Of a stretch of 64,000 nt of DNA, positions 1 through 64,000 are shown piece after piece. This DNA comes from Leifsonia shinshuensis (GTDB lineage Bacteria; Actinomycetota; Actinomycetes; Actinomycetales; Microbacteriaceae). Location: the NCBI RefSeq assembly GCF_013410375.1, contig NZ_JACCFL010000001.1:4216001-4280000 (forward strand), written 5' to 3'. Position 1 is the stretch's first letter. Every line of letters begins with the position of its first letter. Below the pieces are notes generated by a model, which saw only the letters and a list, made by a program, of their open reading frames with translations, made no database searches and was not told where the DNA came from. Both the position numbers and the translations under genes were made by a program.

Positions 1-362
1 ACGTGGAGCGCGCGACGACGACCGGGTTCGCCCGCGGGCGCGCGCGCATCGAGGCCGCCGGCGATGTGGCCGCGCTGGAGCTGTCGTTCCAGAACGAGCA
101 CCTGATCGCCCAGTCGGGCGATGTCACCTTCGCGACGACGCCCGACCTCATCATCGTGCTCGATGCGGAGAGCGGCGAGCCGATCACGACAGAGGGCCTG
201 CGCTACGGTCAGCGCGTCCGGGTGGTGGCCGCGCCGAGCGATCCGCGCTGGCACACGGCGGAAGCGCTCGCGATGGTGGGTCCCGCGTACTTCGGCTACG
301 ACCTCCCCTCGCACCGTTTCGACGGCACGCCGGAGCGGCAGCTGGTGGAGGCCGGAGCATGA
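1..362 (+). CDS. DUF917 / S-Me-THD-like protein, C-terminal part (5' end outside window)
   Basis: This is the C-terminal ~120 residues of a DUF917-family protein whose start lies before the window. It aligns residue by residue with the end of the next gene: both have a T-E/T-GFA-GRA stretch, FQNE-LIA, PDLI-V-D-ESGEPITTEGLRYGQRVRV and a terminal FG. The GTG at base 3 is therefore an internal Val codon, not a start. The stop overlaps the next ATG by 4 bp, so the two are translationally coupled paralogues. DUF917 proteins often sit beside hydantoinase/oxoprolinase-type genes and purine or hydantoin regulators; the substrate here is unknown. Confidence 0.85.
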   Translation, partial: VERATTTGFARGRARIEAAGDVAALELSFQNEHLIAQSGDVTFATTPDLIIVLDAESGEPITTEGLRYGQRVRVVAAPSDPRWHTAEALAMVGPAYFGYDLPSHRFDGTPERQLVEAGA

Positions 363-1477
363 GCTGGACGCTCACCGCGGCCGACCTGCCCGACCTCGCC
401 CGCGGGGCCACCCTGCTCGGGACGGGAGGGGGCGGAGACCCGTACATCGGCCAGATGCTGGTCGAGCGCGTGCTCGGCGACCGGGCCATCACCGTCCTCG
501 ACCCGGACGATCTGGCCGACGACCTGTTCGTCGTCCCGACCGCGCAGATGGGCGCGCCGACCGTGATGATCGAGAAGATCCCGGCGGGCACGGAGCCGAC
601 GCTCGCACTCCGGACCCTGGAGGCGCACCTCGGCCGCACCGCGGACGCCACCATGCCGATCGAGTGCGGCGGCATCAACTCGATGATCCCGCTGATCGTC
701 GCCGCCGAGACCGGGCTGCCGGTGGTGGACGCCGACGGCATGGGCCGCGCCTTCCCCGAGCTGTCGATGGAGACCTTCGCCGTCTACGGCGTCCACGGCT
801 CCCCGCTCGCCCTCGCCGGCGAGCGCGGCGAGACCGTCGTCATCGACACCGGCGACGACGACCGGCAGATGGAGTGGCTGGCCCGCGGCGTCACCATCCG
901 CCTGGGCGGCGTCGGCCACATCGCGGAGTACGCGATGACCGGCGCCGACGTGCGCCGCACCGCCGTCCCGCGCACCCTGTCGATGGCGCTCGCGCTCGGC
1001 CGGGCGATCCGCGAGGCGCGGGAGGCGCACCGCTCACCGTTCGAGGCGATCGCGCAGACCCTGTCCACGACCCTCTACTCGGAGGTACGGGAGCTGTTCA
1101 GCGGGAAGGTGACCGACGTCGAGCGGCGCACCACAGAGGGCTTCGCCAAGGGCAGGGCGACCATCTCCGCTCTGGCGGCCGGCGACGACTCGCAGCTGGA
1201 GATCCGGTTCCAGAACGAGAACCTGATCGCCCTGCGCGACGGCGCGCTGGTGGCCATCGTGCCCGACCTGATCTGCGTGACCGACATCGAGTCGGGCGAG
1301 CCGATCACGACGGAAGGGCTGCGCTACGGCCAGCGCGTGCGCGTGCTGGGCATCTCGACCCCGGAGATGATGCGGACGCCGGAGGCGCTGGCCGCTTTCG
1401 GGCCGCGCGCGTTCGGGCTGACCGAGGAGTTCGTCCCGGTCGAGAGCCGCTCGCTCGCGCCGGCCGGTTCGGCCTGA
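359..1477 (+). CDS. DUF917 / S-Me-THD-like protein
   Basis: A complete 372-residue DUF917-family protein. The N-terminus carries the family's glycine-rich motif (LLGTGGGGDPYIGQ, about residues 18-31), followed by an alpha/beta core with IECGGINSM and a DADGMGRAFPE segment (about 101-130). The C-terminal domain resembles that of the upstream paralogue. There is no signal peptide or membrane segment, so it is probably cytoplasmic. Family members have been linked to thiohydantoin or hydantoin chemistry, but the reaction cannot be read from sequence. It starts inside the upstream stop codon (ATGA) and is followed 43 bp later by a third paralogue. Confidence 0.85.
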   Translation: MSWTLTAADLPDLARGATLLGTGGGGDPYIGQMLVERVLGDRAITVLDPDDLADDLFVVPTAQMGAPTVMIEKIPAGTEPTLALRTLEAHLGRTADATMPIECGGINSMIPLIVAAETGLPVVDADGMGRAFPELSMETFAVYGVHGSPLALAGERGETVVIDTGDDDRQMEWLARGVTIRLGGVGHIAEYAMTGADVRRTAVPRTLSMALALGRAIREAREAHRSPFEAIAQTLSTTLYSEVRELFSGKVTDVERRTTEGFAKGRATISALAAGDDSQLEIRFQNENLIALRDGALVAIVPDLICVTDIESGEPITTEGLRYGQRVRVLGISTPEMMRTPEALAAFGPRAFGLTEEFVPVESRSLAPAGSA

Positions 1478-1520
1478 ATCGCCGCCGCAGGGCGGCGCCG
1501 CAGCCCCTAACCTTGACAGC

Positions 1521-2549
1521 ATGAGAACCCTCGGCCTGGAGCGTCTCGACGCACTGAGCCGGGGATTCTCGCTGCTCGGATCGGGCGGCGGCGGTGGCGC
1601 CACCCTGCTCCAGCTGATGGCGGAGCGTGCGCCGATCTGGCCCCTCCCCCTGTACGCGGTGGACGACCTCGACCCGACGACCCCGTGCGTGACCGTCGCC
1701 TTCGCCGGCTCCACGTATCTGCTCAGCGAGCGCATCCCGCCGGCCACCGCCTTCGACCCGCTCCTGGCCGCCGCGGAGCGCTGGACGGGAGTGCGGGCCG
1801 CCGCGGTGTGCGCGCTGGAGGGCGGCGGGATGAACGGGCTGGCGCCGCTGCTGCTGGCCGACCGTCTCGACGTCGTGGACGCGGACTGCATGGGTCGCGC
1901 CCTGCCGCGCCTCGATCAGGTGTCCCTCCTGGTCGACGGGCTCTCCGGCATCGTCACCGTGTGCGACACCGGGAGGGGCGTCGCCGTCGTGGAGACCACG
2001 CGCGCCGCCGACGTCGAATCGCAGGTGCGGGCGGCGGTCGTGCAAGCGGGCGGCACCGGCACCGTCCTGATGGCCGGCTTCACCGTCGGCGACCTGCGCG
2101 ATCACGGCATCGTGGGCACCTCTCTGCGGGCGCTGCGGCTCGGTGAGCGGATGGCGGCTGCCGCCGACGCGGACGCCGCCGCCCTGGCCGAGGCTCTGGG
2201 CGGCCGGCTGCTGGGCTCCGGCCGGGTGTCGCTGGTCGAGCCCTCGCCCGAGGATCCTTTCGTCAGCGCCGCCCAGGTCGAGGGCGACGACGGCTCGCTG
2301 TTGCGGCTGGTGGCCCGGTCGGAGCTGCTGGCGGTGGTGCGGGACGGAGCGACGGTCGCCGCCGCGCCGGAGATCATCGTCGCGCTGGACACCCGCTCGC
2401 GCGACATCCTGCAGGTGGACGGGGTGACCATCGCCCGCCACGTGACGGTGCTCGCCCTCCCTGCGCCCGCGTGGTGGACCGCCCGCGCCGACCGGCTGGC
2501 CCGGGTCACACCCGCTGCCTTCGGCCTCGCCGGGCTGGAGGCGGCATGA
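1521..2549 (+). CDS. DUF917-family protein, third tandem paralogue
   Basis: 342 residues. It is more diverged than its two neighbours but keeps the landmarks: LLGSGGGGGATLLQ near residue 20, EGGGMNGLAPLL, DADCMGRALPRLDQ, and a C-terminal region with AAPEIIVALD in place of VPDLICVTD. The conserved ESGEPITTEGLRYG segment is degenerate (RDILQVDGVT), so it may have a different substrate or be a non-catalytic partner. Its stop overlaps the start of the PucR-type regulator by 4 bp, putting all four genes in one operon. Three paralogues in a row suggest a hetero-oligomer or stepwise specificities. Confidence 0.75.
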   Translation: MRTLGLERLDALSRGFSLLGSGGGGGATLLQLMAERAPIWPLPLYAVDDLDPTTPCVTVAFAGSTYLLSERIPPATAFDPLLAAAERWTGVRAAAVCALEGGGMNGLAPLLLADRLDVVDADCMGRALPRLDQVSLLVDGLSGIVTVCDTGRGVAVVETTRAADVESQVRAAVVQAGGTGTVLMAGFTVGDLRDHGIVGTSLRALRLGERMAAAADADAAALAEALGGRLLGSGRVSLVEPSPEDPFVSAAQVEGDDGSLLRLVARSELLAVVRDGATVAAAPEIIVALDTRSRDILQVDGVTIARHVTVLALPAPAWWTARADRLARVTPAAFGLAGLEAA

Positions 2550-4060
2550 GCGACAGCCTCGACCTCGCCGCACTGCTCGCGCACCCCGCAGGCGGCGGCG
2601 TCCGCATCCTGGCCGGGGCCGATCCCGCCACGCCCTGGCGCGACCTCGTCGTCGGCGCGACCGAGTCGGACCTCCCGCCGCAGGGCGCGGATCTCCTCGC
2701 TCTGCTCACGTCGCCGCCCCCGGCCACGCCGTGGCAGCAGGACGCGCTCGTGCGCCGGGTGCGCGATCGCGGCTACCGCGCCCTGGCCGCGCCGGGAGCG
2801 GAGGCGTTCGGCTCGGGCACGCGCACCCTGGCGGAGCGGTTCGGCCTCGCCCTGCTCGACGTCGACGAGCCGATGGCGCTCGCGCGGGCCGCGTGGGAGC
2901 TGGTCGAGGGCCGGGACGCTCTCACGCTCGGGTATGTGCGCCGGGTCGCGCAGTCGATCGAGTACCACGCGGACAACCTCGCCGACCTGCTCCGCCACCT
3001 CTCGACGAGCGTCGGGCACGGTGTCGCCCTGATCGACAGCGAGGGCGTCCTCCTCCAGGCGGGCGGCGAACTCCCCGCCGCGGTGCACGCCGCCATCGAC
3101 TTCGCACCCTGGCTGGACCTGGTGTCCGTCGCCGACGACGCAGCGGCCTCCGTCCGGGTGGACAGCCCGAGCCGGGCGGGGCTCCGGCTCGCGGTGTTCG
3201 GAACCGGGCTCAGCACCCTGCAGCTGAGCGCGCTCGGCGTTGCGGCCGAGGTGGCGATGCCGGTCGTCGCCGCGCGCATCCTGATCGACGAGGTCGCCGA
3301 CGTCAACGACGCCGCCGTCGCCTCCGGGCTGCTGCGCGAGTTCCTCGAGCGCGGCGACGACCGCGATCCGGAGCTCGACCAGAGGATGCTGGAGCGCGGC
3401 TGGCGCTCCAGCGGCTACCACCTGGGCTTCCGGCTGGTCGGACGCAGCCGGGTCGACACCCTCCAGCTGCTGCGGTTCGTCACCAGCGAGCTGACGGCGC
3501 TGCCCGCCGACTCGCACGCCGCCACGAGCGGACGCGGCATCACCGGCTGGCTGAGCTTCGCCGCGCCGCCCGCGCCGAGCCGGGTGGAGGACAGCGTGCG
3601 CGCCCTGCACGTGCTGCACACCGCTGCCCGCCGGGTGTTCAACGTGGCCACCGGCGTCGGAACCTTGGAGACCGGCTCTTCCGGCCTGGTCGCGACCCTG
3701 GAGGGCGCCGCCGACGCGGCCCGGCTCGCGGCCGATCGGTCGGCCACGGGATACTTCCTGCGCATCGACGCGCTCGGTCTGGAGCAACTGCTGCTGTCCT
3801 GGACGGGGAGCGACACCTTCGTCCCGGCGGCCGAGTCCCTTCTCGCGCCCCTGCTCGCCCGCGGCCCGGAACTGCTGGAGACACTGGCGTCCTACCTCGA
3901 CCACGAGTCCGGGATCGCGGCGACGGCCGACGCGCTCGGCCTGCACCGGAACACCGTCTCCACCCGGATCATCCGAGCCCAGGAGCTGCTGGGACTCGAC
4001 CTCGGCGATCCGGAGACGCGGCTCGCGGTGCAGCTCGCCTGCCGGACCGTGCGGAGGTGA
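2546..4060 (+). CDS. PucR-family transcriptional regulator
   Basis: 504 residues. The C-terminal ~60 residues are the PucR-type helix-turn-helix: an L-YLDHESGIAATADALGLHRNTVSTRI core followed by QELLG-DLGDPETRLA-QLA. The central part fits the GGDEF-like/PucR region, and the N-terminal ~120 residues form a sensory domain like those of purine-catabolism regulators. The chosen ATG lies in the stop of the third DUF917 gene (ATGA) and gives MSDSLDL; an upstream in-frame start would overlap that gene by 25 codons. PucR proteins usually act on linked operons, so it most likely controls the DUF917 genes in response to a purine, hydantoin or related N-heterocycle. Confidence 0.85.
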   Translation: MSDSLDLAALLAHPAGGGVRILAGADPATPWRDLVVGATESDLPPQGADLLALLTSPPPATPWQQDALVRRVRDRGYRALAAPGAEAFGSGTRTLAERFGLALLDVDEPMALARAAWELVEGRDALTLGYVRRVAQSIEYHADNLADLLRHLSTSVGHGVALIDSEGVLLQAGGELPAAVHAAIDFAPWLDLVSVADDAAASVRVDSPSRAGLRLAVFGTGLSTLQLSALGVAAEVAMPVVAARILIDEVADVNDAAVASGLLREFLERGDDRDPELDQRMLERGWRSSGYHLGFRLVGRSRVDTLQLLRFVTSELTALPADSHAATSGRGITGWLSFAAPPAPSRVEDSVRALHVLHTAARRVFNVATGVGTLETGSSGLVATLEGAADAARLAADRSATGYFLRIDALGLEQLLLSWTGSDTFVPAAESLLAPLLARGPELLETLASYLDHESGIAATADALGLHRNTVSTRIIRAQELLGLDLGDPETRLAVQLACRTVRR

Positions 4061-4101
4061 CCTCTTGTGGGAATAGCGCCCCTGCTGCTACATTCCCGTT
4101 T

Positions 4102-4120
4102 GTTAGTTAACTTTACTAAC
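4102..4120. promoter_or_regulatory. Palindromic operator candidate upstream of chitinase gene
   Basis: A GTTAGT-(taacttt)-ACTAAC inverted repeat with perfect 6-bp arms lies 67 bp before the chitinase ATG. It is an AT-rich island in otherwise GC-rich DNA. Its position and symmetry suit a dimeric repressor or activator. The cognate regulator is not obvious in the window. Confidence 0.5.
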
Positions 4121-4187
4121 TAATGTGAGATTCGCTCATGGGTGCGCGAAGGGGGCCGTTGCACTCAACGTCAACGAGGAGCCGTAC

Positions 4188-5285
4188 ATGAAACGCGCCA
4201 TCTCCACACTCGCCGCCGCACTGCTCGGGGCCGCGCTCTGCCTCGCGACCACCGCGCTGCCCGCGGCCGCGACCACACCGCCCGGCACGGAGCCGGTCAC
4301 CTCCTCCGGCGGTGCCCATTCCCCCTTCATCCTCCCCGCCCTCCCCCTGCCTCCGCACTTCTCGGCGCCGTACGTCGACGTCACCGCCGTGAGCGACCTC
4401 GCGGACATCTCGAGGCAGTCCGGATCCAAGGTGCTCAGCCTGGCGTTCCTGCAGACCGAGGCGGCAGGGTCGTGCACCCTCTACTGGGCAGGCAACACGG
4501 CCACCCCGGTCGCTGCGAGCACCTTCGGTGACGCGATCGATCGCATCCGGCTGCGCGGCGGCGACGTCATCCCGTCCTTCGGCGGATACACGGCCGACAC
4601 GACGAGCACCGAGATCGCCGACAGCTGCACCGACGTCCACAAGATCGCGCTGGCCTACGAGAACGTCATCACGACCTACAAAGTGCAGCGACTCGACTTC
4701 GACATCGAAGCCGACTCGCTCAGCAACCTGGCCGGCATCGACCGCCGCAACCAGGCCATCGTCGAGGTCACGGCGTGGGCGGCCGCGCAGCACCGTCCGC
4801 TCTCGATCGCCTACACGCTGCCGTCCACGCCGCACGGACTGGGAGCCACCGGCGTCGCGCTCCTCCAGTCGGCCGCGAAGTACAACGCTCCGATCGACGC
4901 GGTCAACATCATGACCTTCGACTACTGGGACGGCCTCACCCACGACATGCTGGCCGACGCGCAGACGGCGGCCGCCGGCCTGGTCGGCCAGCTGCGAGCG
5001 ACCATCGCCCCCACCGCGTCGGACGCGGCCCTCTGGCACAAGGTCGGCATCATCCAGATGAACGGGATCGACGACTTCGGCCCGCAGGAGACGTTCACCG
5101 TCGCCCAGGCCTCGCCGCTGGTCCAGTGGGCGGCCGCCAAGCACATCAACGAGCTGAGCTTCTGGGCCCTCGAGCGCGACAACGGCTCCTGCCCCGGGGT
5201 GAAGGGCGCCAGCAACTGCTCCGGCGTGGTGCAGTCGCCGTGGGCATTCTCGAAGGCCTTCGCCCGGTTCACGAGCTGGTGGTGA
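4188..5285 (+). CDS. Secreted GH18 chitinase-like glycoside hydrolase
   Basis: 365 residues with a Sec signal peptide (MKR, hydrophobic core, cleavage near the AAA at 26-28). The GH18 active-site signature DxDxE is present as LDFDIE (D170, D172, E174), with E174 as the expected acid/base. FGGY (131-134) and NIMTFDYWDG further on match other GH18 barrel strands, and WALERD near the C-terminus matches the conserved Trp strand. No carbohydrate-binding module is visible. The ATG at 4188 was chosen because it follows an AACGAGGAG ribosome site and starts the signal peptide; an upstream GTG would add 21 non-signal residues. It is monocistronic, with a palindromic site upstream and a hairpin after the stop. 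Confidence 0.88.
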   Translation: MKRAISTLAAALLGAALCLATTALPAAATTPPGTEPVTSSGGAHSPFILPALPLPPHFSAPYVDVTAVSDLADISRQSGSKVLSLAFLQTEAAGSCTLYWAGNTATPVAASTFGDAIDRIRLRGGDVIPSFGGYTADTTSTEIADSCTDVHKIALAYENVITTYKVQRLDFDIEADSLSNLAGIDRRNQAIVEVTAWAAAQHRPLSIAYTLPSTPHGLGATGVALLQSAAKYNAPIDAVNIMTFDYWDGLTHDMLADAQTAAAGLVGQLRATIAPTASDAALWHKVGIIQMNGIDDFGPQETFTVAQASPLVQWAAAKHINELSFWALERDNGSCPGVKGASNCSGVVQSPWAFSKAFARFTSWW

Positions 5286-5293
5286 TGAGCCGA

Positions 5294-5322
5294 GCCGGCG
5301 CGGCGTAGGCCGCCGCGCCGGC
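5294..5322 (+). terminator. Hairpin after chitinase gene
   Basis: A perfect 12-bp inverted repeat (GCCGGCGCGGCG / CGCCGCGCCGGC) with a 5-nt loop begins 8 bp after the stop codon. There is no clear T-run, as is common for actinobacterial terminators. Confidence 0.6.
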
Positions 5323-5495
5323 CGGCGCGTTCCCTGTCGCCGGCTGACCCGTCACGACGACTCACCCCGATAGTGTCGACCCATCAAAGGGTGGTGTCGT
5401 GGACCGCCCCGCTACAGGCCTCATTTGCCGCTGATCTTGGTTTGGGTGTGAATGCCCGGCCCAGATGTTCCCCAGTAGGTGCCGTCTTTGACGGG

Positions 5496-7412
5496 CTACC
5501 CCCGAACCGCGATTGCCGGCTGGATCCGGCTCGCGCGGACACTTGGAATGATCGACGCGAGCAAACCAGCGACAACTCCGATGACGAGAGCTCCGACCAG
5601 GCTGACGAAGTCGAAATACGGCGTCCACCCGCGAGCCATCGACACGAGCAGCACCGTGCCGACCGCCAGGAAGACCCCCAAGACGGAGCCGACCGCGCCG
5701 AGCACACCTCCCTCGACGACGAAAAGCGACCCGACCGACGAAGGACTCGCGCCGGTCGCCATCCGCAGGCCGATCTCCGCACGTCGCTGGATGACAGCGC
5801 TGCTCATGATCGCCGACGTTGCGATGATGGCCGCCGCGAGGAGGACACTGGAGAGCAGCAGAAGAAGCCACTGGAACGAACTCGAAACGTCACCGCGGAG
5901 TTGGCCGAGGTTGGCTGCGCCGGTCACCGTGAACGCCCCCGGGTTGCCGGGGTCGAGCGCTAGCGGCACAGCATCGGATACCACGGCTGAACGACCAGGC
6001 GCCGTGCGTGCGACAAGTGTCTGTTTCGCCGGTAACCGCAAGGAGACGATGGCCGCGTGCGGGACGACGACAGAGTTGGCGACGCTGGCACTGGACGTGA
6101 TCGCCAGCACATCGAAGGCGTGGTTGCCTACGAAGATCGTCTGCCCGGGACCGGAGCCGACATGCAGGGATCGCGCGGCCGCGGCACCTACTACGGCGAT
6201 GTTCTGGCCCGGCCCTTTCGACTCGAACAGCCCAGCAACGATGGGCGGGGAGGATATCCGGAGCGCCTGGAATGTGCCAGCCGTTGCCCCGACGAGTTCA
6301 ACGCTCGCGGTATCGCCGGGCACATTCGCCCCGAATCGTGAGATGTCGGCGTCCGAGGCGGCAACGCGGTCGTGCCGTCCAGCGGCAACGATCCCGTCGA
6401 GGCGTGCGACGCGTTGCAGCGCGTCGTCGCTGAATGCTTCTGCGGTGCCAGTCGGTTGTTGAGTGGCGACGGTCACCATGTTCTGTGATGCGGCGGAGAT
6501 GAGTTGATCCACTTGGTTGCTGGCGGTCAGTCCGAGGCTGACGCTGGCGGCGAGACCACAGATGGCGACAGCGGTGGTGAGGATCTCGATGGCGCTTCGT
6601 GTTCGGTTGTCCCAGAGGCTCCAGGCGGCTTCGCAGACGGCGTCCACGGTTCGTCGCCACCATCGCCGGTGGTCGTCGCCACGTGCTCGTGTCTCGTGAC
6701 CGGTGACCGCCGGGCGGGTCGCGTCGGCGCTGATCTCGGCGATGACTCCGTCGTTGACGGTGATCTGCCGGCGGGCGCGGGCGGCGAGGGCGGCGTCGTG
6801 GGTGACGAGCACGATCGTAGTGCCGGAAGCGTTGAGCTCGTCGAGGAGGTCCATGATCGCGGCGGAGTTCGCGGAGTCGAGGTTCCCGGTCGGTTCGTCG
6901 AGGAAGAGAACCGCGGGTTTGGTGGTGAGAGCTCGGGCGATCGCCATCCGTTGCCGTTCGCCGCCGGAGAGCAGGGAGACACGTTGCGATCCTTTGTGGA
7001 TGATGTTCGCCTGGGTGAGGGCTTCGCCAATGCGGGTGGCACGCTCCTCGAACGGTGCCGCCGTCGATACCAAAGGCACTTCGACGTTCTTGATCACCGT
7101 CCGGTTGTCGATCGCATTCGAGTGTTGGAAGACGAAACCGAACGTTTCCCCACGCAGGGTGTCGCGCTTGCGCCGCGGGAGCGCTCGAATGTCCTGCCCG
7201 TCGAGCTGGTATTCGCCGACGTCGTACGAGTCGAGGAGGGCGAGGACGTTGAGGAGTGTTGATTTTCCCGCCCCGGACGGACCGGTGATGGCTATGAAAT
7301 CGCCGCGGTAGATGTCGAGGTCGATGCGTGTGAGAGCCCACGCGCCGGTGCGGTTGTATCGGCGGCCGACGCCTCGCAAGCTGAGGAGCGGCGCGGACTC
7401 AGTGGTTGTCAT
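5496..7412 (-). CDS. MacB-type ABC transporter, fused ATPase and FtsX-like permease
   Basis: 638 residues. Residues 1-235 are an ATPase of the LolD/MacB class, with Walker A GPSGAGKS at 44-51, signature LLSGGERQRMAIARAL, Walker B VLFLDEPTGNLD and switch VLVTHD. Residues ~255-638 form a MacB/FtsX permease: one transmembrane helix near 270-290, a large extracellular domain, and three C-terminal helices ending in SIIPSVRASRIQPAIAVRG. Such proteins dimerise and work with a membrane-fusion partner to export or mechanotransmit substrates at the cell surface. The start overlaps the membrane-fusion gene by 14 bp. It is the last gene of a four-gene unit. Confidence 0.9.
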   Translation of the reverse strand: MTTTESAPLLSLRGVGRRYNRTGAWALTRIDLDIYRGDFIAITGPSGAGKSTLLNVLALLDSYDVGEYQLDGQDIRALPRRKRDTLRGETFGFVFQHSNAIDNRTVIKNVEVPLVSTAAPFEERATRIGEALTQANIIHKGSQRVSLLSGGERQRMAIARALTTKPAVLFLDEPTGNLDSANSAAIMDLLDELNASGTTIVLVTHDAALAARARRQITVNDGVIAEISADATRPAVTGHETRARGDDHRRWWRRTVDAVCEAAWSLWDNRTRSAIEILTTAVAICGLAASVSLGLTASNQVDQLISAASQNMVTVATQQPTGTAEAFSDDALQRVARLDGIVAAGRHDRVAASDADISRFGANVPGDTASVELVGATAGTFQALRISSPPIVAGLFESKGPGQNIAVVGAAAARSLHVGSGPGQTIFVGNHAFDVLAITSSASVANSVVVPHAAIVSLRLPAKQTLVARTAPGRSAVVSDAVPLALDPGNPGAFTVTGAANLGQLRGDVSSSFQWLLLLLSSVLLAAAIIATSAIMSSAVIQRRAEIGLRMATGASPSSVGSLFVVEGGVLGAVGSVLGVFLAVGTVLLVSMARGWTPYFDFVSLVGALVIGVVAGLLASIIPSVRASRIQPAIAVRG

Positions 7413-8538
7413 TCACAGCGCCGCTGAGGACGATGACGGTTCCGGGGCTGAGGTTTGAGCCGGCGGCGACGCCGGTCCACCCTCCCTGCTGCCATTCCGG
7501 TTTCACGTCAACGTTGGTCTTCTTCCCGTCCTGTTTGACAACAACCCACGTCCGGTTTCCGGCCTGGTGGATAGCGATCGTCGGAACCGACGACTGGGCG
7601 GCGGTGTCGGAGGGGAAAGTGATCTGGACCTGTTCGTCGCCGGCCAGGGACGCCTCGGGCTGCTTGTCGAACGTGATAGTGGCCGGGTACCCGGATTGCG
7701 CGTCCAATCCGGATGCTTTCGGGTCCCCGGCGCGGAACTCCCCGACCCTGGCGATGGAGCCTGCGCCGAGGTGAGCGCCTCCGCTCATGGTGAGATCGAC
7801 TTTCGACCCGGCTCTCGCTGATTGTGCATGGACGACGTCGAGGACTGTGACGACCTGGGAGGCCGCTTGGACCGCGTGCACAACTGGTCCCTCTCCGGCT
7901 GCGGAGCCGCGCGCGACGCTGGACTTGACGATGTAGTCCCCTTGCGGGAGCACTGCGATGTTCGCGAGCGGGAGGGACGCGCCCGCTGGGGTGCCCGGTG
8001 CGTCCAGCTTCGCCTGTTTGAACATCTTCTGAACGGCGTCCCGTGTCGCGTCGTTGTACGTGTCGCTGGCTGCACCTTTGCGGAGCCCGAGTGCGTTCAG
8101 TTCGTCGTTGAGGGATGCGATGTCGGTTCCACGGTCACCTACTGCGAGGTCGCGCCACGGTCGGATTGCGAGCCGTAATGCGAAGACGGGTGAGTCGTTG
8201 ATGGACACCAGCAGGGATCCGCTTTTGACGGCTTCGCCGGGTGCTACGCCGAGTCGGGTGACAACGGCTGGGTTGATCGTCGTTGCGTAGTCGAACGAGT
8301 TGATCGCCCCGACAGTGCCGACGATCGGGGGAAGTGAATACGCTTTTGATTCCACCAGCGCGGTGGTCTCGACAGGGGTCTGCGCTTGTTGTATGGACGC
8401 GGCGACGTCAGATTGCATCCGGTATCCGATGGCGAGTCCGCCGCCGGCGGCGGCGATGATGAGCAGCAGGACCACGACGGTTGTGATGGGCTTGGGGAAC
8501 CTGGGCACTCTGACCTGGGGTGCGATCTGCTCAGCCAT
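7399..8538 (-). CDS. Membrane-fusion (HlyD/MacA-like) protein with peptidoglycan-binding domain
   Basis: 379 residues. A short cytoplasmic N-terminus precedes one transmembrane helix (about 18-41). The extracellular part has the split lipoyl/barrel architecture of periplasmic adaptor proteins (Y-PPIVGTVGAINSFDYATTI, then VTRLGVAPGEAVKSG). A peptidoglycan-binding-like insert (about 130-175; VGDRGTDIASLNDELNALG) replaces the usual coiled-coil hairpin. This architecture recurs in Gram-positive MacB-type systems, where the adaptor would contact the wall rather than an outer-membrane channel. It overlaps the ATPase gene by 14 bp and the lipoprotein gene by 8 bp. Confidence 0.82.
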   Translation of the reverse strand: MAEQIAPQVRVPRFPKPITTVVVLLLIIAAAGGGLAIGYRMQSDVAASIQQAQTPVETTALVESKAYSLPPIVGTVGAINSFDYATTINPAVVTRLGVAPGEAVKSGSLLVSINDSPVFALRLAIRPWRDLAVGDRGTDIASLNDELNALGLRKGAASDTYNDATRDAVQKMFKQAKLDAPGTPAGASLPLANIAVLPQGDYIVKSSVARGSAAGEGPVVHAVQAASQVVTVLDVVHAQSARAGSKVDLTMSGGAHLGAGSIARVGEFRAGDPKASGLDAQSGYPATITFDKQPEASLAGDEQVQITFPSDTAAQSSVPTIAIHQAGNRTWVVVKQDGKKTNVDVKPEWQQGGWTGVAAGSNLSPGTVIVLSGAVNDNH

Positions 8539-9379
8539 TCTGGTCGATGTAGGTCTGCGCTGCCGCCAGCGTTTTGTCGATCTTCGTCCGCTCGTCGTTG
8601 AGCGCTGCCTGCTTCTGGTTCACGATCGCTGTTTGGTAGCTGGCGTCGATGTCGGCAAGTCGTTGAACGGCGTTCGTCGCGGTTTTACATTCAACGTCCT
8701 GAACTGCGATTTTGGTCTTCTGCTCGTCGTTGACGTTGGACACGTCGACGTTCAGGCCGTCTTTTGCGAGCGCGATCCCGTGGCCACTCATGCATGATCG
8801 CCAGTCAGCGACGATCTTCTTCCCTGCGCTGTCGTCGTGGATGGTTTTGTCGAACGCGGTTGCCGCTCCTTGCGCGGCGAGCGTGGACACTGGGTCGACC
8901 CGTGGAAACTTCTTGGCGGCGGCGTCCAGGCACGCGGAGTAGGCGGCTTGGGAGTCCGGTGTCGTCGTTTGTGCGTTCAACGCTTGCAATTGTTGTGTGA
9001 CCTGATCCGGCGGCGGCGGGTTGTACCCGTACTGCGCCGCTTTGTTGAGTACCCAAACTCCGAAGAGGCGGAAGCCGACGGTCGAATGGCCTTGCCGGCG
9101 GTCGATGACCTTGAAGTCGAACCCTTTGCCTGCCATGCAGCTGCGCAGGCTCAAGTCGATGGCGTAGTCGACGGTTCTGTCTTCCGCGTCGGAGGGCATG
9201 TATCGGTCGAGGGGAAGAACTGCACTGTCTGTGCCCTCGTCGAGTTTTGCTTGCCCGCTGATGACCGTTCGTTTCGAGAAGTCGACGTCGATGCTATGCG
9301 CAGCTGTGCTGCAGGCGGTGAGCCCGGCAGCGCCGGCGCACGCGATGAACGCGATGACAATGGTTCTGGATGCTGACAT
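8531..9379 (-). CDS. Lipoprotein of the MacB exporter unit, function unknown
   Basis: 282 residues with a type II signal peptide and lipobox LTAC (Cys23), so it is anchored on the outer face of the membrane. The mature part is mostly helical and Cys-containing, with repeated S/W-x-SCM-x2-G-type elements (LSLRSCMAGKGF, DWRSCMSGHGI) and YSACLDAA. It ends in a helix of about 70 residues that looks coiled-coil-like. I do not recognise a named family. The 8-bp overlap with the adaptor gene argues that it is an accessory part of the exporter, perhaps a substrate receptor or immunity lipoprotein. Confidence 0.7.
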   Translation of the reverse strand: MSASRTIVIAFIACAGAAGLTACSTAAHSIDVDFSKRTVISGQAKLDEGTDSAVLPLDRYMPSDAEDRTVDYAIDLSLRSCMAGKGFDFKVIDRRQGHSTVGFRLFGVWVLNKAAQYGYNPPPPDQVTQQLQALNAQTTTPDSQAAYSACLDAAAKKFPRVDPVSTLAAQGAATAFDKTIHDDSAGKKIVADWRSCMSGHGIALAKDGLNVDVSNVNDEQKTKIAVQDVECKTATNAVQRLADIDASYQTAIVNQKQAALNDERTKIDKTLAAAQTYIDQNG

Positions 9380-9431
9380 GTGTGTTCCCCCGCGTGCGCC
9401 GACGACTGCTTTCTGGTGAGGTGTCGGAGCG

Positions 9432-9836
9432 TTAGGTCCAGAGATTGCTCTCGAGATTGTCGTTCCAGAACGCTATCCCGACGCCTCCGGTCTGGTCCCA
9501 GTACAGGTCGGTGTGTCGGTTGCCGGTACCGCGGTAGACGGTGAAGTTGCTGCCGCTGTAGTTCTGGTTGACGTAGACGTTCACGTTCTGCGAGTTGCCG
9601 TTGTTCCAGATGGAGCTGGCGGAGTTGTTGTAGTTCCCCCAGCTGCCGTTCCAGCTGCTATTGCTGTAGTACGCCCGCATTGCCGGGCCGCCGCCGTTGG
9701 CGTCAACGTATGCGCACATCTGGCCGGATGCGCATGAATCCCAGGCCGCATACGCCGGTGTCGCTGCGACGACTCCGGCCGCCCCCACGATTCCGACGGC
9801 CGCGGCAGCTGCGATCAACCGCTTTCGTAGACTCAT
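9432..9836 (-). CDS. Secreted peptidase-inhibitor I36-type / crystallin-like small protein
   Basis: 134 residues with a classical signal peptide ending in ATPAYA-AW. The mature ~105 residues resemble I36-type (Streptomyces metalloproteinase inhibitor-like) beta-sandwich proteins: a CASGQMCAYVDANG motif with two Cys that could form a disulfide, then Asn/Ser/Tyr/Trp-rich strands (SSIWNNGN, VYVNQNYSGSNF). Actinobacterial I36-like proteins are often secreted antimicrobial or inhibitor-like factors with untested roles. It is the first gene of the unit and is followed by the lipoprotein after 52 bp. It may be the exporter's cargo or the cell-surface stress signal; this is inference. Confidence 0.75.
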   Translation of the reverse strand: MSLRKRLIAAAAAVGIVGAAGVVAATPAYAAWDSCASGQMCAYVDANGGGPAMRAYYSNSSWNGSWGNYNNSASSIWNNGNSQNVNVYVNQNYSGSNFTVYRGTGNRHTDLYWDQTGGVGIAFWNDNLESNLWT

Positions 9837-9889
9837 TCATTTCCCCGATCGTTTCAGCGCCCGGACGGTTGTTCAGGCGACTGAGCGAA

Positions 9890-9920
9890 ATAATACCGAC
9901 CTCCCTGCTTGTTTCTGCAA
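9890..9920 (-). promoter_or_regulatory. Promoter candidate for the I36/lipoprotein/MacB unit
   Basis: On the minus strand, TTGCAG (9915-9920) and TATTAT (9890-9895) are separated by 19 bp. They lie about 55 bp before the I36 start, in the AT-richest part of this region. The spacer is longer than ideal. Confidence 0.3.
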
Positions 9921-9939
9921 GTGGTGCAAGAATGCGATT

Positions 9940-10287
9940 GTGAACGCATCAGCCGCTACCTCGCCCGCCCAGTCGCCCCGAACCATCGTGTTCACGATGG
10001 CGCCTTACGTTCTTGTGACTCTGGCACTGCTGGCGGTCGCTGCGATTTCACTGTTCCCGCTCGTGGTGTGGCTGGTGACGAATTCTGCGCTGGCACTCAG
10101 CAGCGCCTATTTCTACTTCTTCCTGCTGCCGCCGACGCTCTTCGGGCTTCTCGCCGCGGTGTCCGCGTTTGTTCCGATTCGACGCCGGCGCCACCCGTGG
10201 TGGGCGATGATTCCGGCGTCGCTGGCGTTTGTCGGCGTGCTACTGCTGACTGTGGGCAAGCCGTTGATCGGTCAGTTGGAGTTTTAG
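9940..10287 (+). CDS. Small membrane protein, unknown function
   Basis: About 115 residues. After a polar N-terminus there are three likely transmembrane helices (APYVLVTLALLAVAAISLFPL; SAYFYFFLLPPTLFGLLAAVSAF; WAMIPASLAFVGVLLLTV). The second and third are separated by a PIRRRRHPWW loop, presumably cytoplasmic. I do not recognise the family. The GTG at 9940 is preferred over longer starts because those overlap the divergent I36 gene; an internal ATG at 9997 is also possible. It points toward the TetR gene and ends before a hairpin. Confidence 0.55.
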   Translation: MNASAATSPAQSPRTIVFTMAPYVLVTLALLAVAAISLFPLVVWLVTNSALALSSAYFYFFLLPPTLFGLLAAVSAFVPIRRRRHPWWAMIPASLAFVGVLLLTVGKPLIGQLEF

Positions 10288-10370
10288 GCTTCGCTCTTCC
10301 GGTTGGTTGGAAGCGTCCGGCTTCCGCGAGCCGGTCCCGATTGGCGAAATACCATGCTGACGCAGCGGCG

Positions 10371-10386
10371 ACCCCTTTTGAGGGGT
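10371..10386. terminator. Hairpin between convergent genes
   Basis: ACCCCT-TTTG-AGGGGT, a perfect 6-bp stem with a 4-nt loop, lies midway between the small membrane protein stop and the TetR stop. A second perfect 6-bp inverted repeat (CCGGCT/AGCCGG) lies at 10317-10334. Together they could terminate transcription from both sides. Confidence 0.45.
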
Positions 10387-10414
10387 GAGAGACCGTTCAG
10401 ACTTCCCGGTATGT

Positions 10415-11020
10415 TTAGGCGACGGTTGCGGGGGCAGCCGCTGGGAAGGTAAACGAAGCGCCGATGATCTGCCAGAGCCGCTTGACGTCGTCGGGGAGAG
10501 TGTCGAGGCGACCCAACTCGTGGGCGATCATGTACGCCCCGAAGAACGACTGGACTGCGACCGTAGCCACCTCGCGCGGCTTCACATGCTGGAGACCGGC
10601 GTCCTCGACTTCTTGGGCGACGAAGACCGTGATGAGCTGGGTCCACCGCTCGTACGGGTTGTCTTCTGGCGCGGGCGGAAGCACCGTTTGCGTGAGCTTC
10701 ATCGCTGCTCGCACGCGCACATCTTGCGCGAAGACCCGGCCAACTCGCTGGGTCAGCTCTTCCGCCGCCGCTAATCCCCGCAACCCGGTCCCGGCCACTT
10801 CGGCCACAATGACGGGCCAGTTCGTGTACTTCTCTTCCACCAGTGCCCGCGCAATGTCGAGCTTGGATCGAAAGTGGAAATACACGGCGCCTTTGGTCGC
10901 ACCGGTGCGTTCAACGATCCGTTCCAGCCGGGCGCCTTCGTATCCGAACTCGTCGAACTCTTTCGCTGCGGCCTCGAGGATCGCGACACGGGTGCGTTCC
11001 GCGCGTTCTTGCTTCGCCAT
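10415..11020 (-). CDS. TetR-family regulator of the gamma-butyrolactone receptor (ArpA/ScbR) type
   Basis: 201 residues from the ATG giving MAKQERAERT, the usual N-terminus of ArpA/ScbR-type receptors. The HTH (about 8-54) has the receptor-like TRVAILEAAAKEFDEFGYEGARLERIVERTGATKGAVYFHF-SK pattern. The C-terminal helical domain carries W in the NWPVIVAE and RWTQLI positions, expected for a lipid-like ligand pocket. It is divergent from an AvrD homologue with 84 bp between start codons. That pairing suggests it senses a small butenolide or lactone signal and represses avrD or itself. An ATG five codons upstream is possible but its ribosome site is too close. Confidence 0.78.
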   Translation of the reverse strand: MAKQERAERTRVAILEAAAKEFDEFGYEGARLERIVERTGATKGAVYFHFRSKLDIARALVEEKYTNWPVIVAEVAGTGLRGLAAAEELTQRVGRVFAQDVRVRAAMKLTQTVLPPAPEDNPYERWTQLITVFVAQEVEDAGLQHVKPREVATVAVQSFFGAYMIAHELGRLDTLPDDVKRLWQIIGASFTFPAAAPATVA

Positions 11021-11104
11021 TCCGAAGTTGCCCATCCCTTCGGCCAGTAGTTACACGACCATAGCGCCTAAAACCGTACTCTTCATCATGATTCCGGGTC
11101 TCGC

Positions 11105-12001
11105 GTGACCACGGACGCTCTTGAATCGCGTCTTGGACCAGCTCGCGAACGATACTTCGGCGACGGTTTCCGGCAAACGGAGCAGTGGCTGGAGGACGTC
11201 GTGGTCGAACAGTCGGATGGCGGGGTCCTGGTCGAAGCCTCCGTTCGATTACGGCAGTGGCGACGGGAAGGGGTCGCTCGAGTCGCGCACCTCGGCACTA
11301 TCGACGCGATTGCGGTCGCCGCTTCTCTCGGCTCGATAGCTCTGATCGCTTCCGGCTGCGCAGCCGCGGGCGGAGAGGTTCCGGTTTCTGGCGTCACCGT
11401 TCGTGCCGGCGGTCGTCCCGAATTGGCCCAAACCGGAATATCAGCGACCGCCCGCTTGGCCCGTCCAGCCTCCACGGCCAGTGCAGAGGTCATCTGCCGG
11501 ATCGGCACCCTGAAGGTGTCGGTATCGTTCATGCTTCCAGCTCGACCGGTCAGCTCCCCTGTGTTGAGCGGCGTAGTGGACCCTGACGCTCTCCTCGGCC
11601 CGCGCGCAGACCGGTACTTCGCGGACGGGTACCGTCACCGCCGGCTGATGGCCGACTCCCTCGTTGTCTCCGAGGGGACGGCCGCGTGCACCTTTCTGGC
11701 TGACCCTCCCGAAGCGGATCTCGGGATTGTCGAATGCTTGGCGCTGACGTCGCAACTCGCTCAGGTCGCGCTGTACTCGGCCGCGAACGTTGCTCGTGAA
11801 GGCACTGGGAACCTGTGGATGCGCATGTGCGAGTTCACCGCGACCAACCGCGAAACTCGTGGCGGTCACGCGCAGCTCACCGTCTTCCGGACGAAAAGGA
11901 TGATGGTGGGTTCGGCCGACGTCGTGAGCTCACACGTTCGCATCGATGCGTTCCCCGGTTGGACGGGGACAGCCGCCTTGGCGTTCGAGGTCTTGCACTG
12001 A
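11105..12001 (+). CDS. AvrD-family protein (syringolide-type signal synthase homologue)
   Basis: 298 residues recognised as AvrD-like from a duplicated architecture. Each half starts with the same motif: LGPARERYFGDGFR (10-23) and LGPRADRYFADGYR (164-177). Each then has a helical stretch, GTIDAIAVAASL (64-75) and GIVECLALTSQLAQVALY (207-224), the second followed by NLWMR (236-240). In Pseudomonas syringae, AvrD directs synthesis of syringolides, acylated glycosidic butenolide-like lipids related to gamma-butyrolactones. No signal peptide is seen. The divergent neighbour is a butyrolactone-receptor-type TetR, so this is probably a signal synthase. The start is GTG with a weak ribosome site. 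The recognition is from memory of the family, not a search. Confidence 0.75.
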   Translation: MTTDALESRLGPARERYFGDGFRQTEQWLEDVVVEQSDGGVLVEASVRLRQWRREGVARVAHLGTIDAIAVAASLGSIALIASGCAAAGGEVPVSGVTVRAGGRPELAQTGISATARLARPASTASAEVICRIGTLKVSVSFMLPARPVSSPVLSGVVDPDALLGPRADRYFADGYRHRRLMADSLVVSEGTAACTFLADPPEADLGIVECLALTSQLAQVALYSAANVAREGTGNLWMRMCEFTATNRETRGGHAQLTVFRTKRMMVGSADVVSSHVRIDAFPGWTGTAALAFEVLH

Positions 12002-12347
12002 CCGTGCACCTCTCAGCTGCGTTTGCCGCTTACGCAGGGAAGTGGCGCCGGCCATCGATGCAGTTTGGTGGCCGTCACCGATGATGTCTCAACCAAGATC
12101 GTCACTTGCGGCGATTTGATTCGAAGTGTCCCGAAGCGAAACGTGACACGAGCAACGCAGGAAGCCAGACGCGCTGCGACACGCCTGTGAGGTGACTGAT
12201 GGCCGCGGTCCCAAACGCTCAGCCCCGAGGCTCCGGAGCGAGCAATCGGAAGATACGACCCAAAAAAGTACCTGATCAGGCGCTTGAAACGACGTCACGA
12301 TTGAATTAGGACAGTTCCGCCGAATTCATTTGGGAGGAGCCCAAGTG
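12002..12347. other. Intergenic stretch, no gene recognised
   Basis: 346 bp between the avrD stop and the first tRNA-derived repeat. Short frames here have no family resemblance or credible ribosome sites. It contains AT-richer sequence around 12255-12330 that may be promoter or island-junction DNA. Confidence 0.5.
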
Positions 12348-12482
12348 CGGAGACGGAGGGATTTGAACCCTGACGGTGCCCCTTAACCCGTCTCAAGATG
12401 CCCGGAAAACCGCGGAATTTCGCGGCGCCCCGATGACCTTGCACCCCTCACAATTACTGGAGTTGTGGGGTTTCTGTGGGGG
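12348..12482 (-). repeat. tRNA-Ser 3'-end remnant with arm-like repeats (attachment-site relic A)
   Basis: Read on the minus strand, 12348-12371 is the T-arm and acceptor end of a tRNA-Ser (AGGGTTCAAATCCCTCCG then TCTCCG). No anticodon arm, D-arm or 5' half follows. The next ~53 bp also match relic B (about 70 of 77 bp identical by eye over 12348-12424). A TTGTGGGG-TTTCTGTGGGGG element lies at 12463-12482 and recurs at B and C; it looks like an integrase arm site. This marks one end of the 12.3-34.7 kb segment. Confidence 0.7.
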
Positions 12483-12508
12483 CTGCGCTTGCCGCCTTCT
12501 CGAGGGCT

Positions 12509-15136
12509 TCAGAGCCGAGATAGCTGCGCGCGCAGTTCTCGGATCTCCGCCGAAGCGATCGACCCGGCGGCCATCTTCAGCACCGTGTTCAAGGGGACGG
12601 CTCGCGCCATAACGATCATCGGGCTGTCCGCGACGCCGGGAACTACGCGATCGAACACCTCGCGCGAGGCCGGGTCGTCCAGGAGCTCACCGAGGGTGAT
12701 GACGTCCGGGTCGATTCGACCCCAGCTCAATGGCTCGTCCGAAGGCGCCTGGGCCGCGTTGGCGCGCGCAGCGCGGAGATCCGGGTAGGGGGTGCGAGGG
12801 GCTCGCGCGGGCATAGCCGTGCTCCAGGTGCAATCGCCCGCTGCCACCTCGTGGAGTTCGCCGTTCGGCAGGTGCACGATCCCGGTCACGCCTTGGGGGA
12901 TGCCGACTCGGATGGTCGCGTTCGCACCGTCGCGCTCCCAGCGGCTGCGGATGACGCCGTGCGGGGTTTCGAGGGTCCCTTCAGCCCACGTCAGGCGCTC
13001 GTCGAGGTGGGGGCGGATGTCCACCTTCGTGTACCCGGGCTCGGCCGGGCGGATCCCGGCGACGTACTCGTGCAGGAACGCGATGACCGCACCTTTGGAG
13101 TAGTGGTTGAGCGACTCGTGCGGGTTCCCGTCCGCGTCGATGCCGGACCACGACTCCCACACCGTGGTGGCGCCGCGTTCGAGCATGACGAGCCAACCGG
13201 GCTCGTCGGTCTGGAACAGGAGGTTGTAGGCCACGTCGGGATAACCGTTGTCCGCGAGGACGGGCAGGAGCATCCCCGTGGAGAGGAAGCCGGTGCCCAG
13301 ATGCGTCCCGTTCTCCTCGACCAGCCGCACGAGGTGATCTGCCGCGGCCGCGGTCAGCTCGGCTGGGATGAGACCGAAGGCGAGACCCCGGACGTAGTTC
13401 GCCTGCGTGGCGACGGTGAGCGTTCCGTCGGCGTTGAGGAATTCCGTTCGCCAGGCATCGGCCACATCCCGCGCGAGTCGCGCGTACCGCTCGGCTTCGG
13501 CCGCGTCTCCGATCACCCGGGCGGCGTCGGCGGTGAGCTGGGCGGAGCGGGCCAGGTACGCCGTGGCGACGATCGCGGGGTCGCCCTGGGGGTTGAACGG
13601 GACATCGGGTTCCAGCCATTCGCCCCAGTGCCATCCGGTGTCCCAGAGGAACCGCTCGTGCGGCGCCGGCTCCGGCCGGGACGCCACGCGGCTCGGGTGG
13701 CGTCCGCCGGCCGCGGTTCGCGCGGCGTGGTCCACCCAGGCGCGCATCATGGGGGCGGTCTCCGCCAGGATGCTTGGGTCGCCGTAGGCGCGGTAGAGCT
13801 CCCACGGCACGATCGTCGCGGCGTCTCCCCAGCCGGCGGAGCCGTCGAAGGAGATGGGGATCACCGGGTCGGGTTCGATTCCGCAATCGGGCGCGACATT
13901 GGTGATCGTGCCGTCGGCGTGCTGGTCGTCCGCCAGGGAGGTCAGCCACTTGCGGGCGAATCCGCTGATGTCGTCGAGGTAGGCGGCGCTGCGGGCGAAG
14001 ATCTGGAAGTCGCCGGTGTATCCCCAGCGTTCCCGTTGCGGGCAGTCGGTGGGGATGTCGAGGCTGTTCGACCTCCAGCTGGCGACGGCGATGCGGTGGA
14101 GCTCGTTGAGTCGCGGGTCGCTGGAGGAGAACGTCCCGGTGTGATGGAGGTCGGTGCGCACCTGGTGAGCGCTGACGTCTTCGGGAGTGAGGTCGTCTTC
14201 CAGCCCGTCGACCGCGACGTAACGGAATCCGTGACTCGTGTGCCGGGGCTCGAAGACGTCGGACGGGTTGCCGCGGGAGATGACGGTGTCACGTTGACCC
14301 ACCGGCAGTTTCGGGAGCCCCGGGGCGACGGTGATGTCGAGGTGCTCAAGGGTGAGGTCACCCTCCTGGTCGAGAGCCTCCCCGTGGGTGAGCTGGATGG
14401 TGGTGTCCGCCGGGCCCAGTTGGGTGAGGCGGACCCAGCCGTTCAGGTTCTGCCCGAAATCCACGATCTGCCGCCCGGACGGGAGGCGCGTGATCGCGAC
14501 GGGACTGAAGGTCTCGGTCTTGCGTACTGGTGGGGCGACCGACCAGACCAGCCGGTCGGTGTCCTGCGTCAGTGGGTCGTCGGAGATCGCGACCCGCTGC
14601 CAGTCGGTGCGGCCGATACGGCGAAGGTCGCTGGTCTGCCCGTCCATCAGGTCGGCTCGGACGATCGCACCGACACCGGTCGCCCAGGTGCGGTCCGTAA
14701 CCACCCGGATAGTGCCTTCTGCCTTCTCGATCGCGAGCGCCGCGACTACAGCAGTCTGCGTTCCGAAACTGTCGGGCACGCGGTGCGCGCCGACGCGGCC
14801 GCGGAACCAACCGTCGCTCACGACCAGGACGAGTTCGTTCCGCCCAGCGACGATCAAGGAGCTCACGTCGTACTGCTGGACCTGGAGGGTCTTGCGGTAG
14901 CTGGTGATGCCTGGCGTCAGCTCGAAGGAGCCGACTCGCTCTCCGTTGAGGAACGCCTCGTACACGCCGTGGGCCGTGACCGTGAGGATCGCGCTCGTCG
15001 CCCTGCCGACCAGTGCGAAGGCGCGACGGAACTCGTACGCCGGGCGTTCACCGGGCGCTGGCACGACATCGGGCGTGGTAATCCATGAGGCGTCTGCGAG
15101 GGCCGCCGCCGGTGACGTCTGCTGAAGGGTGAGCAT
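12509..15136 (-). CDS. GH78 alpha-L-rhamnosidase
   Basis: 875 residues. Order: N-terminal beta domains (1-~330), a linker, the (alpha/alpha)6 GH78 barrel with hallmark TDCPQRERWGYTGD (363-376), and a C-terminal beta domain with HYSKGAV and VWESWSG ahead of it. The last ~63 residues (from LGELLDDPASREV) are a helical tail also seen on the other GH78 and the GH3 module of this operon. There is no signal peptide, so it acts in the cytoplasm. It would release terminal L-rhamnose from imported plant glycosides. It is the last gene of the MFS-led operon, 18 bp after the esterase stop. Confidence 0.9.
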   Translation of the reverse strand: MLTLQQTSPAAALADASWITTPDVVPAPGERPAYEFRRAFALVGRATSAILTVTAHGVYEAFLNGERVGSFELTPGITSYRKTLQVQQYDVSSLIVAGRNELVLVVSDGWFRGRVGAHRVPDSFGTQTAVVAALAIEKAEGTIRVVTDRTWATGVGAIVRADLMDGQTSDLRRIGRTDWQRVAISDDPLTQDTDRLVWSVAPPVRKTETFSPVAITRLPSGRQIVDFGQNLNGWVRLTQLGPADTTIQLTHGEALDQEGDLTLEHLDITVAPGLPKLPVGQRDTVISRGNPSDVFEPRHTSHGFRYVAVDGLEDDLTPEDVSAHQVRTDLHHTGTFSSSDPRLNELHRIAVASWRSNSLDIPTDCPQRERWGYTGDFQIFARSAAYLDDISGFARKWLTSLADDQHADGTITNVAPDCGIEPDPVIPISFDGSAGWGDAATIVPWELYRAYGDPSILAETAPMMRAWVDHAARTAAGGRHPSRVASRPEPAPHERFLWDTGWHWGEWLEPDVPFNPQGDPAIVATAYLARSAQLTADAARVIGDAAEAERYARLARDVADAWRTEFLNADGTLTVATQANYVRGLAFGLIPAELTAAAADHLVRLVEENGTHLGTGFLSTGMLLPVLADNGYPDVAYNLLFQTDEPGWLVMLERGATTVWESWSGIDADGNPHESLNHYSKGAVIAFLHEYVAGIRPAEPGYTKVDIRPHLDERLTWAEGTLETPHGVIRSRWERDGANATIRVGIPQGVTGIVHLPNGELHEVAAGDCTWSTAMPARAPRTPYPDLRAARANAAQAPSDEPLSWGRIDPDVITLGELLDDPASREVFDRVVPGVADSPMIVMARAVPLNTVLKMAAGSIASAEIRELRAQLSRL

Positions 15137-15154
15137 GAAGGGTCGTCTCCTCGG

Positions 15155-16039
15155 TCAGGATCGCAGGATGCGGACGACTTCGTCGTGCGCACGCTTCGCC
15201 TCGGGGGTGGCGGAGCCGCTGAGTCCCACCGCGTGGTTGCCGTCGGGCGAATAGGTCAAGGTGCCGGCGTTACCTGCCCGCCGCAGGAGACGGTAGGCCT
15301 CCAGAGCTTGAGGCAGCAGGAGGTCGCGACCGCCCGAGACCACGTGAACCGGCGGCAGGCCGTCGAATCGGCCGTGGAGCGGGCTGACCACCGGATCGGA
15401 CGTCGACAGTTCAGCGGCCCATGCCCGGCCCCAGTGCCGGAGCTCGTCCGGGTCCAGGATCGCGTCCCAGGTCTGCAGCACATCGGCTGCGGGGTGGGCG
15501 AGTTCGACATCGAGCCACGGACTCAGGAGGATGGCGGCGCGGACTCCCTCCGGGTGCAGTTGCAGGACACTCAGCGCGAGGCCGGCGCCCGCGGAGTCGC
15601 CGGCGAGGTATACCTCGCCGGCACCGCGCTCCGAAATGGTCGTAGCGAGGACCTCCGCCACGAACGCCCGCGCACGGCTGACGTCACCGACGGGAACGAC
15701 CTCGTAGAGCGGTACGACGGCGTCGACTCCGGCGGCCGTCGCGAACCGGGCGACGGCCTTCCAGTGCGCGGTCGCGATGGGGTGCGCGTAGCCACCGCCG
15801 GCGAGGAAGACGAGAGCGCGACCGGGCGTCGCGTCGCGGCGGCGGAGCGTGACGACCCGTGACCCGGCCACCCGCTCCTCGCTGACGCGGAACCGCTTGG
15901 CAACGGAGGGCGGTACGGCGGCGGGGGCGGGCGGACCCTCAGCGTGGCGTCGGGCGATCTCCGCGGCGACCTCCTGCGTGCCGCCGCGGGCAACGACCCG
16001 TTTGACGATGGCGTCCATCGCGAGCGCTCGAATCGACAT
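15155..16039 (-). CDS. Alpha/beta-hydrolase, HSL-like esterase
   Basis: 294 residues of the hormone-sensitive-lipase-like fold. An oxyanion motif FLAGGGYAHP replaces the usual HGGG. Nucleophile elbow GDSAGAG, acid region VSGGRDLLLP and catalytic His in GNHAVG near the C-terminus are all visible. There is no signal peptide. In this operon it would remove acetyl or other acyl groups from imported rhamnosides before glycosidases act. The ATG follows an AGGAG with 6-nt spacing. It sits 23 bp after the epimerase and 18 bp before the GH78 gene. Confidence 0.82.
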   Translation of the reverse strand: MSIRALAMDAIVKRVVARGGTQEVAAEIARRHAEGPPAPAAVPPSVAKRFRVSEERVAGSRVVTLRRRDATPGRALVFLAGGGYAHPIATAHWKAVARFATAAGVDAVVPLYEVVPVGDVSRARAFVAEVLATTISERGAGEVYLAGDSAGAGLALSVLQLHPEGVRAAILLSPWLDVELAHPAADVLQTWDAILDPDELRHWGRAWAAELSTSDPVVSPLHGRFDGLPPVHVVSGGRDLLLPQALEAYRLLRRAGNAGTLTYSPDGNHAVGLSGSATPEAKRAHDEVVRILRS

Positions 16040-16062
16040 GGAGTACTCCTGAACGTGGGCCG

Positions 16063-17532
16063 TCAGCGCCGCGCGGCCTCGTCACGCCGCGCGGGCGTGT
16101 GCGAGTACAGCTGGGCGAGGAACGGGTTGTGCTCGGCCTGGCGCTCGTAGCCGGCGGTGTCGCGCGTGCAGTCGGGGCACCAGTGGCCGCCGATCAGGAT
16201 CAGGAGCGGGCTGGCGGCGAAGATGTGGCCGAACGCGCAGCTCCAGATCAGCGGCTCGCGGGGGCGCCCCTCCTGAACCACCGGTGAGACGACCTCCCCA
16301 CCGCGGAACTCGGCGGCGTGGACGTAGTCGGTGCGATCCCAGCCTTCTGCCGCTTTGTCCTCGTCGAAGCCGTGATCCAGGTACGCCGGAGTTCGCGAAG
16401 GCTCCGGCACCGCGAACGTGGTCCAGTCGCCGATGGCGTGCCATGCCTCGAGCGACCCGAAGTGGGCGCGGATCGCCGCCTCGTCGTGGTGCGCGATGGC
16501 GTGCATGGTGCCGCGCGGCTTCCGGGTGAGCGGTCGCATGACGAGGTTCTTCACGATCCATCCCGGGACCCGGCCGGCCGACCTGACTGAACTCGGGAGC
16601 GTCGCGACGGCACGCGCGAGCGCCTCATCGAACGTGTCCTTCCGGAACGGCACGAGGTCGTTGAGCCGGTCGCTGTCGGTGTACCAGTGCCCGTGGAAGT
16701 TCTGCGTGGCGAACCAGTTGCGGTCGTACCAGCCGCGCACGTCGGTGACGCCGAGGGCACCGCTAATGGCGGTCTGGAGCCGCCAGTTCGTCAGCCGCCA
16801 CTCCTCGCCGCCGCCGATGTTGTAGATCCCGCCCCAGAACTCGTCGGGCAGGTCGCGCTCGGCGAGGCCGGCCAGGAGCCGGGCGGAGTCTTCCGCGGTC
16901 GCCCACTCCATGACGCCGCCCAGCGTGGAGTGGGTCATGATCGGGTCGCGGAGGGCGAGCATCCCCGGATGGAAGATGCCGGTCTGACGCAACCACGCCC
17001 ACTTCGGCAGCCGCGACTCGATCAGCAGCTTCTCCGCGACGACCTTCGTCTGCCCGTACTCGTCGAACCGGGAGACCCGGATGGGGTCGCCCACCCGTCC
17101 CCAGTGGATCGGCGGAGTGCGGTCGCCGGTCTCCGCGACGGAGCCGATGCCCACGACCCCGACCGATCCCGGATCCGGCAGTGCCGCGACCGCGCGGATG
17201 ATGTTCTGCATGCTGCCGATGTTCACCCGCTGCGCCAGCTCGGGATGCTGGTCGGCGAGCGGGGAGACGACGGCGCCGACATGCAGGATCAGGTCGACGT
17301 CCCGGATGGCGCGCTGCACGTCGGCGGAGTTCAGCAGGTCGCCCCAGAAGATCTCGAGGTTCTCCATGTCGTGGAACTCGTCGAGGACGGCCCGGTCCTG
17401 CGGGGTGTCCAGCGCGAACGCGACGACGCGCGTCCGGTCGCCTCGCTCGCGGAACTCACGGAGCGCGGCGCGTCCCCAGTTGCCGGTGGCGCCGGTGAGG
17501 AGGACGCGGGTTCTCGGATCGGTGGCCGTCAC
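16063..17532 (-). CDS. NAD-dependent epimerase/dehydratase-like protein with C-terminal zinc-finger tail
   Basis: 489 residues, long for an extended SDR (usually ~300-340). N-terminal Rossmann motif LLTGATGNWG (11-20) and the active-site YxxxK at Y159/K163 (EYGQTK) are intact. Beyond ~330 there is an extra region ending in a C-x3-H-x15-C-x2-C pattern (C432, H436, C452, C455) within a GH-F-ASP-L-GG-WCPDC context. That looks like a treble-clef or zinc-ribbon finger. The natural substrate is unknown; oxidation or epimerisation of a sugar or aglycone hydroxyl is plausible from context. The GTG start overlaps the GH78-GH3 stop by 4 bp. Confidence 0.75.
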   Translation of the reverse strand: MTATDPRTRVLLTGATGNWGRAALREFRERGDRTRVVAFALDTPQDRAVLDEFHDMENLEIFWGDLLNSADVQRAIRDVDLILHVGAVVSPLADQHPELAQRVNIGSMQNIIRAVAALPDPGSVGVVGIGSVAETGDRTPPIHWGRVGDPIRVSRFDEYGQTKVVAEKLLIESRLPKWAWLRQTGIFHPGMLALRDPIMTHSTLGGVMEWATAEDSARLLAGLAERDLPDEFWGGIYNIGGGEEWRLTNWRLQTAISGALGVTDVRGWYDRNWFATQNFHGHWYTDSDRLNDLVPFRKDTFDEALARAVATLPSSVRSAGRVPGWIVKNLVMRPLTRKPRGTMHAIAHHDEAAIRAHFGSLEAWHAIGDWTTFAVPEPSRTPAYLDHGFDEDKAAEGWDRTDYVHAAEFRGGEVVSPVVQEGRPREPLIWSCAFGHIFAASPLLILIGGHWCPDCTRDTAGYERQAEHNPFLAQLYSHTPARRDEAARR

Positions 17533-20500
17533 TGCTGCGCCGCCGCGAGGTCGGCTGCGCCGGCGACATCACTGCTCAACGCGATCAGCTGGTCGAGCGC
17601 CTCGTCCGGAATCTCGACTCCCGGGAACCGAGCGAACTGTCCCATCGGCATCGACTCGACCATCTTGAGCATGTTGCCGTTCGCCTCTGCGGCGGCGAGC
17701 TGTTCGTCGGATGCGCCCGCCATCATCGCCCGCATCAGCGCGGGGCCGACCACGGGGTGGCCGAACCAATCGCCGACGGTGGATGCGAGTGACAGCACCT
17801 GGGGTGCGTCCACATCGCCGTCCAGGTCGATCGCCTGCTCGCCGATGATCTGCTCGGCCGATTCACCGAGCAGGATCGTGTAGCGGCCGGGAGCGACCCA
17901 CCAGCGCGACTGCGGGGTGTCCCAGAAGGCGAACGCGCGCCGGACCAGCGGGATCTCGACCGTGGTCGACTCCCCCGGCTCCAGCCGTACCTTCGCGAAA
18001 CCGGCGAGCTCACGGGTCGGGCGCCGGACTGGCGCGTTGCTCGGCGCGACGTACAGCTGCACGACGTGCGCACCGGCGATGGCACCGGTGTTCGTGACCG
18101 TCACGCGAGCGATCGCGCTGTCAGCACCGGTCGCCTCCACCTCCAGCGCCGACTCGAAGGTCGTGTAGCTGAGTCCGTGCCCGAACGGATAGCGGACCGC
18201 GCGCCCGACCGTCGTGTAATAGCGGTAGCCGACGAACACGCTCTCGCTGTAGCGGACGACCTTGTTCTCGCCCGGGAAGGAGAGGTAGGAGGGGGTGTCC
18301 TCCAGCCGCAGCGGGATGGTCTCGGCGAGCCGGCCGGACGGGTTGATGTCGCCGGTGAGGACGGCTGCCAGCGCGTGGCCGACGGCCTGGCCGAGTGCCC
18401 AGCCCTCCACGATCGCGTCGACGCTGTCGTGCCATGGCTCGAGCGAGACGACACCGCCATTGGAGAGCACGACCACGGTCCGGGGTGCGGCCGCGGCAAC
18501 GGCCTGGATGAGGCGGACATGCGCGTCAGGGAGGTCGAGGTGCGTGCGGTCGAACCCTTCGGACTGGTCCTCCTCGTACAGGCCGACGAAGACGACCGCG
18601 ACCTCGGCGTTGCGCGCTGCCTCGACCGCCTCCTCACGCAGGCGCTCGTCCGCCTCCGGGGCGGTGCGGTCGTAGCCGGGAGCGAAGACGACCTCCGAGC
18701 CGAGTCGAGCGCGCAGCTCCTCCACCGGGATGTCGAGGCGCGTCGGGTTCACGTGCGAGCTGCCGCCGCCCTGGTATTGCGGCTCGGCGGCGAGCTGCCC
18801 GAGTACGGCCACGCGCCGGCCCCGTCGCAGCGGCAGCGTGTCGTTCTCGTTCCGGAGCAGCACGATCGCCTCGCCGGCCGCTCGGCGGGCCAGGTCGTGG
18901 TGGGCGTCCGCGTCGAAGGTGTGGTCGCCGGCAGCGGGGGCGGTGCGCTCGGCGAGCTCGGCGAGCCGGGCGACGCTCCGCTCGACCACGGAACGGTCGA
19001 GACGTCCGTCGCGCACGGCGGCGAGGATCGCCTCCGTGCCCTCGTCGCCGGTGCCGGGCATCTCCAGATCGAGGCCGGCCTTCAGCGCCTGGACGCGGTC
19101 CTTGATCGCGCCCCAGTCAGAGACGACGAGGCCTTCGAAGCCCCACTCGTCGCGGAGCAGCTCGGTCAGGAGCCACTCGTTCTCGGAGGCGAACGCTCCG
19201 TTGATCGCGTTGTACGCGCTCATCACGGTCGCGGGCTGCGCCTCGGTGACGACCTGCTCGAACGCGGGCAGGTAGATCTCGCGGAGAGCACGGTCGTCGA
19301 CCTGCGCGTCCACGCGCATCCGCTCGGTCTCCTGGTTGTTGACGGCGAAGTGCTTCAGGGACGCGCCGACGCCGGTGCTCTGAAGGCCGTGCACGTACTC
19401 GGTGGCGATCGCCCCGGTGAGCCGGGGGTCCTCCGACAGGTACTCGAAGGTCCGACCGCCCAGCGGCGAGCGCTTGATGTTGATCGCCGGCCCGAGCAGC
19501 ACGTCCACGTCAAGAGCGCGCGCCTCGCGGCCCAGCGCCGCGCCGACCTCCCGCACCAGGGCGGGGTTCCAGGTGGAGCCCAAGCCGACCCCGGGAGGGA
19601 AGCAGGTGGACGGGAGACTCTGGTTGAAGCCGAGGTTGTCGGCCGTGCCGCCCTGCCGACGGACCCCGTGCGGGCCGTCCACCAGCACGAGCGAGCGGAT
19701 GCCGTCACCGTCGCGGGTGGACCAGAAGTCGCGTCCGGTGAGGAGGGCCGCGTCGCGGGCGAGCGCGTCGTCGTCCACGGTCGGCTCGGGCGCGTGGAGT
19801 ACGTCGTCCGGCACGGGTTCGCCCGAGCTGACGGCCGCGAAGCCGCGTTCCAGGTCGGCGAGGACCGCGTCTGGTCCAGGGAGCATCGCGGCGATCTGGC
19901 GCGGCGTGACGGCCTCCTGTCCGCGCAGCCCCGCGGCCATGTGGTCGGCCGCTTCGGGGACGTGCTTGGTGATGACGCCGGTGAGGACGGCCATTGCCTC
20001 CGCGTTCTCGATGAGTGTTCCGAGCGGGGTGTCGACGGTCACGGTGGCGTGCGTCTCCTGGTCGACCTCGAAGGGTTCGGTGAACTCGTGCTCGCCGTGG
20101 CCGACGACCTGCCGGGCGCCGGAGGGCAGCACCACCTCGGCGGTGGCCCCGATCGGGACGCGGACGGCCAGCCGGAGTTCGCCGTCGCCGAGCACCCAGC
20201 CGCTCTCGGCGGTGCCGTAGGGCGTCTTCAGCCGGGCCGAGGCCGACGTGAGGCCGCGACGGGGAGGCTGAGGTGCGATGCGGAGCTGCCGGTATCCGGG
20301 TGCCGCCGGTGCGAGGCCGGCGACGACGCGGTGCAGCCAGTCGCCGACGGCGCCGAACGCGTAGTGGTTGAACGAGGTCATGCCGGACGGGTTCACGGTG
20401 CCGTCGGGAAGCAGCGAGTCCCACCGCTCCCAGATCGTGGTGGCGCCCTGATCGACGGTGTAGAGCCAGGAGGGCGCTTTCGTCTGGAACAGGAGCTTGT

Positions 20501-22598
20501 AGGCGGTGTCGAGGTGGCCGTTGGCCGACAGCGCATCGCAGATCAACGGTGTGCCGATGAACCCGGTCGCGATCGTGAAGCCGTTCGAGCGCACGATTTC
20601 GGCGAGCCGGTCGGCGGCCCGCGTCCGCGCGGCAGCGTCGCCGGCGAGGTCGAACTGGAGCGCGAGCGCGTAGGCCGTGGCGGAGTCGGAGAGGACGCGC
20701 CCGGCCTCGGAGACGTACTCGCGGCGGAAGGCGGTGGCGACCTCGTCCGCCAGCGAGCGGAGCCGGTCCGCCTCCGCGCGCTCGAGAAGCGCTGCCGCGT
20801 CGGCGACGATGCGTGCCGACCGCGCGAAGTACGCGGTCGCGACGATCTCCGGATACGTGGCGGCGGCTTCGGGACGACCGGCCGGCGCGGAGGGATCGAG
20901 CCAGTCGCCGAACTGGAAGCCGGCAGACCAGATCCGGTCGGGGCCGGCCGCCGCCTCCACCTCGGTGACCCAGGCGAGCATCGAGTCGAACTGCCGCCCG
21001 AGGACATCGAGGTCACCGGTCGACTGGTACAGGGTCCACGGCACGACAGTGGCAGCGTCGGCCCAGCCGGCCATCGGCCCGGTGTACCCGGTCGTGATCG
21101 CGGGGACCACCATCGGTGTGCCGCCGTACCGGGCCTGCTCGGCGGCGAGGTCCTTCAGCCACGACGTCAGGAAGCCGGCCGTGTCGAAGAGGTACTCGGC
21201 GGTCGGGGCGAAGACCTGGAGGTCTCCCGTCCAGCCCAGCCGCTCATCCCGCTGCGGGCAGTCGGTGGGGACGTCGACGAAGTTGCCGCGCATCCCCCAG
21301 ACGATGTTCTGGTGCAGCCGATCCAGCTTGGGATCGGAGGCGGCGAACCAGCCGGTGCGCTCCAGGTCGGAGTGCAGCACCTCGGCGACGACCGCGGAGG
21401 CGTCGAACTCGCCGGGCCAGCCGGTCACCTCCGCGAATCGGAACCCGTGGAAGGTGAATCGCGGCGCCCACTCTTCCGTGGCGCCGCCGCGCAGCACGTA
21501 GGTGTCCGTCGCCTCGGCGCCGCGCAGGGGCTCGGTCGCGAGCTCTCCCGCCTCCAGGACTTCGGCGTGGCGCAGCACGATCGTGTCCCCGGCGTCCCCG
21601 TTCACGGTGATCCGCAGGCGGCCGACGAGGTTCTGACCGAAGTCGAGGATAGTGCGCCCGGACGGCGAGACGATGACGTCGGCGACCGGCACCGTCTGGG
21701 TGACCTTCACCGGCGGACCGTCGGGCGCGACCAGCAAGCCGGTGTCGAGCTCGGAGACCGTCACCGGCGTCCAGTCGCCCGTCGTGCTGGCGGGCGTCGA
21801 CCAGCCCGGATCGTACAGCCGGGCATCGAAGTGCTCTCCGTTGTAGAGGTCGGCGGAGACGGTCGGCCCGGCGGCGCTCTCCCAGGCACGGTCGGTCCCG
21901 ATCACCCGTCGTTCGCCGTCTTCGTACTCGACCTCCAGCTGGGCCAGCAGCCCCAGTTCGGTGCCGTACCACTCCCTGCGTCCGTCCCAGCCGAGGTAGC
22001 CGCGCCACCAGCCGTCGGCGAGCCACGCGCCGATGGTCGTCTCTCCGCCGCGGATCAGGTCCGTGACGTCGTAGGTCTGATACCGCAGGCGCGACTCGTA
22101 GGCCGTCCACCCGGGTGCGAGCTCGTCGTCTCCGACCCGCCGGCCGTTGATCTCGAGCTGATAGAGGCCGTGCGCTGAGGCGTAGACGCGGGCTCGGCGC
22201 ACCGGCTTGGCGGGAAGCTCGGTCGTGCGCCGGAGGAGGGCGGCCGCTCCGGGAGCCGGTGCGATGAGCTGGGCCGTCCAGTCGTCCGGGTGGAGCAGCC
22301 CGGCCTCGACCTGCGCCCACTCGGACCATTCGGAGACGGTCCGGTCCGCACCGGTCACCCGCACGCGCACGCGTTCGCGATCCCGCGAACCGAGCGAGGC
22401 GAACGGCCACGGGACGAGCACCGATTCGCCGCTGCTGACGTAGACGACCTCGCCGGAACCAGCCTCGAGCTGATAGCCGGCCTGGGACCAGCCGGCCGGG
22501 GCGTCCTCGACGATCCAGCTCAGCCGCGGCGCGGCCTCGCCGATGCCGAGGGCATCGCGGTGGTGTTCGAACCGGACGGGGGTGACGGTGACGGTCAT
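17529..22598 (-). CDS. GH78-GH3 fusion: alpha-L-rhamnosidase / beta-glucosidase
   Basis: 1,689 residues in one uninterrupted frame. Residues 1-~850 are a complete GH78 enzyme: beta domains, TDCPQRDERLGWTGD at 445-459, a C-terminal beta domain with HYAFGAVGDW. Residues ~855-925 are a helical tail. Residues ~945-1,610 are a complete GH3 enzyme: VDGPHGVR 973-980, GPAINIKRSPLGGRTFEYLSEDP, KHFAVNNQE, nucleophile Asp1161 in VVSDWGA, the second alpha/beta domain and an FnIII-like domain (VTNTGAIAGAHVVQLYV). A second helical tail ends the protein. No signal peptide is present. The expected substrate is a rhamnosyl-glucoside such as a rutinoside, neohesperidoside or saponin. The ATG at 22598 starts the GH78 domain; a longer in-frame extension would run antiphase through the MFS gene. 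Confidence 0.88.
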   Translation of the reverse strand: MTVTVTPVRFEHHRDALGIGEAAPRLSWIVEDAPAGWSQAGYQLEAGSGEVVYVSSGESVLVPWPFASLGSRDRERVRVRVTGADRTVSEWSEWAQVEAGLLHPDDWTAQLIAPAPGAAALLRRTTELPAKPVRRARVYASAHGLYQLEINGRRVGDDELAPGWTAYESRLRYQTYDVTDLIRGGETTIGAWLADGWWRGYLGWDGRREWYGTELGLLAQLEVEYEDGERRVIGTDRAWESAAGPTVSADLYNGEHFDARLYDPGWSTPASTTGDWTPVTVSELDTGLLVAPDGPPVKVTQTVPVADVIVSPSGRTILDFGQNLVGRLRITVNGDAGDTIVLRHAEVLEAGELATEPLRGAEATDTYVLRGGATEEWAPRFTFHGFRFAEVTGWPGEFDASAVVAEVLHSDLERTGWFAASDPKLDRLHQNIVWGMRGNFVDVPTDCPQRDERLGWTGDLQVFAPTAEYLFDTAGFLTSWLKDLAAEQARYGGTPMVVPAITTGYTGPMAGWADAATVVPWTLYQSTGDLDVLGRQFDSMLAWVTEVEAAAGPDRIWSAGFQFGDWLDPSAPAGRPEAAATYPEIVATAYFARSARIVADAAALLERAEADRLRSLADEVATAFRREYVSEAGRVLSDSATAYALALQFDLAGDAAARTRAADRLAEIVRSNGFTIATGFIGTPLICDALSANGHLDTAYKLLFQTKAPSWLYTVDQGATTIWERWDSLLPDGTVNPSGMTSFNHYAFGAVGDWLHRVVAGLAPAAPGYRQLRIAPQPPRRGLTSASARLKTPYGTAESGWVLGDGELRLAVRVPIGATAEVVLPSGARQVVGHGEHEFTEPFEVDQETHATVTVDTPLGTLIENAEAMAVLTGVITKHVPEAADHMAAGLRGQEAVTPRQIAAMLPGPDAVLADLERGFAAVSSGEPVPDDVLHAPEPTVDDDALARDAALLTGRDFWSTRDGDGIRSLVLVDGPHGVRRQGGTADNLGFNQSLPSTCFPPGVGLGSTWNPALVREVGAALGREARALDVDVLLGPAINIKRSPLGGRTFEYLSEDPRLTGAIATEYVHGLQSTGVGASLKHFAVNNQETERMRVDAQVDDRALREIYLPAFEQVVTEAQPATVMSAYNAINGAFASENEWLLTELLRDEWGFEGLVVSDWGAIKDRVQALKAGLDLEMPGTGDEGTEAILAAVRDGRLDRSVVERSVARLAELAERTAPAAGDHTFDADAHHDLARRAAGEAIVLLRNENDTLPLRRGRRVAVLGQLAAEPQYQGGGSSHVNPTRLDIPVEELRARLGSEVVFAPGYDRTAPEADERLREEAVEAARNAEVAVVFVGLYEEDQSEGFDRTHLDLPDAHVRLIQAVAAAAPRTVVVLSNGGVVSLEPWHDSVDAIVEGWALGQAVGHALAAVLTGDINPSGRLAETIPLRLEDTPSYLSFPGENKVVRYSESVFVGYRYYTTVGRAVRYPFGHGLSYTTFESALEVEATGADSAIARVTVTNTGAIAGAHVVQLYVAPSNAPVRRPTRELAGFAKVRLEPGESTTVEIPLVRRAFAFWDTPQSRWWVAPGRYTILLGESAEQIIGEQAIDLDGDVDAPQVLSLASTVGDWFGHPVVGPALMRAMMAGASDEQLAAAEANGNMLKMVESMPMGQFARFPGVEIPDEALDQLIALSSDVAGAADLAAAQQ

Positions 22599-22615
22599 GA
22601 CGAGCCTTACGGGGT

Positions 22616-23956
22616 TCAGCGGACGGAGCGGATGCGGAGGATGACGAGCCCGCCGAGGAGGACCAGTGCCGCGGCGACGAGGAAGAGCAGTGTGTAGTTC
22701 TTCTGCCCACCGCCGACCCCGATCAGGAGGATCGCGGAGGCGGCCAGCGGTGCGACGGCTTGCGGGATGGAGGTGGCGAAGCCGGTGATGCCCATGAAGC
22801 GGCCCGCGTCGGTGTCCTTCTCCGGCAGGACGTCGAGCAGCAGCGCCTGGTCGACGGCGGCGAAGAGACCGATGCCGAGCGACACCACGAGGGAGCCCGC
22901 GATCAGGAAGGGCAGCGAGGCCGAGAGGGCCATCGTCGTCATGCCCGCGGCCATCACCGCACCGCCGAGCACGAGGAAGACGCGGCGCCGGCGGAGGCGG
23001 TCGGAGAGGAAGCCGCCACCGAGCGCGCCGGCCGTCGTGGCGAGCACGCCGATGCCGCCGAGGGCGGCGATGACGCCGGCCACCTTGTCGACGGTGACCC
23101 CCATGCGCTCCGCGAAGAAGAAGGCGGTGAAGGTCGTGTTCAGGGTGAGCCCGAAGTAGAAGAGGAAGCGGCCGAGCCAGTTCCAGGAGAAGTCCGGGAA
23201 CTGCGCCGGGTTGTAGACGTACTTCCGCAGGAGTCGCCCGACGGTCAGGTGGTCTTTCGGCAGCCCGCGGCTGTCGTCTTCGTGCACGAGCGTCACGAAC
23301 AGTGTCACCAGGACCACGCCCACCGCGCCGGGGACGAGGAAGAGCAGCAAAGCATTGGCCGTGAAGAACTGGGCGATGACGACGCCGAATACGGGAGCGA
23401 TCTGCGTCGCGAAGCCGGTCAGACCGCCCACCTTGCCGCGCTGGGACTCCGGGAGGCGGTCCGCAGTGGAGATCTGGAGGTTGCTGAGCACGGTGCCCCA
23501 TCCCCACTGCGCCAGGACCCAGCCGACCCCGAGCAGCACGACGGACGGTGCGACCGCCATCCAGACCAGCGAGATGACGCCGACGACCATGCCGCCGATC
23601 ATGAACGGGCGGCGGCGGCCGATCCGGGTCCGCGTGCGGTCGCTCCACACGCCCATGAACGGGGCGCTCAGCATGACGAAGAGGGCACCGGCGCCGGTGA
23701 TGTAACCGAGGTACTCGGCGTGACCCGGCGCGAGAGCCTGAACGCGGATCGCGAGCGAGATCGCGATCGGGGTGATGAAGGCCATGAAGACGCCGAACTG
23801 CGCCAGGACCATGAACCAGATGTACGTGGCGCCGACCTTCGGAAGCTCCGGCGGGGTCTGCGCCTCTTCGGCGATCACCTCGGGATTGACGGTCGGGGCG
23901 GGGAGCGGTGCCGGCATCGCTGCGACGACCGGTTCGTCGCTGGTGGGGTTCGACAT
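22616..23956 (-). CDS. MFS sugar/glycoside transporter
   Basis: About 446 residues with 12 predicted helices. The A-motif-like GVWSDRTRTRIGRRRPFMIGG follows helix 2, and LSDRLRRRRVFLVLGG lies at the equivalent place in the second half. The N-terminal ~45 residues are Pro/Ala-rich and cytoplasmic. The start at 23956 has a GGAG nine bases upstream and is preferred to two ATG/near starts further out. As first gene of an operon with two rhamnosidases, a beta-glucosidase module and an esterase, it would import a rhamnosylated plant glycoside. The promoter and two operators lie just upstream. Confidence 0.85.
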   Translation of the reverse strand: MSNPTSDEPVVAAMPAPLPAPTVNPEVIAEEAQTPPELPKVGATYIWFMVLAQFGVFMAFITPIAISLAIRVQALAPGHAEYLGYITGAGALFVMLSAPFMGVWSDRTRTRIGRRRPFMIGGMVVGVISLVWMAVAPSVVLLGVGWVLAQWGWGTVLSNLQISTADRLPESQRGKVGGLTGFATQIAPVFGVVIAQFFTANALLLFLVPGAVGVVLVTLFVTLVHEDDSRGLPKDHLTVGRLLRKYVYNPAQFPDFSWNWLGRFLFYFGLTLNTTFTAFFFAERMGVTVDKVAGVIAALGGIGVLATTAGALGGGFLSDRLRRRRVFLVLGGAVMAAGMTTMALSASLPFLIAGSLVVSLGIGLFAAVDQALLLDVLPEKDTDAGRFMGITGFATSIPQAVAPLAASAILLIGVGGGQKNYTLLFLVAAALVLLGGLVILRIRSVR

Positions 23957-23997
23957 GTCAGGTGACTCCATCGTCAGGGGCTCTGTTCGGGGAAGGG

Positions 23998-24052
23998 CAC
24001 TAGCACGAGCTAGTGAAGTCACTATAGACGCGAATAGCTAGCACGTGCAAGT
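23998..24052. promoter_or_regulatory. Divergent promoter with two LacI-type operators
   Basis: Operator O1 (23998-24015) is CACTAGC-acga-GCTAGTG, perfect 7-bp arms. Operator O2 (24037-24052) reads GCTAGCACGTGCAAGT and matches 13 of 16 bases of O1's core; centres are 38 bp apart. On the minus strand TTGCAC (24045-24050) and TATAGT (24021-24026) form a promoter with an 18-bp spacer for the MFS operon. O2 covers the -35 and O1 the transcription start. The divergent LacI gene starts 34 bp beyond O2. Confidence 0.75.
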
Positions 24053-24085
24053 GCGAGATAGAGTCGAGTTGGCGAAGGAGAGTCT

Positions 24086-25093
24086 GTGACGAATTCGGAA
24101 ACCCTCAAGCGCGTGACCGCGGCCGATGTCGCGCGCGCGCTGGGCATCTCCCGCGCCACAGTCGGCTTCGTCCTGAACAACACCCCCGGTCAGACGATCT
24201 CCCCCGCGACCCGGGAGCGCGTGCTGGCGGAGGCGAAGCGCCTCGGGTACCGGCCGCACACGGCCGCACGCGCACTCCGGAGCGGTCAGAGCCGCATCGT
24301 GCTGCTGATCCTCCCGGACTGGCCGATGGACTACAGCATGCGCACCCACCTGGATGAGGCATCGCTGGTTCTCGATCGGGCCGGGTACTCGCTGGTCACG
24401 ATGACGCCGCACCCCGGCGGCCAGGCTCAGCCGCTCTGGGAGACGCTCCGTCCCGACGTCGTGCTCGGGATGGCGCCCCTCCCCCGCAAGACGGTCTCGG
24501 AGATCCGCGCCAGTGGCGTGCAGCACGTGATCGCGGCCGTTCTCGAGGACCAGTCGGAGGCCGCCGACGACGGTCTCCGCTATGTCGAAGGACCGCGCCT
24601 CCAGGTGGAGCACCTCCTCGAGCGGGGCCGTACCACGCTCGCATTCGCCGGTTCGGCCGATCCGCGCATCGCGGACCTTGTGCGCACCCGCCGCGCCCTC
24701 GCGGGTCGAACGCTCGTGGAACGGACCGGCGAGGGTTTCGCCGCCGACGCGGACATCGATCCGACCAATGCGGCCCGGACGGTCGAGGCCTGGCTCGCGC
24801 AGGGAGTCGACGCTGTAGTCGCCTACAACGACGACATCGCAGCACTCGTCGCCGGCGCCGTTCTCCGCTCCGGCCACACCGTGCCGGGCGATGTCGCAGT
24901 GATCGGCCACGACGACAGTCCCCTGGCATCGCTGTTCGTCCCCAGCCTCACGAGCGTGCGCGTCGACACGGCGGGCCTCGGCCGCTATGTCGCAGAACTG
25001 GCACTGAGCGCCGTCACCGATGCGCCCGAGCCCGAGGCCGGGCCTGAGACCGAGGCGCAGCTCGTCGTCCGGGAGTCGACCGGCGCACAGTAG
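24086..25093 (+). CDS. LacI-family transcriptional regulator
   Basis: 335 residues. The HTH is TAADVARALGISRATVGFVLNN (about 11-32), followed by a hinge-type RLGYRPHTAARALRSG segment and a periplasmic-binding-protein-like ligand domain ending in GHDDSPLASLFVPSLTSVRVD. The GTG start has a GAAGGAGAG ribosome site. It is divergent from the MFS/GH78-GH3 operon with paired palindromic operators between, so it is very likely that operon's repressor. The inducer would be L-rhamnose, the glycoside or a derivative. Confidence 0.9.
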   Translation: MTNSETLKRVTAADVARALGISRATVGFVLNNTPGQTISPATRERVLAEAKRLGYRPHTAARALRSGQSRIVLLILPDWPMDYSMRTHLDEASLVLDRAGYSLVTMTPHPGGQAQPLWETLRPDVVLGMAPLPRKTVSEIRASGVQHVIAAVLEDQSEAADDGLRYVEGPRLQVEHLLERGRTTLAFAGSADPRIADLVRTRRALAGRTLVERTGEGFAADADIDPTNAARTVEAWLAQGVDAVVAYNDDIAALVAGAVLRSGHTVPGDVAVIGHDDSPLASLFVPSLTSVRVDTAGLGRYVAELALSAVTDAPEPEAGPETEAQLVVRESTGAQ

Positions 25094-25167
25094 TCACGCG
25101 AGGTCGCGCGGTGCCCACCGCCGCGCCGGCCGCCCCCAGGTCTGACGCAGGAGCGACGGGGTCGGCA

Positions 25168-26508
25168 CTACGAACCGATGCCCGGCGTCGCCCGGAAGGC
25201 ATTCACCGTGCGGTCGAGATCGACCTGGGCGTCGGTTCCGGAATCGAGGATCGTGTTCCCGCTGGAGCTCGGCTCCACGAGGACCGTGACGATGTCGAGG
25301 GGCGCTGTCGCAGCCGTTGCGAGCAGAGCGTCCACCTGCGCGTCGAACGCCGAGTCTCCTGACGTGGACCGGACATCCAGGGCGACCGTGTGGTTGTTCG
25401 CGACGTAGTTTCCGACCCCTTCGGCGAGGCGGATGATGATCGGGGTGGCGCCGCCGGGACGCAGCTTGCGCGAGTCGACGACTTCCGAGAAGTGGTTCCC
25501 GATCACCGAGTTGTTGGCGCCCTCGATGAGCAGCAGTCCGAAGAGGTCGTCGCGTCCGTTGTCCACGTCGATGAACGGAGCCCAGGGTTCGCGGTCGCGA
25601 AGCAGATGGTTGGCGGCGACGAGGTTCTCGGAAGCGTTCTGCTCCAGGATCAGCATGCCCGGGTAGAACGAGTGCAGACGATTGTTCGTCACACTCGACC
25701 TCGTCACGCTCCTGAGGTGCACGCTGCTGGCGCCGCGCGGGAACACGTTGTTCGCCGTGATGAGGAGGCCGCCGTGGTTCTCCGCGAAGATCGAATAGCC
25801 GCGGGGCCCGGCGCCGATCAGGTTGTCCGTCACCTTCGAGGCTTGTCCCCAGCCACGCAACTCGATGCAGTTGCCGCTCTCGGCGATGAAGTTGTCGTGA
25901 ATCGAGAGCGCATCGGCGTTGTAGATGGTGACTGCGTGCTCGAGGTAGACGAAACCCATTCCGTTGAACCGGAAGGAGTCGTTCGCGCTCGCGACGTAGA
26001 TGCCCGTCTTGCCGTTGACGTAGGTGTTCTCGGGGTGGAGGTCCGACCCGTCGGCCCGGAAGTGGAGCCCGTCGATGCAGAAGTTCGAGAACTCCACCGA
26101 GCTGATCCGTGGGCTGCCTGTTCTCTTCACGAGGAAGGCGGCACCGGCGGACTCGTCATGGCCGGCATCCGCCGCGATCTCGACCAGGATGCGGCTGCCG
26201 CCGGGCCAGAGCTCGTGGAGATCCGGCCACTGCTCCTCGGGGACGTTGAACCGGATGCTCGAGGACGTGAAGCCGTGTCCCGAGCCCTCGATACGGAGGA
26301 AGCTGACGTCGATCAGCACCTGCGTGCGAAGGCGGTAGTCCCCCGGCGGGATGTAGATCACCGCCCCGGGCTTGCCGCCGTCCGGATCGACGGAGCCGTT
26401 CTGCCGCTGTCTCACGTCAGCGATGATGCTGTTGATCACCTCGCCGATGTCGTCCTTCGCGTCGCCGAAGGGCCAGGTGGTCACGTCGTATCTCGTGGTG
26501 CTTGGCAT
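25168..26508 (-). CDS. GH91 inulin fructotransferase / difructose-anhydride hydrolase family protein 1
   Basis: 446 residues of right-handed beta-helix with the GH91 signature layout: DIGEVINSIIADVRQ, PGAVIYIPPGDY, SGHGFTSSSIRF, NDSFRFNGMGFVYLEHAV, DNFIAESGNCIEL. The two residues I equate with the catalytic Asp and Glu of the Bacillus enzyme are D199 and E210, 11 apart as in that family. No signal peptide is seen, so it may be the cytoplasmic difructose-anhydride hydrolase rather than a secreted transferase. The start at 26508 matches the second copy's N-terminus; a further 95 upstream codons would run over tatA. It is the last gene of its operon, 44 bp after tatA. Confidence 0.85.
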   Translation of the reverse strand: MPSTTRYDVTTWPFGDAKDDIGEVINSIIADVRQRQNGSVDPDGGKPGAVIYIPPGDYRLRTQVLIDVSFLRIEGSGHGFTSSSIRFNVPEEQWPDLHELWPGGSRILVEIAADAGHDESAGAAFLVKRTGSPRISSVEFSNFCIDGLHFRADGSDLHPENTYVNGKTGIYVASANDSFRFNGMGFVYLEHAVTIYNADALSIHDNFIAESGNCIELRGWGQASKVTDNLIGAGPRGYSIFAENHGGLLITANNVFPRGASSVHLRSVTRSSVTNNRLHSFYPGMLILEQNASENLVAANHLLRDREPWAPFIDVDNGRDDLFGLLLIEGANNSVIGNHFSEVVDSRKLRPGGATPIIIRLAEGVGNYVANNHTVALDVRSTSGDSAFDAQVDALLATAATAPLDIVTVLVEPSSSGNTILDSGTDAQVDLDRTVNAFRATPGIGS

Positions 26509-26552
26509 CTGTCTTTCCCATGGTGTGCTGCGTGATCCGAGGCGGTGCCGAG

Positions 26553-26735
26553 TCACGTGTCGGACTGATTCGGCTTTCGGCTCGGCTCGTCGTGGAGGTC
26601 TCTGGCTTCGCTGCGGAGGATGCGGGCCGACTGGCCGAGCGCTCGTGCGAGCGCCGGCAGCTTCGCGGCTCCGAAGAGGAGGAGCACGACAGCGAGAACG
26701 ATAAGAAGGTGCCAACCGGTCAGGTTCGCGAACAT
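26553..26735 (-). CDS. tatA: TatA-like Sec-independent translocase subunit
   Basis: 60 residues: MFANLTGWHLLIVLAVVLLLFGAAKLP. This is one transmembrane helix followed by the family's FG-x-KLP hinge and an amphipathic helix (ALARALGQSARILRSE), ending in a charged tail. The length is short for TatA (usually 70-90) but all core elements are present. TatA oligomers form the passage for folded proteins carrying a twin-arginine signal. Finding it between two GH91 genes, away from tatBC, suggests a dedicated helper for exporting the fructotransferase. It was too embedded in another frame to be obvious; the ATG is preceded by GAAAGGCCGTCC. Confidence 0.85.
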   Translation of the reverse strand: MFANLTGWHLLIVLAVVLLLFGAAKLPALARALGQSARILRSEARDLHDEPSRKPNQSDT

Positions 26736-26794
26736 GGACGGCCTTTCGTCTGTTCGGAGCGGGTGCGAGGGGGTCCCCCTCGCACCCGCCCAAC

Positions 26795-27997
26795 TTACGG
26801 CGTCGGGCGGAACCCGTAGCTGGTGGAGTTCGCCAGCAGCTGCTGCTGGGTCCCGCTGTCGAAGACGTGCGAGTTGGTCGTACCCGCGTCGAGGACGACC
26901 GTGTGGACGGCGAGGTTGGAGATGACGTGATTCGCGCCGATCAGGTTCTGGTCGCCGTTCTTGATCCGGAAGATCGCGGCGGTGCCGCCGGCCGGCTTCA
27001 CCTGGTCGGGCGGGATGATCAGCGTGACGTGGTTGGAGGTGATGGTGTTGCCGTCGCCGTTGACCTGCACGACCCCGAAGTCGTCGTCCAGTCCGTTTCC
27101 GATACCGATGAACGGGCCGTACGTCTCGACCTGTCGCTCGAAGACGTTCGAGCTGATCAGGTTCTCCTTGCAGTTGCCCTCCAGCGTGATGCTTCCGGGA
27201 TAGAACGACTGGAGGCGGTTGGCGGAGATGTTCGACCGGAACGAGTTCTTGATGTGCACCGAGTCGATTCCGCGCGGGAAGATGTTGTTCCCGGTGATGA
27301 GGAGTCCGTTGCTGTTCTCGGCGAAGATCGAGAAGCCGACCGGGCCGGCGCCCAGGTGATTGCCTTCGATCTTGGTCGCCTGGCTCCCACCGAGGATGAA
27401 GATGCAGGTCCCGCACTCGGCGATGAAGTTGCCGGATACGTCGAGAGCGTCCGGGCCCTGGATCACCAGAGCCTGCTCGAGATACACCATCCCCATCCCG
27501 CGGATCCGCGCCGAATCGTTGTCGGTGCCGAAGCGGATGCCGACCTTTCCGTTGCGGTACGAGTTCTGGTTGCTGCCGAAGGACACACCGTCGAGACAGA
27601 AGTTCTCGAAGGCGACAGCGCTGAGCCGTGGGTTGCCGTTGCGGGCCACGAGGAACGCTTCGGAGGCGCCATCGGTGTTCTCCACCTTGATGTGACTACC
27701 GCCCGGGTTCAGTTCGTGCCAACCGGTGGTGTCGGAGTTGTAGCGGATGGAGAGCGACGTGAACCCGTGGCCGGAGCCTCGGATGGTGAGGAAGCTCACG
27801 TCGACGACGACGCGGGTCTTCAAGGAGTAGGTCCCCGGCGGGATGTAGATCACCGCGCCGGGCTTGTCGGCCGGGTCGGTCTGGCGCATTTTGATGTCGG
27901 CGATGATGCTGTTGATCACCGCACCGATGTCGTACCGCGGGTCGATCGGTTTCCCGGGGGTCTTCCAATCGGTGACGTCATAGACGTTGGATTCCAT
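26795..27997 (-). CDS. GH91 inulin fructotransferase (difructose-anhydride forming) 2
   Basis: 400 residues, the closer match to characterised inulin fructotransferases: YDIGAVINSIIADIK, PGAVIYIPPGTY, SGHGFTSLSIRYN, NFIAECGTC. The presumed catalytic pair is D183 and E194. The CIEL that follows in copy 1 is CIFI here, a substitution next to the active-site strand. The family converts inulin ends to difructose anhydride I or III. Upstream, in the same frame and only one stop codon away, is a 57-residue Tat signal ORF. The annotated ATG has its own GAGAGGA ribosome site, so a leaderless cytoplasmic form is also possible. Confidence 0.87.
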   Translation of the reverse strand: MESNVYDVTDWKTPGKPIDPRYDIGAVINSIIADIKMRQTDPADKPGAVIYIPPGTYSLKTRVVVDVSFLTIRGSGHGFTSLSIRYNSDTTGWHELNPGGSHIKVENTDGASEAFLVARNGNPRLSAVAFENFCLDGVSFGSNQNSYRNGKVGIRFGTDNDSARIRGMGMVYLEQALVIQGPDALDVSGNFIAECGTCIFILGGSQATKIEGNHLGAGPVGFSIFAENSNGLLITGNNIFPRGIDSVHIKNSFRSNISANRLQSFYPGSITLEGNCKENLISSNVFERQVETYGPFIGIGNGLDDDFGVVQVNGDGNTITSNHVTLIIPPDQVKPAGGTAAIFRIKNGDQNLIGANHVISNLAVHTVVLDAGTTNSHVFDSGTQQQLLANSTSYGFRPTP

Positions 27998-28030
27998 CTG
28001 TGTTCCTCTCGTTCGTTCGCAACTTCGCTG

Positions 28031-28204
28031 TTACAGGAGGCCGACAGGGACTCGGCGTCGGGGCGCAGGCCGCTGGGCCTGCTGGGGCGGCGTGGTTTCG
28101 GCGACCGCCGGTTCGGCGCCCAGGTAGCTGAGCGCGGCGAGTACCGCGGCTGTCGCCGCGGTCTGGAGGACGGCGCGGCGGGAGGGCCGCATCTTCTCCG
28201 TCAT
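28031..28204 (-). CDS. 57-residue Tat signal-peptide ORF, in frame with the GH91 gene but ended by TAA
   Basis: Encodes a textbook twin-arginine signal peptide: MTEKMRP, then SRRAVLQ (residues 8-14), a hydrophobic stretch (TAATAAVLAALSYLG) and a cleavage site AVA-ETT at 35. A Pro/Gln/Arg-rich tail follows, then TAA. A ribosome site AAAGGGG lies upstream. The frame is identical to the downstream GH91 gene (the ATGs are 207 bp apart), with one stop and 10 sense codons before the GH91 ATG. It could be a broken secreted GH91 gene, a recoded or readthrough product, or a free-standing microprotein. It begins the GH91-tatA-GH91 operon. Confidence 0.75.
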   Translation of the reverse strand: MTEKMRPSRRAVLQTAATAAVLAALSYLGAEPAVAETTPPQQAQRPAPRRRVPVGLL

Positions 28205-28225
28205 GGGGTTGCCCCTTTCTGCCCA

Positions 28226-28241
28226 ATCGTTTTGGCACGAT
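28226..28241. promoter_or_regulatory. LacI-type operator upstream of the GH91/tatA operon
   Basis: ATCGT-TTTGGC-ACGAT, an inverted repeat 22 bp before the Tat-signal ATG. It contains CGTTTTGGCA, which also forms the centre of the 29-bp palindrome upstream of the ABC-importer operon. This implies shared control by the operon's own LacI protein. Confidence 0.6.
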
Positions 28242-28311
28242 GTGGGCGGCTCAGAGTAGCGATTCGTGTCGGCGAATGGAAGGGAGAGTTCGACGGGCGC
28301 GGCTCGCCGAT

Positions 28312-29229
28312 TCAGCCGGCCGGGGCTGCGGCCGCGGTGAGCTCGCTCAGAACGGGAAGGTCGGCGCCCGGACGGGACACCGTGATCGCCGCGGCGCGTG
28401 CCGCCTTCGCGCCCACTTCCTGCAGCCGGTCCGGCTGGACCGACAGCCCGTCCCAGCCCCCGCCTTCGAAGATGAGCGCCCGGATCAGGGCGGCCATGAA
28501 CGAGTCGCCCGCCCCGACGGTGTCGGCCACGACGGTCGTGACCGGCGGGATCGCGACCCGGCCGTCGCCGCTCGCCAGCAGAGCGCCCTTGCTTCCTCGC
28601 GTGATCCCGGCGACCGCAACTCCGCCGTCGATGAGCAGGTCGAGGACATAGTCGAGGGATCTGCCGGGGAACAGGAACTCCGCGTCTTCGTCGCTCAGTT
28701 TCGTCAGGTGGCTCGAGAGGGCCAGCGCTTCGAACAGTGTGCGCGACCTCTCAGCATCCGGAACGAGTGACGGACGCACGTTCGGATCGAACGTGATGAG
28801 TGCGCCGGCCGCGCGGCCGCGCCTGATGATGTCCCTGGTGAGGTCCGAACCCGGGTCGAGGAACGCACCGAGCGAGCCGGTGTGGATGGCTCTCGGCGCC
28901 CCGAGGTCGTCGAGATTTCGGGGATCCCAGGTCAGCGAGAACTCGTAGGAGGCCGAGCCATCCTCGGCGAGCGTGGCGACCGCTCGGGAGGTCGGCGCCG
29001 CCGTGACCGATTGCGGTGTCAATTCCACCCCCGATCCGCCGAGGTACGCCCGGATCAGGTCGCCGTCGGGGTCGTCGCCGATCGTCGTGTGGAGTCGGGT
29101 GACGACATCGAGCCGGGAGAGCCCGAGGGCGACGTTCGCGGGCGATCCGCCCGGGTGACGGCGTATCCGATTCGGTTCGACGACTTCGTCGATGAGGGCC
29201 TCGCCGACGACGAGCGCGCCCGCGTTCAC
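28312..29229 (-). CDS. PfkB-family fructokinase
   Basis: 305 residues of the ribokinase/PfkB fold. N-terminal GGSPANVALGLSRLD is the sugar-binding signature, and the C-terminal DTVGAGDSFMAAL is the ATP-binding/anion-hole motif with the catalytic Asp. EALIDEV at the start and ITRGSKGA also fit fructokinases. It would phosphorylate fructose released from difructose anhydride. The GTG start overlaps the GH32 stop (GTGA), so the two are translationally coupled. A longer frame upstream runs over the GH32 gene in another phase and was discarded. Confidence 0.85.
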   Translation of the reverse strand: MNAGALVVGEALIDEVVEPNRIRRHPGGSPANVALGLSRLDVVTRLHTTIGDDPDGDLIRAYLGGSGVELTPQSVTAAPTSRAVATLAEDGSASYEFSLTWDPRNLDDLGAPRAIHTGSLGAFLDPGSDLTRDIIRRGRAAGALITFDPNVRPSLVPDAERSRTLFEALALSSHLTKLSDEDAEFLFPGRSLDYVLDLLIDGGVAVAGITRGSKGALLASGDGRVAIPPVTTVVADTVGAGDSFMAALIRALIFEGGGWDGLSVQPDRLQEVGAKAARAAAITVSRPGADLPVLSELTAAAAPAG

Positions 29230-30206
29230 GATGAGACTCGAACGTCGCGGCTTTCGAGCTGGCTTTCCGACCCGACCGACAAGCGACCGTCCACCCAGGC
29301 GACCGGCTGGGGGTCCGTGATCTCGCCGATCCACCCGCCGTTCTCGTCGTCGTTCCTGAACGCCAGGAACTTCCAGCGGCCCGCTCGGTCCTGGATCAGG
29401 CGACCGACGTAGAGCCGCTCGTCGGTGATCCGGTAGGCCTGGGCCGTGTCGAACGGTCCTGCGAGCGTCTCGGCGGGGAACGCCCACACACCTCCGACCG
29501 GATCCTCGGCGAGACGCGAGGAGGCGAGCTCGGACGCGAGGCACGAGAACAGGCCGACCGGCCTCCCATCGACGGCCACCGTCTGCACGACTTCGATGTG
29601 CCCGAAGCCGGCGCCGGGCTCGGAGAGCGGAGGCTGGACCGTCCACGTCGTCAGGTCGGGCGACGTCGCGTGACCGATGACACCGCGGTCGTCCGCGTCG
29701 CCGTGGTTCGCGCGGGCGGTGATCAGCATGTGCCAGCTGTCGTGGTCGCGGAACACCCACGGGTCGCGCCAGGCCTGGTCGGGCCACTCTCTCGTCTCCG
29801 CGGTCTCGTACCAGCGCGGATCGGGTTCGAGCACCTGCCGGCCGGGTTCGCGCCGCCACGTGAAGAGGTCGTCGGACACGACGGAGCTGATGCGCTGGTT
29901 GATGCCGTCCTCGGACCGGCTGACCGCCGTGTAGAACATCCGCCACGATCCGTCGTCGTCGCGCACGACGGACCCGGTCCAGGTCGCAAGGTCGTCGAAG
30001 GCCGGCGAATCGTCGGGGATGACGGCGTCGGCGTGCTCGGTCCAGGTCGTCAGGTCGGTGGAGGTGGCGTGCCCGACGGTGGCGCGCCAGTGGCGGCGGT
30101 CGGGGTCGAGCAGCGCGCGCGAAGCCTTGAGGAAGAACAGGTGGTACCTGTCACCGTCGTCGGCGAGCCAGAAGTCCCATACCCAGGACGAGGCGAGTCG
30201 AAGCAT
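29226..30206 (-). CDS. GH32-type (clan GH-J) beta-fructosidase
   Basis: 326 residues, only the five-bladed propeller, without the usual C-terminal beta-sandwich. Blade-1 motif WVWDFWLADDG carries the expected nucleophile Asp; WRDPWVF is the RDP transition-state motif, and HIEVVQ supplies the acid/base Glu (the EC-motif equivalent). There is no signal peptide, so it is intracellular. It would split imported fructo-oligosaccharides or inulobiose to fructose. It lies between the LacI gene (11-bp gap) and the coupled fructokinase. Confidence 0.82.
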   Translation of the reverse strand: MLRLASSWVWDFWLADDGDRYHLFFLKASRALLDPDRRHWRATVGHATSTDLTTWTEHADAVIPDDSPAFDDLATWTGSVVRDDDGSWRMFYTAVSRSEDGINQRISSVVSDDLFTWRREPGRQVLEPDPRWYETAETREWPDQAWRDPWVFRDHDSWHMLITARANHGDADDRGVIGHATSPDLTTWTVQPPLSEPGAGFGHIEVVQTVAVDGRPVGLFSCLASELASSRLAEDPVGGVWAFPAETLAGPFDTAQAYRITDERLYVGRLIQDRAGRWKFLAFRNDDENGGWIGEITDPQPVAWVDGRLSVGSESQLESRDVRVSS

Positions 30207-30217
30207 GTGTGTACCTT

Positions 30218-31297
30218 TCAGTGGGCTGTCGGTCTGGCGACCGAGCCTCGGACGACGAGCGGGCAGTCGAGCAGTGTGGGCTTGTCGGCGAGCAGTTTGT
30301 ACTCCCCCTCGCCGTGCAGGAGACGGACCAGCGTCTCCACTGCCCAGACGCCCATCTCGTAGTGGGGAAGGGCGACGGTCGTCAGCCCGGGGAACAGGTT
30401 CGCCGCGATGAGCTCCTGGTTGTCGAAGCCGACGATGGAGAGATCGTCCGGGATGCTGAGGCCGAGCTCCGTCGCGGCCCGGTACGCGCCCATCGCCATC
30501 CGGTCGTTGTAGCAGAAGAGGGCGGTCGGCCGATCCCTCCGGCCGAGCATTTCGCGCGCCAGCTCGTAGCCCGGCAGCGTCTCGGACGGTGCGGTGGAGA
30601 CGAGGGTCGCGTCGAACGAGATGCCGTGCGCGTCCAGCACCTGGCGGTAGCCCTCGAACCGGCCGTGCGTCGCGGGGACGTCGTCGTCGTTGTTGAGGAA
30701 GCCGATCCGGGTGTGGCCCGATTCGACGAGATGAGTCACGGCTGCGATCGCACCACCGACCTCGTCCGGGACGACCGCCGGGACGATGCCGGCCCGATCG
30801 GTCGAGTCGATGAGGACGGCGGGCAGCGCCTGCAGGTTCGGCGGGAGGGACACCTGGCGGTGGTACATGGTGGCGTAGAGGACGGCGTCCACCTGACGGT
30901 CCAGCAGCGCCTGGACATCATCCCTGTGGGAGTGGCCGCTGGATTCGCGCTCGGTGTTGATGATGACCAGGGTGAGGTCGTGCTCCCGGGCGGCGTCCTG
31001 GGCCCCCAGGATGATCCGTCCGGCGTGCGGGGTGGTCGCGATCTCCTCGCTGAGCAGCCCGATGAGCCCGGACCGATTGGTTCGCAGCGCCTGCGCGGCG
31101 CGGTTCGGGCCATAGCCCAGCGTCTTCGCCGCGTGGCGGACTCGTGCCCGCGTCTCTTCGGCCACTCTCGTGTGCGGCGTGTCGTTCAACACGTGCGACA
31201 CCGTCGTGACGGATACGCCCGCCAGCTCGGCGACGTCCCGGATACCAGCGCTTTTCACTGCCACAGCTCTTCCTCCCGGCGGATTCTGGTTATTCAT
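30218..31297 (-). CDS. LacI-family regulator of the inulin/fructan locus
   Basis: 359 residues. HTH IRDVAELAGVSVTTVSHVLNDT starts near residue 19 and is followed by the hinge LGYGPNRAAQALRTN and a PBP-like effector domain (FCYNDRMAMGAYRA, SIVGFDNQELIAANLFPGLTTV). It lies inside the operon it probably regulates, 10 bp after the second permease gene, so it may be autoregulated. Palindromic sites sharing CGTTTTGGCA upstream of both local operons are its likely targets. Confidence 0.9.
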   Translation of the reverse strand: MNNQNPPGGRAVAVKSAGIRDVAELAGVSVTTVSHVLNDTPHTRVAEETRARVRHAAKTLGYGPNRAAQALRTNRSGLIGLLSEEIATTPHAGRIILGAQDAAREHDLTLVIINTERESSGHSHRDDVQALLDRQVDAVLYATMYHRQVSLPPNLQALPAVLIDSTDRAGIVPAVVPDEVGGAIAAVTHLVESGHTRIGFLNNDDDVPATHGRFEGYRQVLDAHGISFDATLVSTAPSETLPGYELAREMLGRRDRPTALFCYNDRMAMGAYRAATELGLSIPDDLSIVGFDNQELIAANLFPGLTTVALPHYEMGVWAVETLVRLLHGEGEYKLLADKPTLLDCPLVVRGSVARPTAH

Positions 31298-31307
31298 ACC
31301 GCGTGCC

Positions 31308-32147
31308 TCAGCCCTTGACCGCGCCGAGCGTCAGACCTGCCACGATGTGTCGCTGCAGGACGATCGCCAGGATGATCACCGGGACCGAGTAGAGCACGGC
31401 GAGCGAGGTCATATTGCCCCAGTCGAGACCGAACTGGCTCTGGAAGTTCGCGATCTGCAGCGGAGTCGTCACCGCGCGCACCGACGTGAGCAGCAGGGCG
31501 AAGATGAAGTCGTTCCACGAGGCGAGGAAGGCGAAGATCGCGGTCACCGCGACTCCACCCCGCGCCACCGGGAGGACGACCCGCCACAGCGAGCCCAGCC
31601 GGGAGCAGCCATCCACCCGGGCGGATTCGTCCAGCTCGTCGGGGACGGCCTCGAAGAAGCTGGCCATCAGCCAGATCGAGAGCGGCAGCGAGATCGTCGT
31701 CTGGGCGATCGCGAGGGCCAGGGACGTGTCCGACAGCCCGAGGCTGTGGAACATCGTGATCAGCGGCGCACCGACGATGATCGCCGGGACCATCCGCATG
31801 ATCAGCGCGAGCAGGATGAAGATGCGCCCAGGGCGGGTGCGGTACCGGGTCACCGCGTAGGCCGCCGGCACTCCCAGCACCAGCGAGAGCACCGTGCTCA
31901 GTGCGGCCGTCTGGAGGCTGTTCACGAACGACTCCGGCACACCTTGGGTGCTCAGGACGTTCAGGTAGTTCTGGATCGTCCACGTCGAGGGCAGGATCTG
32001 CGGCGGGATGGCGTTCGTCTCGATCGGCGTCTTGAACGAGGTGAAGAGCATGTACACGAAGGGGAACGCGTACAGGACCACGAGGACGCTCAGCGAGATC
32101 CAGAGGACGGCGCGGGTTCCTCCGCGGCGGGTTTCGAGGCCGTTCAT
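31308..32147 (-). CDS. ABC sugar importer permease, MalG-type
   Basis: 279 residues with six predicted helices. The EAA loop reads AVPDELDESARVDGCSRLGSLWRVVLP, matching the MalG-type consensus that contacts the ATPase. The C-terminus ends in the usual QRHIVAGLTLGAVKG. The ATG overlaps the stop of the first permease gene by 4 bp (ATGA). It would import difructose anhydride or short fructans with its partner. No ATPase gene is present nearby; as is common for this family, a shared MsiK-like ATPase encoded elsewhere is expected. Confidence 0.9.
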   Translation of the reverse strand: MNGLETRRGGTRAVLWISLSVLVVLYAFPFVYMLFTSFKTPIETNAIPPQILPSTWTIQNYLNVLSTQGVPESFVNSLQTAALSTVLSLVLGVPAAYAVTRYRTRPGRIFILLALIMRMVPAIIVGAPLITMFHSLGLSDTSLALAIAQTTISLPLSIWLMASFFEAVPDELDESARVDGCSRLGSLWRVVLPVARGGVAVTAIFAFLASWNDFIFALLLTSVRAVTTPLQIANFQSQFGLDWGNMTSLAVLYSVPVIILAIVLQRHIVAGLTLGAVKG

Positions 32148-33115
32148 CGCTCTTCGCTCCCTGGACGCCAGATGGTGAGGACGGCGATGATGGCGATCAC
32201 CATCATCGCGATCAGGTAGACGGTTCCCATGGCGCTGGCGAGGCCCGGGTTCCCGTTCGCGATCTGGGTGTTGTACACCAGCAGCGACAGCACGTTGGTG
32301 GAGTTCTGCGGGCCGCCGTTGGTCTGGACCACGATCGTGTCGAAGGCCCGGGCGGCATCCACACCTCGGACGATCAGCGCGACCGCGATGATGGGCCGCA
32401 GCTGCGGGACGATGATGCGGAACAGCAGGGTCGGGTACCTGGCTCCGTCGAGACGTGCCGCCTCGATGATGTCCCCCGGCACGTTCTGCAGACCGGCGAA
32501 GAGGACCAGCGTGATGAACGAGGTCGTCAGCCAGATGTCGGGCAGGGCGACGGAGAACAGTGCGATGCTCGGGTCGCTGAGCCACTGGATCTGGTTCGGC
32601 GAGGAGATGATGTGCGCCTCGTAGAGGAGCTGGTTGACGATCCCGGAGTTGTCGATCAGGAGGAACCGCCACAGCAGTCCGGCGACGATGGGGGCGATCA
32701 TCAGCGGGTAGAGGAAGATCGTGCGGAAGATCCGGGACCGGTTGCCCAGCCCGCTGAAGAGCAGTGCGACGGTCAGCCCGAGCACGAACTCCAGCGTGAC
32801 GACGATCACGGTGTAGGCGATGGTCCGGATGGCCGAGTTGCCGAATTCGGACGAGGTGAACGCCGTCACGTAGTTGCCGAAACCGACGAAGGTGTGGGCG
32901 CTTCCGGCGATCGGGTTGTACCGGTAGAAGCCGTTGACGACGAACTGGATCAGCGGCCACGCCACGAAGACGGCGAGGAAGGCGGCGGCGGGCAGCATCA
33001 GCAGCAGCGCGAACCTGGCGTCGGTGAGGCGGAACCGGGACCGGCGTCGCGGTTGGGTGCGGGGGCCGTGAACGGCCGGCCGGGCGGCCGGCCGTTCACG
33101 TGTTGCGGTGGTCAT
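32144..33115 (-). CDS. ABC sugar importer permease, MalF-type
   Basis: 323 residues, with a basic, Pro/Arg-rich N-terminus followed by six helices. The EAA-loop is NVPGDIIEAARLDGARYPTLLFRIIVPQL. The start at 33115 (MTTATRERP) lies one base from the binding-protein stop; a longer upstream start would overlap that gene. A very strong 14-bp-arm inverted repeat spans codons ~6-16 and could limit permease synthesis relative to the binding protein. Confidence 0.88.
   Translation of the reverse strand: MTTATRERPAARPAVHGPRTQPRRRSRFRLTDARFALLLMLPAAAFLAVFVAWPLIQFVVNGFYRYNPIAGSAHTFVGFGNYVTAFTSSEFGNSAIRTIAYTVIVVTLEFVLGLTVALLFSGLGNRSRIFRTIFLYPLMIAPIVAGLLWRFLLIDNSGIVNQLLYEAHIISSPNQIQWLSDPSIALFSVALPDIWLTTSFITLVLFAGLQNVPGDIIEAARLDGARYPTLLFRIIVPQLRPIIAVALIVRGVDAARAFDTIVVQTNGGPQNSTNVLSLLVYNTQIANGNPGLASAMGTVYLIAMMVIAIIAVLTIWRPGSEER
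33068..33099 (-). promoter_or_regulatory. Long perfect hairpin at the start of the permease coding region
   Basis: GTGAACGGCCGGCC-GGGC-GGCCGGCCGTTCAC has perfect 14-bp arms and a 4-nt loop, just downstream of the binding-protein/permease junction. In mRNA it would form a very stable stem 16 nt into the permease gene. Stems at binding-protein/permease boundaries are known in other sugar operons to stabilise the upstream message; the same role is inferred here. Confidence 0.55.
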
Positions 33116-33116
33116 G

Positions 33117-34394
33117 TTATTGCTGGACAATCTGGTCGATCTGGTCGGCTGCGGACTTGAGCAGAGCCGCATTGTCGGCCCCGGGCTGGAGCGACTTCTG
33201 GATCATCGGCACGAGCACGTTGTTGACGATGTTCTGCCAGTTCGCGTTGGCCGGCCGTGTGACGGTGCCCGGCGCGGAGAGGGTCGTGACCATCGGGCCG
33301 TAGGACTCGTAGCCGGGCTTGTCGGCGTACTGCTTGAGCGCGGAGATCCGGGCGACCAGACCGAGGGAGGTCTGCGCGCTCAGCGCGTTGTGATCGTAGG
33401 CGTACTTCACGAACGCGGTCGAGGCGGCCTGGTGCACAGCCTGCTTCGGGATGCTCAGGTAGAACGGGCCGGGCACGCCGGCGATCCCTCCGGGGCCGGC
33501 GATCATCGGAGCGACGCCGGTCTTGCCGTACACGGGAGAGCTGTTCGGGATCTGCCGGTAGGCGTGCGCCCAGAAGAGCATCATCGCGGCTTTGCCCTGG
33601 TTGTACAGGTTCTGAGCGGCGTTCCAGTCGACAGCCGCGGCGCCCGAGGGGCCGTACTTGGCGAGGCTGGTGTAGTAGTCGAGCGCCTTCAGGCTGGCAG
33701 CGTCGCCGAGCGTCGACTTCGTCCCGGCGGCGTTGAGCACCATGTTCTTCTCGCCGGCCTGGGACAGCGTCGCGAGGTACTGCGTCTCGACAGCGCCCGG
33801 GAGCGGAGCCCCGTACATGCCGTCCTTGGTGAAGAACGCGGCGACGTCGGAGTACTGCTGCCAGGTGGTCGGCGGCTTCAGGTCGTAACCGTACTTCGCC
33901 TTGAACGCCGACTGGTTGGCCGGGTCGTTGAAGAGATCGGTGCGGTAGTAGAGGATCTCCGAGTTGGCGAACGCCGGCATGCCGACGTAGTTGTTCCCGA
34001 CCTTCGCCTCCTGCACCACGGCGGGGAAGTTGTCCGCCTTGACCTCCGACGTGTACATGCTGTTGAGCGGCTGGAGCCCGGCAGCGAACGCCGGCAGCCA
34101 GATCGCATCGAGAGCGGCGACGTCGAACGAGATGCTCCCCGTCGACAGCTCGCTGTTCACGCGGTTGTAGAGACCGTTGTAGGGCAGCTCGACGAAGGTG
34201 ACCTTCGTGCCGGTGTCCTTGGTGTACTGGTCGGCGATCGGCTGGAGCTCGGCGTGACCGCCGGCCTCGACGAGGACGGTGATGGACTTGGCAGAGGAGG
34301 ACGAGGAGGTTCCTCCGGACACGCCGCATCCGGCGAGCGCCAGCGCGACGGCGACCCCCACCGCGGTCGCTGCTGCGATTTTCTTGCGAAGCAT
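33117..34394 (-). CDS. ABC sugar importer substrate-binding lipoprotein, MalE-type
   Basis: 425 residues with a type II signal peptide and lipobox LAGC (Cys23). The mature part begins with a Ser-rich linker and SITVLVEAGGHAELQPIADQYTKDTGTKVTFVELPY, typical of family-1 sugar-binding proteins. The ATG has a GGAG seven bases upstream; longer in-frame extensions run into the operator region. It is first in a six-gene unit (binding protein, two permeases, LacI, GH32, fructokinase). The likely ligand is difructose anhydride or short inulin, by context only. Confidence 0.9.
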   Translation of the reverse strand: MLRKKIAAATAVGVAVALALAGCGVSGGTSSSSSAKSITVLVEAGGHAELQPIADQYTKDTGTKVTFVELPYNGLYNRVNSELSTGSISFDVAALDAIWLPAFAAGLQPLNSMYTSEVKADNFPAVVQEAKVGNNYVGMPAFANSEILYYRTDLFNDPANQSAFKAKYGYDLKPPTTWQQYSDVAAFFTKDGMYGAPLPGAVETQYLATLSQAGEKNMVLNAAGTKSTLGDAASLKALDYYTSLAKYGPSGAAAVDWNAAQNLYNQGKAAMMLFWAHAYRQIPNSSPVYGKTGVAPMIAGPGGIAGVPGPFYLSIPKQAVHQAASTAFVKYAYDHNALSAQTSLGLVARISALKQYADKPGYESYGPMVTTLSAPGTVTRPANANWQNIVNNVLVPMIQKSLQPGADNAALLKSAADQIDQIVQQ

Positions 34395-34443
34395 CGTTAC
34401 TCCGGATTGTGATGAGCAGCTCTCGCTGCGTGTGATTGGGACC

Positions 34444-34482
34444 ATCTTACGTGGCCAAGACGTTTTGGCAAAACGTCTTGGC
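34444..34482. promoter_or_regulatory. Promoter and 29-bp palindromic operator of the fructan ABC operon
   Basis: GCCAAGACGTTTT-GGC-AAAACGTCTTGGC (34454-34482) has perfect 13-bp arms. On the minus strand TTGCCA (34466-34471) and TAAGAT (34444-34449) form a promoter with a 16-bp spacer, so the palindrome covers the -35 and spacer. The CGTTTTGGCA core recurs upstream of the GH91/tatA operon. Confidence 0.75.
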
Positions 34483-34517
34483 ATGAAGGTACGACGGTTG
34501 GCCGAATATCTGCAACC

Positions 34518-34552
34518 GCCAAAACGCGCCAAAATGCCAAAACTTGCCAAAG
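34518..34552. repeat. Four phased GCCAAA(A/G) direct repeats
   Basis: GCCAAAA at 34518, 34528 and 34536, and GCCAAAG at 34546, spaced 10, 8 and 10 bp. They are half-site-like relatives of the adjacent palindrome and lie 36-70 bp upstream of it with respect to the ABC operon. Confidence 0.6.
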
Positions 34553-34683
34553 CCGAGAAGTATCGCTGCGGCCTGATCGGCGCGGTGTGGCCGCGACATC
34601 GCAAGGGTGCGGCGGGCGACAACGAGGCCGGCGAGAACCTGGGATCGGAAGAGTGCAGCTGATCAGCACTGCTACTGCGTCGG

Positions 34684-34818
34684 CGGAGACGGAGGGATTT
34701 GGACCCTCACGGCGCTCCTTAACCCATCTCAGGATGCCCGGAAAACCGCGGAATTCCGCGTCTCTCCAATGACCAAGCACCATCTCGGCTGACCACAGTT
34801 GTGGGGTTTTTGTGGGGG
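34684..34818 (-). repeat. tRNA-Ser 3'-end remnant with arm-like repeats (attachment-site relic B)
   Basis: 34684-34707 on the minus strand is the tRNA-Ser T-arm/acceptor end with one substitution relative to A and C (GGTCCAAAT). The following 53 bp match relic A, including GGAAAACCGCGGAATT. CAGTTGTGGGG-TTTTTGTGGGGG lies at 34796-34818. The left flank (CTGATCAGCA...CGGCGGAGACGG) resembles the left flank of relic C, so B shares sequence with both other copies. It lies 22,336 bp from A. Confidence 0.7.
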
Positions 34819-34906
34819 CTCGCGAATGCGATTTCTGGCGACGCTTGCGCGACGCGTCACAACCCTTCGGAAAGGGATATCAGCGCAGGTAAACGCTGCA
34901 TTTCGC

Positions 34907-35914
34907 TCAGCTGATCGCAGCCCTCTCGGCCTGCTCGAGGACTCGTGAAAGCCACGCCCTGCGAGATGCGCGGGCCGACTTCGAAACCGCCGCGTCCGGG
35001 GCGATGCCGTCGAAGCCATGACATGCTCCAGCCCAGACGTGCAGGTCGACCAAGTTGCCGGCTTCGCTCAGTTGGGCAGCGTAGGCCATCGCTTCGTCGC
35101 GGAATGCATCCGCCCCACCGACGTCGACATAGGTGAACGGGAGGTGAGCGAGGTCGGTCGCACGCGCCGGCGATGCATAAGGCGACACATCGTCATGATC
35201 ACCCTCGCCGAGAAGGGCGGACCATCCGAACATGTTCGATTCGCGGTCCCACATCCCCGCATCGCGGAGCAGGCGGATGGATCGGCTCGCGCTGCGATGG
35301 TCGAGCATCGGTGCTATCAGCAGCTGTCCGGCAAGAACGTGCCGCTGCTCGTCTCGAGCGAGAAGCGTCGTCGCTGCGGCCAGGCCGCCTCCCGCGCTTT
35401 CTCCCGCGATGATCACCGGAGCGCTCGCGTGTGCGAGCTCGCTCGCACGTTCTGCCGTCCACAGCAACCCGGTGTAGCAGTCGGTCACGGGCGCCGGGTG
35501 GGGATGCTCCGGCGCAAGCCGGTAGTCCACGGAGACGACAGCGAGCCCGAGCGCCTCCGCGTAGTCGAGCATTTCGTCGACGCCGTCGACGTAACTGCCG
35601 AGGACCATTCCGCCACCGTGGATATAGAAGACGAGCCCTCGTATCCGACCCGCGGAGGGTCGGCAGATCAGCAGAGGCACGTCCGGCTGGCCTTCGGCGC
35701 CGGCAGCGACGACTTCTTCGACGGCGAACCGGCCTTCTCGACTGAAATGCTGCCTAGCCGGTGCCGGGATTCGTGGAAGTATCTCTCGCACGATAGGCAG
35801 AGTGTCCGCACTGAGAGAGGGCATCCCGCCCGGAACTGCGGCGCGCAGAGCGGCAAGCGGGCCGGTGAGTTCCGGGTCGAGGGCCGGCTTCGGGCCGATG
35901 AGTTGGTCATTCAT
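34907..35914 (-). CDS. Alpha/beta-hydrolase, HSL-type esterase
   Basis: 335 residues. HSL-family landmarks: oxyanion motif YIHGGGMVLG, SVDYRLAPEHP, nucleophile elbow GESAGGG, acid in DVGGADAFRDE and His in GACHGFDG. There is no signal peptide. It follows the MFS gene by 32 bp in the TetR-controlled GH78-MFS-esterase operon and would deacylate the imported glycoside or its aglycone. It is a different subgroup from the esterase in the other rhamnosidase operon, but the gene sets are parallel. Confidence 0.87.
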   Translation of the reverse strand: MNDQLIGPKPALDPELTGPLAALRAAVPGGMPSLSADTLPIVREILPRIPAPARQHFSREGRFAVEEVVAAGAEGQPDVPLLICRPSAGRIRGLVFYIHGGGMVLGSYVDGVDEMLDYAEALGLAVVSVDYRLAPEHPHPAPVTDCYTGLLWTAERASELAHASAPVIIAGESAGGGLAAATTLLARDEQRHVLAGQLLIAPMLDHRSASRSIRLLRDAGMWDRESNMFGWSALLGEGDHDDVSPYASPARATDLAHLPFTYVDVGGADAFRDEAMAYAAQLSEAGNLVDLHVWAGACHGFDGIAPDAAVSKSARASRRAWLSRVLEQAERAAIS

Positions 35915-35946
35915 AGCGGATCTCCACGTGGCGATTCGGCAGGGGG

Positions 35947-37233
35947 CTACTTCACGCCACGGATGGGGATGATGGCAGCGGCGCCCAGCAGTGCCGCGAT
36001 AGCCCCGGCGAGGAAAAGGGCGCCGAAATTCTGCGGCAGAGCCGCTGAGGCTCCGAGGGAGAGGAGCGCCGGGGCGAGAGCCGGTACCAGCGACGATGGG
36101 AGGGCGCTCGCGAGATTCATGATGCCGAGGTCTTTCGCCGGGTTGGCCGGGTCGGGGAGCACCTGCGTGACCAGGGCGAAATCGACTGCGAAGTAGACAC
36201 CCTGGCCTGCACCGATCACCGCGATCGCGACGAGGAACATCGGGAAGGAAGGCGCGAACGCGACCAATGCGAGGCCGACGCCGAAGATCAGTGCCGCGAC
36301 GATGACGAACGGCTTGCGCCGGCCGACGCGATCGGACAGCTTGCCCATCAGCGGGGCGAAGACCAACGAGACACCGGTACCGACCAGCGAAGCGACGAAG
36401 AGGGAGGTGCCGACGGTCGCGGGGTTCACGTGCTGCACGATGATCAGGTAGAAAGCCTGGTAGGCGTTCACAGCGGCGACGCCGAAGAAGATCAGCAGGC
36501 GGCTCCACCAGGCCCAGGCGAAGGCGGGGCTCTTCGCGGGGTTCACCCAGAACGTGGCGAGGAACGCGCGGAATGCGAAGGCCGGACGGTCCTCGCGTGC
36601 GAGGGGGCGGTCCGCCACGAAGAACGCGAGCGCGAGCGTGAACACCACGGCGACGGCGGCCGGAACCAGGATCATCGCAGCCAGGTTCGGCTGCACGGTC
36701 TGGGCGAGAAAGATTCCGAGCAGGGCGCCGATCGGGGCGCCGAGGCCGACGATGGCGGACGGCGTGCCGCGCCGAGAGGGCTCCACCTGGTCGGGGACGA
36801 TCGCACTGCAGGCGACCAGTGAGCAGACGGCGCCGACCGTGGTGACGACGTAGGCGAGGGTGAGCACCGCGGTGCTGGAGGCCGCGACAGCCAGCACGGC
36901 CCCGACCGCGAGGAGCACGGCGCCGCCGACGAGGAACGGACGCCGGCGGCCGAAGCGCGATATGGTGCGATCGCTCAACCGCCCGATGAGCGGATAGCCG
37001 ACCAGGGCGACGATGCTTCCCACGCCGACGACGATCGAGAGCACGGTCGTGGCGTTCGTCGGGTCGATCGCAACCGCTTTCAGCGACAGCGTCAGCACGG
37101 CAGACGCGAGCAGCGCGCCATTGACGGTGGCGACGGCGGCGCCCAGGAAGAAGAGGAACCCGCGGCGCGGCCCTGGGCGGGCTGCCGCCGCGGTCGGCGC
37201 CGTCGAGGCGGCCAGGTCGGGTGATGCGGTCAT
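35947..37233 (-). CDS. MFS transporter
   Basis: 428 residues with 12 predicted helices, and LIGRLSDRTISRFGRRRPFLVGG and LMGKLSDRVGRRKPFVIVA at the two loop 2-3 positions. It resembles the MFS protein of the first rhamnosidase operon in both motif and gene context. The ATG overlaps the GH78 stop by 4 bp. It would import the rhamnosylated substrate. Frames extending upstream belong to the rhamnosidase gene in another phase. Confidence 0.87.
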   Translation of the reverse strand: MTASPDLAASTAPTAAAARPGPRRGFLFFLGAAVATVNGALLASAVLTLSLKAVAIDPTNATTVLSIVVGVGSIVALVGYPLIGRLSDRTISRFGRRRPFLVGGAVLLAVGAVLAVAASSTAVLTLAYVVTTVGAVCSLVACSAIVPDQVEPSRRGTPSAIVGLGAPIGALLGIFLAQTVQPNLAAMILVPAAVAVVFTLALAFFVADRPLAREDRPAFAFRAFLATFWVNPAKSPAFAWAWWSRLLIFFGVAAVNAYQAFYLIIVQHVNPATVGTSLFVASLVGTGVSLVFAPLMGKLSDRVGRRKPFVIVAALIFGVGLALVAFAPSFPMFLVAIAVIGAGQGVYFAVDFALVTQVLPDPANPAKDLGIMNLASALPSSLVPALAPALLSLGASAALPQNFGALFLAGAIAALLGAAAIIPIRGVK

Positions 37234-39914
37234 GCTGCGACTCCTTCGTCGGGATTCGGGATGGGGTTCTCTGCGAGTTCGAGCTCGTGGGTGGTGGTTC
37301 CCGCGGTGAGCGGGAGTCGGCGGCCGGCGACGATGAGCTCGGCCTCCACACCGTGCGGGACATCTGTCGTGATGGCGGCGCGGTCGCCGCTGCGCGCCCA
37401 CCGCACGCCGAGCCGACCGTACGGGGTGGTCACGTGCGCTTCCACCTGGTCGACACCCGCCTCGAGGTCGGGCTCGATCACCGCGGAGCGGTAGCCCGGC
37501 GCGGTCGCGCGCAGACCGGCGACGCGGCGGTACAGCCAGTCGTCGACACAGCCGAACGCGTAGTGGTTGAGGGAGGTCTGGCGCGTTGTGCCATCGGGCG
37601 CAACGGCGTCCCAGTTCTCCCAGATCGTCGTGGCGCCGTGGTCGACCTCGTAGAGCCAGGAGGGCTGGGCCGGTTGCCAGAGCACGCGGCGCGCGAGCTC
37701 CGGGTAACCGTGGTCCCACAGCACGTCGAGGAGGTACGGCACCGAGAGGAAGCCGGTGTCGAGGCGGTCGCCGCGATCGGTGACGAGAGCCGCGAGCCGG
37801 GCTGCGGCCGCCGGGATGCGATCCTCCGGCACCATCCCGAAGGCGAGCGCGAGCGTGTAGACGCCCTGCAGCTCTACCGGGAGGCCGCCGTCGGCAGCGA
37901 CGTGGGCCTCGGCGAACTCGGCGCGCACCTGGGCCGAGCGCCCGGCCAGCTCGGCGGCCTCGCCTGGGCGCCCGAGCACGTCCGCGATCTCGGAGGCGAT
38001 CGTCAGCGTCCGCGCCCGGAACATCGGCGCGATCAGCGCGCCCGTCAACGCGGGGGCGACGCCGATCGCCTCGTGGAACGGCTTGCCCTCCAGCGTGCTC
38101 GGGGCGAGCCAGTCGCCGAAGTGGGCACCCTCGGCATAGGCCGGAGTGGCCTGATGGTCGATCCAGCGCAGGACCGCCGGGAACGACTCCTCGAGCACGC
38201 GCACGTCGCCGTACCGCTGGTACAGCGTCCACGGGACGATCGCGATCGCGTCGCCCCAGCCCGCCGCCGCGACGATCCCCCCGATGCCCTGGCCGGAGGC
38301 GGCGGCCTCCTCGTCGAACGGCGAGCGCGGCGACACGATCGGCACCCGGCCGTCGGCCAGCTGGTCGGCGCGCAGGTTCTGCAACCAGCGGCTCAGGAAC
38401 GGCGCGACCATCGCGTTGTTCGTCGCGGCGGGCGCGAACACCTGGATGTCGCCGGTCCAGCCGGCGCGCTCGCGCTGCGGGCAGTCGGTCGGGATGCTGA
38501 GGAAGTTGCCGCGCTGACTCCAGACGACGTTCTCGTGCAGCCGGTTCAGCCGGGCGTCCGACGTCGTGAACGACCCGGTCGGCTCCAGGTCGCTGGCCAG
38601 CACGACAGCGACGACGTCCGCGAGCGCCGGAGCCTGCGGGAGGCCGGTCAGCCGCGCGTAGCGGAAGCCGTGGAACGTGAACGACGGCTCCCAGGTGTCC
38701 TCCTCGGGTCCGGCAGCGACGTAGACGTCGGTCTGCTCGGTGTTGATGCCGACGATGTTGACGAACCACGAGCCGTCGGCGGCGAGCGCCTCCGTGTGCT
38801 CGACCACGACCTCGTCGCCGGCATCCAGACCCCGCAGGGTGAGCCGGACCCGGCCCGCTATCACCTGCCCGAAGTCGACGATCCAGCCGCCGTCAGCGCC
38901 GGGCACGGCCGTGACGGAGACCGCAGGGAGTTCCTGAACCCGGCGGACCGGTTCGCCGGCGAACGGCACGAGCGCGGCGCTGACGCCATCAGTCACGTCG
39001 ACGGGCGTCCACTCGGAGTCGTCGAAGTCGACGGAGGTCCAGCCCGGCTGGAGGAGGCGACGGTCGTAGCGCTCGCCCACGAACAGGTCGGCGTACACCC
39101 ACGGCCCGGTGGCACTCACGACGTCACCGCCCGAGGCGATGACCGTGCGGGCGCCATCGGCGTGGTCGAGGTGCAGCTGCCAGAGCGCAGAGGTCGTGTC
39201 GCCCCACTGGGCACTCGACCCGGTGATGCCGATGCGCCCAGCCCACCATCCGTCGGCGACGGCGACCGCGAGCACGTTCTCGCCCGGTCGCACGAGCTGG
39301 GTCACGTCGTACGCCTGCACCGAGATGCGATGCGTGTAGCTGTCAAAGCCCGGCGAGAGCACCTCGTCGCCGACGACGGTGCCGTTGAGGTGCGGCAGGT
39401 AGACGCCGCGGGCGGTGGCGTGGAGGCGGGCCCGCACGATGTCGTCGCCGACGACGAACCGCTGGCGCAGCAGTTGCACGGGCCGCAGCCGTTCTGCCGG
39501 GCCTCCTTCAGGCTGCACACCGCGGATCCAGTCGAGGAGCGTCCAACGCTCGAGCGCGGTCGGCTGCTGCGCGGGCTCGACCCAGCGGGCTTTCCACGTG
39601 GCAGGGTCGAGCACGGCGGTCTCGAAGTGCGACTCCGCCCGCACCTCGGTGCCATCGGCACCCAGGCTGCGGACGCTCCACGTGTACACGGCATCGGAGG
39701 CCAGCGCCTCTCCCGCGTACGCGACCTGCGTGGTCTCGGCCGAGTCGATGATCCCGGTGTCCCAGACGACCTGCCCGCCGGCCTCGGCGACCACGAGCCG
39801 GTAGGCGCGCTGTTCGTGTTCGGCGACCCATGAGAACCGAGGACGTGCCGTCGCCACTCCGGCGGGTTCTCGAAGGTACTCCACCCGGAGGTCCCGGCAT
39901 CGTCGCTCCGTCAC
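37230..39914 (-). CDS. GH78 alpha-L-rhamnosidase
   Basis: 894 residues from a GTG with AAGGAG six bases upstream; an ATG 29 codons earlier lies inside the operator and lacks a ribosome site. An FnIII-like N-terminal region (VEYLREPAGVATARPRFSWV) leads into beta domains, the (alpha/alpha)6 barrel with IPTDCPQRERAGWTGDIQVF, and a C-terminal beta domain with HYAFGCVDDW. Unlike the other two GH78 modules here it lacks the helical tail. No signal peptide, so cytoplasmic. First gene of its operon, divergent from a TetR gene. Confidence 0.9.
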   Translation of the reverse strand: MTERRCRDLRVEYLREPAGVATARPRFSWVAEHEQRAYRLVVAEAGGQVVWDTGIIDSAETTQVAYAGEALASDAVYTWSVRSLGADGTEVRAESHFETAVLDPATWKARWVEPAQQPTALERWTLLDWIRGVQPEGGPAERLRPVQLLRQRFVVGDDIVRARLHATARGVYLPHLNGTVVGDEVLSPGFDSYTHRISVQAYDVTQLVRPGENVLAVAVADGWWAGRIGITGSSAQWGDTTSALWQLHLDHADGARTVIASGGDVVSATGPWVYADLFVGERYDRRLLQPGWTSVDFDDSEWTPVDVTDGVSAALVPFAGEPVRRVQELPAVSVTAVPGADGGWIVDFGQVIAGRVRLTLRGLDAGDEVVVEHTEALAADGSWFVNIVGINTEQTDVYVAAGPEEDTWEPSFTFHGFRYARLTGLPQAPALADVVAVVLASDLEPTGSFTTSDARLNRLHENVVWSQRGNFLSIPTDCPQRERAGWTGDIQVFAPAATNNAMVAPFLSRWLQNLRADQLADGRVPIVSPRSPFDEEAAASGQGIGGIVAAAGWGDAIAIVPWTLYQRYGDVRVLEESFPAVLRWIDHQATPAYAEGAHFGDWLAPSTLEGKPFHEAIGVAPALTGALIAPMFRARTLTIASEIADVLGRPGEAAELAGRSAQVRAEFAEAHVAADGGLPVELQGVYTLALAFGMVPEDRIPAAAARLAALVTDRGDRLDTGFLSVPYLLDVLWDHGYPELARRVLWQPAQPSWLYEVDHGATTIWENWDAVAPDGTTRQTSLNHYAFGCVDDWLYRRVAGLRATAPGYRSAVIEPDLEAGVDQVEAHVTTPYGRLGVRWARSGDRAAITTDVPHGVEAELIVAGRRLPLTAGTTTHELELAENPIPNPDEGVAA

Positions 39915-39963
39915 TGCTGCTCCTTCGCTGCTGCGTCCTCCGCATCGGCCGCGGGGTGCTGCG

Positions 39964-39999
39964 AGTCTAGGTGACGAAAACCTTATGTGCAAGGTTTTC
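39964..39999. promoter_or_regulatory. TetR operator overlapping the GH78 promoter
   Basis: GAAAACCTT-atgtgc-AAGGTTTTC (39976-39999) has perfect 9-bp arms. On the minus strand TTGCAC (39987-39992) and TAGACT (39964-39969) form a promoter with a 17-bp spacer, and the operator covers the -35. The divergent TetR gene begins 30 bp away. Confidence 0.75.
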
Positions 40000-40029
40000 A
40001 TCCCGGACCCGTTCGGCTAGCGTGATCGC

Positions 40030-40701
40030 ATGGCCAGTGAACCGTCGGCAGCGACCGCGCCCCCGCAGAAGGCGACGCGGCGCGGCAGCTACGCCGTCGG
40101 CCGCGCCCGACGCGAGCAGATCCTCGACATCGCCACCGAGCGCTTCGCGCAGTCCGGCTACTCCGCGACTTCCCTCGCCCGCATCGCCCAGGACGTCGGC
40201 CTCACCACGCCTGGTCTGATGCACCACTTCCCGTCGAAGCAGCACCTCCTGTTGGCGGTCGCCGAACGCCGTTTCGATCTGGCCGGGCAGCTCGCATTCA
40301 ACGCGCCAGCCGACACCGACGGCCTCGGGCCCCTGCGACTGATGCTGCGCCTGGCGGCGATGTTCCAGTCGCAGCCCGGCCTGATGGAACTGTTCGTTCT
40401 GCTCTCGGCGGAGGCTGCCGACCCCGACTCGCCCGCCCACGAGCTGTACGCGGCCCGCTACGAGCGGGTCATCGGCGAGCTTGAGTCGCTCTTCCACACC
40501 TCGGTGGAGGCCGGCCACCTGCGCCGGGACGTCGACTACCGCGCCGTCGCGCGCGAGTGCATCGCCCTCGCCGACGGCCTCCAGCTGCAGTGGGTGCTCT
40601 CTCGCGGGGGCATCGACCTCGTCGCGCTCACGAAGAGCAACCTCGAACGCCTAGCGCCGACCATCCTGGTCTCGGGCGCCCACGTCGACCTCACTGTGTG
40701 A
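40030..40701 (+). CDS. TetR-family regulator of the second rhamnosidase operon
   Basis: 223 residues. The HTH region is REQILDIATERFAQSGYSATSLARIAQDVGLTTPGLMHHF-SK (about 29-70). The C-terminal domain has ELFVLLSAEAADPDSPAHELY, a pattern shared with the TetR gene beside the GH1 operon. It is divergent from GH78-MFS-esterase with a perfect palindrome between, so it is that operon's likely repressor. The ligand is unknown. Confidence 0.88.
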   Translation: MASEPSAATAPPQKATRRGSYAVGRARREQILDIATERFAQSGYSATSLARIAQDVGLTTPGLMHHFPSKQHLLLAVAERRFDLAGQLAFNAPADTDGLGPLRLMLRLAAMFQSQPGLMELFVLLSAEAADPDSPAHELYAARYERVIGELESLFHTSVEAGHLRRDVDYRAVARECIALADGLQLQWVLSRGGIDLVALTKSNLERLAPTILVSGAHVDLTV

Positions 40702-40730
40702 CCGCCGTCAGCGCGGGAATGCGCCCTCGC

Positions 40731-41594
40731 TCAGGCGTCGCGCCGTTCGGTGAATCGTGTCGTGATGGCGCCGATGCCTTCGATCGTGCTGACGAGGGTC
40801 TCCCCCGCGCGCAGGAAGCGCTTGGGTGTTCGGGCATTGCCGATTCCCGACGGCGTGCCCGTGAAGATGAGGTCACCCTGAAGCAGCGTCACGACCTCCG
40901 ACAGGCGAGCGATCAGCTCCGGAATGTCGTAGATCATCCGCGAGGTGCGCGAGTTCTGCAGCACCTCGCCGTCGAGGGCGCACGAGATCGCGAGGTCTGC
41001 CGGATCGTCGAACTCGTCAGGAGTCACCAGCCACGGCCCGGTCGGCGAGAATCCCGGGTACGACTTGGCCAGCGAGAACTGCGGGCGGGTGCCCTCCAGC
41101 TGGGCCACGCGCTCAGAGAGGTCCTGGCCGACCGTGAGCCCTGCCACGTGCGTCCAGGCCTCCGCTCGCGGAATGCGGTGGCCGCCGACTCCGATCGCGA
41201 TGACGAGCTCGACCTCCCAGTCCACGTTCCCCTCGGGAAGCTCCACGGTCGCATCGGGTCCGGTCAGGCTGGACGGGAACTTCGTGAAGGTCACCGGCAG
41301 GCTGTCCGGCGGGTACCCGGCCTCGTCGGCGTGCTCGCGGTAGTTGACCCCGATGGCGAAGATCTGGGGAGGCCGTGGCACCGGAGGGCCGAGGCGCTCC
41401 GGAACGGCGGGGTCGCCGCCCGCGCCGGCAGCACCGCCGCCGAGCGACGACGCCCACGCCCGGAAGGCCTCCCAGTCGGCGAAGGCCGTCATCGGGTCGG
41501 GGCCGAACCGCCCTTCCGACGCGGCCTCGGCGTCGAGGGCCGAACCGTCTCGTCCGAAGACGGTCAGGCGCCCGTCAAGATTTCCGAACCTCAC
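40731..41594 (-). CDS. Fumarylacetoacetate hydrolase (FAH) family protein 1
   Basis: 287 residues. FAH fold landmarks: IGVNYREHADEAG, metal-binding WEVEL (E127, E129), LTVGQDLSERVAQ, and LLQGDLIFTGTPSGIG near the C-terminus. FAH-family enzymes hydrolyse C-C bonds of diketo or acylpyruvate compounds. With two SDRs and a second FAH in one operon, it could act on 2,4-diketo-3-deoxy-sugar acids from L-rhamnose or L-fucose, or on aromatic ring-fission products. The start overlaps FAH2's stop by 4 bp. Confidence 0.85.
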   Translation of the reverse strand: MRFGNLDGRLTVFGRDGSALDAEAASEGRFGPDPMTAFADWEAFRAWASSLGGGAAGAGGDPAVPERLGPPVPRPPQIFAIGVNYREHADEAGYPPDSLPVTFTKFPSSLTGPDATVELPEGNVDWEVELVIAIGVGGHRIPRAEAWTHVAGLTVGQDLSERVAQLEGTRPQFSLAKSYPGFSPTGPWLVTPDEFDDPADLAISCALDGEVLQNSRTSRMIYDIPELIARLSEVVTLLQGDLIFTGTPSGIGNARTPKRFLRAGETLVSTIEGIGAITTRFTERRDA

Positions 41595-42460
41595 CAGTCG
41601 ACCTTGGCCGGAGCGGGCTCGCCGTGCGCGTCCTGCCAGCTGACGACCGGGTTGCGCAGCGTCCCAACACCCTCGATCTCGGCCTCCACCACATCGCCCG
41701 GCTGCAGGTAGAAGTCGAACGGGTTCTCCTGGATGGCCGCGACACCGGAGATGGTGCCGGTGGTGATGATGTCGCCCGCGCTGAAGATCTGCGGCGAGTG
41801 GTAGGCGACCAGGTGCGGCAGGGTGACCAGCATCTGGTCGGTGTTGCCGCGCTGGCGCACCTCCCCGTTGACGCGCAACTCCATCGCAAGCTTCTGCGGG
41901 TCGTCGATCTCATCTTTGGTGACGATCCACGGCCCGATCGGGCAGAAGGTGTCGATCCCCTTGCTGAAGGAGAAGACGCCCGACTTCATCTCACGGCGCT
42001 GGATGTCGCGTGCGGTGATGTCGTTGAATACGGTGAAGCCGGCGATGTGGTCCCAGGCCTCCTCGGGGCTGAAGAACTTACCCGGCTTGCCGAGGATGAC
42101 AGCTAGCTCGAGCTCGTAGTCCAGCTCGGACGTGAGGTGCTCCGGGTAGACGATCGGGTCGTCCGGGCCGATGATCGCGTCCACGTTCTGGAAGAACACG
42201 ATGCCTTTGTGCACCGGGTGCGACCAGTTGACCTTCTGCAGCTCCTGGTGGTGGGCGGCGAAGTTGCCTGCGGTGTGAAAGAACTTCTTCGGGACGATCG
42301 GAGCGCGCAGGCGCACATCGGCCAGGGGGACGACCTCGCCGGTCTCGCCGACCCGGCCCTCGGCCTCGAAGAACGCCTTGGTGGAGGGGATGTCGAGCTC
42401 GATGACGTCGTCGCCGTCGATGCGGCCGACCCGTCCCTCGTCGAACGTGATGAGCTTCAT
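41591..42460 (-). CDS. Fumarylacetoacetate hydrolase (FAH) family protein 2
   Basis: 289 residues. Metal-binding YELEL (E116, E118) and the TGTISGVA loop are present, with the conserved GNFAAHHQE near residue 65 and an ARDIQRR stretch around 150. It is paralogous to FAH1 but clearly diverged, so the two probably have successive or alternative substrates rather than being redundant copies. It lies 36 bp after SDR1 and overlaps FAH1 by 4 bp. Confidence 0.85.
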   Translation of the reverse strand: MKLITFDEGRVGRIDGDDVIELDIPSTKAFFEAEGRVGETGEVVPLADVRLRAPIVPKKFFHTAGNFAAHHQELQKVNWSHPVHKGIVFFQNVDAIIGPDDPIVYPEHLTSELDYELELAVILGKPGKFFSPEEAWDHIAGFTVFNDITARDIQRREMKSGVFSFSKGIDTFCPIGPWIVTKDEIDDPQKLAMELRVNGEVRQRGNTDQMLVTLPHLVAYHSPQIFSAGDIITTGTISGVAAIQENPFDFYLQPGDVVEAEIEGVGTLRNPVVSWQDAHGEPAPAKVDW

Positions 42461-42496
42461 TGCGTCGTGTTCCTTATCTGTAGTGGGACGGCCGGG

Positions 42497-43279
42497 TCAG
42501 GCGCCGACCATGTTGAAGCCGCCGTCGGCGAGCATGTACGCGCCGGTGATGTGGGACGCGTCGTCGCTGGCGAGGAAGAGCGCGGTGCCGGCGACGACCT
42601 CCGGAGCCGGGATGGTGCCGAGCGGGGTCTGGGAGATGAGCTTCTCGCGGCGGCCGGCCTGCCAGTCGGACCGGGCGAGGGTCGCCTCGGTCTCCATGAA
42701 CCCGGGCGCGAAGATGTTCACGCGCACGGCGGGGGCGAGCGCGGCCGCGTAGGACTTGGTGATGCCGAGGAGGGCGTACTTTCCGGCCGCGTACACCGGC
42801 GCCCGGGAGCTTCCGCGGACGATGACGGTGGAGCCGATGTTCACGATGGCGCCGTGGCCCTGCTCGACCATCCGGCCTCCGAACTCGTGGACCATCGTGA
42901 GCGTGCCCTTCACATCCACGTCGACCACCCGGTCCAGCGTCGCGGGCGTCAGGTCGCGCCACGACATCAGGTCGGTGGCGACGTCGCCGACGTTGTTCAC
43001 GAGCACGTCGAGCGTGTCGACGGTGTCGAAGACCTCGTCGCGCAGACGCTTGACCTCCTCCCAGTCGGAGATGTCGGCCTGGACGACGAACGCCTCCCCG
43101 CCGAGAGCCTCGATGCGCTCGGCGGTCTTGCGCGCTCCCGCCTCGGACCGGTTGAAGTGCACGCCGACCCGGGCACCCTCCTGGGCGGCGCGGACGGCGA
43201 TCTCGGCGCCGAAGCCGGTGCCGGCTCCCGTCACCAGGACCGTCTGCCCGGCGAAGCGGGGGAAGATCTGTGCGTTCAT
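42497..43279 (-). CDS. Short-chain dehydrogenase/reductase 1
   Basis: 260 residues, classical SDR: cofactor motif TGAGTGFG (17-24), NNVG, and catalytic Ser150, Tyr163, Lys167 (YAAGK). N40-x-R-S after beta-2 suggests NADP preference. It is a candidate sugar or 3-deoxy-2-ketoacid dehydrogenase in the SDR-FAH operon. The ATG has AAGGA seven bases upstream; the region further upstream in frame belongs to SDR2 in another phase. Confidence 0.88.
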   Translation of the reverse strand: MNAQIFPRFAGQTVLVTGAGTGFGAEIAVRAAQEGARVGVHFNRSEAGARKTAERIEALGGEAFVVQADISDWEEVKRLRDEVFDTVDTLDVLVNNVGDVATDLMSWRDLTPATLDRVVDVDVKGTLTMVHEFGGRMVEQGHGAIVNIGSTVIVRGSSRAPVYAAGKYALLGITKSYAAALAPAVRVNIFAPGFMETEATLARSDWQAGRREKLISQTPLGTIPAPEVVAGTALFLASDDASHITGAYMLADGGFNMVGA

Positions 43280-43308
43280 GCGATGTCCTTTCCGTGGGGC
43301 GGCGCCGC

Positions 43309-44109
43309 TCAGACGAGCGTGCGGCCGCCGTCGATGTAGAGCACGTGTCCGGTGATGAAGCCCGCCTGACGCGAGGCGAGGAAGAGCACCGGCCCGGCGA
43401 TCTCGTCGGGGGTGCCGAGGCGCCCCGCCGGCACCTGGCTCTCGAGACGCTCGCGATTGCCGCCCTCGGAGAGGTGCTCGCTGGTGAGCGGCGTCTCGAC
43501 GTAGCCGGGAGCGACGGCGTTGACGGTCACTCCGTCCTTGGCCCACTCCCGCGCCATGACGCGGATGAGCTGGTTGATGCCGCCCTTGGAGGCCGCGTAG
43601 GGGCCGTGGTTCTCGTGCGCGAGCAGACCGGACACGCTGGAGAGCGCGATGATGCGGCCGTGACCCTGTTCGGTCATCCGACGGCCGGCCGCCTGGCCGA
43701 GCGCGAACAGGGTGGTCAGGTTCACGTCGATGATGCGCTTCCACTCGTCGTCGCTGAACTCGAGCAGCGGGCGGCGGTCGTTGATGCCGACGCAGTGGAG
43801 GACCACATCCAGGCCGCCGAGCGTCTCGACTGCCTGCCCGATCACCCGAGCCGCAGCACCCTTCTCAGTGAGGTCCACGGCGAGGGTGCGTCCACCGCGG
43901 CCGCCGATCGCCGGGTCCGCCTCGAGCTGGCGGAGGCGTCGCTCATCACGGTCGACGATGAGCAGTCGCGCGCCTGCATCGAGGAAACGCTGCGCACAGG
44001 TCACTCCGATACCGCCGGCTCCCGCTATGACGACGCGGGCTCCCGTCAGGCCCAGCCAGTCGGCCGCTGCCGCCGACGCCTCGCTGACGCTGGTTTCTTG
44101 AAGAGACAT
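43309..44109 (-). CDS. Short-chain dehydrogenase/reductase 2
   Basis: 266 residues. Classical SDR with AGAGGIG (29-35), Asp53 after beta-2 (VDRDERR, NAD-type), and catalytic Ser158, Tyr171, Lys175 (YAASK). The ending TGHVLYIDGGRTLV is typical of SDRs. First gene of the SDR2-SDR1-FAH2-FAH1 operon, with an AGGGAG ribosome site, divergent from the CMD-family gene. Confidence 0.88.
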   Translation of the reverse strand: MSLQETSVSEASAAAADWLGLTGARVVIAGAGGIGVTCAQRFLDAGARLLIVDRDERRLRQLEADPAIGGRGGRTLAVDLTEKGAAARVIGQAVETLGGLDVVLHCVGINDRRPLLEFSDDEWKRIIDVNLTTLFALGQAAGRRMTEQGHGRIIALSSVSGLLAHENHGPYAASKGGINQLIRVMAREWAKDGVTVNAVAPGYVETPLTSEHLSEGGNRERLESQVPAGRLGTPDEIAGPVLFLASRQAGFITGHVLYIDGGRTLV

Positions 44110-44178
44110 CTCCGTCTCCCTCGCTTCGTTCTGTGAAAGTTAGTTTTACTCGATGAATGTAACCGGTACGATCGCATC

Positions 44179-44733
44179 ATGTCAACGCGCCTCCCCTCCC
44201 TGGCCCCAGCCGACCTCGACGACGCCCAGGCAGCCCTCTACGATCGGATCGCGGGGGGACCGCGCGCGGCCGGCCCGCAGCATTTCGCGCTGACGGAACC
44301 GAGTGGCGCCCTTCGCGGGCCGTTCAACGCCTTCCTGCTCGCACCCGACCTCGGCGATGCCCTTCAGGAGCTCGGGTCGAGACTGCGGTACCGCGGCGGC
44401 TTGCCTGACCGCTCCCGCGAGATCGTGATACTTCTGGTCGCCCGCCATTGGCAGAGCACCTTCGAACGAGAGGCGCACGAGGGCGTCGGGCGCGCCGCCG
44501 GTCTGATGGAGGACGAACTCGAGGCCCTTCGGCGCGGGCGGCTGGATCCGTTCGAAGGGGAGGAGGCCACGATTGCGCGACTGACCCTCGCCCTGCTCGA
44601 CGGCGACCTGGACGACAGCGACTGGAACGACGCCGCGTCGAGCATCGGCGAAGCGGCTGTTTTCGAGGTGAGCACCCTCGTCGGTTACTACGGCATGCTC
44701 GCCCTCCAGCTGCGCGTCTTCCGGGCCGGATGA
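44179..44733 (+). CDS. Carboxymuconolactone decarboxylase (CMD) family protein
   Basis: 184 residues. The central helices RSREIVILLVARHWQSTFEREAHEGVGRAAGL match the CMD core, including the conserved His. The CxxC pair of peroxidase (AhpD-type) members is missing. Such proteins act as decarboxylases or lactone-handling enzymes in aromatic or sugar-acid catabolism. Divergent from the SDR/FAH operon and followed 54 bp later by IclR. Confidence 0.8.
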   Translation: MSTRLPSLAPADLDDAQAALYDRIAGGPRAAGPQHFALTEPSGALRGPFNAFLLAPDLGDALQELGSRLRYRGGLPDRSREIVILLVARHWQSTFEREAHEGVGRAAGLMEDELEALRRGRLDPFEGEEATIARLTLALLDGDLDDSDWNDAASSIGEAAVFEVSTLVGYYGMLALQLRVFRAG

Positions 44734-44787
44734 CCACGCGGAGGGTCGCCTTGCGTCGATCGAAGCGCTGAGATACGGTTTCGCTCT

Positions 44788-45564
44788 ATGAAAGCCGCCG
44801 AGAGCAACCGCTACCGCATCGAGGCCCTCGCCAAGGGGCTCGATGTCCTGAGCCTCTTCGACGAGACGACGACGGCGCTCAAGCTCCGCGACATCTGCGA
44901 CCGCACCGGCATCCCGATGCCGACCGCCTTCCGGGTCGTCGCGACGCTCGAGGAGGGCGGCTATCTGGAGCGGCTCGAAGACGGCACCATCAGGCCGGGG
45001 GTCGCCGTGCTCACACTGGGCTCGGCCGCACTGCGCGGCTCCAGCCTGGTCCAGCTCAGCGAACAGCCCTTGCGGCAGCTGGCCGAGGCGACCGGCGAGA
45101 CCGTCAACCTCGGTGTCCTGCGCGGCGACCAGGTGCTCTACCTGGTGCGGATCCGCAACGCCGATCTCGTCACGGCCAACATTCAGGTCGGCTCGACACT
45201 TCCGGCGGCCTTCACCTCCATGGGCAAGCTCCTGCTCTCCTACCTGTCGCCGGACGAGCTGCGCTCGCTCTACGCCGACTCGGACCTGACGGCCGCCGGT
45301 CCCAACGCGGTCCGTTCGGTGAGTGAGCTGGAGGAGCGTCTCGCCGCCATCCGGCAGCAGGGCTACGCCCTCCAGGACGAGGAGGTCGCCCCGGGCCTCC
45401 GCTCGGTCTCTGTTCCGGTGTTCGGGCGCGAGGCCCGGCCGGCCGCCGCGATCAACATCGCGGTGAACACGACCAGGCACGATCTCGCGGAGCTGCGCGG
45501 GCCGCTGCTCGACCGGGCTCGCACCGCGGCGGCGGACATCTCGCTGCGACTGCGCGCGGCCTGA
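44788..45564 (+). CDS. IclR-family transcriptional regulator
   Basis: 258 residues. Winged HTH with LRDICDRTGIPMPTAFRVVATLEEGGYLER (about 33-62). The effector domain includes GETVNLGVLRGDQVLYLVRI, AFTSMGKLLLSYL and GLRSVSVPVFG. IclR proteins commonly govern aromatic and sugar-acid catabolism. Its position between the SDR/FAH operon and the cupin-esterase operon makes both probable targets. A shared TTTTACTC occurs in both control regions (44144 and 47051). Confidence 0.9.
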   Translation: MKAAESNRYRIEALAKGLDVLSLFDETTTALKLRDICDRTGIPMPTAFRVVATLEEGGYLERLEDGTIRPGVAVLTLGSAALRGSSLVQLSEQPLRQLAEATGETVNLGVLRGDQVLYLVRIRNADLVTANIQVGSTLPAAFTSMGKLLLSYLSPDELRSLYADSDLTAAGPNAVRSVSELEERLAAIRQQGYALQDEEVAPGLRSVSVPVFGREARPAAAINIAVNTTRHDLAELRGPLLDRARTAAADISLRLRAA

Positions 45565-45591
45565 CCTTCCCTCAAGCATGGCGGTCGCCGT

Positions 45592-46386
45592 TCAGGCGAG
45601 GACGGCCGCGCAGAAGGCGAGCGCGTCGGCGAACAAGGCGTCCCGGTCGACGTCGCCCTGCCAGAGGTGCCCGGCACCGGGCACGAGGGTCAACCTGACC
45701 TCGGCACCGACGCCGGTCAGCGTCGCTGCGAAGAGCTCGCTCTGCGAGTGCGGGACGGCGTCATCGGCTAGCCCGTGCGCGATGAGCGTCGGCGGGGCGC
45801 CCGGCCTGACCCGGTGGCGGGGGCTCGCCTCCCGCGCCCGCCGCGGGTCGGCGGAGACCGCGTGCCCGAGCCAGCCGGCCTCGCGGGTGGTCGCGTCGTG
45901 CGTCTGGCCGAGGGAGACGGCGAGCGCCTCCAGGTCGGACGGTCCGTACCAGTCGACCAGCCCGCGGACGCCGGATCCCGGCTCGAGAGCCACGAGTGCC
46001 GCAAGGGTCGCGCCGGCCGATTCCCCCCACAGCACGATCCGGGAGGCGTCGACCCCGAGCTCGTCGGCATGGGCGCGCAGCCACTCCACGGCGGTGCTGA
46101 GGTCGTCGACCTGGGCAGGGAAGACCGCCTCGCCGCTCAGCCGGTAGTCGACCGATGCGACCGCGATTCCCGCCGCCGCGATGCGCTCGAACGGCGTCGG
46201 CCCAGCGTCCTCCGGGCCCGGGCGCATGGTCGGCACGAAGGTGCCGCGGTCTCCTCCACGCCAACCGCCGCCGTGCACGAACACGACCACGGGAGGCGGA
46301 GACCCGAGCGGCCCTCCCGGCTCCGGGAGATGCAGATCGAGTTCGAGCGGCCCGGAAGCCGCCTCGGAGAAGGCGTAAGTCGGCAC
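45592..46386 (-). CDS. Alpha/beta-hydrolase/esterase coupled to quercetinase-type cupin
   Basis: 264 residues. Oxyanion motif VHGGGWRGGD, nucleophile elbow GESAGAT, acid in HGLADDAV and His in GAGHLW, a BD-FAE/HSL-like arrangement. Starts with GTG 6 bp after the cupin stop, so the two are co-transcribed. Quercetinases yield a depside ester of protocatechuate and phloroglucinol carboxylate, and an esterase in the same operon is a natural next step. That assignment is inference. Confidence 0.82.
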   Translation of the reverse strand: MPTYAFSEAASGPLELDLHLPEPGGPLGSPPPVVVFVHGGGWRGGDRGTFVPTMRPGPEDAGPTPFERIAAAGIAVASVDYRLSGEAVFPAQVDDLSTAVEWLRAHADELGVDASRIVLWGESAGATLAALVALEPGSGVRGLVDWYGPSDLEALAVSLGQTHDATTREAGWLGHAVSADPRRAREASPRHRVRPGAPPTLIAHGLADDAVPHSQSELFAATLTGVGAEVRLTLVPGAGHLWQGDVDRDALFADALAFCAAVLA

Positions 46387-46392
46387 GGAGGC

Positions 46393-46950
46393 TCAGTCGT
46401 CCAGGAACTTGTAGTCGGGCCGGAACACCGTGCCGTAGAGCTCCCCGGCCGCGCGCATCTGGTCGAACGACGGCGCGTAGAACTCCGACGGCTGCGGGAT
46501 CCCCGGCTTGGTGGTCGGGGTGCCCAGAGCGTGGAAGAAGCGGGCGAAGCCTCCCGAGCTGACCCCGAGCACGCGTGCGGTCGACTCGATGCGGAAAGCG
46601 TGGATGGTGCCCTTCGGCACGTAGCCGAACGCACCGGCCTGGAGCACGCGGTCGTCCTTGAAGCCCTTCTCGTCGTCCATCCACAGATGCACGGCGCCGT
46701 CGATCACGAAGAAGATCTCGTGCGTGTACGGGTGGATGTGGGCCGGGATGATGTCGCCGGCGCCTCCCTCGGTCGTGAAGACGTCGTACTGGCCTTCGGT
46801 CTCGTCGCCCGTGAGCAGGACGGTGAAGAGCGTGTCGAACACCACGCTCTTCTCGCCCTCCCCCTTGTCGAGGAAGAACGGTTCGGGGGTGCCGGGCAGG
46901 ATCCCGGCATGGGGGTGGGGACCGGGTTTCGTGGTCTCGTCCAGGGACAT
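46393..46950 (-). CDS. Single-cupin dioxygenase resembling quercetin 2,3-dioxygenase
   Basis: 185 residues. Cupin motif 1 is PAHIHPYTHEIFFVIDG, with ligands H71, H73 and E78; motif 2 supplies H117 (GTIHAFR). Length, ligand spacing and the C-terminal RFFHALGTPT...RPDYKF resemble the mono-cupin quercetinase QueD of Streptomyces. That enzyme opens the flavonol C ring, releasing CO. The strong GAGGAGG ribosome site suggests high expression. Other cupin oxygenases cannot be excluded. Confidence 0.78.
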   Translation of the reverse strand: MSLDETTKPGPHPHAGILPGTPEPFFLDKGEGEKSVVFDTLFTVLLTGDETEGQYDVFTTEGGAGDIIPAHIHPYTHEIFFVIDGAVHLWMDDEKGFKDDRVLQAGAFGYVPKGTIHAFRIESTARVLGVSSGGFARFFHALGTPTTKPGIPQPSEFYAPSFDQMRAAGELYGTVFRPDYKFLDD

Positions 46951-47136
46951 GGGTCAACCTCCTCGTTGAGTCGCGTCCTCAGCAGCCTGAGCGCTCGACA
47001 GCGCGAAAGCCAGTTCGTCCTGCCTAACGCCGGATAGGCGAAACCAAACTTTTACTCTTCGAAATTTCCTTTCATTCGCGTCCGGACGCGTGCTAAAACC
47101 GACCCACACGGCACCACACGATCATTGGAGATCACG
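46951..47136. promoter_or_regulatory. Divergent control region between cupin and ABC importer operons
   Basis: Contains a perfect 14-bp palindrome CGCGTCCGGACGCG (47078-47091), a GAAATTTC palindrome (47062-47069) and TTTTACTC (47051-47058). The last also occurs in the SDR/CMD divergent region, suggesting a shared regulator, perhaps the IclR protein. Confidence 0.45.
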
Positions 47137-48693
47137 ATGTCCCGAATCACTTCCCGCGCCCTGGCGGTGACGGCGGCGATCGCCGCGGCCGCCCTGACGC
47201 TCACGGCCTGCTCAGGCAGCGGCTCCGGTTCCGGCGGTCAGGTCGACACGACGAAGCTCGTGATCGGTCTCGAATCGGATCAGGCCGCTCTGGGCTACGA
47301 CCCGCTCCGCTACTCGGCAGGCCAGCGCATGTTCTTCGAGGGGATGTACGACTCGCTGTTCAAGATCGACCAGTCCGGCAAAGTCGTGCCCGATCTGGCC
47401 ACAAACTCGAGCTACAGCGCCGACAAGACCCAGCTGACCTTGACGCTCGACACCAGGGCCGCGTTCAGCGACGGCAGCACGCTGACTGCCGACCTCGTCA
47501 AGAAGAACCTGGACGCCCGCACCAACCCGAATCTGTCGGCGTACTCGTCGTTCGCCGCGGGAGGTCAGAACGAGATCAAGGATGTGAAGGTCGTGGATGA
47601 CAAGACCGTCACCCTCACCTTCGCAACGCCTCAGCCGGCCTTCGAGTCCAACCTCGTCTTCCCCGGCGGCGTCGTCGTCGGGGAAAAGGGCGTCACGGAC
47701 CGGAGCAGTCTGGACAAGGCCCCCGACGGGTCGGGTCCGCTTCAGCTCGACGCGAGCAAGACCGTCAAGGGCAACAGCTACCTTCTCGTGAAGAAGAAGA
47801 ACGACCCCGCCGCCAAGGCGTATCCGTTCAACTCGTACGAGTTCAAGCCGATCCTCGATCCGCAGGCCCGCGTCAACGCCGCACTGTCGGGCGAGGTCGA
47901 CACGGCCGACATCACCGCGGAGACGCAGGATCAGGTCAAGTCGTCGGGCGTCGGGCTCGTCGCCAACGGGGGGACGGTCGTCGACCTGCTGCCGTTCGAC
48001 AAGAACGGGACCCTCGCTCCGCAGTGGGGCGACCCCCGGGTCTGGAAGGCTCTGTCGATCGCCATCGATCGGAACGCCTACGTCAAGGCCGTCCACAAGG
48101 GCGACCTGCCCACCGCCAATGCCTTGCCGAAGGACAACCCCGGCTACCTCCCGTCGCTCGAGAAGGACTACGCGTACGACCCGACGGCGGCGAAGAAGCT
48201 GCTCGCAGATGCGGGCTACCCGAACGGGTTCTCGTTCGACTTCACGATCACGAGCGCCAGCCAGCGCGACCTGGAGGCCATCCAGCCGTACTGGAAGGCG
48301 ATCGGCGTCACCGTGAACCTGAAGAACGCGGCCTCCACCGAGCAGGCTTTCGCCGCGGTCAAGACAGAACCGGTCGGCGGACCCATCCCGCTGACCTGGA
48401 CCAACCCGGCGGCCAACGTCTTCGGTGTCCTGTTCGGATTCGCCAACGCGCACAACGCGAGCAACGACCAGATCAAGGGCGCCTTCGGCGCTTACGGGGC
48501 AGCGGGAGGCGACACGGCGAAGCAAGCGGCGGCCCTCAAGGACCTGAACAAGGCCATGGTCGAGTCGGGCTGGCTCATCCCGCTCTTCGAGCAGCTGTCG
48601 CCGTGGGCGTACAGCACGAGCAAGCTGAAGAAGCCGACGTTCCCGGGCGCCGACTCCTTCCCGATCCTGGCGTCCCTGACGCCCGCATCCTGA
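47137..48693 (+). CDS. Family-5 (peptide/nickel-type) ABC binding lipoprotein
   Basis: 518 residues with a type II signal peptide and lipobox LTAC (Cys25), then a Gly/Ser linker. The SBP-family-5 layout is present: LRYSAGQRMFFEGMYDSLFKID near the N-terminus, the AFSDGSTLTADLVKKNLDAR region and WGDPRVWKALSIAIDRNAYV. The chosen ATG follows TTGGAG with a seven-base gap. It leads a four-gene importer operon. Family-5 importers carry peptides, but also plant oligosaccharides and opines; here a flavonoid-related or glycosidic ligand is possible. Confidence 0.88.
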   Translation: MSRITSRALAVTAAIAAAALTLTACSGSGSGSGGQVDTTKLVIGLESDQAALGYDPLRYSAGQRMFFEGMYDSLFKIDQSGKVVPDLATNSSYSADKTQLTLTLDTRAAFSDGSTLTADLVKKNLDARTNPNLSAYSSFAAGGQNEIKDVKVVDDKTVTLTFATPQPAFESNLVFPGGVVVGEKGVTDRSSLDKAPDGSGPLQLDASKTVKGNSYLLVKKKNDPAAKAYPFNSYEFKPILDPQARVNAALSGEVDTADITAETQDQVKSSGVGLVANGGTVVDLLPFDKNGTLAPQWGDPRVWKALSIAIDRNAYVKAVHKGDLPTANALPKDNPGYLPSLEKDYAYDPTAAKKLLADAGYPNGFSFDFTITSASQRDLEAIQPYWKAIGVTVNLKNAASTEQAFAAVKTEPVGGPIPLTWTNPAANVFGVLFGFANAHNASNDQIKGAFGAYGAAGGDTAKQAAALKDLNKAMVESGWLIPLFEQLSPWAYSTSKLKKPTFPGADSFPILASLTPAS

Positions 48694-48746
48694 CGCAGGT
48701 CCCGGTGGCGGCTCCGGCCGTCACCGGGACCTCTTCGGAGCTCACG

Positions 48747-49688
48747 ATGATCCTCTTCGCACTCAAGCGCGTCGGCTTCGCGGTCCTCACCGTCCTGGTG
48801 GCCACCGCGATCGCCTTCGTGCTGGTCCACCTCTCCGGTTCGACCCCGGGCGGCGTCGCCCTCGGCAACACGGCCACGAACGCGCAGATCCACGCCTACA
48901 ACGTCAAGGCGGGGTGGTACGAGCCGTGGCCGCAGCAGTACGTCGCGTGGTGGGGGCAGGTCCTCCACGGAAACCTCGGCACCTCCCTCATCGATGGGCG
49001 GAGCATTGGAGACGACATCTCCAAACGGCTCCCTGTCACCGCCGCGCTGGCGGTCTTCGGGACTCTCCTGGCGTGCGCGGCGGGAATCTCCCTCGGCGTG
49101 GTCGCCGCCGTCCGGCGGGGATCCGTCGACCGTGGGATCACGGCGGTCTCCGGCATCCTCCTCTCCGTCCCGCCGTTCTGGGTCGGCGTCCTGCTCGTGT
49201 TCGTGTTCGCCGTGCAGCTCCACCTGCTCCCCGCGACCGGCTTCGTCCCCTTCTCCGTCAACCCGACCATGTGGGCCCGCTCACTCGTCCTGCCCGTTCT
49301 GACGGTCGCGGTCACCTCGCTCGCCGGCATCGCGCGCCAGACGCGCGCGTCGATGTCCGAGGTCCTCACCCAGGAGCATATGCGCAGCCTCCGGGCGCTC
49401 GGCACGCCGACCAACCGCATCATCTACGTCCACGCCCTGCGCGGCGCGAGCCTCCCGATCCTCGCGAGCGTCGGGATCATGTTCATCGTCCTGTTCGGCG
49501 GCTCGGCCGTGATCGAGGTCCTGTTCGCGCTGCCCGGTATCGGACAGGCGATGCAGTCCGCCGTGGGGTCCGCCGACCTCCCCTTCGTCCAGGCCCTGGT
49601 GCTCGTGGCGACGCTCGTCGTCGTCGTCGTGAACCTCGTGCTCGAACTCCTCACCCGCGTCCTCGACCCGAAGCTGCGTGCCGCATGA
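48747..49688 (+). CDS. DppB-type ABC importer permease
   Basis: 313 residues with six helices. N-terminal domain and GNLGTSLIDGRSIGDDISKRLPVTAAL are typical of DppB/OppB permeases, and LTQEHMRSLRALGTPTNRIIYVHALR is the EAA loop. The ATG follows CGGAGCTCACG, 53 bp after the binding-protein stop. Its stop overlaps the next start (ATGA). Confidence 0.87.
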   Translation: MILFALKRVGFAVLTVLVATAIAFVLVHLSGSTPGGVALGNTATNAQIHAYNVKAGWYEPWPQQYVAWWGQVLHGNLGTSLIDGRSIGDDISKRLPVTAALAVFGTLLACAAGISLGVVAAVRRGSVDRGITAVSGILLSVPPFWVGVLLVFVFAVQLHLLPATGFVPFSVNPTMWARSLVLPVLTVAVTSLAGIARQTRASMSEVLTQEHMRSLRALGTPTNRIIYVHALRGASLPILASVGIMFIVLFGGSAVIEVLFALPGIGQAMQSAVGSADLPFVQALVLVATLVVVVVNLVLELLTRVLDPKLRAA

Positions 49689-51745
49689 CACCCTCGACAA
49701 CCTCCATCGCCCTCCCGCGACGCACGGAGCGCCGGCTCAGCCGGCGGCTGGTCCGCTCCCCCTGGGCGGTCGTCGCGATCGCCTGGCTGGTGCTCCTCGT
49801 CGTCGCCTCCCTCACCTCCCCGCTGTGGCTGCGCTACGGTCCGCTCCAGCAGGACCTCGGCGCCGTTCTTCAGGGTCCCTCCCTCGCCCATCTGCTCGGA
49901 ACCGACGAGCTGGGCCGTGACATCCTGTCCCGCCTGGTCACCGCGGCTGCGCCGACGCTGCTCGTGGCGCTCATCACCCCCGTCGTCGCGGTCCTCATCA
50001 CCGTTCCCATCACGCTGTGGGCGTCGCGTCGCCCCCGCGCCGAGGGCGTCACGAACCGCGTCGCCGAGATCGTGCTCTCGCTCCCCGGAACCGTCATCGT
50101 GCTCGCCGTCATCGCGGCGGTCGGCACGAACATGCCCCTGGTCATGGGGATCTTCGGCGTCATCCTCTTCGGAGCGCTTTACAAGATCTTCTTCGGCCAG
50201 TCGAAGTCGCTGCACCGGCAGCTCTACGTCGAGGCCGCCGCGATCGACGGGGTGAAGCCGATGAGCGCGAGCCTGCGTCACGTGTTGCCGAACATGTCGG
50301 CGACGATCGTGGTCCAGTTCGTGCTGCTGTTCGGTGTGGCCATCGGACTCCAGGCCGGACTGGCCTTCATCGGGCTCGGACCGCAGCCTCCCACCCCGAC
50401 CTGGGGCGGCATGATCCAGACCGCGGCCAAGTACATCTTCCAGGACCCGTGGATGATGATCCCGACCGGCGGGATCCTCGCCCTCACGCTCATCGCCGCC
50501 AACGCCCTCGCCGACATCCTCGGTGGCGGCGCGGCGACGCCTCCGTCCCTCATCTCGTTGCGGCGACGGAGGGGCAGGACGGCGGCCGCCGGTGAACTCG
50601 AGCGGGCCTCGGTGCTCGCGCCGTCAGAGGCGATCCTCGAGTCCGCGCCGGTCGCTCCGATCGTCGATCTCGACGGGCGCCGGCCGCTGGATGCTCCCAA
50701 CGACGCGGCCGCATCCGGCACGCCTGCGGACGGCGAGCTCGTCGTCCGTGACCTCGTCATCGGCGTCGATGACGGACCCGCCTTGGTGACCGGCGTCTCC
50801 CTGCGCGTCCGCCCAGGCACGGTCACGGGGCTCGTCGGAGAGTCGGGCTGCGGAAAGAGCGTTACGTCCTACTCGCTGCTGGGCTTGCTTGCGCCGGGAT
50901 TGTCCGTCCGCTCGGGGTCGATCCGCTGGGGAGCCCTCGACCTGGCCCATGCCGGCGAGAAAACGCTCCAGCGAGTGCGCGGGCATGAGATCGCCTTCAT
51001 CTCGCAGGAGCCCACTCGCGCCCTCGATCCCATGTTCACGGTCGGCTGGCAGCTGCGGGTCGCCATCCAGCGGCTTCGCGGCGTTCGCAAGGCCGAAGCC
51101 CGCACGATCGCGGCTCAGCTCCTCACCGACGTCGGGATCGTCGACGTGCCACGCGTCCTCAAGAGCTATCCGCACCAGATCTCTGGAGGGATGGCCCAGC
51201 GCGTGGCGATCTCGCTCGCCCTGGCCGGGCGGCCGAAGCTCCTCATCGCCGACGAGCCCACTACCGCCCTCGACGTCACCGTGCAGGCGGAGATCCTGGC
51301 GCTCCTTCGCAGCCTTGTCGCGGAGCGGTCGATGTCGGTGATCCTCGTGACCCACGACCTTGGCGTGGTCGCCGACCTCTGTGACGAGGTGTCCGTAATG
51401 TACGCGGGCGAGATCGTCGAATCCGGAAGCGTGCGCGACGTGCTCCTCCGGCCCGAGCACCCGTACACGATGGCTCTGCTCGCCGCCGACCCGCACATGG
51501 CGGCGGATCCGAACGGGCTCGCCCGTCTGGCCACCATCCCGGGCCAGGTCCCCGCGCCCGCCGACTGGCCACGCGGATGCCGGTTCGCAGACCGGTGCCG
51601 CTTCGCGACGATCGCCTGCCGGAGCATCGTCCCGCTCGAGCCGAGGCTCGAGGGAGAGGGCGGCGTCCGCTGCGTCAGACGCGACGAGGTCCGGGGTCAG
51701 CAGGAGGCGTGGCTCACGCCCACGGACAAGGAGGGCGCCGCATGA
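49685..51745 (+). CDS. DppC-DppD fusion: permease joined to ABC ATPase
   Basis: 686 residues. Residues 1-~284 are a DppC-type permease (GTDELGRDILSR at 72-83; EAA loop YVEAAAIDGVKPMSASLRHVLP around 181-202). An Arg/Ala-rich linker (~285-350) joins a complete DppD-type ATPase: Walker A GESGCGKS 385-392, signature ISGGMAQR, Walker B LLIADEPTTALD, and the C-terminal Cys-containing CRFADRCRFATIAC oligopeptide-ATPase extension. No stop separates the halves. Such fusions occur but are less common than separate genes. Confidence 0.87.
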   Translation: MTPSTTSIALPRRTERRLSRRLVRSPWAVVAIAWLVLLVVASLTSPLWLRYGPLQQDLGAVLQGPSLAHLLGTDELGRDILSRLVTAAAPTLLVALITPVVAVLITVPITLWASRRPRAEGVTNRVAEIVLSLPGTVIVLAVIAAVGTNMPLVMGIFGVILFGALYKIFFGQSKSLHRQLYVEAAAIDGVKPMSASLRHVLPNMSATIVVQFVLLFGVAIGLQAGLAFIGLGPQPPTPTWGGMIQTAAKYIFQDPWMMIPTGGILALTLIAANALADILGGGAATPPSLISLRRRRGRTAAAGELERASVLAPSEAILESAPVAPIVDLDGRRPLDAPNDAAASGTPADGELVVRDLVIGVDDGPALVTGVSLRVRPGTVTGLVGESGCGKSVTSYSLLGLLAPGLSVRSGSIRWGALDLAHAGEKTLQRVRGHEIAFISQEPTRALDPMFTVGWQLRVAIQRLRGVRKAEARTIAAQLLTDVGIVDVPRVLKSYPHQISGGMAQRVAISLALAGRPKLLIADEPTTALDVTVQAEILALLRSLVAERSMSVILVTHDLGVVADLCDEVSVMYAGEIVESGSVRDVLLRPEHPYTMALLAADPHMAADPNGLARLATIPGQVPAPADWPRGCRFADRCRFATIACRSIVPLEPRLEGEGGVRCVRRDEVRGQQEAWLTPTDKEGAA

Positions 51746-52611
51746 GCGCACACACGACGACGGAGGACCGCACCGCGGCGATCGCGCCCCCGCTTCTCGA
51801 GGTGCGCAATCTCGTGGTCCGGTACGGCAAGAACACGGCGCCGGCGGTCGACGACGTCTCGTTCACCATCGGTCAGGGCGAGACGCTCGGTCTGATCGGC
51901 GAATCCGGTTCGGGGAAGACGACCATCGGCCGGGCGATCCTCGGACTAGTCCCCGTCGCCAGCGGGCGGATCCTGTTTCAGGGCCGCGACATCACCCAGG
52001 CCTCCGCCGCACAGCGCCGCGCCCTCCGCGGCGAGCTCCGGGCCGTCTTCCAGGACCCGTACTCCTCCCTCGACCCGCGGCAGACCATCGGGCAGGCGAT
52101 TGGCGAGCCGTTGCGGGTGGCGGGGACATCGCGCGGCGATCGGCTCAGCCGGATCACCGCGGTTCTCGACGCCGTCGGTCTTCCCGCCGCCTCGGCGGCC
52201 CGCTACCCGCGCGAGTTCTCCGGAGGCCAGCGGCAGCGAATCGCGATCGCACGCGCCTTGATCACCGACCCGGTCCTGGTCGTCTGCGACGAGGCCGTCA
52301 GCGCGCTCGACCTGTCGACGCAGGCGCAGGTCCTGAACCTTCTGGCCTCCCTCCGGGAACGGTCCGAGCTGGGCTACCTGTTCATCGCCCACGACATGGC
52401 CGTGGTCGAGTTCCTGGCGCAGCGCATCGTGGTTCTCAACCGTGGCCGGGTCGTCGAGGAGGGCACGACGGCCGAGGTCGTCGGGAACCCGAAGGAGCAC
52501 TACACACGAGTGCTGATGGCGGCATCACCCGTGCCCGACCCCGACGAGCAGGCCCGGCGGCGGGAGACCTGGCGCGCACTGCGCGCATCCGCTGCGACCG
52601 ACGCGGCCTGA
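51742..52611 (+). CDS. DppF-type ABC importer ATPase
   Basis: 289 residues: Walker A GESGSGKT, Q-loop AVFQDPYSSLDPR, signature FSGGQRQRIAIARAL, Walker B LVVCDEAVSALD and switch FIAHDM. It pairs with the ATPase half of the preceding fusion. The ATG overlaps the fusion's stop (ATGA). A small GCCGG/CCGGC inverted repeat immediately follows the stop. Confidence 0.88.
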   Translation: MSAHTTTEDRTAAIAPPLLEVRNLVVRYGKNTAPAVDDVSFTIGQGETLGLIGESGSGKTTIGRAILGLVPVASGRILFQGRDITQASAAQRRALRGELRAVFQDPYSSLDPRQTIGQAIGEPLRVAGTSRGDRLSRITAVLDAVGLPAASAARYPREFSGGQRQRIAIARALITDPVLVVCDEAVSALDLSTQAQVLNLLASLRERSELGYLFIAHDMAVVEFLAQRIVVLNRGRVVEEGTTAEVVGNPKEHYTRVLMAASPVPDPDEQARRRETWRALRASAATDAA

Positions 52612-52636
52612 GCCGGCGCATGACCGGCGGACTGTG

Positions 52637-53536
52637 TCAGGCGCGCGCGGCGCGAGCTTCCGCCTCAACCACTGCGACAAACGCCGCGACCACCGGGTCG
52701 CGCCGGCGACGGGTGCACAGGAGGATCGTGGCCGGCTCGATGTCCTCGATCGGGACGAACGCCAGTTCGGAGCGACGGTAGTGTGTCGCGGCTGAAGCCG
52801 CCGCGATGTTAACGCCCATGCCTGCACCCACCAGGGCCAGGATTCCGTCGATGTCCTGGGCGACGGGACCGACGCGTGGATGGCTGCCGTCCGGGCGCGG
52901 GTCGACGAGCCACCAGGCGATCGCCCGCGGGTCGCCCCCTGAGACGGCCACGAAGGTCTCGTCCCTGGTCTCGTCGATGGTGATGGAGGCGCGCTCAGCC
53001 AGGTGGTGCCCTGCCGGCACCACCAGCACGCGCGGTTCGGTCCACATCGGCGTCGCCGTCACGACGTCCTCGTCCACCGCGAGCGGCGCTGGCGCGAAGA
53101 CCGCATCCACTCGGCCCGCCGCGAGTTCCACCTGCGGGTCGAAGAAACCGACCTTCCGCATCTCGAGTCGTAGTCCTGGGATTCGCTGGACGGCGCTCGC
53201 GATCGCTCGGGAGGTGAGGGGGCCGGCTCCGGCCGCGACCACTCCGATGCGGAGAACAGGGGCGGGCGCGTTGTGCCTGGCGGTGATCCAGTCGATGACA
53301 TCCTGGTGCGCGTCCACCGCGCGGCGTGCGTGCGGCAGCAGCTCCTCCCCCGCAGTCGTCAGAGCGACGGCCCGGGACGTCCGCTCGAACAACGGCTCCC
53401 CGACGACGCTCTCCAGCCGCGAGATCTGCTGGCTCAGGGAGGGCGGCGAGATGTTGAGCCGCGCCGCTGCAGCCGCGAAGTGCAGTTCTTCTGCGAGCAC
53501 ACAGAAGTAGCGCAGGGTGTGGATGGGGACGTCCAT
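52637..53536 (-). CDS. LysR-family transcriptional regulator
   Basis: 299 residues. N-terminal HTH: LRYFCVLAEELHFAAAAARLNISPPSLSQQISRLE (8-42). The effector-binding domain includes VLRIGVVAAGAGPLTS and the second-lobe GAGMGVNIAAA. It is convergent with the ABC importer operon, so the target is uncertain. Possible targets are the importer or the TetR/GH1 genes. Confidence 0.88.
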   Translation of the reverse strand: MDVPIHTLRYFCVLAEELHFAAAAARLNISPPSLSQQISRLESVVGEPLFERTSRAVALTTAGEELLPHARRAVDAHQDVIDWITARHNAPAPVLRIGVVAAGAGPLTSRAIASAVQRIPGLRLEMRKVGFFDPQVELAAGRVDAVFAPAPLAVDEDVVTATPMWTEPRVLVVPAGHHLAERASITIDETRDETFVAVSGGDPRAIAWWLVDPRPDGSHPRVGPVAQDIDGILALVGAGMGVNIAAASAATHYRRSELAFVPIEDIEPATILLCTRRRRDPVVAAFVAVVEAEARAARA

Positions 53537-53639
53537 GTCTCTCCGAAGCGGCCGGTCCGGCGTGTGGTGACAGCGAGCCTAAGCCATCGATGGTTCCGGG
53601 ATCGATCAGACGAGCGGCTCACGCAAGCTCATGCCGCTC

Positions 53640-54230
53640 CTACAAGGGGTCGATGAGGTACGTGCCGATGAAGCGGCGGACGTCCTCGGCCATGTCGACG
53701 TCGAAGCCGTTGAGCCAGAGGAGCTCGAGACCCTCCGTCATGGCGAGGATGGACAGAGCCGCCGTGCGCGGATCGACATCGGCACGTAGGCCGCCCGCGT
53801 CGCGGGTCTCCTCGAGAGCGGCTGTGACTGCGTCGGCGATGCGCTCGAATCTCTCGCGGAAGTGGTCGTGTGCCGGGTGCTCCGGGTCGGTGGCCTCCGC
53901 GGAGAGGATCGTGTAGAGCTGGACGACGCCCCGCTGCCCGGCCTGAGCGCGTGAGATCTCGATGAGGCCCGCCAAGAAGTCGCGGCCGGTCCGTCCCTCC
54001 AGGGTGTTCTCCGCCTTCTTGTCGCGGCTGTCGAGGACCGCCTCGAGAAGGGCCAGCTTGCCGCCGGCGAAGTGATGCAGGAGGCCGGTCTGGGTCATCC
54101 CGACCGCCCTGGCGATCTCGTTGACGGAGGTCGCCGTGTAGCCGCCCCGGGAGAAGACGTCGAAGGCCGCCTCGATGATCTGCGCGCGGCGATCGGCTGA
54201 CTTGCGGTACTCGCCTCTGGGACCTGCCAT
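53640..54230 (-). CDS. TetR-family regulator of the GH1 unit
   Basis: 196 residues. HTH RAQIIEAAFDVFSRGGYTATSVNEIARAVGMTQTGLLHHF (about 15-54). The helix YTILSAEATDPEHPAHDHF closely resembles the equivalent part of the TetR protein of the second rhamnosidase operon. Divergent from GH1, with an operator-like GAAACC/GGTTTTC repeat between them, so it probably represses the GH1/nucleoside-hydrolase-like pair. Confidence 0.87.
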   Translation of the reverse strand: MAGPRGEYRKSADRRAQIIEAAFDVFSRGGYTATSVNEIARAVGMTQTGLLHHFAGGKLALLEAVLDSRDKKAENTLEGRTGRDFLAGLIEISRAQAGQRGVVQLYTILSAEATDPEHPAHDHFRERFERIADAVTAALEETRDAGGLRADVDPRTAALSILAMTEGLELLWLNGFDVDMAEDVRRFIGTYLIDPL

Positions 54231-54263
54231 GCCAGCACGGTAGCAGTATCGAGATGAAAAGTT

Positions 54264-54281
54264 GAAACCCTTCAGGTTTTC
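54264..54281. promoter_or_regulatory. TetR operator candidate upstream of GH1 gene
   Basis: GAAACC-cttca-GGTTTTC with 5-bp AAACC/GGTTT arms. It resembles the GAAAACCTT...AAGGTTTTC operator at 39976-39999, whose TetR protein is similar to this one. Confidence 0.55.
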
Positions 54282-54328
54282 GTGCTACCTTCGCCGTCAC
54301 CCGCCATCCTGTTCGAGAAGGGGGCTCG

Positions 54329-55576
54329 ATGAGCACCGCATTCCCGCCCGAATTCCTCTGGGGCGTCGCCACCGCCGGTCATCAGAACGAGGGAGGCAAC
54401 GTCGACAGCGACATCTGGTTCCTGGAGCACACGGCGCCGACGCTCTTCCGGGAGCCGAGCGGTTCGGCCTGCAACGGCTATGAGCTCTGGCCGGCCGACC
54501 TCGACACGGTCGCCGGCATGGGCCTCACCGCCTTCCGGTTCTCCGTCGAGTGGGCGCGGATCGAGCCGCGGCGCGGGGAGGTGTCGGAAGCGGCGCTCGA
54601 CCACTACGAGCGCGTGATCGACGGGTGCCACGAGCGAGGGCTCGCGCCGATCGTCACCTTCAACCACTTCGCCTCGCCGCACTGGTTCTCCGCGGCCGGC
54701 TCCTGGCTCGCATCGGACTCGGCCGAGCTCTTCGCTGCGCAGTGCGACCGGGTCATGGGCAGGTTCGGCGATCGGATCGCCGCGGCCGTGACGCTCAACG
54801 AGCCGAACCTCGAGCAGCTCCTGCAGGCCGGCGGCAAGCTCCCTCTCGCGGCAGAGGGGTTGAAGATCGAGATGCTCGCGGCCGCGGCGCGGGCCGCGGG
54901 CAGCGACCGGTACTTCGCGTCCAACGTCATTCCGGCGACAGCGCAGGACGACTTCCAGGCGGGATTCACCGCGGCGCATCGGGCCGCCCGGGAGGCGATC
55001 AAGGCGCACCGCGACGATCTCCCGGTCGGTGTCTCGATCGCGATGAGCGATGAGGTCGCTCTCCCCGGTGGCGAGCGCCACCGGGACGCCCGACGCGCGG
55101 CGGTCTACGACCACTGGCTGCGGGTGGCCCGCGACGACGACTTCATCGGCGTCCAGAACTACGAGCGCACCTATCACGGCCCTAACGGCGAGGTCATTCC
55201 CGACGGACCGCGTAACGGGATGGGTAGCGCCGTTGAGCCGGCGGCGCTCGCGGGAGCGGTCCGGTACGCGCACGAGGTGGCGGGCGTTCCCGTGCTGGTC
55301 ACCGAGCACGGAATCCAGACCGATGACGACGGGCTGCGCGCCGGCTTTATCCCCGCCGCGCTCGACGCCCTGGGAGAGCAGATCGCGGTGGGCACTCCCG
55401 TCCTCGGCTACTGCCACTGGACCCTGATGGACAACTTCGAGTGGATCTTCGGCTACGGCCCCAAGCTCGGCCTCCTGTCGGTGAACCGGGACACGTTCGA
55501 GCGGACCCCGAAACCGAGTGCCGGGGTTCTCGCCGAGCAGGTCGCCCGCCTGCGCTCCGCGACCCTCTCCGCCTGA
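54329..55576 (+). CDS. GH1 beta-glycosidase
   Basis: 415 residues of the (beta/alpha)8 GH1 fold. Acid/base E158 is in TLNEPN, and nucleophile E326 is in VTEHG (His replaces the usual Asn of TENG). FPPEFLWGVATAGHQNEG at the N-terminus is standard, and FRFSVEWARIEP and HWTLMDNFEW also match. No signal peptide. The substrate could be a plant beta-glucoside, matching the rhamnosidases nearby. Precedes the next gene by 4 bp. Confidence 0.9.
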   Translation: MSTAFPPEFLWGVATAGHQNEGGNVDSDIWFLEHTAPTLFREPSGSACNGYELWPADLDTVAGMGLTAFRFSVEWARIEPRRGEVSEAALDHYERVIDGCHERGLAPIVTFNHFASPHWFSAAGSWLASDSAELFAAQCDRVMGRFGDRIAAAVTLNEPNLEQLLQAGGKLPLAAEGLKIEMLAAAARAAGSDRYFASNVIPATAQDDFQAGFTAAHRAAREAIKAHRDDLPVGVSIAMSDEVALPGGERHRDARRAAVYDHWLRVARDDDFIGVQNYERTYHGPNGEVIPDGPRNGMGSAVEPAALAGAVRYAHEVAGVPVLVTEHGIQTDDDGLRAGFIPAALDALGEQIAVGTPVLGYCHWTLMDNFEWIFGYGPKLGLLSVNRDTFERTPKPSAGVLAEQVARLRSATLSA

Positions 55577-55580
55577 GCGC

Positions 55581-56417
55581 ATGCGGTACCACCTCGAGCG
55601 GCACCGTGTCCTGATCGATAACGACTGGGCGGGCGACCCCGACGGGCTCGCGGCGCTCGCCCATCACGTGCTGTCGCCCACTGACGAGGTGGTGGCAGTG
55701 ACGAGTTCCTCGCTCAGCCCGGTGTTCGGCGACCCGGCCGGAACCGCCGCGCGCGGAGCCGCGGCGGCCGACGAGCTTCTGGAACTGCTCGGGGAGGAGC
55801 GTCCCGGCGCCGCCGTGGCCGGCTGCGATCAGGCATTCGGGTCAGAGGGACGTAACTCGGCCGCCGCCACACGGATCGTTCAGGAGGCGCGCCGTGGCAG
55901 CGCCGACTCCCCACTGCTCATCGTCTGCGGCGGCCCGCTCACGAACATCGCCGACGCGCTCCGCGCCGATCCGGGGATCGTCGAATCGATCACCCTCGCC
56001 TGGGTCGGCGGGTCCGCCGACTCAGGCGACTTCGAGTACAACCGCGACACAGACGTAGCCGCCCACGACTTCGTGTTCTCGCACGACGCGTTGACCATCT
56101 ACTCGTTCCCGATCGACGTCTACCGGGCCATCGCCCTCACCGTAGCGGAGCTCGAAGACCGGCTCAGCTCGGCGGGCCCGGTCGGCGAGTGGCTGTGGGA
56201 CCGCTATGCGAACCTGCCGCTGCCTCCCGGCATGGTCGCGGACCCGGTATGGCCGCTCGGTGACAGTGCGCCCCTCGCGCTCTCGACGCTGGGGCCGGGC
56301 GCCGGCACCTACAGGGCGGCGGGTCCGAACCGGTTCGTCTGCGAACGGCTGGAGGGGCGGCTGATTATCGAGGACTTCTTCGCGCGGCTGCGGCTGCACA
56401 GCCGGCACTGCAGATAG
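55581..56417 (+). CDS. Nucleoside-hydrolase-like protein
   Basis: 278 residues. An N-terminal IDNDWAGDPDGLAAL is a variant of the DTDxGxDD calcium/ribose-binding motif of inosine-uridine hydrolases, and CGGPLTNIADAL and the DFEYNRDTDVAA segment match the family. Metal-binding Asp residues are kept, although the first motif reads DND instead of DTD. Coupling to GH1 suggests a glycoside rather than housekeeping purine salvage, but ribonucleoside hydrolysis remains possible. Confidence 0.8.
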   Translation: MRYHLERHRVLIDNDWAGDPDGLAALAHHVLSPTDEVVAVTSSSLSPVFGDPAGTAARGAAAADELLELLGEERPGAAVAGCDQAFGSEGRNSAAATRIVQEARRGSADSPLLIVCGGPLTNIADALRADPGIVESITLAWVGGSADSGDFEYNRDTDVAAHDFVFSHDALTIYSFPIDVYRAIALTVAELEDRLSSAGPVGEWLWDRYANLPLPPGMVADPVWPLGDSAPLALSTLGPGAGTYRAAGPNRFVCERLEGRLIIEDFFARLRLHSRHCR

Positions 56418-56484
56418 TCGTGCGTCAGCGGTTCGCGGTGCGCCGAGGTCGATGCCCACGGCACTGTTTCGATGACCACAGCTT

Positions 56485-56676
56485 CACCCAGTTGTGGGGG
56501 CTCCGTTACCGCCAGATCCCAGTAATGGCGCGGATCTACAGGGTGAACTGTGGGGCTTTTGTGGGGTTTTGGGTCAAATAGAGCAACTGAAAATAGCCCC
56601 TGACCAGCATATACATCGGCGGAGACGGAGGGATTTGAACCCTCGGTCCCCTTACGGGGACTCCACCTTAGCAGGG
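56485..56676 (-). repeat. tRNA-Ser(GCU) 3' half and arm-like repeats (attachment-site relic C)
   Basis: On the minus strand 56620-56676 reads as the 3' half of a tRNA-Ser(GCU): anticodon-loop CTGCTAA, long variable arm GTCCCC-GTAA-GGGGAC, T-arm GAGGGTTCAAATCCCTC and acceptor end CCGTCTCCG. The 5' acceptor, D-arm and the 5' anticodon stem are absent or mispaired, so it is not an intact gene. GTTGTGGGGG (56491-56500) and CTGTGGGGCTTTTGTGGGG (from 56548) lie 3' of the tRNA end, whereas at A and B such elements lie on the other side. 21,936 bp from B. Confidence 0.75.
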
Positions 56677-57487
56677 TCAAGACACTCGGGACGTGGCCGC
56701 AAGACTCGGGAGTGGATGCCACTAGTAGAGCGCCATGCACAAAGGGGAGATGACTACAACTGTCCCCCTGCTGTCCCGGCTCACCGCTCCTTGGACCCGC
56801 GTAGGCCGTCGGGACGACGTGGCGCGCCCTCGCCACGGGCTAGAAGCGTGCCGGCCAAGAGAAGCCCCGGACGAACCGCACGGACGTGGCCACCATGGCG
56901 GCGGAGTAGCCGAAACGGTGCGCGACCGGAACCCGGGTCGCCCAGCCCGGATGCGGCAGCCCATCCCCACCAGGCCGACTGGGGCCCGCGCCCCTCACAA
57001 GTCCCCCGCCCATTTGGTCGCGATATTCGGGTCGGGTGGTTGACCAATTTCGCAATGAATACACCGCGCTGCCTCTTCAAGCCGTTGCCTCCATTGAGTT
57101 TTCCGTGCCCACGGACGCCGAAGGCAACATTGGCGAAGAAGCGTAAGCAGATTTTGTAGCGCGTTCGCAGAGAGCGACAGCCCTCCAAGACGGTGCAGAG
57201 GAGCTGTAAGGGAGTTGGCCCAGACAACTGCCCCTACCTAGCTCAAGCGACGCCTCCGACGTCAGAGAGGTCTCGCTCACTGACCCGCCCACATTTGCGT
57301 TTCTCAAGCGCGAAACGGGATGGAAACCTATGGTTCCGTGCAGCCCGCGAGGCTCGACGCCGGGCGGAGGCCAGGTCACCCAACGGGCGATGCGCCTTTC
57401 GGTGTCACCACGAGCCCGCCTCCGGGCTCGCACGACAGCTGACTCCCTCGGCCCGAATGTGTGAGACCGCCCGTTTGCGGTAGCGCG
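56677..57487. other. Non-coding stretch after relic C
   Basis: About 810 bp with only short frames of low coding character and no recognisable family. It includes scattered repeats and probably decayed integration-junction DNA. A CGGTAGCGCGCTACCG palindrome at 57478-57493 overlaps the GH13 stop and may be part of that gene's terminator. Confidence 0.5.
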
Positions 57488-59248
57488 CTACCGAGCGTCC
57501 CGGACGAACACCTGAGCCTCCCACGGCCCCAGGCGCCCATCCACTCGCGGCACGTTCGCCCCGATGTTCCCGAGCACGGGCTCCGCATCTTCCCACGCCT
57601 CGGCCTCCGGCAGTTCATACGTCGCCGCTGTGCCGACGAGATTCGCAAGCACGAGAACCTGCCGCGCCTCCAGAGTCCGCAAATACGCGAACACGGTGGG
57701 ATGCTCCCGCAGTAGGAGCTGGAAGCTGCCGTGCGAGATGGCACGTTCGGAGTGTCGGAGCGCGACGAGAGCCTGGTAATACGCGAATACCGACTTGGGA
57801 TCGCGTCGCTGAGCATCCGCGTTGATCCGGTCGAAGTTCGGGTTCACCGGGATCCACGGCTCGGCCGTCGTGAAACCGGCGTTCGGCTCAGCCGCCCATT
57901 GGAATGGTGTGCGCGCGTTGTCGCGGCTCATGATGCGCAGGGCGGCGAGGACCGCATCCGGAGCGACGCCGCGCAGCTGCACGGCCTCGGCGTAGTGGTT
58001 GAGCGATTCGATGTCGCGGAATCCGGTGATGTCGGCGAACGGCATGTTGGTCATGCCGATCTCCTCGCCTTGATAGATGTACGGAGTGCCGCGTTGGAGG
58101 TGGAGGACGGTCGCCAGGGCGGTTGCAGATTCACGCCAGTGTTCGCCGTCGTCCCCGAATCGGCTCACGACGCGCGGCTGGTCGTGGTTGTTCCAGTACA
58201 GGCTGTTCCAGCCGGCCTCCGCCAGGCCGTCCTGCCACCGGGCGAACGACTCTTTGAGATCGCGGACGCTAGCGGAACGCGGGTCCCATTTGCCGCCCGG
58301 TCCGTGGTCCAGGCCGACGTGCTCGAACTGGAAGACCATGTCCACTTCCCGGCGCGACGGATCCGTGAACAGTTGCGCATCCTCGACCGTGACGCCCGGC
58401 ATCTCACCGACGGTCAGGAAGGCGCCCTCGCGGTGCCCGAAGACGCGCTCGTGCATCTCCTGCAAGAACTCGTGGATGCGCGGACCCTGGGCATAGAAGG
58501 GGAAGCCGTCGCCGTAGAGGGCGCCGGGTGCGACGACGCCATCCGGCAGCGACGGCACCTTCGAGAGGAGGTTGACGACGTCCATCCGGAAGCCGTCGAC
58601 CCCCCGATCGAGCCACCAGTTCATCATGTCGTACACAGCACCCCGGACCTCCGGGTTCTCCCAGTTCAGGTCCGGCTGCTTGCGCGAGAACAGGTGCAGG
58701 AAGTATTCGCCCGACGACTGGTCGTACTGCCACGCGGATCCCGAGAAGAACGACCCCCAGTTGTTGGGCTCCGCCCCCGGCTCGCCACCGGCGAAGCCCT
58801 CCCGGGGTGCACGCCACCAGTACCAGTCGCGCTTGGGGCTGTCGGGCCCGGACGCCGATTCGACGAACCACGGATGCTCATCCGACGTGTGGTTCACGAC
58901 CAGATCCATGACGAGCTTCATGCCCCGCGAATGGATGTCCGCCAGCAGCTGGTCGAAATCGTCGAGAGTTCCATAGATCGGGTCGATCTGCTGGTAGTCG
59001 CTGATGTCGTAGCCGTTGTCGTCGCCCGGCGAGGCGTAGATCGGCGACAGCCAGATCACGTCGACACCAAGCTCCTCCAGGTGGTCGAGGTGCTGGGAGA
59101 TGCCCCGCAGGTCGCCGATGCCGTCGCCGTCCGCATCCGCAAAACTCTGCGGGTACACCTGGTAGACGACGGCAGAGCGCCACCACGGATCTTCCTCGGC
59201 CGTCGTGCGCGGCGGAACCGCGGTCGGCAGGAGCGTGACGTCGGTCAT
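57488..59248 (-). CDS. GH13 alpha-glucosidase / oligo-1,6-glucosidase
   Basis: 586 residues. All GH13 regions present: DLVVNHTSDEH (115-125), GFRMDVVN with nucleophile D223, TVGEMPG with acid/base E282 and NNHDQPR with D356. VVYQVYPQSFADADGDGIGDLRGI and the QPDLNW stretch fit the oligo-1,6-glucosidase/alpha-glucosidase subgroup. No signal peptide. It would cleave isomalto-oligosaccharides from the coupled GH66 enzyme to glucose. The ATG overlaps the GH66 stop by 4 bp. Confidence 0.9.
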   Translation of the reverse strand: MTDVTLLPTAVPPRTTAEEDPWWRSAVVYQVYPQSFADADGDGIGDLRGISQHLDHLEELGVDVIWLSPIYASPGDDNGYDISDYQQIDPIYGTLDDFDQLLADIHSRGMKLVMDLVVNHTSDEHPWFVESASGPDSPKRDWYWWRAPREGFAGGEPGAEPNNWGSFFSGSAWQYDQSSGEYFLHLFSRKQPDLNWENPEVRGAVYDMMNWWLDRGVDGFRMDVVNLLSKVPSLPDGVVAPGALYGDGFPFYAQGPRIHEFLQEMHERVFGHREGAFLTVGEMPGVTVEDAQLFTDPSRREVDMVFQFEHVGLDHGPGGKWDPRSASVRDLKESFARWQDGLAEAGWNSLYWNNHDQPRVVSRFGDDGEHWRESATALATVLHLQRGTPYIYQGEEIGMTNMPFADITGFRDIESLNHYAEAVQLRGVAPDAVLAALRIMSRDNARTPFQWAAEPNAGFTTAEPWIPVNPNFDRINADAQRRDPKSVFAYYQALVALRHSERAISHGSFQLLLREHPTVFAYLRTLEARQVLVLANLVGTAATYELPEAEAWEDAEPVLGNIGANVPRVDGRLGPWEAQVFVRDAR

Positions 59249-60864
59249 TCCATTCCGTTCGGATCGAGATCGATGAGCACGAGCTGCCAGGTGCCGGGGA
59301 CCGGCAGGGTGACCGTCGCGTGGGTGGTGCCGGCTGCGACGGGAACCTCGACGAGCCGCGGGGAGAGATCCGGGTCGGCGACGCGGACGCGGGGCGATGA
59401 ACCGGCCACGCTCCGGATGCGCAAGACACCCTCGCCGATGGCGACCGGCGCTTCCTTGGGTCCGTCCCAGAGGGTGTCCGGCTGGCCGGCGAGGTTGATC
59501 AACTGCACCACGAGCCCGCGAGGGGTGCTCGTGACACGTCGCCAGACCGCTCCGGCTACGGGCTCGCCCGAGACCGGCGTTGCTGCATACGAGACGTCGA
59601 TGTCGTCGTTGTACGGCCCCGCGTAGGAACCGGTGACATCGACGATGCGGGGGTCGAACAGCAGCTCGTCGTGCTCCACCATGAAGTCGTACCAGCGACG
59701 GAGTAGCTCAGCGGTCGAGGGCTCCACCGTGTGGTTGCGGACATAGTAGGGGTCCACCAGGATGCGGTCGGCCTCGCCGGCGAGGAGCTGGGTGGCCCCA
59801 TGGGAGAACAGTGTCGCCATCGTGAACGCGGTCGCCCTGTCGGCCGCATCCGCTGGAACGGAGTCGTAGACATGCTGGTAGGCGGCGATGGCGACCGGTT
59901 TGCCCTCACCGGCCGCGCGGGCGCGTGTGGCGACCGCCGCCAGAGCGCCGAGGGTCACGTGCGGGTCCCACACCTCCACATACACGGCGTCTTGCGGGCT
60001 TGCGCCGGTCACCCACGTCGGGAAGTCGTTCACGTTGTTGAAGACAAGGTGCGCCTCCGGGAGGCGGTCGCGCACCCCGGCGATCAGCGCCTCGAACGAG
60101 CTGCCGACGTCGACCACCAGGCCGTCCGCGCGACGAGCGTGCTTAGGGTAGCCGTACTGATCGAGGTGGAATCCGTCGAAACCGACCGTCGCGATCGAAG
60201 CCGCGAGCTCCTCACGGAAGTGCGAAAGCCACGACACGGCCGCCGGATCGACGATGAACAGGAAGTCGCCGAGGGCGTACGGCGAGCCCGTGGCGTCGAG
60301 GAGCGCCCAGTCCTTCCACTGGTCCCACTCCTGCGGGCCGACGGCGTAAACGGCGGCATAGCCGAGCGCGCGAGCTCCGGCCGCGCGCACGGCGTCGGCG
60401 AGGCGGCGGACGGTCCCCAGGGCGACGGGCTGGCCGAGCGCATCCTCGTACTCCTCGCCACCGCCGAGCAGCTCGGCGTGGCGATAGGCCCAGTCGTAGA
60501 ACTGCACGTCGGTGAGGTGGAGGCGGCGGACAGTGTCGGCGAGCCCCCGTGGATCCCGCCCGGGCGAGTAGTCCACGGTGAAGCCGTAGCGGATACGCGC
60601 GCCTGGGTCTTCGGTCACTTCGACCGCGGTTCTCGTGATGGATGCGCCATCCGTCCACTCGACCCCGTACCCGCCGGGAGCGAGCGAGCCGAGCGAGAGA
60701 TAGCCGGCGCCCTCGGTCTCCCAGCTCCCCGCCTCGACGCCCAGGTGCCACAGCGTCAGCGTGCCCGGGCTGGAAGCTCCGCACAGTTCCACGCGGACAT
60801 CCTCGCCCGCCTTGAACGAGGAGCGCTCCGGCAGCAACTCGGTGCGCACGATCGTCTCGCTCAT
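59245..60864 (-). CDS. GH66 dextranase-type enzyme
   Basis: 539 residues. Catalytic nucleophile D235 in FDGFHLDQYG and acid/base E297 in YVEVWDP are the GH66 signatures. N-terminal beta domain (1-~90), catalytic barrel (~95-400) and a C-terminal beta domain. GH66 enzymes are usually secreted, but this protein begins MSETIVRTELLP with no signal peptide, so an intracellular role on imported isomalto-oligosaccharides or glucan is likely. Coupled by ATGA overlaps on both sides. Confidence 0.85.
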   Translation of the reverse strand: MSETIVRTELLPERSSFKAGEDVRVELCGASSPGTLTLWHLGVEAGSWETEGAGYLSLGSLAPGGYGVEWTDGASITRTAVEVTEDPGARIRYGFTVDYSPGRDPRGLADTVRRLHLTDVQFYDWAYRHAELLGGGEEYEDALGQPVALGTVRRLADAVRAAGARALGYAAVYAVGPQEWDQWKDWALLDATGSPYALGDFLFIVDPAAVSWLSHFREELAASIATVGFDGFHLDQYGYPKHARRADGLVVDVGSSFEALIAGVRDRLPEAHLVFNNVNDFPTWVTGASPQDAVYVEVWDPHVTLGALAAVATRARAAGEGKPVAIAAYQHVYDSVPADAADRATAFTMATLFSHGATQLLAGEADRILVDPYYVRNHTVEPSTAELLRRWYDFMVEHDELLFDPRIVDVTGSYAGPYNDDIDVSYAATPVSGEPVAGAVWRRVTSTPRGLVVQLINLAGQPDTLWDGPKEAPVAIGEGVLRIRSVAGSSPRVRVADPDLSPRLVEVPVAAGTTHATVTLPVPGTWQLVLIDLDPNGME

Positions 60865-61751
60865 CCCTTCACCGCCCCCGAGGTCAGGCCCTGCACGAAG
60901 TACCGCTGGAACACCAGGAAGACGACGATCACCGGGACGATCGCGATGATGGATGCGGCGAAGACGAGGCCCCACTGGGTCGCGTTCTCGCCCTGGAACA
61001 GCGCGATGGCGATCGGCAGCGTGCGGTGCTGCGGCGTGTTGATGATGGTGAGGGCCCAGGCGAACTCGTCCCAGCAGGCGAGGAACGTGAAGATGGTCGC
61101 CGTCGCCAGGGCGGGCTTGGCCAGAGGGATCGCTAGACGCCAATACCTCGTCCACGCATTCGCGCCGTCCACCTGCATCGCCTGGTCGAGCTCGTCGGGG
61201 ATGGAGGCGAAGAATCCGCGCAGCAGGAAGGTGTTGAGCGCGAGCGACCCGGCGACGTAGAAGACGATCAGGCCGCCGAGCGAGTCGATCAGGCCGAAGA
61301 ACTTCGCGATGACGAACTGCGGGATGATCAGCATCATCGCCGGCACGACCAGCCCGAGCAACAGGATGCGGAACATCCATTCGCGTCCGGGAAACCGGAA
61401 CCGGGCGAACCCGTAGGCCATCATCGAACTGATCAGCAGCGACAGGGCCGTGGAGATGACCGCCACGATGACGGAGTTCACGAAGTAGAGTCCGAAGTCC
61501 TGCGTCGTCAACGCCTGGGTGTAATTCGCCGTGGTCGCCGGGTTCGGGATGAACTGCGGCGGAACCGTCAGCACGTACGCCTGGCTCTTGAAGCTGGTGG
61601 AGAGCATGTAGAGGAACGGCGTGACCATGACTACCGCCCCGACGATCAGGATGGCGATGCGAGCGGCGGTGCCGAGGGACCGGGCTCGGCGGGCGCCGAG
61701 CCGCCTGCCTGCTGGGGGCCCGGCTGCTGCAGCGGCGGCGGTGGCGGTCAT
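60861..61751 (-). CDS. ABC sugar importer permease, MalG-type
   Basis: 296 residues. After an Ala/Arg-rich N-terminus six helices follow; the EAA loop is SIPDELDQAMQVDGANAWTRYWRLAIPL and the C-terminus ends in FVQGLTSGAVKG. The start overlaps the preceding permease by 4 bp. No ATPase gene is seen in the cluster. Confidence 0.9.
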   Translation of the reverse strand: MTATAAAAAAGPPAGRRLGARRARSLGTAARIAILIVGAVVMVTPFLYMLSTSFKSQAYVLTVPPQFIPNPATTANYTQALTTQDFGLYFVNSVIVAVISTALSLLISSMMAYGFARFRFPGREWMFRILLLGLVVPAMMLIIPQFVIAKFFGLIDSLGGLIVFYVAGSLALNTFLLRGFFASIPDELDQAMQVDGANAWTRYWRLAIPLAKPALATATIFTFLACWDEFAWALTIINTPQHRTLPIAIALFQGENATQWGLVFAASIIAIVPVIVVFLVFQRYFVQGLTSGAVKG

Positions 61752-62770
61752 GCGAGATCCTCTCCGCTGCGGTCACGGAACACGCGCAGCTGGACGATGG
61801 CGAGCACGAAGACGATCACGGACAGAATCACGGCGAGAGCGGAACCGTAGCCGAAGTCGAGGAACTTGAACGCCTGGCTGTACATGTAGGTGAGGACGAC
61901 ATCGGTCGCGCCGCCTGGTCCACCGCCGGTCATCAGGAGCACCGACGTGAAGACGTTGAAGCCGCCGATCACGAGCATCACCGTGACGAACAGGAGCGTG
62001 GGCCAGATGGCCGGGACGGTGACGGTACGGAAGCGTTGCCAGCGGCCGGCGCCGTCCATCATCGCAGCCTCCTCGAGCGCGCGGGGCACTCCCTGCAGCG
62101 CGGCGAGGAAAATCATCATCGACCAGCCAACGCCTTTCCAGACGCCCAGCGCGCAGATCGCGACCAGGGCCGTCCATCGGCCGGAAAGCCAGGAGACGTC
62201 GGAGTTCATCAGGTGCAGAAAGTCGTGCAGCGTGAAGTTGATGAGGCCGCCGTCGGCGAAGAGGTACTTGAAGAGCAACGACACCACGACCCAGCTCGTG
62301 ATGACAGGCAGATAGAAGAGCACCCGGAACACCGGCTGGGTCGGGCTCTTCTGCTTGAGCAGAAGAGCGATGAACAAGCCGATGACGATCTGCGGCGGCA
62401 CTGTGAAGAGCATGTAGATGCCGCTGTTCGCGAGGCTCAGCCAGAAATGCCCGTCCGAGAACGCCCGGATGTAGTTGTCCAGGCCGATGAACTGGCTTAC
62501 CGCCCCGGCCACGATCTTCCAGTCGTAGAAGCTCATCTGCACGGCCTGAGCGATGGGGAAGAGGATCAGCGCGGCGAAGAGGAGAAAACCGGGGGCGATG
62601 AAGAGGTAGGGCGTCGCGCGCCTCAGCACGCGGCCGGCCGTCATCGGCCGCCGCGGTCGCGGCGATTGCGGCGCTGGCGGTGCCGAGTGGCGGCCGGGAG
62701 CGGTGGAGGGCCGCGGCGCGGCGGGGGTGCTCCCCGCCGCGCCCGCGGTGTCTACTCTGGTGGTGCTCAC
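61748..62770 (-). CDS. ABC sugar importer permease, MalF-type
   Basis: 340 residues from a GTG; an internal ATG at 62644 would trim a Pro/Ala-rich extension. Six helices; the EAA loop is GVPRALEEAAMMDGAGRWQRFRTVTVPA. The start lies 4 bp after the binding-protein stop. Confidence 0.87.
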   Translation of the reverse strand: MSTTRVDTAGAAGSTPAAPRPSTAPGRHSAPPAPQSPRPRRPMTAGRVLRRATPYLFIAPGFLLFAALILFPIAQAVQMSFYDWKIVAGAVSQFIGLDNYIRAFSDGHFWLSLANSGIYMLFTVPPQIVIGLFIALLLKQKSPTQPVFRVLFYLPVITSWVVVSLLFKYLFADGGLINFTLHDFLHLMNSDVSWLSGRWTALVAICALGVWKGVGWSMMIFLAALQGVPRALEEAAMMDGAGRWQRFRTVTVPAIWPTLLFVTVMLVIGGFNVFTSVLLMTGGGPGGATDVVLTYMYSQAFKFLDFGYGSALAVILSVIVFVLAIVQLRVFRDRSGEDLA

Positions 62771-62774
62771 GAGG

Positions 62775-64000
62775 TCACTTGCCGGTCAGCAGCGGGTCGA
62801 TCTGCTGGGCCGCCGTGGTGAGCGCATCCTTGACGCTGGTGGATCCCGTGAATGCCGGGGTCAGCGCGGTGTTGAGGATGCTGTCGACCTTCGCCCCCTG
62901 CGGGATCGCCAGGCGCGCTTTCGCCGTCTTCAGCTGGTCCGCGTACATCGTGTAATACGGATCGATGGCGGCCTGCTTTGACGCGTATGCCGGAATCACC
63001 GTCATCTGACCTGTCTTCGCCATGTCGATCTGGAACGACTCGGACTGCGTAAACCGGATGAACTTCTCGGCCGCGGTCTGGTGCTTCGAGGATGCGGTGA
63101 GCACGATGTCCTCGCCGCCCACGACGCTGGTCGACGGTCCGTCACCGTGGGGCACCGGTGCGTAGATCGGCTGGAAGTCCTTGTACTGTCCGCCCCAGAT
63201 GCCCTTCATCCACGGGCCATCGAGGATGGTCGCGTACTTGCCGGTCGGCAGGCCGTCCGACGTGGAGGTCGCACCCTGGTTGCCTGTGATGAGGTTCGGG
63301 ATTTGTCCCTCCTTATACAGATCGACGAGCATCTGGATGGCCGCCACCGACTTGTCGCCGTTCAGGTAGCCGGTGGCCTTGGTCAGGCTGGAGTTCGTGA
63401 TGCTGCCGCCGTTCGACCAGATCCACGGGTAGATGTTCCAGCCGCCCAGCCCCCCGTCGGCGAAGACGGACATTCCGGTGCCCTTGAGTTTCGCCGCCAT
63501 CTGCTTTAGGTCGTCGAAGGTCGCCGGCGGGGTGCTCATCCCGGCTGCAGCCAGAGCCTTCTGCGAGGTGATCAGCACGCGGGTGTTGGTGTCGAGCGGA
63601 AGCCCGTAGTACTTGCCGTTGTACTTGTTGGTCGAGAGCGAACCCGGGTAGGTCGCCTTCGAGAGGGTGCCGAAGTCGCTCATGCTGTCGGACAGCGGCG
63701 TGAGAACGCCGAGCTGGCCCAACTGAGGCACCCAGCCGATGTCGGACCGGACCAGGTCGGGCAGCGTGCCGCCGGCTGCGCTCGTGGTCAGCTTCTGGAG
63801 CAGGCTGTCGTACGGAATGTCGACGTAGTCAACCTTGATGCCGGGGTTGGCCTTCTCGAACGCGGGGATCAGTGTCTTGTTCAGTGCATCCTGCTGGGTC
63901 GAGTTGCCGCCGTTTCCATAGGATCCCCAGAAGGTTAGGGTGACGGGGTTGCTGGACGAGCCGTCGCTCGAGGATCCGGCCGAGGTGGATGAGCAGCCGG
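62775..64000 (-). CDS. ABC sugar importer binding lipoprotein, MalE-type (5' end outside window)
   Basis: About 408 residues visible. The frame runs to the window edge, where the first complete codons read GC-SSTSAG: the lipobox Cys is retained but the signal peptide is cut off. The mature N-terminus (VTLTFWGSYGNGGN, then KTLIPAFEKANPGIKVDYVDIPYDSL) and the C-terminal half match family-1 sugar-binding proteins. The internal ATG at 63731 is not the start. Substrate by context is isomalto-oligosaccharide. It leads the coupled operon. Confidence 0.87.
   Translation of the reverse strand, partial: GCSSTSAGSSSDGSSSNPVTLTFWGSYGNGGNSTQQDALNKTLIPAFEKANPGIKVDYVDIPYDSLLQKLTTSAAGGTLPDLVRSDIGWVPQLGQLGVLTPLSDSMSDFGTLSKATYPGSLSTNKYNGKYYGLPLDTNTRVLITSQKALAAAGMSTPPATFDDLKQMAAKLKGTGMSVFADGGLGGWNIYPWIWSNGGSITNSSLTKATGYLNGDKSVAAIQMLVDLYKEGQIPNLITGNQGATSTSDGLPTGKYATILDGPWMKGIWGGQYKDFQPIYAPVPHGDGPSTSVVGGEDIVLTASSKHQTAAEKFIRFTQSESFQIDMAKTGQMTVIPAYASKQAAIDPYYTMYADQLKTAKARLAIPQGAKVDSILNTALTPAFTGSTSVKDALTTAAQQIDPLLTGK

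Follow-up and report, generated by a model that had tools for sequence, protein, structure and literature searches.

Upstream of a GH91 inulin fructotransferase (IFTase) gene in Leifsonia shinshuensis lies a short ORF that encodes a Tat signal, ends in TAA, and shares its frame with the IFTase gene. This arrangement raises the question of whether the two ORFs are one gene or two, and of how the enzyme might leave the cell. The first-pass annotation of the window (the whole 64,000-nucleotide stretch of DNA that was analysed) had offered three readings, namely a suppressed stop codon, a signal acting in trans, and a recent nonsense mutation, and had proposed that a neighbouring tatA gene supplies a dedicated translocase subunit. 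Its description of the locus (a Tat-signal ORF, one in-frame stop, GH91 33 nucleotides on, and tatA after it) agrees with the coordinates and with a match to the NCBIfam model TIGR01409. Of its three readings, comparison with related loci favours the signal in trans and rejects the other two.

The locus in the window

The features of the locus are as follows, in the order in which they would be read on the minus strand.

29226 to 30206, minus strand: GH32 family protein
28312 to 29250, minus strand: PfkB-family sugar kinase (start codon approximate)
28212 to 28218, minus strand: Shine-Dalgarno sequence AAAGGGG of the small ORF (anti-Shine-Dalgarno duplex, -10.0 kcal/mol)
28031 to 28204, minus strand: small ORF, proposed Tat carrier, 57 amino acids and TAA, standalone as judged from its TIGR01409 match and its relatives
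28163 to 28183, minus strand: twin-arginine motif SRRAVLQ of the small ORF
28100 to 28108, minus strand: AVA, predicted signal peptidase site, followed by a Pro/Ala-rich linker
28034 to 28045, minus strand: C-terminal tail VGLL, candidate docking tag
28031 to 28033, minus strand: TAA stop of the small ORF, a genuine gene end, as frame and stop type differ among relatives
28004 to 28010, minus strand: Shine-Dalgarno sequence GAGAGGA of the IFTase gene (duplex, -8.8 kcal/mol)
26795 to 27997, minus strand: GH91 IFTase, 400 amino acids, without signal peptide, proposed cargo
26553 to 26735, minus strand: tatA, linked to the locus in a few Microbacteriaceae only
25168 to 26508, minus strand: second GH91 gene, DFA-IIIase type by best match, predicted intracellular hydrolase, not a cargo, since no carrier precedes such genes

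The small ORF (28204 to 28031) encodes MTEKMRPSRRAVLQ...AVAETTPP...RRRVPVGLL, which scores 19.2 bits against the Tat-signal model TIGR01409 (cut-off 16.7); no Pfam family matches it at E <= 0.01. The GH91 ORF (27997 to 26795) shares its frame, and the 33 nucleotides between the TAA and the GH91 start contain no additional in-frame stop. Alignments with solved IFTases cover nearly the full length of the GH91 protein (2inu, E = 1.1e-135; 9j4i, E = 6.5e-131), which scores higher with 2inu than with 8hsn. Its start corresponds to the start of the enzyme part in relatives with fused signals, and it has no export signal of its own. The nearest protein to the second GH91 (26508 to 25168) is the DFA-IIIase 5zl5 (E = 3.7e-226). 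A gene for a solute-binding protein is also near, as are permease-like ORFs recognised by eye. A search of viral contigs gave no match.

Distribution of the small ORF among GH91 loci

A search with the enzyme recovered 2808 proteins; among the best 120, which were examined, most start near the enzyme domain and ten have a signal-like extension. For the analysis of loci we used the best 80 of 314 matches, which represent 77 distinct loci. When the upstream regions of these 77 loci were read without any motif requirement, small Tat-like ORFs were found before most signal-less IFTases, and every locus with such ORFs had one that ends alike. Although this C-terminal tail acted as a filter in the scripted scan that gave the counts below, it had first been noticed in the unfiltered reading.

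Within the best 80 of 314 matches, the scan found a tail-bearing Tat ORF at most 250 nucleotides upstream of 40 of the 43 signal-less IFTases. None of the nine IFTases with a fused signal (seven flagged by the script, and L074 and L075 recognised by eye) is preceded by such an ORF, nor is any of the 25 genes assigned to the DFA-IIIase type by best hit. Small ORF and fused signal are thus mutually exclusive in the loci examined. Small Tat-like ORFs with the tail occurred in 5 of 6405 background windows; on rescanning, one of these five proved to be the ORF before the first of the tandem IFTases in L038, and the other four, nearly identical to one another, are fragments of a single unrelated ORF. 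With the tail requirement removed, the counts were 40 of 43 for signal-less IFTases (the same loci), 1 of 9 for fused signals, 1 of 25 for DFA-IIIase-type genes and 380 of 6405 for the background.

The three misses among the 43 differ in kind. In L038 the IFTase is the second of two tandem copies and the ORF precedes the first; in L070 the small ORF contains unread bases and its ends look right, so that this locus is scored as a miss in the count yet labelled "split" in the enzyme tree; and for L073 the 260 nucleotides available show neither a signal nor a carrier. In a by-eye reading of thirteen loci, 11 showed the ORF (four of them already in the 77-locus set), one a fused signal, and one (L117) neither. 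On an Arthrobacter plasmid the end of the ORF, with its tail, is present, and two IFTase-like genes on Agrobacterium plasmids (L121 and L122) show neither a carrier ORF nor a signal in the 330 nucleotides read. Because L117, the two Agrobacterium loci and perhaps L073 have neither, a signal-less enzyme is not always accompanied by a carrier.

Some of these loci have features of their own. L117 encodes a distant GH91 (34% identity) without a fused signal or a recognisable upstream carrier. In L121 and L122 the IFTase-like gene adjoins a second gene of the same kind and genes for a sugar ABC transporter. Tandem IFTases occur in L038, a Subtercola MAG, where a carrier was found upstream of the first copy but not of the second, and also in L067, where the carrier again precedes the first copy.

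The separate ORF with its constant end is found in several families of Actinomycetota. In samples of genomes from the taxa around the window, counted with its own genome included, matches were found in 4 of 394 genomes of the class, 11 of 297 of the order and 2 of 396 of the phylum. The comparison of orthologous loci that the first-pass annotation had proposed shows the ORF kept separate in all eight rows of the window's own clade, and uninterrupted frames in other clades. Where both proteins could be compared (41 loci), carrier and enzyme identities correlate (r = 0.74), and none of 2000 permutations gave a correlation as high, so the two genes appear to be conserved as a pair. IFTases 92% identical to that of the window occur, both accompanied by a carrier, in L031 and L032, whose records bear the names Arthrobacter sp. 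SDTb3-6 and Microbacterium mangrovi. The pair may have been transferred horizontally, or a record may be mislabelled.

A small protein with a constant end

It is near certain that the small ORF encodes a conserved, separate protein. Among 41 aligned sequences the only invariant columns are R9 and R10 of the twin-arginine motif and G55, the third residue from the end, and little is common to the proteins beyond these arginines and a C-terminal tail of the form [ILV]-G-[VLM]-[LI]-stop. In a wider set of 88 (the 41 aligned, 39 database homologs and 8 more; 43 are non-redundant), all 88 end alike, with Gly at position -3 and Leu, Ile, Val or Met at positions -1, -2 and -4; the 39 database homologs are not an independent test of the tail, because they were recovered by a profile of these same ORFs. 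In 86 of the 88 the hydrophobic core is succeeded by a small-residue-x-Ala site, and Ala, Pro, Gly, Thr and Ser make up 70% of the stretch before the tail in the non-redundant 43. Ratios of dN/dS in three close pairs (0.24, 0.37 and 0.30) indicate that the ORF is under purifying selection there. Starts were set by hand for six loci (L045, L049, L052, L053, L063 and L092).

The profile search gave 56 matches. The 39 that were kept for the tail count comprise 37 with E < 1e-3, together with P0158 and P0159, and the 17 weak matches that were dropped (E from 0.7 to 8.7) are Tat-like proteins without the tail. The 37 homologs are 52 to 77 amino acids long and have no precomputed Pfam domain. Their source names, where seen, are "hypothetical protein" or "uncharacterized", and one apparently refers only to a twin-arginine signal. 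The literature that we surveyed, mainly as abstracts and passages and with few subscription journals, yielded no description of the small ORF, and no paper that treats GH91, a signal peptide and Tat together.

We propose that this protein, in which a predicted Tat signal peptide would be followed by a linker rich in Pro and Ala and by a C-terminal tail that ends in Gly-Leu-Leu, probably binds the adjoining signal-less IFTase and carries it through the Tat system in trans. Export of the enzyme by the small protein is likely; what most strongly suggests that this protein stands in for a signal peptide is the absence of the ORF from all nine fused-signal loci. In the cytoplasm the tail would dock on the folded enzyme, the signal would engage TatBC, and the complex would cross by Tat. 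Signal peptidase would then cut the carrier at AVA, and the enzyme would arrive outside with an uncut N-terminus. There it would convert inulin to a difructose anhydride; the cell may take up this sugar and open it with the intracellular DFA-IIIase-type enzyme that the cluster also encodes.

A role for the tail as the docking tag on the enzyme is a good guess. With somewhat less assurance than for export itself, we favour the more specific view that the small protein is a detachable signal peptide, in which a stand-alone Tat signal bears, as its sole additional function, a five-residue C-terminal tag that grips the folded beta-helix enzyme, and that Actinomycetota thereby export it without a covalent signal. 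The tail is absent from the linker of all 10 fused proteins tested, which include one without a twin arginine (P0098) in which only residues 22 to 48 were tested. From sequence comparison of the enzymes no docking site emerged: eight weak positions separate split from fused enzymes, of which four are common to most hydrolases, and the comparison is confounded by descent. When the window pair was modelled as one chain in two AlphaFold runs, the tail stayed unplaced (pLDDT < 50), a result that counts as weak because these are single-chain models with few paired rows. The DFA-III-forming IFTase of Bacillus is a trimer. A 2011 review calls the IFTase of A. globiformis S14-3 a monomer (PMC5448860).

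The small protein could instead be an exported peptide that does a job of its own outside, for example to regulate or stabilise the enzyme, without driving export. The Tat signal and the predicted cleavage site fit this explanation, and cleavage would free a short peptide with a constant end. However, it leaves unexplained both the exit of the signal-less enzyme and the absence of the ORF from the fused-signal loci. Moreover, Tat exports folded cargo, and it would be unusual for it to take a short peptide by itself. We therefore regard this explanation as unlikely. An arrangement in which the pair is exported by Tat and an uncleaved signal then holds the enzyme on the membrane, so that the small protein is carrier and anchor in one, appears quite improbable; a non-covalent tail would suit a tether, but cleavage sites are predicted in nearly all of the small proteins, and the S14-3 enzyme was reported from culture supernatant (PMC5448860).

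Export in trans, as proposed here, looks like Tat hitchhiking with an unusually small carrier, and we know of no smaller natural Tat carrier. It can be compared with MelC1 and MelC2 of Streptomyces, where the role of MelC1 involves copper, whereas GH91, to our knowledge, needs no cofactor. MelC2 leaves the cell by hitchhiking on Tat-signal-bearing MelC1 (PMC2758597); there, as here, a bicistronic actinobacterial operon places the Tat signal on one protein while a signal-less extracellular enzyme hitchhikes. MelC1 is a helper protein of a tyrosinase, whereas the carrier here has about 20 to 30 residues after the signal, a short tail and, in the window copy, no Pfam domain. In the E. coli systems HybO/HybC and PaoA/PaoB/PaoC, too, partners that lack a signal cross Tat together with one that bears it (PMC4273604, PMC10924467). 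Their carrier, however, is a subunit of the mature enzyme, and here it would be little more than a signal peptide and a tag. The DFA-III-forming IFTases of Arthrobacter H65-7 and C11-1 belong to the same enzyme family and have the same type of reaction, but their signal, of 32 or 40 residues, is part of the enzyme chain itself (PMC5448860); the window IFTase has none.

The pair offers a candidate answer to an old puzzle: no signal peptide is encoded in the gene for the DFA-I-forming enzyme of A. globiformis S14-3, although this enzyme was found in the culture supernatant (PMC5448860). Streptomyces davawensis is also cited as having an extracellular GH91 DFA-I enzyme (PMC8605356). The DFA-IIIase of A. 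aurescens has no signal (PMC4640833), which agrees with the finding here that no carrier precedes DFA-IIIase-type genes. If the proposal is correct, a signal and a short tail suffice for Tat hitchhiking, without a folded partner subunit, other "leaderless" secreted enzymes may have overlooked carriers, and secretion predictors would miss enzymes exported in this way. The tail could also serve biotechnology as a portable export tag.

Translation of the two ORFs, descent of the enzyme, and tatA

Most likely the cell makes two separate proteins. Shine-Dalgarno pairing of at least 4 kcal/mol was predicted for 37 of 40 small ORFs and 39 of 40 enzyme genes, as against 31% of 1040 random positions. 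The frame of the carrier relative to the enzyme is 0 in 9 loci, 1 in 12 and 2 in 19, and the nine in-frame loci use TAA (2), TGA (5) or TAG (2) as the stop, with a second stop present in two of them. It is from these separate ribosome-binding sites, and from the varying frames and stops, that we take the production of two proteins to be most likely. By this comparison, the shared frame in the window is a matter of chance. The distance from the carrier stop to the enzyme, taken to the aligned enzyme start and not to a proven start codon, is 14 to 214 nucleotides in the 40 loci, with a median of 49.

This proximity, directly upstream of the enzyme, would also be expected of a leader ORF that controls enzyme synthesis by translational coupling, and in L007, whose gene is that of L034, the enzyme ORF could begin further upstream at a GTG and overlap the carrier stop, so coupled translation is possible in some species. 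As a general explanation, however, a leader ORF is very improbable, given the spread of the gap, the use of all three frames, the enzyme's own Shine-Dalgarno site in nearly every locus, and the selection on amino acids that keeps the twin arginines and the G-x-L end. Programmed readthrough to a single Tat-IFTase polypeptide, which the window taken by itself would allow with one frame and one stop, has next to no chance of being correct, because frame, spacing and all three types of stop codon vary among relatives, second stops occur, most of the small ORFs and enzyme genes have their own Shine-Dalgarno site, and the frame that a recoded gene would conserve across the stop is shared in only 9 of 40 loci. 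Similarly negligible is a recent nonsense mutation that cut a fused gene: fused versions do occur in other clades, but a separate ORF with the constant end precedes 40 of 43 signal-less IFTases (best 80 of 314 matches), in several families and throughout the window's own clade.

Fused signals occur in two clades of the enzyme tree, one that includes relatives of solved DFA-III formers and one of Streptosporangiaceae. The latter is placed among carrier-bearing Micromonosporaceae, with supports of 84 to 94. On this tree (78 rows, quick method) the split and fused states need at least three changes; its starred branches would still allow a single origin of the fused state. L077, a fused member of the first clade, is nearest to solved DFA-III formers (9j4i), and in the best 80 of 314 matches the fused-clade relatives of these formers lack the small ORF, unlike the window locus. 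Carrier-bearing L108 is nearest to 8hsn, a solved DFA-I former from Streptomyces peucetius. The exchange between separate and fused signals inside one enzyme family amounts to a natural experiment.

The TatA encoded in the window (26735 to 26553, minus strand) matches PF02416 with 56 bits (cut-off 21), and the genome has three TatA-family genes. By phmmer, tatA was found within the fetched flanks of 1 of the 77 loci (best 80 of 314 matches), that of the Leifsonia MAG L037, and by PF02416 in the locus of 3 of 32 distinct other genomes. Linkage to an IFTase recurs in a same-genus genome (G226), in L037, and in Galbitalea soli (G042), where tatA is about 9 kb from the IFTase gene. In the locus of 29 of the 32 genomes tatA was not recognised, contigs having been matched to the locus for part of the genomes. 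The dedicated translocase subunit of the first-pass annotation therefore holds as a linkage in the window and in these three relatives, and a conserved dedicated TatA was rejected, as the linkage is limited to a few Microbacteriaceae loci. tatA fits a Tat-dependent locus and is not a defining part of it, the linkage being local and not conserved. A second extra tatA lies outside the window (C1:4164605, in L001) and is followed by a TatB-like ORF.
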